Source: an uncultured Roseburia sp. (GTDB taxonomy: Bacteria > Bacillota > Clostridia > Lachnospirales > Lachnospiraceae). From it: a stretch of DNA of 39,028 nucleotides. Position numbers and translations under genes: made by a program. Below are positions 1 to 39,028 of the stretch, one piece after another (the stretch's first letter is position 1; every line of letters begins with the position of its first letter). The DNA lies in contig CALWHT010000048.1 of the NCBI GenBank assembly GCA_944380515.1, positions 1 through 39,028 of the forward strand. The letters run 5' to 3'. A model generated the notes under the pieces. The model made no database searches. It had not been told where the DNA came from and saw only the letters and a program-made list of their open reading frames with translations.

Positions 1-1859
1 CCCTTGGCAAATGAACCCTGTGTGTAGACGCCGGTGATGCCGTCCCGCGCCGTTCCGTCCCCGCTGACGCGCTCGCGCATCGCGGTCGTCTGCATGTCGT
101 AATAGCACTCTTCATAATACCCGGGCAAACGGTAACCGCTTCCGATAAAACCGCCGAGACGCGGCGTGCGGCTGGTCTCTGCAACTGTAGTCACGGTCGT
201 GTCTGTCAGGATGTTGCCGACCTCGCCGGCCGCGTAGCAGTTGATATACGCGCTTCCGCTGACAGTCCGAATCGTTCCGTTGGCATCAATCGTCATATCT
301 CTTGCGCAGTTGCTTTCATCATAACCAACAAAACCGCCCAAATCCGTCCCCGCGTAATCCATTCCGACCATGGCCGTGGAATAGCAGTTTTTGAATACGG
401 CATTTCCTCCCCTGAACTGATTTGCACTTACATGTCCTCCCGCAATATACCCTGCAAAGCCGCCGATTCTCTTCGTTCCTTCCACGACACCAGATGTATA
501 ACAATTTTCAAAATAAGAATTGACAGAGATTACGTGATTCTCGTCATAATAGTATCCGGCATAGCTTATTGCAGTTCCCACCTGTCCTGCAATTACCCTT
601 CCCACGAAGGCACCGGTCTGTTCGTCTCCGTACATAACGTTATTCGTATAGCAGCCGCGGATAATAACACCCGCCACACAGGAAAACATCCCTCCGGAAT
701 CCGCAGCGTTTCCCGCTGAGACGGAAAATACCTCGCTGTCTATCGAATAACAATCCTCTGCCATAGCACAGGAAATTCCGGTATTTAAAAATGCCTCCGG
801 TATCGTCGGAAATGCACTGTTATATGCTGCCGGCGTTGCACCTATGCTGCTATATGACATTCGAAACGCCGCGGAAAATCCTCCCACATGAGATGTACCG
901 CGGATATAGCAGTCTTCCGTAGAACAGTTTTTGACAAACGCATTACGCCTAACATTTGTACATCCTATAAGCCCCCCTGCGTACTCTCCGTTTCTATGCA
1001 CATATCCCTCTCTGGCATGTACGTTGTACAGATAACCGTTGCCTGAACCAATCAAACATCCGTACATGATACCCGCACCAACATTGCCTCCGGCACTCAC
1101 ATCATTTTGCGACTGGCATAAAACTATGGAGGACTGAAAATTCAGATTTTTTACCACCAGATAACATTGTACAGAGCCAAAAAAACCTGCTGACTCCTTG
1201 CTTCCCGATGCAAATGACCGCATGTTGTAAATGGTATGCCCGTTTCCTTCCAGATAAACCCATCGTCCGCTGCCTGTATCTATTGGCGTCCAATTCTGCT
1301 CCTGACCGTTCAGGTTGATATCATTGGTCAGATTAATCTTAACATTTGCGCTTCCAAGCTGTGACATGACATATTTCAATTCCCGCGCATTACTGACGTT
1401 ATATTCCCGGTAGGTCACATTTTGGGAGGTACTCTGCGTCGTGCCGTCGCTTCCCCTGACGTAGGTGTCACTGTATTCATACGTATTCGTCGTATAGCTC
1501 ACGCTGGAAGACCCGCCGTCCCATGCCGTAATGCCCCGCGCTGCAAGCACCTGATTGTCTACCCAGTTAAAGTAATCATTTCCCGGGGCGACCTGCCAGC
1601 CGCCGGAACTCAGCATGGTGTTTACCTGCTCCGGAGTCCGGTAAGTAAACGCTTCGTCTGTCCCGTCCGCTTTCTCCAATATGTCATTTTGAATTTCCAG
1701 CCACCGTGCCTCCTGAAATTCATTGATGGAATCGTATTTTGCCACGCCGCTGCCCGCGGCAAAGACCTCCATTGGAGCAGCCTGTAATAAGAGCGTAAAT
1801 ACCAGCAACAGGACTGCAGTCATTCGAATCCCCCGTCCCACTCGTTGCAGCATTCCCAT
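1..1859 (-). CDS. Secreted GLUG-repeat surface protein, 3' end outside the window
   Basis: The frame is open from 1859 to the left edge, at least 619 residues. Translation by hand gives a signal peptide (hydrophobic core TAVLLLVFTLLLQAA, likely cleavage after MEVFA), a unique region, then repeats with the GLUG signature: AGGLIGC, GGFAGYIAGG, LGGFVGYDES and LGGFIGSGY, each near an NCY or ECYYD motif. GLUG proteins are extracellular and often wall-anchored or adhesive in gut Firmicutes; the anchor would lie beyond the edge. A class B sortase gene sits directly upstream and could process it (inference). The first in-frame ATG (1859) has no normal ribosome site. The strong site belongs to an ATG at 1908, separated by a G11 run that puts it out of frame. 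Function beyond surface location is unknown. Confidence 0.8.
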   Translation of the reverse strand, partial: MGMLQRVGRGIRMTAVLLLVFTLLLQAAPMEVFAAGSGVAKYDSINEFQEARWLEIQNDILEKADGTDEAFTYRTPEQVNTMLSSGGWQVAPGNDYFNWVDNQVLAARGITAWDGGSSSVSYTTNTYEYSDTYVRGSDGTTQSTSQNVTYREYNVSNARELKYVMSQLGSANVKINLTNDINLNGQEQNWTPIDTGSGRWVYLEGNGHTIYNMRSFASGSKESAGFFGSVQCYLVVKNLNFQSSIVLCQSQNDVSAGGNVGAGIMYGCLIGSGNGYLYNVHAREGYVHRNGEYAGGLIGCTNVRRNAFVKNCSTEDCYIRGTSHVGGFSAAFRMSYSSIGATPAAYNSAFPTIPEAFLNTGISCAMAEDCYSIDSEVFSVSAGNAADSGGMFSCVAGVIIRGCYTNNVMYGDEQTGAFVGRVIAGQVGTAISYAGYYYDENHVISVNSYFENCYTSGVVEGTKRIGGFAGYIAGGHVSANQFRGGNAVFKNCYSTAMVGMDYAGTDLGGFVGYDESNCARDMTIDANGTIRTVSGSAYINCYAAGEVGNILTDTTVTTVAETSRTPRLGGFIGSGYRLPGYYEECYYDMQTTAMRERVSGDGTARDGITGVYTQGSFAK

Positions 1860-1860
1860 G

Positions 1861-1908
1861 TTACTTTTTCCCCCCCCCCCAGAACAAATGTTTGTTATTT
1901 TTTCTCAT
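1861..1908 (-). other. Short leader frame of the GLUG gene, closed by the G11 run
   Basis: ATG at 1908 is preceded by AAGGAGG ten bases upstream, the best ribosome site in this gap. As given, the frame reads MRKNNKHLFWGGGKK and stops at TAA (1863-1861). Only one base separates this stop from the ATG at 1859 of the GLUG protein. With one G fewer the frame would read MRKNNKHLFWGGGKSNMGML and run straight into the signal peptide, giving it a basic N-terminus. I therefore read this as the true 5' end of the GLUG gene in an out-of-frame state. Confidence 0.7.
1870..1880 (-). repeat. G11 homopolymer, candidate phase-variation tract
   Basis: Eleven C on the plus strand (G on the coding strand) lie between codon 10 of the 1908 frame and the signal peptide. 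Ten or thirteen G would join the frames; eleven gives an early TAA; twelve gives a TGA shortly after the join. Long G runs near the 5' end of surface genes are the classic substrate of slipped-strand phase variation. A sequencing length error cannot be excluded. Confidence 0.8.
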
Positions 1909-1918
1909 TCGACCTGTT

Positions 1919-1925
1919 CCTCCTT
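1919..1925 (-). promoter_or_regulatory. Ribosome binding site for the ATG at 1908
   Basis: AAGGAGG on the minus strand, ten bases before ATG 1908. It is far stronger than anything before ATG 1859, where only the G run and AAAAAG precede the start. It decides that the natural start is upstream of the G run. Confidence 0.65.
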
Positions 1926-1997
1926 ACCAATCATTTTTTCTCTGGCAGCTTTTCCCGTCATGCCCTTTCATCTTCGTTCCAGTGTCGATGTCCCCGC

Positions 1998-2819
1998 TTA
2001 TCTTTCAAGTTCCTCTGTCAGTACTCCGATAATTAACAGACGGCTGTCGCTGTCATTGCTCATACAGGTAGAAAGCGTAATCAGGCGGCTGTCCGTCGTA
2101 ACCGGCACTTCCTCCCTGATATTCCCTTCCTGCTCCGAAAGGGACTCCAAAAACGCCTCATAATCCCCCTCGTCCTCAAAATCATAGGTCGCCATGATAT
2201 GACGGTCATCATAGACCGCCTGCCTCGCAATCTCATAGACCAGACTTTTTTCTGGCGTCACAACATAGATGTACGGGTGCTCCTCAAAAAACTCCGCATC
2301 CATAAATTCCCGCAGCGAACCAAACATGGTACGGTTTTTCATGCTGTGGCCGTATACCACGGTGTTGGAATCGGTAAAATCCCCGACATTACAGGGCTCT
2401 ATGTAAATCGAACCTGGCAGCCCGGCCACACCCTCTATCGTATGGTTCAAATAATACGAATCATGCATATCCGAAGTATCCGCGTTCCGCAGGATGGGAT
2501 AATCAACCTCTGTCCCCGGCACATAAATCCATGCGCACACATCCGTATTCGTCTCCCATAGCTTCTCAAAATCTACGGACGGAATCTCCGCCTCATCATA
2601 CGACTGCTGCCCCGCTTCCGTCTCTTCCGCTTCTGTTACCTCCATACCCTCAATACTCTGTTCCTTTATCTCCTCATAGACGCCCTGGGCATGTACATTT
2701 TTATACGTTTGCCAGCCCGCACGGCCAAGACAAAACAGCATGACAAGAATTAACAGAACAGAGACATACACTCTGCGTTTTTCGTCTCTTTTTCTTCGTT
2801 CCCTCTTCATTTTTTCCAT
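1998..2819 (-). CDS. srtB: Class B sortase
   Basis: The 273-residue product has a short basic N-terminus, one membrane anchor (about residues 17-33), an acidic linker (50-80) and a sortase domain from about 83. The catalytic set is visible: His158 in VVYGHSMKN, Cys252 in ITLSTC and Arg260 in SDSRLLI. The TLSTC context, the long region before the Cys and the N-terminal anchor fit class B. Sortases cleave a C-terminal sorting signal and join the protein to peptidoglycan or a pilus on the outer face of the membrane. AAGGA precedes the ATG by five bases. The GLUG surface gene follows 90-138 bases downstream on the same strand, with no terminator seen between, so it is the likely substrate (inference). 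Confidence 0.92.
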   Translation of the reverse strand: MEKMKRERRKRDEKRRVYVSVLLILVMLFCLGRAGWQTYKNVHAQGVYEEIKEQSIEGMEVTEAEETEAGQQSYDEAEIPSVDFEKLWETNTDVCAWIYVPGTEVDYPILRNADTSDMHDSYYLNHTIEGVAGLPGSIYIEPCNVGDFTDSNTVVYGHSMKNRTMFGSLREFMDAEFFEEHPYIYVVTPEKSLVYEIARQAVYDDRHIMATYDFEDEGDYEAFLESLSEQEGNIREEVPVTTDSRLITLSTCMSNDSDSRLLIIGVLTEELER

Positions 2820-2894
2820 AACATTCCTTACCTTTCGGCTTTTCCGGTACTATTTTCACAGATGTTATTCCTTTATTTTACTACTTTTGCCATG

Positions 2895-2938
2895 CTGCCG
2901 CAAGAGCTTTTTCGTTTATTTTCGCTTTAATGCGGCAG
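2895..2938. repeat. Inverted repeat upstream of the sortase gene
   Basis: CTGCCGCA (2895-2902) and TGCGGCAG (2931-2938) are perfect inverted 8-mers 28 bases apart, in the 230-base gap between the sortase start and the PIN gene end. The loop is too long for a simple terminator. It may be an operator or part of the sortase leader; the role is unknown. Confidence 0.3.
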
Positions 2939-3011
2939 AGCATTTTCTGCTTTTCACAGAATTAACTGTCAACGGCAGATGTCAAAGAAGCAGTGTTTCT
3001 CAGATAATAAG

Positions 3012-3043
3012 AAAAAGCATTCTGCCCCTGCAAAATGCCTTTT
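3012..3043 (-). terminator. Intrinsic terminator after the PIN toxin gene
   Basis: On the minus strand AAAAGGCATTTTGC pairs with GCAGAATGCTTTTT around a short AGGG loop and ends in a T run, a few bases after the PIN stop codon. It separates the toxin-antitoxin pair from the sortase gene. Confidence 0.7.
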
Positions 3044-3049
3044 CATACT

Positions 3050-3412
3050 TTATCCGTCTAATTTCTTATTCAATTTCTTATCAAAACTAATCACTTCGGC
3101 TCCGGCGACACGATGGTATGCAATCAGAATGCAGTCTACAAAATCAAGCGAAGTTGCCGCATACTCCATTAGTGCTTCTACCATAATTTCCTGATTTTCT
3201 ATGGCGACCTCGTCCATAAAATCAATCAATGTATTTGAAATCTCTTTTCGTTCAACTTTATATACGCCGTTTAAAACATATACAACTTCCGCAATAACTT
3301 CCGCCAATGTATACGCCCCCGCTTCCACCGCTTTTCGGGCATCCTGTGATAACTGCGGATGGTCTCCCAGTAAATATCGCAGTATCACATTGGCATCAAT
3401 CAGTTTTTTCAT
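3050..3412 (-). CDS. PIN-domain toxin ribonuclease of a type II toxin-antitoxin pair
   Basis: The 120-residue protein starts at MKKLIDANVILRYLLGDHP. PIN-domain acidic residues are visible: Asp6 in LIDAN, Glu42 before VVYVL, Asp93 in DFVDCILIA and Asp111 in ISFDKKL. PIN toxins of the VapC type are Mg-dependent ribonucleases that cut specific RNAs when freed from the antitoxin. The start codon lies inside the antitoxin gene (17-base overlap), with only a weak GGTGG site, so translation is probably coupled. A longer frame reaching 3475 merely reads through the antitoxin in another phase. The RNA target is unknown. Pairing a PIN toxin with a RelB/DinJ-like antitoxin is a mixed combination, seen in several families. 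Confidence 0.88.
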   Translation of the reverse strand: MKKLIDANVILRYLLGDHPQLSQDARKAVEAGAYTLAEVIAEVVYVLNGVYKVERKEISNTLIDFMDEVAIENQEIMVEALMEYAATSLDFVDCILIAYHRVAGAEVISFDKKLNKKLDG

Positions 3413-3668
3413 GTTTTTCCACCAACGCCCTTTCCATCGCTCCGGCTTCCTGCTCCCGCAGTCCCATATCCGCATACTTTGAAAGTCGACCGTAGGTATT
3501 TTTCCTGTTCGCTGTCATAACAAACGGCATACCGTTTTCCTGTACACTTTGCTTCGCAAAAATTCTCACTGCTTCTGCAAGAGAAGTTCCCATCTCCCGA
3601 TATAATGCCTCTGCCTGTTCCTTTAAATCTGCATCCATCCGAACCTGTAAGGTTGCTTCTTTTGCCAT
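3396..3668 (-). CDS. RelB/DinJ-family antitoxin
   Basis: The 90-residue protein begins MAKEATLQVRMDADLKEQAE, a ribbon-helix-helix N-terminus typical of RelB/DinJ antitoxins, and carries the family motif near residue 50 (ENGMPFVM). Such antitoxins bind their own promoter and neutralise the toxin with a flexible C-terminal tail; here the tail is charged (ERALVEKHEKTD). AAGGAGG eight bases before ATG 3668 fixes this start over an upstream in-frame codon at 3704. It precedes and overlaps the PIN gene, the usual order. Direct repeats upstream are candidate operator sites. Confidence 0.88.
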   Translation of the reverse strand: MAKEATLQVRMDADLKEQAEALYREMGTSLAEAVRIFAKQSVQENGMPFVMTANRKNTYGRLSKYADMGLREQEAGAMERALVEKHEKTD

Positions 3669-3692
3669 AGCAATCGCCTCCTTTTTGTAATA

Positions 3693-3729
3693 CAATCGTA
3701 TCACATTCTATAGATTTTAGCAATCGTAT
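3693..3729. repeat. Direct repeats at the toxin-antitoxin promoter, candidate operator
   Basis: CAATCGTAT occurs at 3693-3701 and exactly again at 3721-3729, 28 bases apart, just upstream of the antitoxin start. On the minus strand a weak promoter (TTGCTA, 17 bases, TACGAT) uses parts of both repeats. Ribbon-helix-helix antitoxins usually bind paired short repeats, so this is a reasonable autoregulation site (inference). Confidence 0.4.
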
Positions 3730-3734
3730 TTCTC

Positions 3735-4991
3735 TCAGATAAAAAATCCGTATTTCAGGAAGTCATACAGCCGTCCCGCCTGGCTCTGGAATATTCTTGC
3801 GCCGAAGCTGTCAAAGCCCGCAACCCACACGACGGCAAGTACAAAATACCACGGGTGCCTGCGGATGCGCGTCTCCATCCGCCGATAGGCGTAAACCATT
3901 GAAGCGTCCTTTTTGGCAAGGAAAAGCAAAAACACGAAGGTCGGCATTGCCAAAAACGGCGCCAGATGCCTGCCCCAGTCCACATGAATCACAAACATCG
4001 GCACGAAACAGAGATTTACCAGCAGCGCGTACAGGTACGGAGACTGCAGACGTTTTACCCCGTTTTGCTTCAGATGAGAAAATACGTCCTTCCACACCAG
4101 TACATACAGCACCAGAAGCGGTGAAAACAACAGCAAAATCAAAAGCAGATGACGAATCGGGTCCTCGTTTCCGTTGAAAAAGACAGAGGTCACATTTTCA
4201 AGCTGAAACTTCATGCTGCCGAAATACTCGAGCTGAATCGCATAGTCGGAGACCTCCAGATTCGTTCTGGATTTGATAAAATCAACCGTTTCCTCCACGC
4301 TGTCAAAATTGATGGATGTAAAGAACTGAAAATAAACGGCAGCCGCCACCTCAATCGCCCCGGAGACGAACACCCCGGCAAATTTTTTCGCGTGAATACG
4401 GTTGCCGGCAAACGCGTCATAGCACAGTACCGTAAAGGTCAGCGGATAATAGAGAAACGCAAAGCCCTGATGGATGGCGAGACCGATCACGCCGAGCACC
4501 GTGATCAGCGCAGCCTTGAGCCAGAAATTTCGGACAAGCAGCGCCGCAAGAACCGTAAGCAGGGCCACAAGCAGCATATATACGTCGAATCTTCCGAGAT
4601 TCTGCTCATTCCATACATACGCAATCGAAAACGGCGCTGCGAGATATGCCACAACCGTACCGTATATGGCGTTTCTGCACGCGGGCGCCGCATTTTTTGC
4701 CATGCGCAGCATCCTGCCGAGCACAATCGCCAGAACCAGAATCGTCAGTGCAATCCCCGCTGCGACATACTTGTACGCTACCGTGCGGTCCAGATACTCT
4801 CCGTAAAACAGCCGGTAAATGCTTCCGATCAAAAGCCGCGAGCCGTTGCCCATGGAATAATCCATCGCCGCCCACGCGGAGGACCAGGTGTCAAGATCCA
4901 ACGCCCGGCCCGAGAGGAAACGTATCATAAGCGCCGTAAATATCAAGGCTTCATAGGAAATTTTACCCCAAATCTTTTTTATGGTGTTCAT
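3735..4991 (-). CDS. Polytopic membrane protein of unknown function
   Basis: The 418-residue protein has about ten hydrophobic segments (for example ALTILVLAIVLGRML, LLLILLLFSPLLVLYVLVW and FVLAVVWVAGFDSFG) with short polar loops. DLDTWSSAWAAMDYSMGNGSR near the N-terminus and VDWGRHLAPFLAMPTF near the C-terminus recall polysaccharide-polymerase or GtrII-type membrane glycosyltransferase families, but I cannot place it firmly. ATG 4991 follows TAGGA by seven bases; a GTG directly before it is the alternative. It starts nine bases after glyS, so the two are probably co-transcribed. The product is likely an inner-membrane cell-envelope protein. Confidence 0.75.
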   Translation of the reverse strand: MNTIKKIWGKISYEALIFTALMIRFLSGRALDLDTWSSAWAAMDYSMGNGSRLLIGSIYRLFYGEYLDRTVAYKYVAAGIALTILVLAIVLGRMLRMAKNAAPACRNAIYGTVVAYLAAPFSIAYVWNEQNLGRFDVYMLLVALLTVLAALLVRNFWLKAALITVLGVIGLAIHQGFAFLYYPLTFTVLCYDAFAGNRIHAKKFAGVFVSGAIEVAAAVYFQFFTSINFDSVEETVDFIKSRTNLEVSDYAIQLEYFGSMKFQLENVTSVFFNGNEDPIRHLLLILLLFSPLLVLYVLVWKDVFSHLKQNGVKRLQSPYLYALLVNLCFVPMFVIHVDWGRHLAPFLAMPTFVFLLFLAKKDASMVYAYRRMETRIRRHPWYFVLAVVWVAGFDSFGARIFQSQAGRLYDFLKYGFFI

Positions 4992-5000
4992 CACGTTTTC

Positions 5001-6398
5001 CTACCACTCGAATTTTTTTGCGAAATAAGCGTCCAGCTCTTCGATTTTCACTCTCTCCTGCTCCATCGTATCGCGGTCACGCACCGTCACCGCCCCGTCG
5101 TTTTCCGACTCAAAATCGTAGGTCACACAGAACGGCGTACCGATTTCATCCTGTCTTCTGTAGCGCTTTCCGATATTTCCCCTGTCGTCAAACTCGCAGT
5201 TGTATTTCCGGGAAAGCTGCGCGAAAATCTTCTCCGCTCCCTCACTGAGCTTCTTTGAGAGCGGAAGCACGCCAATCTTCACCGGGGCGAGCGCCGGATG
5301 GAAATGCAGCACCGTTCTCATATCCGGCTTTTCCTCCGTCCCGATATTCTCCTCGTCGTATGCGGCACAGAGGAAAGCGAGTACAACGCGGTCAGCGCCG
5401 AGGGACGGCTCAATGACGTAAGGAACGTAGCGCTCGTTTTTCTCATCGTCAAAATAGCTCAAATCCTGTCCGGAGGTTTCCTGATGGCGGGTCAGGTCGT
5501 AATCGGTTCTGTCCGCGATGCCCCACAGCTCGCCCCAGCCGAACGGGAATAAAAATTCAATATCCGTCGTTCCCTTGCTGTAGAAGGCAAGCTCCGCCGG
5601 GTCATGGTCGCGCAGGCGCATTTCCTCCTCCTTGATGCCGAGGGTCAGCAGCCAGTCGCGGCAGAAGCCTCTCCAGTACTGGAACCATTCCAAATCCGTT
5701 CCCGGTTCGCAGAAAAATTCCAGCTCCATCTGCTCAAACTCTCTGGTGCGGAAGGTAAAGTTGCCCGGCGTAATCTCGTTGCGGAAGGACTTTCCAATCT
5801 GTCCGATGCCGAACGGGATTTTCTTGCGGGAGGTTCTCTGTACATTCTTAAAGTTTACAAAAATACCCTGTGCGGTTTCCGGGCGCAGATAAACCGTATT
5901 CTTCGCATCCTCGGTTACGCCCTGGAAGGTTTTAAACATCAGGTTGAATTGACGGATATCGGTAAAATTGTGCTTGCCGCAGGTCGGGCAGGGAATCTGA
6001 TGCTCCTCGATAAACGCCTTCATTTCCTCCTGTGACCAACCGTCCACGGAGCCGTCAAGCTCCAGATTATGTTCCTCCGCAAAATCCTCGATCAGCTTAT
6101 CCGCGCGGAAACGCTCGTGACATTCCTTACAGTCCATCAGCGGGTCGGAAAATCCGCCGAGATGCCCGGAAGCAACCCAGGTCTGCGGGTTCATCAATAT
6201 GGCGCAGTCCACACCGACGTTGTAGGGATTCTCCTGAATAAACTTCTGCCACCAGGCCCTTTTGACATTATTCTTAAGCTCTACACCGAGATTGCCGTAA
6301 TCCCAGGTATTTGCAAGACCTCCGTAAATTTCGGAGCCGGGATATACAAACCCTCTGGACTTTGCCAGCGCTACAATTTTATCCATTGACTTTTCCAT
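5001..6398 (-). CDS. glyS: Glycyl-tRNA synthetase, single-chain alpha2 type
   Basis: The 465-residue class II synthetase charges tRNA-Gly with glycine in the cytoplasm. Recognisable parts are [18 protein letters not shown] near the N-terminus, a zinc-ribbon-like insertion ([13 protein letters not shown]), [12 protein letters not shown], motif 2 ([20 protein letters not shown]) and motif 3 ([11 protein letters not shown]), with the anticodon-binding domain after it. This is the eukaryote/archaea-like dimeric form rather than GlyQ plus GlyS. GTGAGGA stands eight bases before ATG 6398, which rules out the upstream in-frame ATG at 6428. It sits downstream of recO and a lipoprotein gene on the same strand. 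No T-box fits in the 72-base gap upstream. Confidence 0.97.
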
Positions 6399-6470
6399 AA
6401 AAAATTCCTCACCTTCTTCTATTTTCATCCGCCAAACTGCCCCGGGCGGAAAATAACCTTATCTGCCGTA

Positions 6471-7193
6471 TTATTTATATATGATATACGTATACACATC
6501 CGTCTCAAAGGAGCCGTCGTCCGACACGTCCTGCACTTCGGCGGCTTCGCTCACAGCGGCCTCCTCCGTCGCGGTCTCCGTTACCGACTCATTCCCGCCG
6601 GCAGTCTCCGCGCCAAGGCTGTAGCCCTCGCGGATGGATACGCTGTCCGTCCCCGTGAGCCGGACGTTCTCGCTCGATACAAAGCAGATGTCCCCGTCCA
6701 CCGTGACATCCGTGTTTGCCCTGATGATCACAGCCTGCAAATCATCGTCGGCATAAATTTCTTCCCTGGAAGCCGTACCTGATACCGCTCCGTCCTCCAC
6801 GCTTACGAAATCCACGGCAAAATCATAGCCCGCCGCAAGCGCCGAGACAACCTTGCCCTGATAGAGCTCGATTCCGTTAAAGCTGCTGTAGTCCTCAGCG
6901 GTTTTATACTCCATCTTAAGCTTTGCCGTCCCGTCCTCCACGGAAAGATCCAGCACCTTCACGGAATTCCTGCCGTTCTGGTCGTTATACTCCGCCACGG
7001 CATCGTCCACATAGCTTTTCAGCTCTTCCTCGTCGTAGTACTCCTTATCCAGCGTCTCGACATCCACAGACGTAACGCCGCCCTTTTTATCCACAAACAC
7101 CATATCGGTATCGGCATCCACCGTGCTTCCGCAGCCGGCAAGGACACCCGCGCAAAGAGCGGCGCACAGGATGGCGCAAATTCGTTTTTTCAT
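6471..7193 (-). CDS. Lipoprotein of unknown function
   Basis: The 240-residue protein starts MKKRICAILC and has a clear lipoprotein signal with lipobox LAGC (Cys21), so it should be lipid-anchored outside the membrane. The mature part is acidic with alternating beta-like stretches (VKVLDLSVEDGTAKLKMEY, NTDVTVDGDICFVSSENVRL) and a low-complexity Glu/Ala/Thr segment before the end. GGAG lies eight bases before ATG 7193. It lies between recO and glyS. I recognise no catalytic motif; similar proteins of this size occur at this place in Lachnospiraceae, as far as I recall. Confidence 0.8.
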   Translation of the reverse strand: MKKRICAILCAALCAGVLAGCGSTVDADTDMVFVDKKGGVTSVDVETLDKEYYDEEELKSYVDDAVAEYNDQNGRNSVKVLDLSVEDGTAKLKMEYKTAEDYSSFNGIELYQGKVVSALAAGYDFAVDFVSVEDGAVSGTASREEIYADDDLQAVIIRANTDVTVDGDICFVSSENVRLTGTDSVSIREGYSLGAETAGGNESVTETATEEAAVSEAAEVQDVSDDGSFETDVYTYIIYK

Positions 7194-7260
7194 AATCAAC
7201 TCTCCATTCCTCTCTCCATTCGGCTAATCCTCAATATTATACTATTTCCGTCCTGCAATT

Positions 7261-8022
7261 TCAACCGGTAAATAGCTCGTCCAATACCTTCAGCGATTGA
7301 AATGTATGGTCAAGATAACGCATCCGGTAGCTTTTCAGGATTTCTGTCAGCTCCCGAAGCACCTTTTCGCTGACGGAGAAGGTATAGAGCTTCGCCACGG
7401 GAGACGCGATGACATACTGCATGGTATAGAGCGTGGATTCGTCCATCAGCGTCCATCCCGGCTCCGCTGCCGCGCTCTCCCTGCGGCAGTCCGTGCAGAC
7501 CGTCCCGCCCCGCTCCACGGAAAACCAGTGCAGATGCTCCTTTTTCCCGCAGCTTAGGCAGGTAAATACGTTCGGCCCCTCGCCGCCCACAGCAAGCGCT
7601 TTGAGCTCAAAGATACAGCGCACCAGCCGGTTATCGTACGCGCTGGAAGCAAGCGCGCGCAGTGACTGATAAAGCAGCTTTAACAGCTCCCGCTCATCGC
7701 TGTTCTCCTGCGCGTAATAAGCGGCAAATTCCAAAAAATAAAACCCGTAATATGTAGCGGAAAGATCTCCCGTCAGCTCCCGGAAATAATTCTGTATCGC
7801 CGCCCGGACCACCGTATAGGAGCTTCTTCCCTCAAAAAGCTCAAACTCACCGAAGCAAAAAGGATTTGCCGCCGCAAGAAGCTGGCTGTTCGGCCGCCTC
7901 GCCCCCCTCGCGAACGCTGTTATTTTCCCTCTTTCCTTTGTGAGCAGCGTAATTCTTTTATCATATTCGCCTATCGGCATTACATTCAAGACCATCCCGG
8001 TCGCTACGATATTCTGTCCCAT
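7261..8022 (-). CDS. recO: DNA repair protein RecO
   Basis: The 253-residue protein opens with an OB-fold (IVATGMVLNVMPIGEYDKR, LLTKERGKITAFARGARRP), then a helical part and a zinc-binding CLSCGKK / CTDCR pair. RecO anneals SSB-coated strands and, with RecR, loads RecA in gap repair. I chose ATG 8022 because homologues begin just before the IVATGMVL strand. An ATG at 8067 has a better AAGGGAG site nine to ten bases upstream and would add 15 residues, so it is a real alternative. The 5' end overlaps the yqzL-like gene, which itself follows era: the Firmicutes order era-yqzL-recO. Confidence 0.93.
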   Translation of the reverse strand: MGQNIVATGMVLNVMPIGEYDKRITLLTKERGKITAFARGARRPNSQLLAAANPFCFGEFELFEGRSSYTVVRAAIQNYFRELTGDLSATYYGFYFLEFAAYYAQENSDERELLKLLYQSLRALASSAYDNRLVRCIFELKALAVGGEGPNVFTCLSCGKKEHLHWFSVERGGTVCTDCRRESAAAEPGWTLMDESTLYTMQYVIASPVAKLYTFSVSEKVLRELTEILKSYRMRYLDHTFQSLKVLDELFTG

Positions 8023-8143
8023 CCGGTCCGTTTTCCTGTCTCCTCCCCGGCGCGCGAAAGCCGCCATCCGACACAGCTCCCTTAAACCTCAGGTAATCCG
8101 TCACTTTTCCTGTTGCCATAAAGTCCTTCCAGGCTTCCTCCAT
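7961..8143 (-). CDS. yqzL: YqzL-like small protein between era and recO
   Basis: The 60-residue frame begins MEEAWKDFMATGKVTDYLRF. AW-x-F-x-TG-x-YL-x-[FY]K is the core of the short YqzL family, which in Bacillus lies between era and recO exactly as here. GGAGG stands eight bases before ATG 8143. After the core the frame runs on in low-complexity sequence and overlaps recO by about 60 bases, so the C-terminal half may be incidental. Function is unknown; conserved position with two RNA/DNA maintenance genes is the only clue. Confidence 0.65.
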   Translation of the reverse strand: MEEAWKDFMATGKVTDYLRFKGAVSDGGFRAPGRRQENGPDGTEYRSDRDGLECNADRRI

Positions 8144-8228
8144 CGTCCTTCCCTCCAGTCATCCATTGCTTTCTGATTTTAGGATTTCCGATGGCCTCTG
8201 CCCTTATACCAGCAAATAATTGGTAAGA

Positions 8229-9137
8229 TTACAGCTCGTCCTTATTGTAACCGAAATTTTTTATGAGCGAATCACTGTCACGCCAGTCTTTTTTCACCTT
8301 CACCCACAGCTTTAAGTTCACCTGGGTATCAATCAGACGCTCGATTTCATAGCGGGCGTTCGTTCCGATTTTTTTGAGCATCGCCCCGCCCTTGCCGATG
8401 ACGATACCCTTATGGGAATCCCGCTCGCAGACAATCGTCGCGTCAATATCTATGATCCTTGTTCCCCTGCGCTCCCGCATCCGGTCGATGTACACCGCAA
8501 TTCCGTGCGGAATCTCATCGTCTAAGGCATGCAGCGCCTTTTCCCTTATGATTTCCGCAACGATGGCACGCTCCGGCTGGTCCGTCACGACGTCCTCGTC
8601 ATAGAACTGCGGCCCGTACGGCAGATATTTAAAAATCATATCCAGCACCGTATCCATATTCTGTCCCCGCAGCGCCGATGCCGGAATGATTTCCGCGAAG
8701 TCATACACCTTGCGGTAGGTATCGATAAATTCCAGAATACGCTCACGCTTTACGGTATCCACCTTATTAATGACGAGAATCACCGGTGTACTGACCTTTT
8801 TTAACTGTTTTATAATATGCTGCTCCCCGGCGCCGATGAAATTGGACGGCTCCACCAGCCATAAAATCACATCGACCTCTCCGAGCGTGCGCTCCGCCGC
8901 GTTCACCATATATTCGCCCAGCTTATTTTTTGCCTGATGGATGCCCGGCGTATCCAAAAACACAATCTGCCCCCGCTCCTTATCGGTGTAAACCGTCTGA
9001 ATCCGGTTTCTCGTGGTCTGCGGCTTATTCGACGTAATGGCAATTTTCTGCCCGATCAGATGATTCATCAGCGTGGACTTTCCCACGTTCGGCCGTCCGA
9101 TGATCGTTACAAATCCCGATTTAAAATTTTCACTCAT
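8229..9137 (-). CDS. era: GTPase Era, ribosome assembly factor
   Basis: The 302-residue protein has all Era parts: G1 GRPNVGKST, G3 DTPG, G4 NKVD and G5 SAL in the GTPase domain (residues 1-170), then a KH RNA-binding domain with IGKGGAMLKKIG. Era binds the 3' end of 16S rRNA and acts in 30S maturation. It overlaps the M16 peptidase stop codon by four bases (ATGA), so the two are translationally coupled, and is followed by yqzL and recO. Confidence 0.98.
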   Translation of the reverse strand: MSENFKSGFVTIIGRPNVGKSTLMNHLIGQKIAITSNKPQTTRNRIQTVYTDKERGQIVFLDTPGIHQAKNKLGEYMVNAAERTLGEVDVILWLVEPSNFIGAGEQHIIKQLKKVSTPVILVINKVDTVKRERILEFIDTYRKVYDFAEIIPASALRGQNMDTVLDMIFKYLPYGPQFYDEDVVTDQPERAIVAEIIREKALHALDDEIPHGIAVYIDRMRERRGTRIIDIDATIVCERDSHKGIVIGKGGAMLKKIGTNARYEIERLIDTQVNLKLWVKVKKDWRDSDSLIKNFGYNKDEL

Positions 9138-12079
9138 GCCTGCTCCATTCCCTGATACAGATTTTCAAGCTTCCCAAACATTTCGCTGTTCTCCCGCAGC
9201 GTCTCCTCGTTGCCGATGACGCAGAGATTCTTCTCCGCCAGCACGGATTCCACCAGTCCCTTTAACGCCCGGATATCAGAATCCTGCGCGCTTAAGATTT
9301 CATCACGCTCCCGCTGGATATCTTCCAGCGTGATGCCCTGCAAATATGCCGACATGGAGCGGACGCCCTTCGCGCTGGGGTTTAAAGGCGCATCAAGGTC
9401 ACTTATGGTTCCGATGATATATTTGGTCATCTCCCGCTCGTCCGCCGTAAAATCCTCCAGATACTCCGGGATTTTGTCGTAAACCTCATCGGTTTTTTTC
9501 AGGTTCGGGTCACGGTAGGAAACAAAATACGTATCTCCGTTGCGCATATAGGAGTTCATACAGCCGTAGGCGCCTCCCTTGACGCGCACGTTCAGCCAGA
9601 GATAATCATAGCCCATAATCACCTTTAAAATGCGCAGCGCACCGGTATAGGAGAAACCATAGCGTACGAAATTGCCGGCTCTGGCAACATACTGCACCTG
9701 GGAAGCGTCCATAAAGCCCTCGTTCTTCTGCTCCAGCTCAATTTCCGGAAACTTTCGCTCCGCAGCGAGCTCCCCTCCGTGATGGAGCCTGCCCTTTAAC
9801 GCAGCAATTTCACGCTCGACCGCTGCGTAATCCGCCTCCTCGCACACCACGCTTGCCAGAAGGCGCTCCGGTGTAAAAATGCGCTCCGCGAGGGAATGCA
9901 GCTTTTTGCCGAGTTCCTCCTTTTTCCCTGCAAAATGCTCCTCCAAATCCGCAACCAGCCGGTAAAAGCAGATTCCGTTTGTCGCCTCCTGATAATACGC
10001 CGCCCTGGAAAAATAGGACATCGCCCGCAGTGAGGCAGCCGAATGGCCCGAACCGCTTAAGCCCGCCTCAAGCCTCGATTTCAGCTGCGCAATGACCTCA
10101 TAGAGCCGCTTTTCCTCCGAAAGCTTTGATGTCATCAGCATCTGGTGCACCAGCTCCATAGCCTCGGAAATCTCCCCGGAAAGCACCTTCACACGCACCT
10201 CAAGCATAACCTTCAGCCCATCTCCGCTGCCGACCTCGGGATAAACGCCAACACTCACGCCGATGCCTCCGGTATGGATATTGATTTCATTCGCAAGACC
10301 GGCGTAATCGTATTTTTCCGTATCGACATAGCCGAGCAGCGTTTTCAGCAGTCCCACATAAGGAAGCTCGTCCGCCTCCAAATCCCTTATATCGAACAAA
10401 AGCCGGATATAGTCGATGCCGTTCGAAAACATCTCATGGTGTACCACCGTCGTGCCGTCCACTTCACGGACACGGTTGATCAGCGGCGCCGCCTCACGCT
10501 TCATATCCTCCCTGGCAAGCATCGGAATCGTCTTAAGCGCCTCCTCGTCCGACGGCTCCTCCTGATATTCCTTTAAATGTCTTGTATCCGCAATCAGCGC
10601 TTCCAGCTGTTCATCGGAAAGCCCCGCTTTATATTCCGCAAGCTTCTTTTCCAACGCTTCCTCGCGCTTTGCGTTCAGCCCCTTTTGCGGCTCAATCACC
10701 ACTACCGAAGCATGGGGATTGTCCAGCAGATATTCGGATATCAGCTTCTCAAAATAGCCCGTATCCACCTGTTCCCGCAAAAACCGGTAGGTATCGAGAG
10801 CCTCCAGATGCATAAAGGGCTGCATGTCGTCATAAATCCAGCTGTCGAGACATTGCAGGCCGTATAAAAGTCCCTTGGGGAACTGTCCGAAATCTGCCTC
10901 GCGGTAACGGAACTCGGACGCGCTGATGCCCGCCAGCAGCGCTTTCCTGTCGATGCCTTCCTCCACCTGTTTTTGCAGCACTCCGCGGATGATGGAAAGG
11001 AATTCCTCCTTCCGGGAGGTGTTCGTGTTTTTGGCAATCACGGAAAATACCGGCTGCAGCGTGCCGCTGTCATAGCCGCCCACAACGTCTTTTCCAATCC
11101 CCGCGTCAATCAGCGCTTTCTTAAGCGGCGCTCCCGGCGCGCTCACAAGCGCGTAATCCAGCACGTCAAAGGCAAGATAGAGCTTCTTGTCAAGCGCCGT
11201 CCCGACCACCATATTGTAGGAAAGATAGGTATTGTCCTCCTCGGACTCCGTGGAGGAAATCGGGTATTTTTTCCGTACCTCGCGCGGCGCGTCAAACGGC
11301 TGCTGAAGCCGGATCGCAGAATCCACCTCGATGGTCTCGTAGTGGGAAAGATACTGCTCGTCCATCCAGCGCAGCTTTTCCCCGACATCCATATTTCCGT
11401 AAAGATAGATATACGAATTGCACGGATGATAATATTTCCGGTGAAAATCCAGATAAGCCTCATACGTCAGCTCCGGAATATGCTCGGGGTCGCCGCCGGA
11501 CTCGTTGCCGTATGCGGTATCGGGGAACAGTGAATTTAAGATTTCCCGCTGCAGTACGTCGTCAGCCGAAGAAAATGCTCCCTTCATTTCATTGTATACG
11601 ACCCCGTTAATCGTAATGGGGGCATCCTTATCCTCCAGCTCGTAGTGCCAGCCCTCCTGTTGAAAGATTTCCCGGTATTTATAGATATTCGGATGGAAAA
11701 CAGCATCCATATAGACGCCGATGAGGTTCTGAAAATCCCTGTCGTTGCAGCTTGCCACCGGATAAATGGTTTTCTCCGGGTAGGTGATGGCGTTTAAGAA
11801 GGTATTTAAAGAGCCCTTCACCAGCTCTACAAACGGATCCTTGACCGGATATTTTTCGGAGCCGCAGAGCACGGTATGCTCGATGATGTGCGGCACTCCC
11901 GTGGAATCCTCCGGCGGTGTGCGGAAACCGATATAAAACACCTTGTTATCATCGTCATTGGCGATTACGGCAATCCGCGCGCCGCTTTTTTTATGACGCA
12001 AAATACATCCCTCCGAATGTAAATCACCGAGAGGGCGCTGCTCTAAAAGCTCATATGCACTTAAATCTGTCAGTTTCAT
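9134..12079 (-). CDS. M16C-family zinc metallopeptidase (presequence-protease/falcilysin type)
   Basis: The 981-residue protein carries the inverted zinc motif HIIEH (His64, Glu67, His68) followed by TVLCGSEKYPVKDPFVEL and NAITYPEKTIYPVAS, typical of the M16C family that degrades short peptides in a closed chamber. Full length (about 970-1000) with both halves is present. The start at MKLTDLSAYELLEQ is set by GGAGGAACAGA directly before ATG 12079; the frame extends further upstream only through the promoter region. It has no signal peptide, so it is likely cytoplasmic. It leads the era-yqzL-recO series and shares four bases with era. Confidence 0.95.
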   Translation of the reverse strand: MKLTDLSAYELLEQRPLGDLHSEGCILRHKKSGARIAVIANDDDNKVFYIGFRTPPEDSTGVPHIIEHTVLCGSEKYPVKDPFVELVKGSLNTFLNAITYPEKTIYPVASCNDRDFQNLIGVYMDAVFHPNIYKYREIFQQEGWHYELEDKDAPITINGVVYNEMKGAFSSADDVLQREILNSLFPDTAYGNESGGDPEHIPELTYEAYLDFHRKYYHPCNSYIYLYGNMDVGEKLRWMDEQYLSHYETIEVDSAIRLQQPFDAPREVRKKYPISSTESEEDNTYLSYNMVVGTALDKKLYLAFDVLDYALVSAPGAPLKKALIDAGIGKDVVGGYDSGTLQPVFSVIAKNTNTSRKEEFLSIIRGVLQKQVEEGIDRKALLAGISASEFRYREADFGQFPKGLLYGLQCLDSWIYDDMQPFMHLEALDTYRFLREQVDTGYFEKLISEYLLDNPHASVVVIEPQKGLNAKREEALEKKLAEYKAGLSDEQLEALIADTRHLKEYQEEPSDEEALKTIPMLAREDMKREAAPLINRVREVDGTTVVHHEMFSNGIDYIRLLFDIRDLEADELPYVGLLKTLLGYVDTEKYDYAGLANEINIHTGGIGVSVGVYPEVGSGDGLKVMLEVRVKVLSGEISEAMELVHQMLMTSKLSEEKRLYEVIAQLKSRLEAGLSGSGHSAASLRAMSYFSRAAYYQEATNGICFYRLVADLEEHFAGKKEELGKKLHSLAERIFTPERLLASVVCEEADYAAVEREIAALKGRLHHGGELAAERKFPEIELEQKNEGFMDASQVQYVARAGNFVRYGFSYTGALRILKVIMGYDYLWLNVRVKGGAYGCMNSYMRNGDTYFVSYRDPNLKKTDEVYDKIPEYLEDFTADEREMTKYIIGTISDLDAPLNPSAKGVRSMSAYLQGITLEDIQRERDEILSAQDSDIRALKGLVESVLAEKNLCVIGNEETLRENSEMFGKLENLYQGMEQA

Positions 12080-12116
12080 TCTGTTCCTCCATTTTTCTCC
12101 ATTGTGAACCCTGTTC

Positions 12117-12145
12117 AGTATACCACATATATTTGAATTTAAAAA
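12117..12145 (-). promoter_or_regulatory. Extended -10 promoter of the M16C-era series
   Basis: On the minus strand TGG-TATACT (an extended -10 element) lies about 40 bases before ATG 12079. The -35 position, 17 bases away, is the weak TTTTTA. No other promoter-like sequence is evident between the csp terminator and the gene. Confidence 0.5.
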
Positions 12146-12179
12146 GTACCACCCGGCCCGCACAATTTCCTGTACCACG

Positions 12180-12211
12180 AAAAAGAGGATGTATTTTATT
12201 ACATCCTCTTT
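12180..12211 (-). terminator. Terminator after the cold-shock gene
   Basis: AAAGAGGATGTA and TACATCCTCTTT form a perfect 12-bp stem around a six-base loop. On the minus strand the stem ends in TTTTT, about 45 bases after the csp stop codon. Confidence 0.85.
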
Positions 12212-12255
12212 CCTGTTAGTATGGAACAGATTTATTCTTTTTATCAGCCATCCGC

Positions 12256-12459
12256 CTAAGCAATGCGGCTTACATTCGCAGCCTGAGGTCCTTTTGCTCC
12301 CTCAGTGACTTCAAATTCGACTTTTTCTCCGTCCTTTAACTCCTTGAAGCCGTCCATATTCAGCGCGGAAAAATGTACGAACACATCATTTCCCGCCTCG
12401 TCGGAAATAAATCCATAACCCTTTTTTGCATTAAACCACTTTACAGTTCCCTGCTGCAT
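12256..12459 (-). CDS. cspA: Cold-shock domain RNA-binding protein
   Basis: The 67-residue protein begins [18 protein letters not shown] and contains both RNA-binding motifs, KGYGFI (RNP1) and VFVHFS (RNP2), in a single five-stranded OB-fold. Such proteins bind single-stranded RNA and keep it unfolded. GAGGAGG lies eight bases before a GTG (12462) and eleven before the ATG (12459); either could start translation, a difference of one residue. It has its own promoter and terminator, so it is monocistronic. Confidence 0.95.
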
Positions 12460-12545
12460 CACTTAAAAAACCTCCTCAAATACATGCGTAACACTTGTTC
12501 TATCATGCCGTCAAATGACATCATTTTCCACAGCACTATGAGTCG

Positions 12546-12574
12546 AATTTAGCATATATTGCAATTTTTGTCAA
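12546..12574 (-). promoter_or_regulatory. Promoter of the cold-shock gene
   Basis: Minus strand TTGACA, 17 bases, TAAATT, with TGC directly before the -10. This leaves a leader of about 80 nt. The -35 element lies only about 13 bases from the end of the preceding mscS-like gene. Confidence 0.75.
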
Positions 12575-12586
12575 CATTTTTAAAGA

Positions 12587-13501
12587 TTATTGTTTAATCT
12601 GCACATCCAGCTGCGGGTAGGGAATCGAAATTCCATGCTCGTCCAACGTATATTTGACTTCCTCCGTCAGACGCCATTTCGCCGTCCAGTAATCATCGGA
12701 TTTCACCCAGATACGTACTACCATATTGACTGCAGATTCTCCCAGGCTGTCGACAAATACAAGCGCTTCCTCATCGGCAAGCCGCGCCTCATCCCTGTCG
12801 GCTACGGCAAGCAGTACCTCCTTCGCCTGCCGGATATCCGCCTCGTAGGATATTCCCACCGCGACATCCACCCTCCTGCGTTCCATATTGGAAACATTGG
12901 TAAGACTGCTGTTGGAGAGTGTGCCGTTCGGAATCATAATCACCTTATTGTCCGCCGTCACAAGCTTCGTGTAAAAAATCGAAATCTCCGCCACCGTGCC
13001 TTCGTTTTTGTTGGAATCCTCAATGATATAATCCCCGACGCGGAAGGGCTTTAGCAAAAGAATCAGCACGCCGCCCGCAAAATTGGAAAGGCTTCCCTGA
13101 AGGGCGAGGCCCACCGCAACACCGGCAGAGCCCAAAACCGCCACAGCGGAGGTCGTCGCGATGCCGAACAGCCCCATGATGATAAATATCAGCACCACGT
13201 AGAGGGAATATCGAATCACCGGGATTACAAATTGTCTGACGCCCTCGTCCGTGCCCGCCCGCTCCATGGAGCGGCGCACCATTTTCGTGATAAAGCGGAT
13301 AATTCTGCCGCCGACAATATAAATCAGAATCGCAATGACAACCTGGAAGGCAAAGTTTAAAAGGTCGGGAACCATTCCCTCGAGCCAGGTGCGTATGATA
13401 CCCGGATTTTCCGCTACCTGCTGCAGCCCCTCCTGCGCATGATTCAACACCTCCGCCGCCTCGGTTGCATCTGCGATGGAATTGACATTTTCTGCCGCCA
13501 T
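12587..13501 (-). CDS. mscS: Small-conductance mechanosensitive channel, MscS family
   Basis: The 304-residue protein has three membrane segments (about 46-65, 88-112 and 118-150). The third is the glycine/alanine pore helix (VGLALQGSLSNFAGG), continuing into LLKPFRVGDYI and the cytoplasmic vestibule (MIPNGTLSNSSLTN). These channels open under membrane tension and release solutes on hypo-osmotic shock. AGGAGG lies six bases before ATG 13501. It is the last gene of the leuB-to-mscS series, 18 bases after the DUF1015 gene. Confidence 0.94.
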   Translation of the reverse strand: MAAENVNSIADATEAAEVLNHAQEGLQQVAENPGIIRTWLEGMVPDLLNFAFQVVIAILIYIVGGRIIRFITKMVRRSMERAGTDEGVRQFVIPVIRYSLYVVLIFIIMGLFGIATTSAVAVLGSAGVAVGLALQGSLSNFAGGVLILLLKPFRVGDYIIEDSNKNEGTVAEISIFYTKLVTADNKVIMIPNGTLSNSSLTNVSNMERRRVDVAVGISYEADIRQAKEVLLAVADRDEARLADEEALVFVDSLGESAVNMVVRIWVKSDDYWTAKWRLTEEVKYTLDEHGISIPYPQLDVQIKQ

Positions 13502-13519
13502 ATCAGTCCTCCTCGTCGT

Positions 13520-14770
13520 CTAAGATAAGCTGTGGATAAACAGTCCGCTCCGAAGCTTCGGCTCAAACCAGGTGGATTTCGGGGGCATCAATAAGCCGGC
13601 ATCCGCCACGTCGAACAGCTCTGCGATTGCGGTCGGATACATGGCGAAAGCCACCGCACAATCCCCCGCACATCTTCGCTCGAGTTCTTCGGTCCCCCGG
13701 ATTCCGCCGACAAAGTCAATCCGCTCGTCGGTCTTCGGCTCTCGGATGCCAAGCACCGGGGCAAGCAAAAGCTCCTGAAGCAGGGAAACGTCAAGCCTTC
13801 CTACCGGGTCCCCTGCCACGCGCTCCAAATCCTCACGCCGGAATTTGCACAGATACCAGTTTCCACCGAGATACATGGTAAAGCTGCCCTTTTTCCCGGG
13901 CCGCTTCGGGACATCCGCGCCAAGCTCCTCCACCGTAAAGCGTTTTTTAACCTCTCGCAAAAAATCCGGTTCGGAATAGCCGTTTAAATCCCTGACCACA
14001 CGGTTATAATCCATAATCATGAGCTCATTATCGGGAAATAATACGGAAAGAAAATAGTTAAATTCTTCCGTCCCGTCATAGCCCGGATGTTCGGCGCGTC
14101 TTTGTAAGCCGACCTTAACGGCGGAAGCCGCCCTGTGATGGCCGTCGGCAATATAGATTTCGCCGATTCCGGCAAACTGCTTTTGAATACGCGCTATCTG
14201 TTCTTCCCCGTCTATCACAAAAACGCGGTGTCTCACGCCGTCCTCCGACACAAAATCATACTCCGGCTCCCCCGCCTTTACCTGCTCCGTCACCGCATGA
14301 ATTTCCGGCCTTGCACGGTAAGCAAGAAAAATCGGCCCCGTCTGCGCGTTGCAGGCATCCACATGGCGGATGCGGTCGATTTCCTTTTCCTCCCTTGTAT
14401 TCTCATGCTTTTTAATCACCTGGGACAGATAATCGTCAATCGACGCGCAGGCGACGATTCCGGTCTGCACGCGTCCGTTCATCGTCAGCTCATAAATATA
14501 GTAGCATTCCTTCCGCTCCTGCACAAAGGAGCCGTCCGCCACCATCCCCCACAGCAAATCGTGTGCGCGCCGGTATACTCTCTCGTCATACATATCCACC
14601 GAGGACGGAAAACCCGTCTCCGCCCGGTCAATTTTTAAAAACGAATCCGGATTCCGCTCCACGATGTCCGCTGCTTCTTTTCTGCTATAAACATCATAAG
14701 GGAGGGCAGCGATGCGCGCTGCCTTCCCTCTCTGCGGCCGAATCCCACGAAACGGTCTAATCTCTGCCAT
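13520..14770 (-). CDS. DUF1015 family protein
   Basis: The 416-residue protein begins MAEIRPFRGIRP and has family signatures AALPYDVYSR, ADGHHRAASA and VLFPDNELMIMDYNR. Proteins of this family are conserved after serC-serA in Clostridia, as here, but have no proven activity; an HxxR-type ADGHHR motif suggests a phosphate- or nucleotide-handling enzyme (weak inference, possibly serine-related). GGAGG lies five bases before ATG 14770; an ATG at 14782 with GAAGG upstream is the alternative. It starts within 45 bases of serA and is 18 bases from mscS. Confidence 0.88.
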   Translation of the reverse strand: MAEIRPFRGIRPQRGKAARIAALPYDVYSRKEAADIVERNPDSFLKIDRAETGFPSSVDMYDERVYRRAHDLLWGMVADGSFVQERKECYYIYELTMNGRVQTGIVACASIDDYLSQVIKKHENTREEKEIDRIRHVDACNAQTGPIFLAYRARPEIHAVTEQVKAGEPEYDFVSEDGVRHRVFVIDGEEQIARIQKQFAGIGEIYIADGHHRAASAVKVGLQRRAEHPGYDGTEEFNYFLSVLFPDNELMIMDYNRVVRDLNGYSEPDFLREVKKRFTVEELGADVPKRPGKKGSFTMYLGGNWYLCKFRREDLERVAGDPVGRLDVSLLQELLLAPVLGIREPKTDERIDFVGGIRGTEELERRCAGDCAVAFAMYPTAIAELFDVADAGLLMPPKSTWFEPKLRSGLFIHSLS

Positions 14771-14814
14771 TTTTTCCTCCATGTGCTGCCTTCACCCGGT
14801 GCAGGCTTTAAGCT

Positions 14815-15978
14815 CTAGCAAATTTTGCGGACTCTTAAGATTCCCTCAGCAGCTCTTAATTTCTCCAAAACCTCCTCCGTCACCGGAGAATCCACATCCA
14901 TCAGGGCATATGCATAATCCCCTTTGGATTTATTGGCCATACCGTCGATATTGATTCCGGCATCTCCCAGAATCGTGGTGTAACGGCTTAACATTCCCTT
15001 TGCGTTGCGGTGCAGGATTCCGATTCTTCCTGCCGTCGTGCAGGCTGCCATGCTGCAGTCCGGGAAGTTGACGGAATGGACGATATTGCCGTTTTCCAGA
15101 TAATCGCGGATTTCGCGGACTGCCATAATCGCGCAGTTATCCTCGGACTCCGCCGTGGATGCACCCAGATGTGGCGTCACGATGCAGCCCTTCGCTCCGA
15201 CCGTAGTCGTATTCGGGAAGTCGGACACATACCGGTGTACCTTTCCGGCCGCCAGGGCGTCTACCATCGCTTCCTCATCCACCAGCAGATCTCTTGCGAA
15301 ATTCAGCACGATTGCCGTCGGCTTCATCAACGCGATTGCCTCCGCATTAATCATTTTCTTCGTGGAATCCAAAAGCGGCACGTGGATGGTAATGTAATCA
15401 CATTCACGGTAAATATCATCCACATTGCTGATGTGCTTTACGCTTCTCGACAGATTCCATGCAGCGGAAACCGAAATATACGGATCATAGCCATATACCT
15501 CCATGCCCATGTGCACCGCCGCGTTCGCAACGAGAACGCCGATTGCCCCGAGTCCGATGACTCCCAGCTTCTTTCCGGCAATCTCTGTTCCGGCAAAGTT
15601 CTTCTTCTGCTTCTCGGCAGTCTTTGCGATATTCTCATCGTTCTGGTTTGCAAGGCACCAATCGATGCCTCCCACAATATCGCGGGACGCATAGAGCATT
15701 CCTGCAAAAACAAGCTCCTTTACACCGTTCGCGTTTGCACCCGGCGTATTGAATACGACGATTCCCTTCTCTGCGCACTTATCGAGCGGGATATTGTTGA
15801 CCCCGGCACCCGCGCGCGCAACGGCCTCCAAAGAATCCGGCAGCTCTAAATCATGCATCGCCGCACTTCTTACTAAAACGGCATCGGCATCCTTTAAGTC
15901 CTCCGCCTTCTGATATTCATCCGAAAACAGATCCAGCCCTACGGCCGCGATTGGATTTAAGCAATGATAACGAAACAT
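14815..15978 (-). CDS. serA: D-3-phosphoglycerate dehydrogenase
   Basis: The 387-residue enzyme makes 3-phosphohydroxypyruvate from 3-phosphoglycerate with NAD, the first step of serine synthesis. Visible are the Rossmann motif LGVIGLGAIG, the substrate loop ARAGAGVNNIP, catalytic Arg in NFARDLLVDEE and His in VTPHLGAST. A C-terminal ACT domain (from about residue 318) probably mediates serine feedback. Its ATG overlaps the serC stop codon by one base (TAATG), so translation is coupled. Confidence 0.96.
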   Translation of the reverse strand: MFRYHCLNPIAAVGLDLFSDEYQKAEDLKDADAVLVRSAAMHDLELPDSLEAVARAGAGVNNIPLDKCAEKGIVVFNTPGANANGVKELVFAGMLYASRDIVGGIDWCLANQNDENIAKTAEKQKKNFAGTEIAGKKLGVIGLGAIGVLVANAAVHMGMEVYGYDPYISVSAAWNLSRSVKHISNVDDIYRECDYITIHVPLLDSTKKMINAEAIALMKPTAIVLNFARDLLVDEEAMVDALAAGKVHRYVSDFPNTTTVGAKGCIVTPHLGASTAESEDNCAIMAVREIRDYLENGNIVHSVNFPDCSMAACTTAGRIGILHRNAKGMLSRYTTILGDAGINIDGMANKSKGDYAYALMDVDSPVTEEVLEKLRAAEGILRVRKIC

Positions 15979-17060
15979 TACGCATTCTCCTCCTCAAATT
16001 TCTTCATAAATTCCACGAGCTTCTCAACGCCCTCCTTCGGCATTGCATTATAGATGGAAGCTCTCATTCCGCCTACGGTACGGTGTCCCTTTAAGTTGAC
16101 AAAGCCTGCCGCTTCTGCCTCCTTTACAAATTTGGCGTCGAGATCGGCATCGCCCGTCACAAACGGCACATTCATCAGGGAACGGTCCTTCGGCACAACG
16201 GTGCCTTTAAACATCCGGCTCTCATCGAGGAAATCATAAAGGATCTTTGCCTTTTCCTCGTTGCGCTCCTTCATCACGGAAAGACCGCCCATCTTCTTGA
16301 TCCATTTAAACACCTTGCCGCAGATATAAATGCCGTAGCACGGAGGCGTATTGTAAAGCGAATCGTTATCTGCATGGGTCTTATATTTTAACATGGTCGG
16401 GGTTCCCGGAAGCGTATCTTCGGTAATCAAATCCTCACGGATGATTACGATTACCACACCCGCCGGTCCGATATTTTTCTGTACGCCTCCGTAAATGACA
16501 CCGTATTTTGTGACATCTACCGGCTCCGATAAAAAGCAGGAGGAAACGTCCGCTACCAGCGTATGGCCCTTGGTATTTGGAAGCGTTTTGTATTTTGTAC
16601 CGTAAATCGTGTTGTTTTCACAGATATAGACATAATCCAGATCCTCGGGAATGTCCAGATCGGAGCAGTCCGGTATGTAGGAGAAGGTCTTATCCTCGGA
16701 GGACGCCAGCTTTATGGCCTCGCCGTAAATGGAAGCCTCCTGGTACGCTTTCTTTGCCCACTGTCCGGTCACGATATAGCCCGCCTTCCGGTTTTTCATC
16801 AGGTTCATCGGAATCATCGCAAACTGCTGGGAAGCACCGCCCTGCAAAAACAGAACCCTGTAATTGTCGGGGATATTCATCAAATCCCGCAAATCCTGCT
16901 CCGCTTCTTTGATAATCCTGTCATATACCTTGGAACGGTGGCTCATTTCCATTACGGACATGCCGCATCCCTGGTAATCCAACATTTCATCCGCCGCTTC
17001 TTTTAATACCTCCTCCGGCAATACGGCCGGCCCTGCGGAAAAATTATATACTCTGCTCAT
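15978..17060 (-). CDS. serC: Phosphoserine aminotransferase
   Basis: The 360-residue PLP enzyme converts 3-phosphohydroxypyruvate to phosphoserine using glutamate. The N-terminus YNFSAGPAVLPEEVL, the phosphate loop QGGASQQFAMIPMNL and the PLP lysine Lys195 in YGGVQKNIGPAG are all present, and the length is normal. GAGGAGG precedes ATG 17060. It lies 28 bases after ilvB and is coupled to serA. No serB (phosphoserine phosphatase) gene is in the window. Confidence 0.97.
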   Translation of the reverse strand: MSRVYNFSAGPAVLPEEVLKEAADEMLDYQGCGMSVMEMSHRSKVYDRIIKEAEQDLRDLMNIPDNYRVLFLQGGASQQFAMIPMNLMKNRKAGYIVTGQWAKKAYQEASIYGEAIKLASSEDKTFSYIPDCSDLDIPEDLDYVYICENNTIYGTKYKTLPNTKGHTLVADVSSCFLSEPVDVTKYGVIYGGVQKNIGPAGVVIVIIREDLITEDTLPGTPTMLKYKTHADNDSLYNTPPCYGIYICGKVFKWIKKMGGLSVMKERNEEKAKILYDFLDESRMFKGTVVPKDRSLMNVPFVTGDADLDAKFVKEAEAAGFVNLKGHRTVGGMRASIYNAMPKEGVEKLVEFMKKFEEENA

Positions 17061-17088
17061 AATACTGCTCCTCCTCTTTTCTCTTTGC

Positions 17089-18774
17089 TTACTGCTGCTC
17101 CTTTTTTAAATCCTCTCCGGTAAATGATGAGCTGATTGCCGCTCCCGGAGCGACCATCGGCCATACCTTATCGTCACAGTCGATGATACAGTCAATCAAT
17201 ACCGGCATATCCGCCTCAAGCGCCTTTTCAAGCGCAAGAGAGAATTCCTCCCGGGTGGTGACGCGGTAGCCCGTGGCTCCCATTGCCTCGGCAAGCTTGA
17301 CAAAATCCACGCCGTCGTCAAGAACCGTTGCGGAATAGCGCTTTTCGTAAAATAAATCCTGCCACTGGCGCACCATGCCCAAAACATGGTTGTTGACGAT
17401 AACCTCAATCAACGGCAGTTTTTCCCTCACCGCGGTCGCCAGCTCGTTCATATTCATACGGAAGCAGCCGTCCCCGGCAATGTTGATGACCTGCTTCCCG
17501 GGATTGCCGAGCTGCGCTCCGATTGCCGCCCCGAGTCCGTAGCCCATCGTGCCAAGGCCTCCGGACGTAAGAAGGGTCCGCGGCTTTTTGTATTTATAAT
17601 ACTGCGCCGCCCACATCTGATGCTGCCCGACCTCGGTGACAATGACGGCATCCCCTTTGGTCGCCCGGTAAATTTCCTCAATCACATACGGACCGCTTAA
17701 GCCCTCGTCGTGATAGGAAAGCGGATATTTTGCTTTCATCTCCATCACGTGCTCCATCCATTCCGTGTGGCTCAAAGGCTCCAGATGTTCGTTCATCCGG
17801 GCGAGGATTTCCTTTATATCGCCGATGACGCAGGAATCCACCCGGATATTTTTATTGACCTCCACCGGATCCACGTCAAACTGAATGATTTTTGCCTGGG
17901 AGGCAAACTTATCGGCGTTGCCCAGCACACGATCCGAAAACCGCACGCCTACGGCAATCAAAAGGTCACATTCACTGACGCCAAGATTGGAGGTTTTTGT
18001 CCCGTGCATGCCGAGCATTCCGGTATAACGCTCCTTCGTGCCGTCAAAAGCTCCCTTTCCCATCAGCGTATCGCACACCGGCGCATCCACCTTTTCCACA
18101 AATGACGCAAGCTCTTCGGCTGCCCCGGATATGACCGCACCTCCGCCTACAAAGATGTAGGGTTTCTTCGCCTCCCTTATCATCGCAAGCGCCTGCTCGA
18201 TATCCTCCCTGGCAATGGTGTCCGTGACACGTGCAATGGGCTTTGGCTTCTGCATGCTGTATTCCGTCTGCGCCCCTGTCACGTCCTTTGGAATATCCAC
18301 AAGCACCGGCCCCGGCCGGCCGCTCTGCGCAATCCGAAACGCGCGGCGGATGGTGTCCGCAAGCTTCGTAACATCCTTTACTATAAAATTATGCTTTGTA
18401 ATCGGCATTGTGATTCCGGTGATATCAACCTCCTGAAAGCTGTCACGGCCCAAAAGGGGCACGGTGACATTACAGGTGATTGCCACGATCGGAACGGAAT
18501 CCATATAGGCGGTGGCGATTCCCGTCACAAGATTGGTCGCGCCCGGTCCCGAGGTTGCAAAGCACACCCCAACCTTACCGGTGCTTCTCGCATAGCCGTC
18601 CGCCGCATGGGACGCTCCCTGCTCATGGGAGGTCAGCACATGCCGGATTTCTCCCTTATGCTTGTATAATTCGTCATATACATTTAAAATGGCACCGCCC
18701 GGATAACCAAAAACCGTATCGACCCCCTGCTCCTTTAAGCATTCGATCACGATTTGGGCACCTGTTAACTGCAT
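17089..18774 (-). CDS. ilvB: Acetolactate synthase, large catalytic subunit
   Basis: The 561-residue ThDP enzyme joins two pyruvates, or pyruvate and 2-oxobutyrate, in the first common step of valine/leucine and isoleucine synthesis. Catalytic Glu51 stands in SHEQGASHAADGYAR; the ThDP/Mg motif is GDGCFRMNMNELATA ... NNHVLGMV; the FAD-binding middle domain is present (GMLGMHGT, GVRFSDRV). GAGGA precedes ATG 18774. The regulatory small subunit gene ilvN, often next door, is absent here; serC follows instead. It is separated from ilvD by a 124-base gap with hairpins. Confidence 0.95.
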   Translation of the reverse strand: MQLTGAQIVIECLKEQGVDTVFGYPGGAILNVYDELYKHKGEIRHVLTSHEQGASHAADGYARSTGKVGVCFATSGPGATNLVTGIATAYMDSVPIVAITCNVTVPLLGRDSFQEVDITGITMPITKHNFIVKDVTKLADTIRRAFRIAQSGRPGPVLVDIPKDVTGAQTEYSMQKPKPIARVTDTIAREDIEQALAMIREAKKPYIFVGGGAVISGAAEELASFVEKVDAPVCDTLMGKGAFDGTKERYTGMLGMHGTKTSNLGVSECDLLIAVGVRFSDRVLGNADKFASQAKIIQFDVDPVEVNKNIRVDSCVIGDIKEILARMNEHLEPLSHTEWMEHVMEMKAKYPLSYHDEGLSGPYVIEEIYRATKGDAVIVTEVGQHQMWAAQYYKYKKPRTLLTSGGLGTMGYGLGAAIGAQLGNPGKQVINIAGDGCFRMNMNELATAVREKLPLIEVIVNNHVLGMVRQWQDLFYEKRYSATVLDDGVDFVKLAEAMGATGYRVTTREEFSLALEKALEADMPVLIDCIIDCDDKVWPMVAPGAAISSSFTGEDLKKEQQ

Positions 18775-18796
18775 ACTAAATTCCTCGCTTTCCAGC

Positions 18797-18890
18797 CGCC
18801 GCAGACAGCGGCGTTTCTAATCCCCGTCGGAAATTACGCCGTAAAACGACGTTTTGTCTCCCTGTATTTTCAGCCCGCTTTGGCGCGGGC
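18797..18890. repeat. Hairpin cluster in the ilvD-ilvB gap
   Basis: The gap holds three inverted repeats: CGCCGC/GCGGCG (18797-18813), AAAACG-A-CGTTTT (18843-18855) and GCCCGC/GCGGGC (18873-18890). None is followed by a clear T run on the minus strand, so I read them as mRNA-stabilising or processing structures rather than a full terminator. Confidence 0.45.
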
Positions 18891-18898
18891 CCGCCGGA

Positions 18899-20572
18899 CT
18901 ATTTTTGCTCCGGCAGTTCTAAAATCGCTCCGCGGTTGCCGGAGGTGACAAGCGACGCATAGCGCTTTAAATATCCGGTCGTTACCTTCGGCTCCCTCGG
19001 CTGCCATTTTGCCTTTCTGGCCGCAAGTTCCTCGTCGGAAACCGCAAGCTCCAGCTTTAACTCCGGGATGTTGATTTTGATGATATCCCCTTCCTCCACG
19101 AGGGCAATCGGGCCGCCGACCGCCGCTTCCGGCGACACATGGCCAATCGAAGCGCCGCGGCTTGCACCGGAGAAACGCCCGTCGGTAATCAGCGCCACGG
19201 AGGAGCCGAGCCCCATGCCCGCGATCGCGGAGGTCGGATTTAACATTTCACGCATACCGGGTCCGCCCTTCGGGCCCTCGTAACGGATAACCACGACATC
19301 CCCGGGATTGATTTTACCGCCCTTGATCGCCGCAATCGCATCTTCCTCACAGTCAAAGACTCTTGCCGGGCCCTCATGCACCATCATCTCGTCGCAGACC
19401 GCAGAGCGTTTTACAACGCTGCCGTCCGGCGCGAGATTGCCTTTTAATACCGCAAGTCCGCCTGTTTTGCTGTACGGACGATCCACCGGACGGATGACCT
19501 CCGGGTTCTTATTGACCGCATCCTTAATGTTCTCCCCGATGGTCTTTCCGGTCACCGTCATACAGTCGGTATGTAAAAGTCCGATGTCCGCCAGTTCCTT
19601 CATCACGGCATAGACGCCGCCCGCCTCATTCAAATCCTCCATATATGTAGGCCCTGCCGGGGCAAGATGACAGAGATTCGGCGTTTTCTCGCTAATCGGG
19701 TTTGCAAAGGAAATATCAAAATCAAAGCCGACCTCATGGGCAATCGCCGGAAGGTGCAGCATGCTGTTTGTCGAGCAGCCCAACGCCATATCCACGGTAA
19801 GCGCGTTTAAAATCGCGTCCTTTGTCATGATATCTCTCGGCCGGATATTCCTGCGGTACATTTCCATGACCGCCATGCCGGCATGTTTCGCAAGCTTAAT
19901 GCGCTCCGAGTAAACTGCCGGTATGGTTCCGTTTCCACGCAGTCCCATGCCGAGCGCCTCGGTCAGGCAGTTCATGGAATTAGCGGTGTACATGCCGGAG
20001 CAGGAACCGCAGGTCGGACATACCTTTTCCTCATATTCCCGCACCTCTTCCTCGGTCATCGTACCGGCCGCATAGGAGCCCACCGCCTCAAACATGGAGG
20101 AAAGGCTTCTCTTTTTGCCCTGCACGCGGCCCGCAAGCATCGGCCCGCCGGAGACAAACACGGTCGGTACATTGATGCGCGCCGCCGCCATCAAAAGACC
20201 CGGAACATTTTTATCGCAGTTCGGCACCATGACAAGCGCGTCAAACTGGTGCGCCAGCGCCATACACTCGGTGGAATCGGCAATCAAATCTCTGGTCACC
20301 AGAGAATATTTCATGCCGATATGTCCCATGGCGATACCGTCGCAGACCGCGATGGCCGGAAATACCACCGGAACGCCGCCCGCCTCCGCAACGCCAAGCT
20401 TTACGGCGTTTACAATTTTATCCAGATTCATATGGCCCGGCACAATCTCGTTATAAGAGCTTACGATGCCAACCATCGGTTTATTCATTTCTTCCTCGGT
20501 AAACCCCAGGGCATTAAAAAGACTTCTGTGGGGTGCCTGCTGCATTCCCTTTTTTACATTGTCACTTTTCAT
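18899..20572 (-). CDS. ilvD: Dihydroxy-acid dehydratase
   Basis: The 557-residue iron-sulfur enzyme dehydrates dihydroxy acids to the keto acids leading to valine and isoleucine. Cluster cysteines lie in [10 protein letters not shown] and in [20 protein letters not shown]-terminal motifs [21 protein letters not shown] and [12 protein letters not shown] are intact. GGAGG lies six bases before ATG 20572. It follows leuB by 24 bases. Confidence 0.97.
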
Positions 20573-20596
20573 ACGCTTACCTCCATTCCCATTCCA

Positions 20597-21697
20597 TCAA
20601 ATCCGCTCACAAATCAGGTCACCCATCTGTGCGGTTCCGACCTGCGTAACGGCCGCCTTTTTCTCTTCCTCCTGCGGCATGATGTCAATCGTGCGGTAGC
20701 CGTCCTTTAACACTTTCTGCACCGCCGCTTCGACCGCATCCGCCTCATCGTCCAAATCAAAAGTATAACGCAGCATCATCGCCGCGCTCAAGATCGTCGC
20801 AATCGGGTTCGCGATTCCCTTTCCCGCAATGTCGGGCGCGGAACCGCCGCTCGGCTCATAAAGCCCGAACTTTGTGTCGTTTAAGCTGGCGCTTGAAAGC
20901 ATGCCGATGGAACCGGTCACCATACTCGCCTCGTCCGATAAAATATCGCCGAACATATTCTCCGTTAAAATCACGTCAAACTGCTTCGGATCTTTCACAA
21001 GCTGCATCGCGCAGTTATCCACGAGCATATGCTCATAGGTTACTTCCGGATAATCCGCCGCGACCTCCTCGACGATTTTGCGCCAGAGCCTTGAGGAATC
21101 CAGGACATTTGCCTTATCCACGCTCGTGACTTTTTTTCTGCGCTTCCCTGCAATCTCAAATCCGCGCTTTGCGATTCTGCGGATTTCATTTTCATTGTAG
21201 GTCAGCGTATCCGTCGCCGTCAGGACGCCGTCCTTCTCCTCGGTCTTTCTCTCACCAAAATAAAGCCCGCCGGTTAATTCCCGTACAATCACCATGTCAA
21301 AGCCGCCGTCAATGATGTCCTCACGCAACGGACAGGCCTCCTTTAATTCTTCATACAGGCAGGCCGGTCTTAAATTAGCAAACAGATTCAGGGATTTTCT
21401 TAATTTTAAAAGTCCCGCCTCCGGCCGCAGCTCGGGCGGAAGCTGATACCACGGAGAGGTCGCTGTATTCCCGCCAATCGAACCCATAAGCACCGCATCG
21501 GATGCCTTTGCCGCCGCAATCGCTTCGTCCGTCAGCGGTACACCTGTCGCGTCAATGGAACAGCCTCCCATTAATATGTCTTCATAACAAAACGTGTGAT
21601 GATATTTCTCACCGACTTTATCCAATACCTTTTTCGCCTCTGCCACTATCTCAGGGCCGATTCCGTCCCCGGAAATGACGCCAATCTTACATTCCAT
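20597..21697 (-). CDS. leuB: 3-isopropylmalate dehydrogenase
   Basis: The 366-residue enzyme oxidises and decarboxylates 3-isopropylmalate with NAD in leucine synthesis. Family motifs are [57 protein letters not shown] and [19 protein letters not shown] lies six bases before ATG 21697. It is first in the series leuB-ilvD-ilvB-serC-serA and has a good promoter upstream. leuA, leuC and leuD are not in the window. Confidence 0.97.
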
Positions 21698-21779
21698 CTC
21701 TTACCTCCATTGTGCTGCCCGCAGCTTTCTATCCCCTTGCACTTTACCACATTAATTAAAAGCAGTATGTATAAATTCT

Positions 21780-21808
21780 ATAATAAAATATCTTCGGAAA
21801 CATTTCAA
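21780..21808 (-). promoter_or_regulatory. Promoter of the leuB-ilvD-ilvB-serCA series
   Basis: Minus strand TTGAAA, 17 bases, TATTAT, about 80 bases before leuB. I see no T-box specifier loop and no leucine-rich leader peptide in the short leader, so any amino-acid control must act at the promoter or be absent. Confidence 0.7.
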
Positions 21809-21889
21809 CCTCTGGTCCTATTTTTCTTTTTCATACTATTTATAACTAAAACTTATGGATTCAAACGCCAGATATTACCAGATTATATA

Positions 21890-21932
21890 GAAAAGAAAAA
21901 AGCTATAAACCTTTTTCGCTCAGTCTATAGCT
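21890..21932 (-). terminator. Terminator after yajC
   Basis: On the minus strand AGCTATAGAC pairs with GTTTATAGCT (ten pairs, one G-T) around a 12-base loop and is followed by TTTTTTCTTTTC. It ends the aroA-tgt-yajC series just before the leuB promoter. Confidence 0.9.
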
Positions 21933-21944
21933 CTTCTTTCTCAT

Positions 21945-22271
21945 TTATTTTTCCACTGCCTCCTCCGGCTTCTCTACCGCGGAGATTGCCGATTTCTGCA
22001 TCGGGATACGGCAGTTCTTATTGCTGCCGAACTCTACGATCACCGTGTCATCCGCAATATCAATCACGGTGCCGTAAAACCCGCTCGTGGTAAGCACGGT
22101 ATCGCCGACCGCAAGCTCCGAAAGCATCGCATTTTTCTTTTTCGTCTCTTTCTGCTGCGGACGAATCATGAAAAAATACATGAACACGAATAAAATAACT
22201 ATCCACAGAATCATACCGCCCCAGCCTGCCGCTGTTGCCGCCTGTTCTGTTGTCGCTAAGATTGAAAACAT
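21945..22271 (-). CDS. yajC: Sec translocon accessory subunit YajC
   Basis: The 108-residue protein has one membrane helix (about 20-36, ILWIVILFVFMYFFM), the family motif IRPQQKETKK and a small soluble domain (LAVGDTVLTTSGFYGTV). YajC binds the SecDF part of the Sec system at the membrane. tgt upstream and yajC downstream is a widespread gene order. The 145-base gap to tgt contains one copy of the intergenic repeat. Confidence 0.95.
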   Translation of the reverse strand: MFSILATTEQAATAAGWGGMILWIVILFVFMYFFMIRPQQKETKKKNAMLSELAVGDTVLTTSGFYGTVIDIADDTVIVEFGSNKNCRIPMQKSAISAVEKPEEAVEK

Positions 22272-22372
22272 CTTATTTCCTCCTAAACTTTTTCGACGTT
22301 ATATTATATAATACACAAAATCCTGTTTTAAGACAAGCATTTCCGGGAATTTTTATTATTAATTTGTAACAA

Positions 22373-22413
22373 CTTATGAGCTGAACGCCCGATTATGAGC
22401 AAAGATAGGTGCG
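22373..22413 (+). repeat. Intergenic repeat, copy 1
   Basis: The 41 bases begin CTTATGAGCTGAACGCCCGA and match copy 2 (25111-25151) with three mismatches. This copy ends four bases before the tgt stop codon. An octamer GACAAGCA lies exactly 41 bases upstream of the start in both copies, so the element is probably longer with a diverged middle. Confidence 0.7.
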
Positions 22414-22416
22414 CGC

Positions 22417-23571
22417 TCAGCCATTTTCCTGCTCCTTCTCCCGGTTGATCTGCCCCATGCCGTAAAGCTTTTCTTCCTTATAAGAGCGGAAGCACCCGGC
22501 ATCCAGCGCGTCCCTGATTTCCTCCATCATCGTATTGTAAAAATAAAGGTTATGCAGCACGCAAAGCCTCATGCCGAGCATTTCCTTTGCTTTGAGCAGG
22601 TGCCGCACATAAGCGCGGCTGTAGCGTTTGCAGGTCGGACAGCCGCAGCCCTCCTCAATCGGGCGCATATCCTTTTCGTATTTGCGGTTGAACAGATTGA
22701 TTTTTCCCTGGTTCGTGTACACGTGACCGTGACGCCCGTTTCTGGACGGGTACACACAGTCGAAGAAATCAATCCCGCGCTCCACGCCCTCTAAAATATT
22801 GGCCGGCGTCCCGACTCCCATCAGATAGGTCGGCTTGTGAAGCGGAAGATGCGGCACCGTCTCATCCAGAATATGATACATTTCCTCATGGCTCTCGCCC
22901 ACGGCCAGACCGCCGACCGCATAGCCGTCCAAATCCAGCTCTGAAATTCTTTTTGCATGTTCAACGCGAATATCCGCAAAAATGGCCCCCTGATTGATGC
23001 CGAACAGAAGCTGCTTTCTGTTCACCGTATCCTCCTGTGCATTGAGACGCGCCATTTCATTCTTACAGCGCTCCAGCCATCTTGTCGTCCTTGCCACGGA
23101 AGCCTCCACATAGCTCCGCTCCGCCAATGCCGGAGCGCATTCGTCAAACGCCATGGCAATCGTGGAGCCAAGATTGGACTGAATCTGCATACTCTCCTCG
23201 GGACCCATAAAGATTTTTGCCCCGTCGATATGGGACTGAAAATATACGCCTTCCTCCTTGATTTTACGCAGTCCCGCCAGGGAAAAGACCTGAAATCCAC
23301 CGGAATCCGTCAAAATCGGCCGGTTCCAGGACATAAACCGATGCAGTCCGCCGACCTCCTTGATCAGCTTATCCCCGGGTCTTACATGTAAATGGTAAGT
23401 ATTCGATAATTCCACCTGGCATTTAATCTGCTCCAAATCCTCCGTGGAAACGGCTCCCTTGATTGCCGCAACCGTCCCTACATTCATAAATACCGGCGTC
23501 TGGATATCCCCGTGCACCGTATGAAATACACCGCGCTTCGCGCGTCCTTCCTGCTTTAATAATTCATACAT
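22417..23571 (-). CDS. tgt: tRNA-guanine transglycosylase
   Basis: The 384-residue enzyme swaps guanine 34 of GUN anticodons for a queuine precursor. Asp89 in TDSGGFQVFSL is the general acid/base, the nucleophile Asp stands in FFDCVYPSRNGRHG, and the zinc ligands are in CGCPTCKRYSRAYVRHLL and LHNLYFY. The length is normal. Its ATG overlaps the aroA stop codon by eight bases, so it is coupled to aroA; yajC follows. Confidence 0.97.
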   Translation of the reverse strand: MYELLKQEGRAKRGVFHTVHGDIQTPVFMNVGTVAAIKGAVSTEDLEQIKCQVELSNTYHLHVRPGDKLIKEVGGLHRFMSWNRPILTDSGGFQVFSLAGLRKIKEEGVYFQSHIDGAKIFMGPEESMQIQSNLGSTIAMAFDECAPALAERSYVEASVARTTRWLERCKNEMARLNAQEDTVNRKQLLFGINQGAIFADIRVEHAKRISELDLDGYAVGGLAVGESHEEMYHILDETVPHLPLHKPTYLMGVGTPANILEGVERGIDFFDCVYPSRNGRHGHVYTNQGKINLFNRKYEKDMRPIEEGCGCPTCKRYSRAYVRHLLKAKEMLGMRLCVLHNLYFYNTMMEEIRDALDAGCFRSYKEEKLYGMGQINREKEQENG

Positions 23572-24952
23572 CTGAAAATTTCTCCTTTTCCTCAGTCGTC
23601 AGACTCTCCAACAGCTCAAAATATTGCTCAAATGTTTTTTTACAACACCCCGGATTGTCAATCACAATGCCGTCCGCGCGCAGACCGAGCAGCGAAAACG
23701 CCATTGCCACACGGTGATCCTCATACGTCTCCACGACGCCGGGTTTCACCGTCCCCGGATAGATTGTCACGGCGTCGGCCTCCTCCTGACACCGGATGCC
23801 GCGCTTTCCAAGCTCTGCCGCTATCGCGTGAAGCCGGTCGCACTCCTGCCCCCGGATATGTCCGATATTGGTAATGCGCACCACACTGTCCGCAAAGGGA
23901 GCAAGCGCCGCCAGCGTCAGCGCCTGGTCGGAAAAATCATTCATATCCACGGTGAGCCCCCGAAGCCTGCCTCCGGCGGGGCCCTCCACCTCCATTCCCT
24001 CGCTGCGCTCCGTTACGGTACAGCCCATTTTTTCCAATACCGCAAGGAACTTCATATCGCCCTGGCTGTTACCCCGGTGTACCCGGCGCACCAGCGTTCT
24101 GCCTCCCGTCAGCGCAGCCGCCGCATAAAAATAGCAGGCCGCCGACACGTCCGGCTCAATCTGATAATGTTTTTTCCGGTAGACCGCGCCCGGCGCAATC
24201 CCGTAGCTTTTTCCGTCAAAATCAACCAAGACCCCCGCCTCCGCAAGCATCCCGCGGGTAATCCGAATATAGGAGCCGTCTGTTTTGCTGCTCGTAATAC
24301 GGATGTGAAGCCCCTCTCCTATCATCGGGGAAATCAAGAGCAGCGCGCTCAAAAACTGAGTACTCTTGCTGATGTCAAGTGCAAGCGCAAGGGGTTCCTG
24401 TCCGCTTTTTGGGCTGTACGCCGCGCCCGGCGCAGACCGTTCTCCGGAATCCGAAGCCAGCTCCGCCGCAGTCCCGCAATTTCTGCCGCAAACGCGCACC
24501 GGCAGAAAGCCTTCCTTTTCCAGATAGGTAATCTGCGCTCCCGCGTCCGAAAGTAACTGAAACAGCTCCCTCATCGGACGTTTTTTCATCTGCTCCGACG
24601 CCTGTATGGTATAGAAGCCGTCGGAAAAACCAAGCATCGCCGTGAGAAACCGCGCCGCCGTGCCGGCACTGCCGACATTAATCTCCGCCTCCCTGTTTGG
24701 AATTATCCCGCCGCGTCCCAAAACGGTCACATGGCGCTTTTCTTCCTCGATTGCAACCGCAAAGCCAAGCGCCCGAAGCGCCGCCAGAAAGTGTCTGGAA
24801 TCCTCCGAAAACAGCACACCGTCCAAATCAACTCTGCCGTCCGAGAGCGCCGCCATCAGAAGCGCGCGGTTTGTCATGCTCTTAGAGCCGGGGACTTCCA
24901 CCACCCAGTCCACCGGCCTGTCTATTTTTTTCACAAGATACTGATCCTTCAT
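23564..24952 (-). CDS. aroA: 3-phosphoshikimate 1-carboxyvinyltransferase (EPSP synthase)
   Basis: The 462-residue enzyme adds the enolpyruvyl group of PEP to shikimate-3-phosphate. Substrate motifs are PGSKSMTNRALL, NVGSAGTAARFLTAML, KKRPMRELFQLL, SKSTQFLSALLL, DMNDFSDQALTLA and TYEDHRVAMAFSLL. GGAGG lies five bases before ATG 24952; an in-frame upstream ATG (24988) lacks a site. It is divergent from aroC, which makes the next product, and overlaps tgt. Its AGTAARF loop departs from the more usual GNAGTAMR, so I do not assign a sensitivity class. Confidence 0.95.
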   Translation of the reverse strand: MKDQYLVKKIDRPVDWVVEVPGSKSMTNRALLMAALSDGRVDLDGVLFSEDSRHFLAALRALGFAVAIEEEKRHVTVLGRGGIIPNREAEINVGSAGTAARFLTAMLGFSDGFYTIQASEQMKKRPMRELFQLLSDAGAQITYLEKEGFLPVRVCGRNCGTAAELASDSGERSAPGAAYSPKSGQEPLALALDISKSTQFLSALLLISPMIGEGLHIRITSSKTDGSYIRITRGMLAEAGVLVDFDGKSYGIAPGAVYRKKHYQIEPDVSAACYFYAAAALTGGRTLVRRVHRGNSQGDMKFLAVLEKMGCTVTERSEGMEVEGPAGGRLRGLTVDMNDFSDQALTLAALAPFADSVVRITNIGHIRGQECDRLHAIAAELGKRGIRCQEEADAVTIYPGTVKPGVVETYEDHRVAMAFSLLGLRADGIVIDNPGCCKKTFEQYFELLESLTTEEKEKFSDV

Positions 24953-24986
24953 GCGTACCTCCGTATCATTTCGCCTATACCCCGAC

Positions 24987-25015
24987 ATTTTAGCACATTC
25001 CTGTTGTCACGAAAA
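24987..25015 (-). promoter_or_regulatory. aroA promoter
   Basis: Minus strand TGC-TAAAAT, an extended -10, about 30 bases before ATG 24952. The -35 at 17 bases is weak (TTTTCG). It overlaps the divergent aroC promoter, so a regulator bound here could affect both. Confidence 0.5.
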
Positions 25016-25032
25016 GTCAAATCTTTTATAAT
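25004..25032 (+). promoter_or_regulatory. aroC promoter
   Basis: Plus strand TTGTCA, 17 bases, TATAAT, a near-consensus sigma-A promoter. It lies about 290 bases before aroC, which implies a long untranslated leader. Confidence 0.7.
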
Positions 25033-25038
25033 GTGATT

Positions 25039-25321
25039 TAGACAGTAACAGTTCAGCCATAAGCTGTATGACAAGCAAATCATGCTTGCAAGAAGCTGCC
25101 TGTTGTGCAGCTTATGAGCTGAGCGCCCGATAATGAGCAAAGATAGCTGCGTAGCAGCATTGTTTCATTGCACAAAATTTCTCTTGGAAAACTTGTTTTT
25201 CAGAAGCAATTTATGTGCAATTTTTACCTGCCATAAGATATGGCAGGTACTTTGGGCATTTAAAAATGCAGAAACTCATGCAATATTCGATTGACAAATT
25301 TTATTTACAGGAGGAGCATAC
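25039..25321 (+). promoter_or_regulatory. Long structured aroC leader, candidate cis-acting RNA
   Basis: This gene-free stretch should be transcribed as the aroC leader. Inverted repeats in order: CAAGCA/TGCTTG (25072-25088), AAGCTGC/GCAGCTT (25093-25113), GCTGC/GCAGC (25146-25158), ATTGCACA/TGTGCAAT (25167-25221) enclosing GAAAA/TTTTC, the perfect ACCTGCCATA/TATGGCAGGT with a three-base loop (25226-25248) and GCATTT/AAATGC (25256-25269). No hairpin is followed by a clear T run. I recognise no known riboswitch or T-box motif. Part of it is a repeat element, so it may be an inserted element rather than a regulator. Confidence 0.5.
25111..25151 (+). repeat. Intergenic repeat, copy 2
   Basis: The 41 bases begin CTTATGAGCTGAGCGCCCGA and match copy 1 at 22373-22413 with three mismatches, in the same orientation. 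Here the repeat is flanked by short hairpins on both sides (AAGCTGC/GCAGCTT and GCTGC/GCAGC), as expected for a REP-like element or a small RNA domain. Confidence 0.7.
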
Positions 25322-26422
25322 ATGGCCGGTTCATCATTCGGAACTGTTTTTAAAATTACTACCTGGGGCGAATCGCACGGAAAGGGGCTTGGCGTTGTCG
25401 TAGACGGCTGTCCCGCGGGGCTTTCTCTGTGCGAGGAGGATATCCAGCTTTTTTTAAACCGCAGAAAACCGGGACAATCCCGGTTCACTACGCCGAGAAA
25501 GGAAGACGATGCCGTCGAGATTCTCTCCGGTGTATTCGAGGGAAAAACCACCGGAACCCCGATTTCCATGGTTGTTTTCAACCAGAACCAAAAATCGAAG
25601 GATTACAGTGAGATTGCCTCCTATTACCGTCCGGGACACGCGGACTATACCTTCGATAAAAAATACGGTTTCCGGGATTACCGCGGGGGCGGCCGTTCCT
25701 CCGGCAGGGAAACCATCGGACGTGTGGCAGCGGGAGCCATTGCCGTAAAAATCCTTCATACACTCGGCATTTCCCTGACCACCTACACCAAATCCATCGG
25801 CCCTGTCTGTGCGGACCCACGTAACTTTGACGCCGAAGAAATCAACAACAATCCGCTCTACATGCCGGACGCGAAGGCTGCCGAAGAAGCCACGCGTTAT
25901 CTGGAGTCCTGCATGAGCGAGTTAAACTCCTCCGGCGGCGTCGTGGAATGTATCGTCCGCGGGATGCCCGCGGGCATCGGAGACCCCGTCTTTGAAAAGC
26001 TCGACGCAAACCTTGCAAAGGCCATCATGTCCATCGGAGCCGTCAAGGGCTTTGAAATCGGCGACGGCTTTGCAGCCGCCCGCGCGACCGGCAGGGACAA
26101 TAACGATGCATTCCGGCTCGGCGCAGACGGTACCGTCCAAAAACAGACCAACCATGCCGGCGGGATTCTGGGCGGCATGAGCGACGGCAGCGACATCATT
26201 CTGCGCGCCTCCGTCAAGCCGACTCCCTCCATTGCCGCCGTACAGCAGACGGTAAACAAGGCCGGGGAGGAAATCGACGTGAGCATCCGGGGCCGTCACG
26301 ACCCGGTCATCGTACCGCGGGCCGTTGTCGTCGTGGAAGCCATGACGGCAATCACACTCGTGGACGCGCTGTTTTTGAATATGAGCGCGACCATGGACGG
26401 GCTGGAACGGTTCTACCGCTGA
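25322..26422 (+). CDS. aroC: Chorismate synthase
   Basis: The 366-residue enzyme converts EPSP to chorismate with reduced FMN. Family signatures are GTVFKITTWGESHG, RPGHADYTFDKKYGFRDYRG, GGGRSSGRETIGRVAAGA and RHDPVIVPRAVVVVEAM. AGGAGGAG precedes ATG 25322. It is divergent from aroA, the gene for the enzyme that makes its substrate. A predicted 280-nt structured leader precedes it and hairpins plus a terminator follow. Confidence 0.97.
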   Translation: MAGSSFGTVFKITTWGESHGKGLGVVVDGCPAGLSLCEEDIQLFLNRRKPGQSRFTTPRKEDDAVEILSGVFEGKTTGTPISMVVFNQNQKSKDYSEIASYYRPGHADYTFDKKYGFRDYRGGGRSSGRETIGRVAAGAIAVKILHTLGISLTTYTKSIGPVCADPRNFDAEEINNNPLYMPDAKAAEEATRYLESCMSELNSSGGVVECIVRGMPAGIGDPVFEKLDANLAKAIMSIGAVKGFEIGDGFAAARATGRDNNDAFRLGADGTVQKQTNHAGGILGGMSDGSDIILRASVKPTPSIAAVQQTVNKAGEEIDVSIRGRHDPVIVPRAVVVVEAMTAITLVDALFLNMSATMDGLERFYR

Positions 26423-26425
26423 TAA

Positions 26426-26471
26426 AGCGCCGCCCGGCGGCGGCGCTCTTAAGAGAATGCTTCGCATTCTC
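26426..26471. repeat. Two hairpins directly after aroC
   Basis: AGCGCCGCC/GGCGGCGCT with a four-base loop (26426-26447) and GAGAATGC/GCATTCTC with a three-base loop (26453-26471). Neither has a T run. They could pause RNA polymerase or protect the mRNA 3' end; the true terminator lies about 65 bases further on. Confidence 0.5.
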
Positions 26472-26536
26472 ACTGTCTCACACTACCTGGCTTGCGCATT
26501 TTTCTTCCACCAGAAAAGCGCCGCCCTACCTAACAG

Positions 26537-26596
26537 AAAAACATCCGGCAGAACGGAAGCTGCAAAAAGCAGCGTACCGTCTGCCGGATGTTTTTT
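26537..26596 (+). terminator. Bidirectional terminator between aroC and the rhomboid-like gene
   Basis: ACATCCGGCAGA (26541-26552) pairs with TCTGCCGGATGT (26580-26591), with an inner GCTGC/GCAGC stem, and the A and T runs on either side serve both strands. It can end aroC on the plus strand and the rhomboid-like gene on the minus strand. Confidence 0.85.
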
Positions 26597-26648
26597 CAGC
26601 CAATCTCTCCTGCGCCACATCCCATGAAATAAAAATATTTCATATTTT

Positions 26649-27530
26649 CTAGCTTCTTCTAATATGCTGATGTGTAAACAGATGATCCTGGCAATATTCG
26701 TAATTCCCCTCACATTTGGAGCAGAAACGGAATTCCAGAGTCGGGTCGTCCAATTCCGTTCTCCCGCAGACCGCACATTTGTGCTTTGTAATGCCGGAGC
26801 CCGGACGCGGTTCTTTCATCTGAGACTTGAACTGATGACGCCGGTGAATCTCATGCGGTGTGTAACGGTTCAAATTCCTCGTGGAGAGGAAGAAAATGAT
26901 AAAGTTCAGCAAGGACATAAAAATAGCAACCTTGCCCGACCAGCCGCTGACAAAGAACTCATAACCAATCAGTACGGCATATACGATTGCCATCCATTTC
27001 ATCTTGATCGGAATGATAAAATACAGCAGTACCTGCATGTTCGGATACATCACGGCAAACGCCAGGAAAATAGACATATTAATGTAATTTGTGCTGAACC
27101 CCGACGCCACATCATAGGAAATGATCTGCGCCATCTCGGGATACCTGGAAATCACCTGAAAATCGACGGCATACCTGATCCCATACAGGAGAAACGCACC
27201 AATCACCGAGAAAATCATTCCTCCGAATATATAGACATTAAAACGGAAGGTTCCCCAGGTACGCTCCAGCGTCATTCCGAGCTGATAATAAAACATTGCC
27301 ATAATCAGCAGGAAAATGATATTTGACTCCGTCGGCATAAATATCCAGGTCACAAGACGCCAGATTTGTCCGTGCAGAATATGATAAGGACTGAGTGCCA
27401 GATAATAGAGAATGGACGGGCTGATCATCTGAATGACAAAGCCGATGGTATAGGCACCAATCAGCCAGATAATCAGATTTGGGATAGCGAAACGCCCGAA
27501 TTTCCGCTCTAATTTATTTAACCAGTTCAT
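26649..27530 (-). CDS. Rhomboid-fold membrane protein lacking protease residues, with C-terminal zinc-ribbon-like tail
   Basis: The 293-residue protein has about six membrane segments and rhomboid landmarks IWRLVTWIFMP (57-66) and GMTLERTWGTFRFNVYIFGG (85-104). Where active rhomboids have GxSG it reads NYINMSIFL (148-156), and the later helix lacks the catalytic His (SGWSGKVAIF). It should therefore be a pseudoprotease or Derlin-like protein, perhaps a membrane-protein chaperone (inference). The tail has cysteines 252, 255, 270, 273 and 280 and histidines 283, 287 and 289, a likely zinc site in the cytoplasm. AAGG lies eight bases before ATG 27530; the frame continues upstream to 27602 without a ribosome site. 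It has its own consensus promoter. Confidence 0.85.
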   Translation of the reverse strand: MNWLNKLERKFGRFAIPNLIIWLIGAYTIGFVIQMISPSILYYLALSPYHILHGQIWRLVTWIFMPTESNIIFLLIMAMFYYQLGMTLERTWGTFRFNVYIFGGMIFSVIGAFLLYGIRYAVDFQVISRYPEMAQIISYDVASGFSTNYINMSIFLAFAVMYPNMQVLLYFIIPIKMKWMAIVYAVLIGYEFFVSGWSGKVAIFMSLLNFIIFFLSTRNLNRYTPHEIHRRHQFKSQMKEPRPGSGITKHKCAVCGRTELDDPTLEFRFCSKCEGNYEYCQDHLFTHQHIRRS

Positions 27531-27573
27531 AAATGAAACCTTGCCTTTCCGATATAAAAACGCTGCTTTTTTC

Positions 27574-27602
27574 AGTATATCCGTCCGCCCTCTCTTTGTC
27601 AA
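27574..27602 (-). promoter_or_regulatory. Promoter of the rhomboid-like gene
   Basis: Minus strand TTGACA, 17 bases, TATACT, about 45 bases before ATG 27530. This is one of the best sigma-A promoters in the window. Confidence 0.8.
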
Positions 27603-27653
27603 TCCGGGCTGATTTTATTCATAAAAAGTTAATACTTTTCCTTTATTTGCACA

Positions 27654-27682
27654 TTGTGTTTTGTCACTTCCTGTCGTATAAT
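27654..27682 (+). promoter_or_regulatory. Promoter of the activase homologue
   Basis: Plus strand TTGTGT, 17 bases, TATAAT, about 120 bases before ATG 27802. It is divergent from the rhomboid-like promoter 50 bases away. Confidence 0.65.
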
Positions 27683-27748
27683 GTACTGTGCTCGGCGTTT
27701 GCCCTGCACATTATAATAAGAAGAAACCTGTTTATATATGGATGAATT

Positions 27749-27779
27749 CCCCCGGCAGAGGCGCTTGCCGCGGCCGGGG
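27749..27779 (+). promoter_or_regulatory. GC-rich hairpin in the activase leader
   Basis: CCCCGGC (27750-27756) pairs with GCCGGGG (27773-27779), ending about 13 bases before the GGAGG site at 27792. It may tune translation or mRNA stability. No ligand-binding motif is recognised. Confidence 0.4.
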
Positions 27780-27801
27780 TACTGACGGAATGGAGGATTT
27801 T

Positions 27802-30800
27802 ATGGAACAGCATAATCTACATAAGCTCGGAATCGACATCGGTTCAACCACCGTCAAGGTTGCCGTTTTAGACGAAGCGGACAACCTGCTCTTTTCCGAC
27901 TATGAGCGTCACTTTGCCAACATCCGGGAAACGCTCCGGGGGTTGGTGCAGAAAGCCTTTGACAAGCTTGGAGACAGATTGGTTGCGCCGATGATTACCG
28001 GGTCCGGCGGTCTGACGCTGGCAACACATCTGAATATCCCGTTTGTGCAGGAGGTCATCTCGGTCTCCACCGCATTGCAGCATTACGCGCCGCAGACCGA
28101 CGTAGCCATCGAGCTCGGCGGCGAGGACGCAAAAATCATTTATTTTGAGGGCGGCAATGTAGAACAGCGTATGAACGGCATCTGTGCCGGAGGTACCGGC
28201 TCCTTTATCGATCAGATGGCATCCCTGCTTCAGACGGACGCTTCCGGTCTGAACGAATACGCCAAAAATTATAAGGCAATTTATCCGATTGCGGCACGCT
28301 GCGGTGTGTTCGCCAAAAGTGATATCCAGCCTCTGATTAACGAGGGCGCTACCAGGGAGGATCTTTCCGCCTCTATTTTCCAGGCAGTGGTCAATCAGAC
28401 CATCAGCGGACTTGCCTGCGGCAAGCCAATCCGCGGACATGTCGCATTTCTGGGCGGGCCGCTTCATTTCCTTTCGGAGCTTAAGGCGGCGTTTATCCGC
28501 ACACTGAATCTGGACGATGAGCATGCCATTACGCCGGAGAACTCTCATCTGTTCGCGGCAATCGGCTCGGCGTTAAACTATAAGCCGGAAAATACAACAA
28601 GCCTGACCGCGCTGCTGGAAAAGCTCAATTCCGATATCCACATGGAGTTTGAGGTTGCCCGGCTTGCACCGCTGTTTTCGGACCGCGCGGAATATGACGC
28701 ATTCTGTGCACGTCACAACGGACACAATGTCAAAACGGCGGATTTGGCTGCATACGAGGGCAACTGCTATCTTGGCATTGATGCAGGCTCCACCACGACG
28801 AAGGTTGCGCTGGTCGGTGAGGACGGCTCCCTGCTGTATTCCTTTTACAGCAACAATAACGGCAGTCCGCTTGTCACCGCCATCCGCTCCATCCAGGAAA
28901 TTTACGAAAAGCTTCCCCAAAAGGCCCGTATCGTACGTTCCTGCTCCACAGGCTACGGAGAGGCGCTCTTAAAGGCCGCCCTGATGCTGGACGACGGCGA
29001 GGTGGAAACGGTTGCGCACTATTACGCGGCAGCGTTCTTCAACCCGGAGGTAGACTGTATTCTGGATATCGGCGGCCAGGATATGAAATGTATCAAAATC
29101 AAAAATCAGACCGTCGACAGCGTGCAGCTTAACGAGGCCTGCTCCTCCGGCTGCGGCTCCTTTATCGAGACCTTTGCAAAATCCCTAAACTACTCCGTGC
29201 AGGACTTTGCCAGGGAGGCGCTGTTTGCCCAAAATCCGATTGATCTTGGAACCCGATGCACGGTATTTATGAATTCCAAGGTAAAGCAGGCACAGAAAGA
29301 GGGGGCTTCCGTTGCGGATATTTCGGCCGGTCTTGCCTATTCCGTTATCAAAAACGCCCTCTTTAAGGTAATCAAGCTCTCCGACGCCAGCGAGCTCGGC
29401 AAAAATATTGTTGTTCAGGGCGGAACCTTCTACAACGACGCCGTTTTGCGCAGCTTTGAGCTGATTTCGGGCTGCGAGTGCGTCCGCCCCGACATTGCGG
29501 GCATTATGGGAGCCTTCGGCGCGGCTTTAATCGCGCGGGAACGCTACGAGGAGGGACATAAAACCTCCATGCTTTCCATTGAGGAAATCAACACCTTAAC
29601 CTTCGATACAAAGCTTGCGCGCTGCCAGGGCTGTACAAACCACTGCCTGCTGACCATCAACCAGTTTTCGGGCAACCGCCGCTATATCACCGGCAACCGC
29701 TGTGAAAAAGGAATCGGAGGAGAAAAGAATAAAGAAAATATTCCGAACCTGTTTGAATATAAGAACAAACGGCTGTTTGACTATACCCCGCTGACTCCCG
29801 AAAAGGCGACCCGCGGCACGGTAGGCATCCCAAGAGTTTTAAATATGTATGAGAATTATCCGTTCTGGGCCGTATTCTTTGAGAAGCTGGACTTTCAGGT
29901 TGTGCTTTCGCCTCAGTCCACCCGCAAAATTTATGAGCTCGGCATCGAGTCCATTCCGAGCGAATCGGAATGTTACCCGGCAAAGCTTGCGCACGGACAT
30001 GTGACCTGGCTGATACACCAGAACGTAGATTTTATCTTTTACCCCTGTGTGCCTTACGAGAGAAACGAGTTTCCGGACTCCAACAACCATTATAACTGTC
30101 CGATTGTAACCTCCTACGCCGAAAATATCAAAAATAACGTAGATGAGATTACCTCCGGCCAGGTACGCTTTTACAATCCTTTTATGGCCTTTACAAATGA
30201 GGATACCCTTTCCTCCCAGTTAATCAAGATGTTTACCGCTCCCGAATTCGGGATTCCGGAATCCGAAATCAGAGACGCGGTATCGGAGGGCTTTAAGGAG
30301 CTTGCTGTTGTCCGGATGGAAATGCAGAAGAAGGGCGAGGAAGTCCTTGACTGGATGGAGAAGAACGGGAAACGCGGAATTGTACTGGCCGGACGCCCCT
30401 ACCATGTGGACCCGGAAATCAATCACGGTATTCCCGAATTGATCACTTCCTACGGAATTGCCGTGCTGACGGAGGACTCCGTTTCACACCTGCACCAGGT
30501 GGAGCGTCCGCTTATCGTCATGGACCAGTGGATGTATCACTCCCGCCTGTACGCAGCGGCAAACTTTGTAAAAACAAGGGACGACTTGGACTTAATCCAG
30601 CTAAATTCCTTCGGCTGCGGCCTCGATGCCGTAACGACCGACGCGGTCAGCGATATTCTGACGAAATCGGGCAAGATTTATACCTGTCTGAAAATTGACG
30701 AGGTGAACAACCTGGGCGCCGCGCGTATCAGAATCCGCTCCCTGCTCTCCGCCATCCGCGTGCGCGAGAAGAAACAGGAAAAACGGACCATTGTACCGGC

Positions 30801-32061
30801 AAATTATGAGCGCGTGGTATTTACCGAGGAAATGCGCAAAAATTATACGATTCTCTGCCCGCAGATGTCCCCGATCCACTTTGAGCTGCTGGAACCGGCC
30901 TTCTGCGCCGCCGGCTACAATCTGGTCGTACCGGATATCCCGAGCCGCACCTGCGTGGACGTAGGCTTGAAATACGTAAACAACGATGCCTGCTATCCGT
31001 CCCTGATCGTCGTCGGGCAGCTTATGAGCGCCGTGATGTCGGGCAATTATGATATGAACAGAACCGCGATTCTGATTTCCCAGACCGGCGGCGGCTGCCG
31101 TGCCAGCAATTATATCGGCTTTATCCGCCGTGCCTTAGAAAAGGCGGGCTACCCGAATGTTCCGGTCATTTCCGTCAACTTAAGCGGGCTTGAGAGCAAT
31201 CCTGGCTTTAAGATGACGCCTTCACTGATTCAGCGCGGCCTGTATGCGCTGGAATTCGGCGATATTTTCCTGCGCTGCCTCTACCGCACGCGTCCGTATG
31301 AAGCGGTGCCGGGTTCCGCGAACGCACTGCACGAGAAATGGAAAAAAGAAGTCATCGCCTTTGTTACGCAGGATAAGCTGCTCTCCCACCGCAAATTCAA
31401 ACGCATGTGCCGGGAGATTATCCGGGACTTTGACCGGCTGGAGCGCATTGACGTACAGAAACCGCGTGTGGGCGTGGTAGGTGAAATTCTCGTAAAATTC
31501 CATCCTGCCGCGAACAATGATCTGGTTGGCCTGCTGGAGGCGGAAGGCGCTGAGGCAGTTGTGCCGGATTTGACGGATTTCCTGCTTTACTGCTTTTACA
31601 ATACCGGTTTTAAAGCCGATAACCTCGGCTTCAGCAAAAAATCCAAGCGGATTGGACGCCTCGGTATTTGGTTTTTCGAGTGGCTTCGGAGTGCCGCGCG
31701 TGACGAATTGGAAAAAAGCAGGCACTTTGACGCGCCCGCCCGCATCGATGACCTTGCCAATTATGCAAGGGATATTGTCTCGGAGGGCAATCAGACCGGC
31801 GAGGGCTGGTTCTTAACCGGTGAAATGTTAGAGCTGATTCATACCGGCACGCCGAATATCGTCTGCACGCAGCCGTTCGCCTGCCTGCCAAACCACGTGG
31901 TCGGCAAAGGCGTCATTAAGGAGCTGCGCCACCGCTACCCGGAGTCAAATATCGTTGCCATCGACTATGACCCGGGCGCAAGCGAAGTAAATCAGTTAAA
32001 CCGCATCAAGCTGATGCTCTCGACTGCAAATAAAAATTTACAGAAGCAGCAGAGCCGTTAA
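27802..32061 (+). CDS. Large 2-hydroxyacyl-CoA dehydratase activase-like protein (duplicated BcrAD/BadFG domain plus DUF2229)
   Basis: The 1419-residue protein has two ASKHA ATPase domains: [14 protein letters not shown] (about 9-22, to about 290) and [18 protein letters not shown] (from about 322 to 610). Each keeps the paired cysteines that hold a [4Fe-4S] cluster in activators: ICAGGTGSF (Cys128) and [10 protein letters not shown] (Cys167), then [10 protein letters not shown] and [11 protein letters not shown] cysteine segment [11 protein letters not shown] follows, then a DUF2229-type region and a C-terminal part ([20 protein letters not shown]) like dehydratase subunits. True activases pass ATP-driven electrons to 2-hydroxyacyl-CoA dehydratases. 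No dehydratase gene is nearby, so the partner is unknown. GGAGG lies five bases before ATG 27802, which excludes an in-frame start at 27688. Confidence 0.92.
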
Positions 32062-32083
32062 AGGGCCTGCCGCTTCCCGCAAC

Positions 32084-32123
32084 AAAAATACCGGGAACCG
32101 CCGCGGCAGTTCCCGGTATTTTT
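32084..32123 (+). terminator. Bidirectional terminator after the activase homologue
   Basis: AAAAATACCGGGAAC and GTTCCCGGTATTTTT form a perfect 15-bp stem around a GC-rich loop. The T run serves the plus strand and the A run serves the minus-strand gene ending at 32140. Confidence 0.9.
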
Positions 32124-32139
32124 CATATAATAAATATTT

Positions 32140-32547
32140 CTACTCTTCATTCGCTTCAACAAAATCGCAAAAATCTTTGCCGGCCTCCGAGGAAAACCGA
32201 TACTCCTCCTCCACGCCCTGATAGGAAATGGAAAAGCTTCCCTCCATATCCAAATAAGACTGCGCCATCGCAACCGCATCCAAAAACTCAGCCATATCCA
32301 TCAAAAATGCCTTTGCATCCTCCGGAGAACTGCAGCTTTCTTCCGCAATGTCTTCCTCTACGTAGAGACGCAGCGCAAACTCCTCCAAATCACTCTCATT
32401 ATCAAGCTTTGCACTCTGAAAATAGCGGTTCGTACAATTCAAAAACAGATTGCTCACATAGGACGCCGTAGAAAGGATCCGCGACTGCGAAACATCCTCC
32501 GCTTCCATATAAATTTTATAGTTAATTTTCATTTTATCTTCTGCCAT
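32140..32547 (-). CDS. Small acidic protein of unknown function
   Basis: The 135-residue protein begins MAEDKMKINYKIYMEAED and is strongly acidic, with short beta-like and helical stretches (SRILSTASYVSNLFLNC, MDMAEFLDAVAMAQSYLD). It has no signal peptide, membrane segment or known motif. GGAGG lies five bases before ATG 32547, which excludes an in-frame start at 32691 that runs into the next gene. It lies alone between the activase terminator and pdaA. Confidence 0.75.
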   Translation of the reverse strand: MAEDKMKINYKIYMEAEDVSQSRILSTASYVSNLFLNCTNRYFQSAKLDNESDLEEFALRLYVEEDIAEESCSSPEDAKAFLMDMAEFLDAVAMAQSYLDMEGSFSISYQGVEEEYRFSSEAGKDFCDFVEANEE

Positions 32548-32659
32548 AATAACCTCCATTCCGTTCCCCAGTATAAAAAACTTTATTTTTTCTGTCAAGA
32601 ACATTTCCCGGTTTTTTCCGTGTTTTCGTTTTCCGCCGTTTCTGTTTGCCCCAGCAAAT

Positions 32660-33478
32660 CTACACACCGCACAAATCGGAAAGCGGCGCAAACGTATACC
32701 CCATTTCCTCCCACTTTGTCAAAAGCTCATCTAAAATTTCGGCGTTTGTAGAGGAAGTGCTGTGCAAAAGTACAATCGCCCCCGGATGAATCCGGCTTAA
32801 CAGCTTGTCGAAGGCTTCCTCCTTCGTCGGCTGGTCATCTGCATTCCAGTCCACGTATGCCAGGCTCCAGAAAAAGGTCTGATAGCCAAGCTCCTTTGCC
32901 ATCTCAAGATTCTCTGTGCTGTACTTCCCCTGGGGCGGCCGGTAATATTTTGTCATCTCCTGGCCCGTAATCTCACAGAAGAGCGCTGTCACGTCATCCA
33001 TTTCCTTCTGAAACGAAGCGAGATCCGAAATGGAGGACATGTCGGGATGGTGATATGTATGATTTCCGACCGTATGCCCTTCCTCTGTCATGCGCTTTAC
33101 GATATCCGGCGCTGATTCCAGAAAATGACCCACAACAAAAAAGGTTGCCCTGACATTATGTTTTTTTAGGGCATCCAAAATAGGCTCTGTGTTCCCGTTC
33201 TCGTACCCGCAGTCAAACGTCAGATAAATGACCTTTTCGTCCGGGTTTCCCACATAGTAAGCGTTATATTGCTTCAATTCATCCGCCGTCGCATTTCCGG
33301 TCGGCTGCGTGCCCTCCGCGCCAAACCCAAGGCCCCAGCTCTCCGCCTGCTGCTGGATGGATACCGTATCCACCGCCGCGCCATCGTTTTCCCGAATGGC
33401 CGCAATGCCTCTGCCCGCAAAAAACATCAGCCCAAACAGCAATATCGTTCCAAAAACTCTGATTCCTTTCTTTTTCAT
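32660..33478 (-). CDS. pdaA: PdaA-type polysaccharide deacetylase
   Basis: The 272-residue protein has an N-terminal membrane anchor or signal (about 6-28) and a NodB-type domain. Its first motif is FDCGYENG (Asp89) instead of FDDGP, and the metal motif is HTYHHPD (His140, His144); RPPQGKYS and GAIVLLHST complete the site. That variant first motif and length match PdaA, which deacetylates muramic acid during cortex delta-lactam formation in spores. This suggests a spore-former. AAGGA lies five bases before ATG 33478; an ATG at 33493 has no ribosome site. Confidence 0.9.
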   Translation of the reverse strand: MKKKGIRVFGTILLFGLMFFAGRGIAAIRENDGAAVDTVSIQQQAESWGLGFGAEGTQPTGNATADELKQYNAYYVGNPDEKVIYLTFDCGYENGNTEPILDALKKHNVRATFFVVGHFLESAPDIVKRMTEEGHTVGNHTYHHPDMSSISDLASFQKEMDDVTALFCEITGQEMTKYYRPPQGKYSTENLEMAKELGYQTFFWSLAYVDWNADDQPTKEEAFDKLLSRIHPGAIVLLHSTSSTNAEILDELLTKWEEMGYTFAPLSDLCGV

Positions 33479-33547
33479 GGCTTTCCTTCCCATAATTCTT
33501 TACCATTATTATATGAACCGGAAAACATGTACCATGATGAAAAGGCT

Positions 33548-33590
33548 TATGTCGATTTATATATTTTTTCATATTTTTATGTCGTTTTTA
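33548..33590 (+). repeat. TTATGTCG direct repeats upstream of the Spo0A-like gene
   Basis: TTATGTCGATTT (33548-33559) and TTATGTCGTTTT (33578-33589) lie exactly 30 bases apart. The known Spo0A box is TGTCGAA; the copies match it at six and five of seven bases. The 30-base step, about three helical turns, fits paired sites on one DNA face. They could be sites for Spo0A or for the encoded protein (inference). Confidence 0.4.
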
Positions 33591-33661
33591 TTCCTTTTTC
33601 GTCTATCCTGGTATTTTGCATTTTACAATTGAAACGAATAGGAAAATAATGGGAGGTACTA

Positions 33662-34003
33662 ATGAAAGACGAAATTAAAAAATTACTTTTATCACTCGGC
33701 ATCCGTTCCACCTACAATGGATTCCAATACCTTTGCTACGCCCTGGAGCTCTGTCTTGAGCGGGAGGATTATCTGCTGGCAGTCTACAGTAATCTGTATG
33801 TCGATGTAGCCGAAAAATTTCACACCAGCCGAAATAACATTGAGCACTGCATCCGCACCGTCGTCTCCTATTGCTGGGAACGCGGCAACCGCGAGCGCCT
33901 TATGCAGCTTGCCGGCTACGAATTGAAGGACAAACCAACGAACGGCGAATTTATTGATATTTTATATCAGCATCTCGTCCTGCTAAAAAAGGACACCAGG
34001 TAA
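33662..34003 (+). CDS. Stand-alone Spo0A C-terminal DNA-binding domain protein
   Basis: The 113-residue protein matches the effector domain of Spo0A along its whole length: LLLSLGIRSTYNGFQYL, a VYSNLYVDVAEKFHTSRNN helix-turn-helix region, EHCIRTVVSYCWERGN and GYELKDKPTNGEFI. The phosphorylated receiver domain of true Spo0A is absent, and the gene begins at a normal start (GGGAGG five bases before ATG 33662), so this is not a truncation at the window edge. It probably binds Spo0A-box-like DNA constitutively or as a competitor of Spo0A (inference). It sits divergent from pdaA, a gene of spore cortex formation. Confidence 0.9.
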   Translation: MKDEIKKLLLSLGIRSTYNGFQYLCYALELCLEREDYLLAVYSNLYVDVAEKFHTSRNNIEHCIRTVVSYCWERGNRERLMQLAGYELKDKPTNGEFIDILYQHLVLLKKDTR

Positions 34004-34025
34004 CAGTGTCCGCAATTCAGCAAAA

Positions 34026-34065
34026 ACCGGGTGCCAAAGGGGCAGCACACCCTTGGACACCCGGT
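34026..34065. terminator. Bidirectional terminator between the Spo0A-like gene and the ABC permease gene
   Basis: ACCGGGTGCC pairs with the GGaCACCCGGT arm around a GC-rich inner stem. On the minus strand it is followed by TTTTTG, shortly after the permease stop; on the plus strand it lies 23 bases after the Spo0A-like stop. Confidence 0.75.
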
Positions 34066-34078
34066 TCCTTCTGTTTTC

Positions 34079-34729
34079 CTAAAACTCCTTCTTACTCATC
34101 ACCTTACAGCTAATCCGATATGACAGTAACAATACAACCACTGCGAGCAAAACACCTGTCAGAATTGTCATGCCCATGCTTATTGCAGGAAGACGGTTGA
34201 GAACAAAACCCCAGTCTAAACCGAAGGTTTTCAAAACATTTGCGGCTATTGCGCTTAACGCCGCGATTCCTCCCACAACAGCGATAATTGCAATTCTTCC
34301 TTTTTCTGCCCCGAATTTCAACTGAAAAGGAATCATAATCGACAATAAAACCAGAATGATCGGCAGTATCAAAAGCGCCGACAGAAAATAATCCGTATAC
34401 GAATCGATTCCCTTTGCCAGAGAGAAACATGTACTGATAATCACTCCAAACAGCCACGCACAGCCTCCAAGAATAAATCCGAAGGTGTATTTTTCCAGAA
34501 CATAGCCTTTGCGTGTAATCGGCAGCGAAAACAGAAACGCGTTTCCGTTGTCAAATTCATCATAGCTGATGGAGCTTATGGTGAACAGGGAACCAACAAA
34601 TCCCAAAAAAGCAATCGCAAACGTGGACTCCGCTGTTGCTGTCATGAAAACCGCCAGAACCAGAATCACCAAAAAGAAATTTTTTTGCCCCTTCATCAAT
34701 CTGAAATCTTTCATCAATAATCCTTTCAC
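34079..34729 (-). CDS. ABC-2 type transporter permease
   Basis: The 216-residue protein has six hydrophobic segments (for example FFLVILVLAVFMTATAES, GGCAWLFGVIISTCFSL, LLAVVVLLLSYRISC) and the ABC-2 feature SYDEFDNGNAFLFSLPITRKGYV spread over residues 54-76. It should form the membrane part of the exporter with the ATPase gene upstream. It starts at GTG 34729, overlapping the ATPase stop by four bases, with AGGGGGA seven bases before. An ATG at 34714 with AAGGA is the alternative. Confidence 0.9.
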   Translation of the reverse strand: MKGLLMKDFRLMKGQKNFFLVILVLAVFMTATAESTFAIAFLGFVGSLFTISSISYDEFDNGNAFLFSLPITRKGYVLEKYTFGFILGGCAWLFGVIISTCFSLAKGIDSYTDYFLSALLILPIILVLLSIMIPFQLKFGAEKGRIAIIAVVGGIAALSAIAANVLKTFGLDWGFVLNRLPAISMGMTILTGVLLAVVVLLLSYRISCKVMSKKEF

Positions 34730-35577
34730 AACGCAGTCCCCCTTATCATCATTGTTATCACATTGTCAACAGTGCCCTTTTCCATTGCAGCCGCCGGATA
34801 ATTTTCCGCATAATATTGTCTTTGATCCGTCAGGCAGCTATAGCCATACGGCTCCTTTTTGAAACGCAGAAGATACTGTTTATCGAGGCCTTCATATTGT
34901 TCTTCATCTACCTTCAAAAGAGCATAATCGCTCAATAAAACGTCAGTATCCTCGTGCATGATGATTTTCCCGTCATGTATCATATAAAGGTCATCACACA
35001 GCGTTTCCAAATCACTGGAGATATGGGAACTGATCAGAATCGAATTTTCTTCATCCTCTTCCATATATTCCCGCAGCAGCTCTAATAATTCATCCCTTGT
35101 AATTACGTCCAGGCCGACGGTCGGTTCGTCGAGTATCAGCAGCTTTGCATGATTGCATATGGCCGCTAATAATTTCAGCTTCGCCTTCATTCCGGTTGAG
35201 AAATCTTTAATCTTCTTATTTGCCGGCAATTGGAATCTCTGCATCTGTCTCATAAAAAACGGTTTATCAAAATTTGCATAAAGATGCGAGAGAATCGGAA
35301 TAATGTCGTTAATCGTTAAATATCCGCTGAATCCGGAATCCGAGAGCACGACGCCTATTTTCTGCCTGTCTTTTACGCTCAGCTCACGCACATCTTTGCC
35401 GAAAATTTTTATAGTCCCGCGGTCAACCGCTATCAGCCCTAAGATTGCCTTGAAGGTGGTACTCTTTCCGGCGCCATTTTGACCAATCAATCCGGTGATA
35501 CGGCCTTTCCCGACTTTCATGGAACAATCAAGCGTAAAATCACCATAATTTTTCACCAAACCATTTATTTCCAACAT
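34726..35577 (-). CDS. ABC transporter ATP-binding protein
   Basis: The 283-residue ATPase shows Walker A GQNGAGKST, signature FSTGMKAKLKLL, Walker B LLILDEPTVGLD and the H-loop ISSHIS, plus a C-terminal extension of about 80 residues (DYALLKVDEEQYEGL onward) seen in GntR-linked exporters. It powers the adjacent permease. The substrate is unknown; relatives of the YtrBCDEF type answer to cell-wall stress. Its ATG follows the GntR stop codon directly (TAAATG), so translation is coupled. Confidence 0.95.
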   Translation of the reverse strand: MLEINGLVKNYGDFTLDCSMKVGKGRITGLIGQNGAGKSTTFKAILGLIAVDRGTIKIFGKDVRELSVKDRQKIGVVLSDSGFSGYLTINDIIPILSHLYANFDKPFFMRQMQRFQLPANKKIKDFSTGMKAKLKLLAAICNHAKLLILDEPTVGLDVITRDELLELLREYMEEDEENSILISSHISSDLETLCDDLYMIHDGKIIMHEDTDVLLSDYALLKVDEEQYEGLDKQYLLRFKKEPYGYSCLTDQRQYYAENYPAAAMEKGTVDNVITMMIRGTAL

Positions 35578-35952
35578 TTACGAATCCTCCATAATTAAAT
35601 CGAACAACTCCCGTATCTGTTCGTTGCTAAGACCGTATCTGCGCCCCTTTTCGATTGCCTTTTCCAGCTCTGTTTCCACCTCGCAGCGCTGCCCTTCCCT
35701 CAGTCTTTCCTGATTTGTGGCCGCAACATAGGTTCCCTTTCCGTGGACTGTGACTGTAAATCCTTTTTCTTCCAGGCTGTCATATGCTTTTTTCACCGTC
35801 AATGCGCTGATTTTCAATTCTTTTGCAAGCGTCCGAACAGAAGGAAGTAAATCATTTTCTTTCAGATTACCGGAGGTAATCTGTGCTGTAATCTGATCCA
35901 CTATTTGTTCATAGATTGGTACCATCGATGAACTGTTGATTATAATCTTCAT
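35578..35952 (-). CDS. GntR-family (YtrA subfamily) transcriptional regulator
   Basis: The 124-residue protein has a winged helix (PIYEQIVDQITAQITSG, LPSVRTLAKELKISALTVKK, YDSLEEKGF) and only a short two-helix C-terminal part, which is the YtrA form without a ligand-binding domain. Such regulators repress their own ABC operon and are released by an unknown signal. GGAGG lies six bases before ATG 35952, which excludes an upstream start inside the operator. The operator lies just upstream. Confidence 0.94.
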   Translation of the reverse strand: MKIIINSSSMVPIYEQIVDQITAQITSGNLKENDLLPSVRTLAKELKISALTVKKAYDSLEEKGFTVTVHGKGTYVAATNQERLREGQRCEVETELEKAIEKGRRYGLSNEQIRELFDLIMEDS

Positions 35953-35969
35953 GTATTTCCTCCTTGCTA

Positions 35970-36020
35970 TAAACAGTATATAACAGCATTTAACTGTTGT
36001 CAACTGTTAAATACTGTTTA
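35970..36020 (-). promoter_or_regulatory. Promoter and nested palindromic operator of the GntR-ABC operon
   Basis: Minus strand TTGACA, 17 bases, TATACT is a near-perfect promoter. It is embedded in inverted repeats: TAAACAGTAT (35970-35979) with ATACTGTTTA (36011-36020) on the outside, and TTTAAC/GTTAAA and AACAG/CTGTT pairs inside. The short motif AACAGT recurs across both elements, so bound regulator would block polymerase. This fits autorepression by the adjacent YtrA-type protein (inference). Confidence 0.75.
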
Positions 36021-36092
36021 CTATCCATTTTTCTGTCCGGAAATCCTGTATCTCAGCGCAAATCTGCTCACAGGAAGTTTCCCGCAATACCA

Positions 36093-36167
36093 TCAGCGCC
36101 GGGCTTCCATACATCCCGGCAATATAATAAACAATAAAAGAAGGGCGAGAAAAGCAGACTTTTTCAT
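36093..36167 (-). pseudogene. Stub of a lipoprotein gene
   Basis: The 24-residue frame MKKSAFLALLLLFIILPGCM... is a lipoprotein signal with a lipobox-like LPGC and stops five residues after the Cys (TGA at 36093). GGGGGAGGG lies just upstream of ATG 36173/36167. No long frame follows, so the rest of the gene is deleted or frameshifted. A frame in another phase (to 36007) gives no recognisable protein. It lies between the GntR operator and the ECF gene, downstream of the latter. Confidence 0.45.
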
Positions 36168-36299
36168 CTGCATCCCTCCCCCATCGACGATATTTCCACG
36201 GCTTCCATAATCTCCCGCCGTTCCCACCGGATTCTGGCGGCAATGACAAGTCTTCACCTTCCTTCCATTCCGTTTTTCACGGATATCCTCCCATGTCCG

Positions 36300-36872
36300 T
36301 CAGGAATCTCTCTCCGCCCGTACGGCTGCCGGCTGTACTTTGCGGAACGGAACAAGTCCGGTACGGTTCAGCGCTACCATAACGGCTGGAATTAAAATAA
36401 GCTGCACAAGGATGCCGGGGATGGCATTTAAGAACGCCCCTGCCATAAACATCTGCCAGGTAAAAGCGCTTCCGGACAGTCCCAGAAGAATTATCTGCGC
36501 TGCCCCCCAGACAACACGGCCCGCCAGCATAGCGGCAATCAGACAGCGGTACAGCGCCCGGATGCATTGCCAGCGGGAAATACCGTAGAGCAACCCGACC
36601 ACCAGACCATAGGTCATCAGTTCAAAAGACATGGCGATGCCGTTCGGAAACAGAACGGGCATACCAAAAATGGCATAACGGAGCAGAGGCAGGATAAATC
36701 CGACAATTCCTCCATACTGCCAGCCGCAAATGAGTCCGCACAGGAATACCGGAATATGCATAGGCAGCAGCATGCTTCCGATTTGCGGGATTTGACCGGT
36801 GAAAAAGGGTAATACTAATCCGAGGGCCAAAAACATTGCCGCCATGGTCATATTTTTAATATTGTGTTTCAT
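36300..36872 (-). CDS. ECF transporter substrate-binding (S) component
   Basis: The 190-residue protein has about six membrane helices and begins MKHNIKNMTMAAMFLALGLVLPF, typical of ECF S components; PMHIPVFLCGLICGWQYGG and LPLLRYAIFGMPVLFPNGIAM are conserved family stretches. S components bind one vitamin-type substrate and share an EcfA-EcfT motor, which is not encoded here. The substrate cannot be told from sequence. GGAGG lies nine bases before ATG 36872. The next reading frames downstream appear degraded. Confidence 0.88.
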   Translation of the reverse strand: MKHNIKNMTMAAMFLALGLVLPFFTGQIPQIGSMLLPMHIPVFLCGLICGWQYGGIVGFILPLLRYAIFGMPVLFPNGIAMSFELMTYGLVVGLLYGISRWQCIRALYRCLIAAMLAGRVVWGAAQIILLGLSGSAFTWQMFMAGAFLNAIPGILVQLILIPAVMVALNRTGLVPFRKVQPAAVRAERDS

Positions 36873-36898
36873 ACTACGCTTCCTCCTTATTCGTCAAT

Positions 36899-36927
36899 AG
36901 TATACCACTCCGTTTATCAAATCACAA
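36899..36927 (-). promoter_or_regulatory. Promoter of the ECF S component gene
   Basis: Minus strand TTGTGA, 17 bases, TATACT, with TGG directly before the -10 (extended form), about 27 bases before ATG 36872. A perfect 12-bp palindrome ATGAATATTCAT lies upstream at 36941-36952 and may be an operator. Confidence 0.65.
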
Positions 36928-36996
36928 ATACTGATATTTTATGAATATTCATAGAAAAAACGAATACGTCATATAGCCATAACCATAACTGCTTTT

Positions 36997-37230
36997 TTAC
37001 AGTCCCAGGCTCTCCACCCATGCCTGCACATCCGCCGCATCAGACCCGGAACGGAATCTCCGCCCCTCCTGCCAGTCGCCGGTTCCGGCCAAATCCGCAA
37101 GAAGGCTGCCGCTGTCCCCGATTTCGGAGGAAGAAGAAGTACAGAACGGGATTACTGTCTTGCCTGTGAAATCATTTGCCTCCACAAAGGTATCCACCGG
37201 CCATGCGGCGATTCCCCACCAGATAGGATA
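36997..37230 (-). pseudogene. 3' fragment of a flavodoxin gene
   Basis: The fragment reads YPIWWGIAAWPVDTFVEAND, then FTGKTVIPFCTSSSSEIGDS, and ends GRRFRSGSDAADVQAWVESLG plus L, the C-terminal half of a long-chain flavodoxin (FMN-binding YPIWWG loop and the final helix). It is preceded in frame by TAG (37233-37231), and no ribosome site or N-terminal TGNT-type loop is found upstream. Flanking bases (GACGACCTCCGATTTAG) look like a frameshifted earlier part. It is therefore a decayed gene; a short product from an internal GTG would lack the FMN phosphate site. Confidence 0.75.
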
Positions 37231-37322
37231 CTAAATCGGAGGTCGTCTCCCCTAACCCGTGATTTTACTGGGCTCAACAGGATACAAAAGTGTGTTTTGT
37301 GTTCCCACATTCCCCAAGATAG

Positions 37323-37853
37323 TTATTCCAGGAAACCAATCTCCAGCAGTTCCTGAGCAATCTCCTTACTCTTCACTCTCATCAGACCATCTTCTTCCTT
37401 TGCATTAGACAGCAGATTCACACTTCCATACCAGACGATTTTTCTGTCAATCACAGCAAAATGTTCATGCATCCCCGTCTTCTCCAGCACAGTCACTCCC
37501 GATTCTATCAGTTCGGTGATCAGTCCTTTCGTCTTTTCAATTCGTTCTTGCGGGTAATTGTCCGCCGACAGCGTCAGTAGTGTGATCTTCACACCGCTAT
37601 CATGTCGTTCTTCCAGAGTTTTTAAAATTCTGCTTACCCCCTTTGCACCGATTCCAGGGCTGGAGATCACAATCTCCGTATCGGCTTGCGCCACATCTCT
37701 TTCAAATACAGACGTATAGGATTTGCTGTCAAATATGGCATTAGTCTCCTGTTTTTTCTCTGCCTCATTCATAACGATCTCATAGCCGATTTTCTTATAT
37801 GCTCTCAGTCTTTTATAATACATTTTATCCAACACGCGGATATGCGCATCCAC
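37323..37853 (-). pseudogene. C-terminal part of a TOTE-type helicase/nuclease (PLD-like nuclease domain)
   Basis: The frame from 37853 encodes DAHIRVLDKMYYKRLRAYKKIGYEIV and then a phospholipase-D-like domain with HEHFAVIDRKIVWYGSVN, a variant of the HKD nuclease motif. The same frame is open further upstream to about 37907 and reads GRLHRDYEGKRNVIIYDYVD, the end of the helicase core. It is thus the natural continuation of the gene to its right, in a different frame. It has no own start or ribosome site. TOTE systems join a primase, helicase and nuclease and are thought to act in conflict with foreign DNA; activity here is doubtful. Confidence 0.8.
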
Positions 37854-39028
37854 ATAGTCATATATGATGACATTCCGTTTGCCTTCATAATCCCTGTGGA
37901 GTCTTCCGGAACATTTTTCATATTCTCACGAACCTGCTCGTTTTCCTTTCTGCTTCTACCGCCTTTAAGCAGGAATACATGATCCGCCTTATCCTGAAGC
38001 TTAGCAAGCAATATATCTGCATGGTCTCTGAATTTTGTTAAAACGAGCGGAGTCCTGCCTTGTCTCAGACATTCTTCTACATCAGATATGATCTGCCTGT
38101 TTCTCACATCACTGCCGCGCACTGCGGCATATGCTTCATTGATCTTCCAGTCCTGTCCTGTAGTATTGATCAGCCTTGTAAATCTTGGATATACATAATG
38201 CGCAATTCCCTGAAGTTTCACTTTATCTTTTGCACTGAAACGATATCTGACTGGTCCGATCTGCATAAATATTTTTCGTTCCTGTCCGTCATCCCGTTTG
38301 GGAGTTGCAGTCAGACCATAAACATATCTGGCAGAGACTTCTTTCACTACTGCCTCTGCGGTATCCGAGGCACAGTGATGACATTCATCTATGAGTACCA
38401 TTCCATAATCCTTCACAACTGTATCAATATTTCCGAATTTTCCAAGGGATGATATCATCACCACATCAATAATCCCTGTCATGGAATCATGGCCTGCATA
38501 CCGGGTTCCAATCACGCTTTTTCTCCGTTTCACACGTCCCTTCGGCGTCGTATACTCAGGCGGTTCTTCGTTAATATCCAGGAATTTTTGAAGATCTTCC
38601 ACCCAGTTATTCATAATTTCCTTATTATGTACCAATATAAGAGTATTCGTCTTTCTTGCTGCAATCAGATATGCACCTACTGCTGTTTTTCCAAAGGCGG
38701 TCGCCGCATGCAGGATTCCATTTTCATACCGCAGCATTTGCTCCGATGCTTTTCTTTGCTCCGGATAAAGTTCCGCAGAAAAATCCACATGGATACTTTT
38801 TCCTTTTTGTCTCTCATCGCTGACCTCATACGGGATTCCTGCTTCCTTCAGCTTTTCTGACAAGCTTTCCTTGAGCCCTCGCGGAATGCAGATATAATCA
38901 TCAAAATCTTCAAAACATGCCACAATCCTCGGGTTATCTCTGTTAGAGAACCCCATCGCGTGATTTTTATAATATTGAGGATTGCTATACGCAGCCATAC
39001 GACGTAAGGTGTTCTGCATCCTTGGCTG
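37805..39028 (-). pseudogene. TOTE-type helicase, 5' part open at the right edge, frameshifted at the 3' end
   Basis: The frame is open to the right window edge. It shows superfamily 2 motifs: I (AATAFGKTAVG), Ia (TLILVHNKEIMNNW), II (LIDECHHC), III (GLTATPKRDD) and IV (PLVLTKFRDHADIL). The start RRMAAYSNPQYYKNHAMGF is the linker that, in TOTE proteins, follows the archaeo-eukaryotic primase domain, so the primase part should lie beyond the edge; the ATG at 39019 is internal. After ENMKNVPEDSTG the frame leaves the family and ends in unrelated residues. The family sequence resumes in the next frame at GRLHRDYEG, with motif V missing. I infer an out-of-frame internal deletion. Confidence 0.85.
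37902..37909 (-). other. Deletion junction in the TOTE-type gene
   Basis: The minus-strand octamer CCGGAAGA is read as P-E-D in the upstream frame (NVPEDS) and as G-R in the downstream frame (GRLHRDY). An intact gene would be expected to encode GR in its motif VI and could carry the same octamer at both places. A deletion between two such copies would produce exactly this junction (inference). Confidence 0.5.

What the first reader, a model, noticed from the sequence alone, without database searches (positions are those of the whole stretch)
1861..1925. G11 tract places a sortase-linked surface protein under apparent slipped-strand phase control
The strong ribosome site and ATG 1908 are separated from the GLUG protein's signal peptide by eleven G. 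As given, the frame stops at once. With ten G it would read MRKNNKHLFWGGGKSN and continue into the signal peptide, giving a normal basic N-terminus. Twelve G is also off. One in three lengths is on, the hallmark of a contingency locus. I know of no description of this locus. The chief alternative is a length error in the homopolymer.
Basis: partly seen in the sequence, partly recalled or inferred. Interest (0 to 1): 0.85.

Follow-up and report, generated by a model that had tools for sequence, protein, structure and literature searches.

The report
Poly-G switch before surface protein gene
A run of eleven G's sits between the start codon and the export signal of a large surface-protein gene, and two sister genes in the same bacterium carry runs of other lengths at the same spot, so copying slips probably turn these proteins on and off; this is a known kind of switch in a new gene family.

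Summary
A pure G11 run (window 1870-1880, minus strand) separates a Shine-Dalgarno/ATG (1908) from the signal peptide of a large surface-protein gene beside a class B sortase. As assembled, the leader frame ends at TAA 1863-1861.

The genome (3.07 Mb) has seven G runs of 8 or more. Three sit at this same place in three paralogs: window G11 (off), C32 G13 (off), C16 G9 (on, 1912-aa ORF). This argues against a chance or isolated homopolymer error.

Elsewhere in the family, poly-G lies in promoter spacers beside the -10 box (23 of 299 genomes, 35 sites; reversed control 0) and after SD+ATG leaders (42 of 397 genomes against 15 reversed).

Best reading: slipped-strand phase variation of a three-gene surface-protein set, like the Bifidobacterium breve pilus switch (PMC9187656).

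Main caveat: an in-frame inner ATG (1859) follows the TAA by one base, and the G run could serve as its ribosome site. "Off" may mean "low".

No reads or second isolates were available, so switching itself is inferred.

The parts
1870..1880 (-). G11 tract (C11 on + strand)
   Evidence: only G/C run longer than 6 in the window
1919..1925 (-). Shine-Dalgarno AAGGAGG for the leader ATG
   Evidence: anti-SD duplex -11.5 kcal/mol
1861..1908 (-). leader frame: ATG 1908 through the tract to TAA 1863-1861 (15 codons and stop; off as assembled)
   Evidence: SD+ATG at a similar place in all three paralogs
3..1859 (-). surface-protein frame from inner ATG 1859 (signal peptide, repeats with GG[FL][VIA]G), 619 codons, runs off the contig
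1998..2819 (-). class B sortase immediately upstream, same strand
   Evidence: Pfam Sortase; TIGR03064 163 bits, cut-off 153.75
5001..6428 (-). class II tRNA synthetase (glycyl type by its G003 counterpart's Pfam domains), upstream of the sortase here and in G041 and G003

Best explanation
The G tract is a slipped-strand contingency switch. Ribosomes start at the SD/ATG 1908 and read a nine-codon leader into the tract. In one length class in three the leader is in frame with the signal peptide and a large sortase-type surface protein is made. In the other two it is not, and the protein is absent or made weakly from the inner ATG 1859. Three paralogs (window, C32, C16) carry the same switch at different lengths, so clonal cells would show different subsets of the three proteins. 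Shown: tract, frames, paralogs, sortase neighbour. Inferred: length change during growth, expression from ATG 1908, cell-wall anchoring, and a role in adhesion or in avoiding immunity or phages.
For: Three paralogs with pure G9/G11/G13 at the same site, 76-80% protein identity over the first 619 residues. Each has SD+ATG, the ATG starting 28-34 nt before the tract; about 6% of 60-nt stretches of the window's minus strand show such a pair. C16 is in frame: one 1912-aa ORF with a signal peptide, a region like pilus ancillary protein 1 (residues 1656-1768, far below that model's full-length cut-off) and a C-terminal SPKTYDSG + hydrophobic + RRK tail. The leader-tract-signal-peptide design recurs in unrelated genes of other genera (L103 on; L147, L149 off). 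In L147 no ATG/GTG/TTG, and in L149 none before residue 16 inside the core, lies between tract and hydrophobic core. Poly-G in promoter spacers of the family: 35 sites, reversed control 0. Another tract gene of this genome (C16:36117, G10) has a counterpart in sister genome G041 that also carries a G run there (85-90% DNA identity). Published precedent with measured slippage in B. breve (PMC9187656).
Against: No reads, second isolate or proteome. The inner ATG 1859 follows the off-frame stop by one base and has strong SD-like pairing from the G run (-13.5 against -11.5 kcal/mol). Two of three paralogs are out of frame, and contig C21, which continues one of them, has an in-frame TAG where C16 has W. 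None of the 61 other genomes of the genus matched the protein at E <= 0.001, so no orthologous tract could be compared. In the family survey leader-type genes are not richer in secretion signals than background (3 of 17 against 63 of 255), and 8 of 20 leader sites in frame is near the one third expected without any selection.
Confidence: 0.66

Rival explanations
1. Volume control rather than on/off: the true start is the inner ATG 1859, and the G run is its ribosome site (or the short leader ends at TAA and ribosomes restart one base later). Tract length then tunes or modestly lowers translation.
For: G run to anti-SD duplex -13.5 (window) and -14.4 (C32, C16) kcal/mol; AAAAAGTAACATGGGA identical in all three paralogs. 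The signal peptide from ATG 1859 looks complete and basic.
Against: The upstream SD+ATG is kept in all three paralogs, and the C16 and C32 leaders align without gaps over 30 nt. Similar leaders elsewhere have no usable inner start (L147, L149).
Confidence: 0.2
2. Decaying gene family: the out-of-frame tracts are ordinary frameshifts in genes on the way out.
For: 2 of 3 copies out of frame; TAG in contig C21; sister genome G041 keeps only the last codons of the gene between sortase and PPDK, apparently after a deletion; no match in the other 61 genomes of the genus.
Against: All three copies keep a pure G run of 9 or more, SD+ATG, and a frame that is open as far as their contigs reach (C16 wholly). 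Loss in relatives also fits dispensable contingency genes.
Confidence: 0.08
3. Assembly or sequencing length error at the homopolymer.
For: C48, C32 and C21 share exact 127-nt ends, which suggests a short-read assembly. Some metagenome poly-G in the genus looks like artefact: an Illumina-adapter-like sequence (recalled) beside a tract in G052, and tracts at contig ends in G041 and G061.
Against: Three separate loci in a 99.85% complete genome carry 9, 11 and 13 G with real homologous flanks. An error of one base would not remove the tract or the design.
Confidence: 0.06

Closest known systems
Bifidobacterium breve UCC2003 sortase-dependent pilus G-tract switch (bbr_0113, bbr_1889; PMC9187656; abstract, introduction and two results sections read)
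   Same: G tract after a short SD-started ORF at the 5' part of a sortase-type surface gene; out of frame in the published genome; Gram-positive; two such loci in the genome
   Different: Other organism and protein family. In the window the tract lies before the signal peptide, and an inner in-frame ATG abuts the off-frame stop; three dispersed paralogs share the switch; the sortase gene is upstream of the tract. In B. breve slippage and pilus expression were measured; here they are not.
Promoter-spacer contingency loci (Haemophilus influenzae fimbriae, as cited in the introduction of PMC9187656; Neisseria examples recalled)
   Same: Repeat in the -35/-10 spacer changes spacing; pattern matches of this kind seen in other genomes of the genus and family
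   Different: The window locus itself is a translational, not a promoter, tract
Mycoplasma agalactiae gsmA (cited in PMC9187656) and Campylobacter jejuni cgtB (PMC6437147, passages) G tracts
   Same: Intragenic G-tract frame switching of surface determinants
   Different: Unrelated genes and organisms
Homopolymeric tracts as a general regulatory mechanism (PMC2831843, passages only)
   Same: Frame switching by homopolymers in coding sequence
   Different: The section heading seen concerns poly(A)/poly(T) tracts of up to 7 bases; Firmicutes, Clostridium and poly-G gave no match in that text

Membership tests
Slipped-strand (homopolymer) contingency locus | Long pure homopolymer where length changes the reading frame or promoter spacing | tested here: met
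   G11 between SD/ATG and signal peptide; frames
Slipped-strand (homopolymer) contingency locus | Tract length differs among homologous copies | tested here: met
   9, 11 and 13 in three paralogs; paralogs, not alleles of one locus
Slipped-strand (homopolymer) contingency locus | Length varies within a clonal population | not testable with these tools
   no reads, one genome per species
Slipped-strand (homopolymer) contingency locus | Expression follows tract length | not testable with these tools
   needs reporter or proteomics
Sortase-anchored surface protein | N-terminal signal peptide | tested here: met
   seen directly; no signal-peptide predictor was available
Sortase-anchored surface protein | C-terminal sorting signal, hydrophobic stretch, basic tail | tested here: inconclusive
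   C16 ends SPKTYDSG-hydrophobic-RRK; C52, the window gene's probable 3' end by synteny, encodes SPKTYDRG. Not canonical LPXTG; recognition by this sortase is inferred
Sortase-anchored surface protein | Sortase encoded nearby | tested here: met
   class B sortase 1998-2819, next to the window copy; the genes checked beside C32 and C16 were not sortases
GLUG-motif protein | Match to the GLUG family model | tested here: not met
   no GLUG match at E up to 0.1 for the window part or up to 0.01 for C16; GG[FL][VIA]G repeats seen only by eye

The most novel reading that the evidence does not exclude
A large bacterial family (probably Lachnospiraceae; inferred, not shown) uses poly-G contingency loci widely. 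The tracts lie in promoter spacers against the -10 box and in 5' leaders of surface and envelope genes, so that secreted and surface proteins, in one species a sortase too, switch stochastically. The window is one of a three-gene surface set with independent switches, in which the tract also serves as the ribosome site of an inner start, giving on, low and off states.
Probability: 0.55. Interest if true: 0.8.

Novelty: new member of a known kind. Interest (0 to 1): 0.63.

Why it matters
Phase variation known in gut commensals is mainly DNA inversion (Bacteroides; recalled) plus the Bifidobacterium pilus tract. If poly-G switches are common in this large family, which I take to be gut-type Clostridia by inference only, isogenic populations would be mixtures of surface types. 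Single assemblies would misreport surface genes as broken, and the states could be read from tract lengths in existing sequencing reads.

Tried and rejected
Relatives of the protein: genus 1 of 62 genomes, the own one; family 7 of 397 at E <= 0.001, the six others distant partial matches; genome contigs one 33% relative with a sortase-like ORF upstream. No G or C run of 7 or more in the seven stretches held around these relatives (L054 is cut by its contig end). Plasmids, phages and viral contigs gave no relative. A palindrome GAACNNNNGTTC (LexA-box-like, recalled) before the tract in C32, C16 and L067 was not pursued; the window copy has one mismatch. AlphaFold2 model: mean pLDDT 46.5, too poor to interpret. 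Its Foldseek top hit, 3n6z (titled putative IgA1 protease, E 1.9e-4), and L. reuteri SRRP (E 0.05) suggest only a beta-helix. Promoter scan around the sortase and leader: only 9-of-12 matches.

Limits of the surveys. The promoter pattern itself demands 0-2 bases between G run and -10 and bounds the spacer, so those features are partly by construction; the reversed control is the test. The leader classification is loose: of 55 sites, 23 had no long ORF after the tract and 12 were internal to ORFs, and one 'leader' (L141) has a stop in its leader. The own-genome C58 site was not classified. The survey of G runs of 11 or more (20 of 62 genomes) includes artefacts, and not all its tracts were inspected. 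In G041 the counterpart of the C16:36117 gene is split between two contigs at the G run (C252 ends in G14, C74 starts shortly before G11), so its true length there is unknown.

Full report
What is there. The window is contig C48 of a 3.07-Mb, 99.85% complete genome in 66 contigs. On the minus strand a class B sortase gene (2819-1998; TIGR03064 163 bits, cut-off 153.75) is followed after about 70 nt by AAGGAGG (1925-1919) and ATG 1908, then nine codons, a T and G11 (1880-1870). AAAAAG with TAA (1863-1861), one C and an in-frame ATG (1859) come next; that ATG opens a 619-codon frame running off the contig. The leader frame as assembled stops at that TAA.

More than chance. Runs of 8 or more G on either strand occur at seven places in the genome. 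Three are at the same site in three paralogs: C48 G11, C32 G13 and C16 G9. The paralogs are 76-80% identical to the window copy over 619 residues. Upstream they differ, yet each has an SD and an ATG starting 28-34 nt before the tract; such a pair occurs in about 6% of 60-nt stretches of the window's minus strand. The C32 and C16 leaders align without gaps over 30 nt. Judged by its own ATG, C16 is in frame and C32 and C48 are not.

The protein. C16 gives the whole product: 1912 aa with a signal peptide and repeats with GG[FL][VIA]G, a pullulanase X25 domain and DUF7601, a region like pilus ancillary protein 1 (NF033396 37.5 bits, far below its cut-off of 600) and a C-terminal SPKTYDSG-hydrophobic-basic tail. 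The window gene's 3' end is most likely on contig C52, because C52 joins a matching C-terminus to the PPDK gene that follows the sortase in sister genome G041. C48 and C32 both end in the 127 nt that start C21, so the middle part was probably collapsed in assembly. C21 has an in-frame TAG where C16 has W and by elimination probably continues C32. Pfam GLUG was not found.

The neighbourhood. G041 (same genus) has the tRNA synthetase 99%, the next membrane protein 95%, the PIN protein 95% and the sortase 87% identical in the same order. After the sortase it keeps only the last codons of the surface gene and its 3' flank, 92% identical to C52, then PPDK: apparently a deletion. In G003, a one-contig genome of the genus, a sortase 48% identical also follows the synthetase (95%) and lies under a promoter-like site with G13 in a 21-nt spacer (TTGACA-N8-G13-TACAAT). 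The same locus is thus associated with a poly-G element in another position.

The family. Each pattern search has a built-in control, the pattern read backwards. TTGAC-N5-16-G8+-N0-2-TANAAT: genus 9 of 62 genomes, 10 sites, control 0; family 23 of 299 genomes in 23 genera, 35 sites, control 0. The own genome has none. In 34 of the 35 family sites the G run touches the -10 hexamer, and spacers are 14-20 nt; the pattern allowed only 0-2 bases there and bounded the spacer. Loci were held for 40 of the 45 sites and a gene was called after 37 of them. Of these 37, 25 have a crude secretion signal, against 63 of 255 other SD-preceded ORFs in the stretches held (Fisher p 5e-7); the rule is lenient, hence the high background. 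Leader pattern GGAG-N4-14-ATG-N8-36-G9: 42 of 397 genomes, against 15 of 397 reversed (my count of nonzero control rows). Of 55 sites examined, 20 have a long frame that begins at the leader (three are the own paralogs), 12 are internal to ORFs and 23 have no long frame. Of the 20, 8 are in frame as assembled, near the third expected for random lengths. Of the 17 in other genomes only 3 have a secretion signal after the tract (L103, L147, L149), no more than background. Others are two acyltransferases, a hexapeptide transferase, an MFS protein and a methyltransferase. In L147 no ATG/GTG/TTG precedes the hydrophobic core, and in L149 the first lies inside it, so translation through the tract seems required there. 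A second tract gene of the own genome (C16:36117, G10, XRE- and CheR/PAS-like by eye) also has a G run at this place in G041, where two contigs meet it (85% and 90% DNA identity).

Mechanism. Most likely, slipped-strand change of the G run during replication moves the leader in and out of frame with the signal peptide. Shown: tract, frames, paralogs, sortase. Inferred: switching, start at ATG 1908, anchoring. Against a clean on/off: the off frame in both C48 and C32 ends at TAA one base before the in-frame ATG, and the G run pairs with the anti-SD at -13.5 to -14.4 kcal/mol against -9.6 to -13.0 for the upstream sites. Low expression in the off state is plausible.

Known or new. The closest described system is the G tract in B. 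breve sortase-dependent pilus genes, with measured slippage and in-vivo enrichment (PMC9187656; abstract, introduction, two results sections). Nine searches of the open-access library (two of them aimed at single known papers) showed no report of poly-G switching in Lachnospiraceae or related Clostridia. One search was unselective: 4,142 papers, 15 listed. Passages of the three likeliest listings concern Campylobacter and chicken microbiota (PMC6437147), Bacteroides capsules (PMC12413058) and restriction systems (PMC10696588). Subscription papers are not held. The 2025 review PMC11868660 (passages) mentions Clostridioides inversions and has no match for poly-G. The window locus is a new member of a known kind. 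The promoter form in the family is the more interesting lead.

Noticed in passing
genome contig C16:36117-36126 (L034 6118-6127): G10 run in a gene with XRE- and CheR/PAS-like sequence (named by eye, no family search). In sister genome G041 the 5' half (L153, 85%) ends in G14 at a contig end and the 3' half (L070, 90%) begins at G11: probably a second switch, in a signalling protein.
   Followed up: partly
genome contig C50:71517-71525 (L037): G9 run between an SD-like sequence and the ATG of an MFS transporter gene (Pfam MFS_1): length would change ribosome-site spacing.
   Followed up: no
L164 5259-5271 (G003): G13 in the 21-nt spacer of a promoter-like site before a sortase gene that follows the same tRNA synthetase as in the window.
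   Followed up: partly
L121, L123 (G004, G021): Look-alike small secreted proteins (MKKKLLTAVLS...) in two species of the genus, both after poly-G spacer promoters of nearly the same sequence.
   Followed up: no
L036 1839-1841 (contig C21): In-frame TAG in a paralog piece where the C16 copy has tryptophan.
   Followed up: partly
L229 6055-6105 (G041): Last codons of the surface gene directly after the sortase stop, apparently left by a deletion.
   Followed up: yes
window 3050-3704, minus: PIN-domain gene with a small upstream ORF, possibly a toxin-antitoxin pair (partner not searched).
   Followed up: no
C32, C16 and L067 leaders: GAACNNNNGTTC palindrome before the G run, like a Gram-positive LexA box (recalled).
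   Followed up: no
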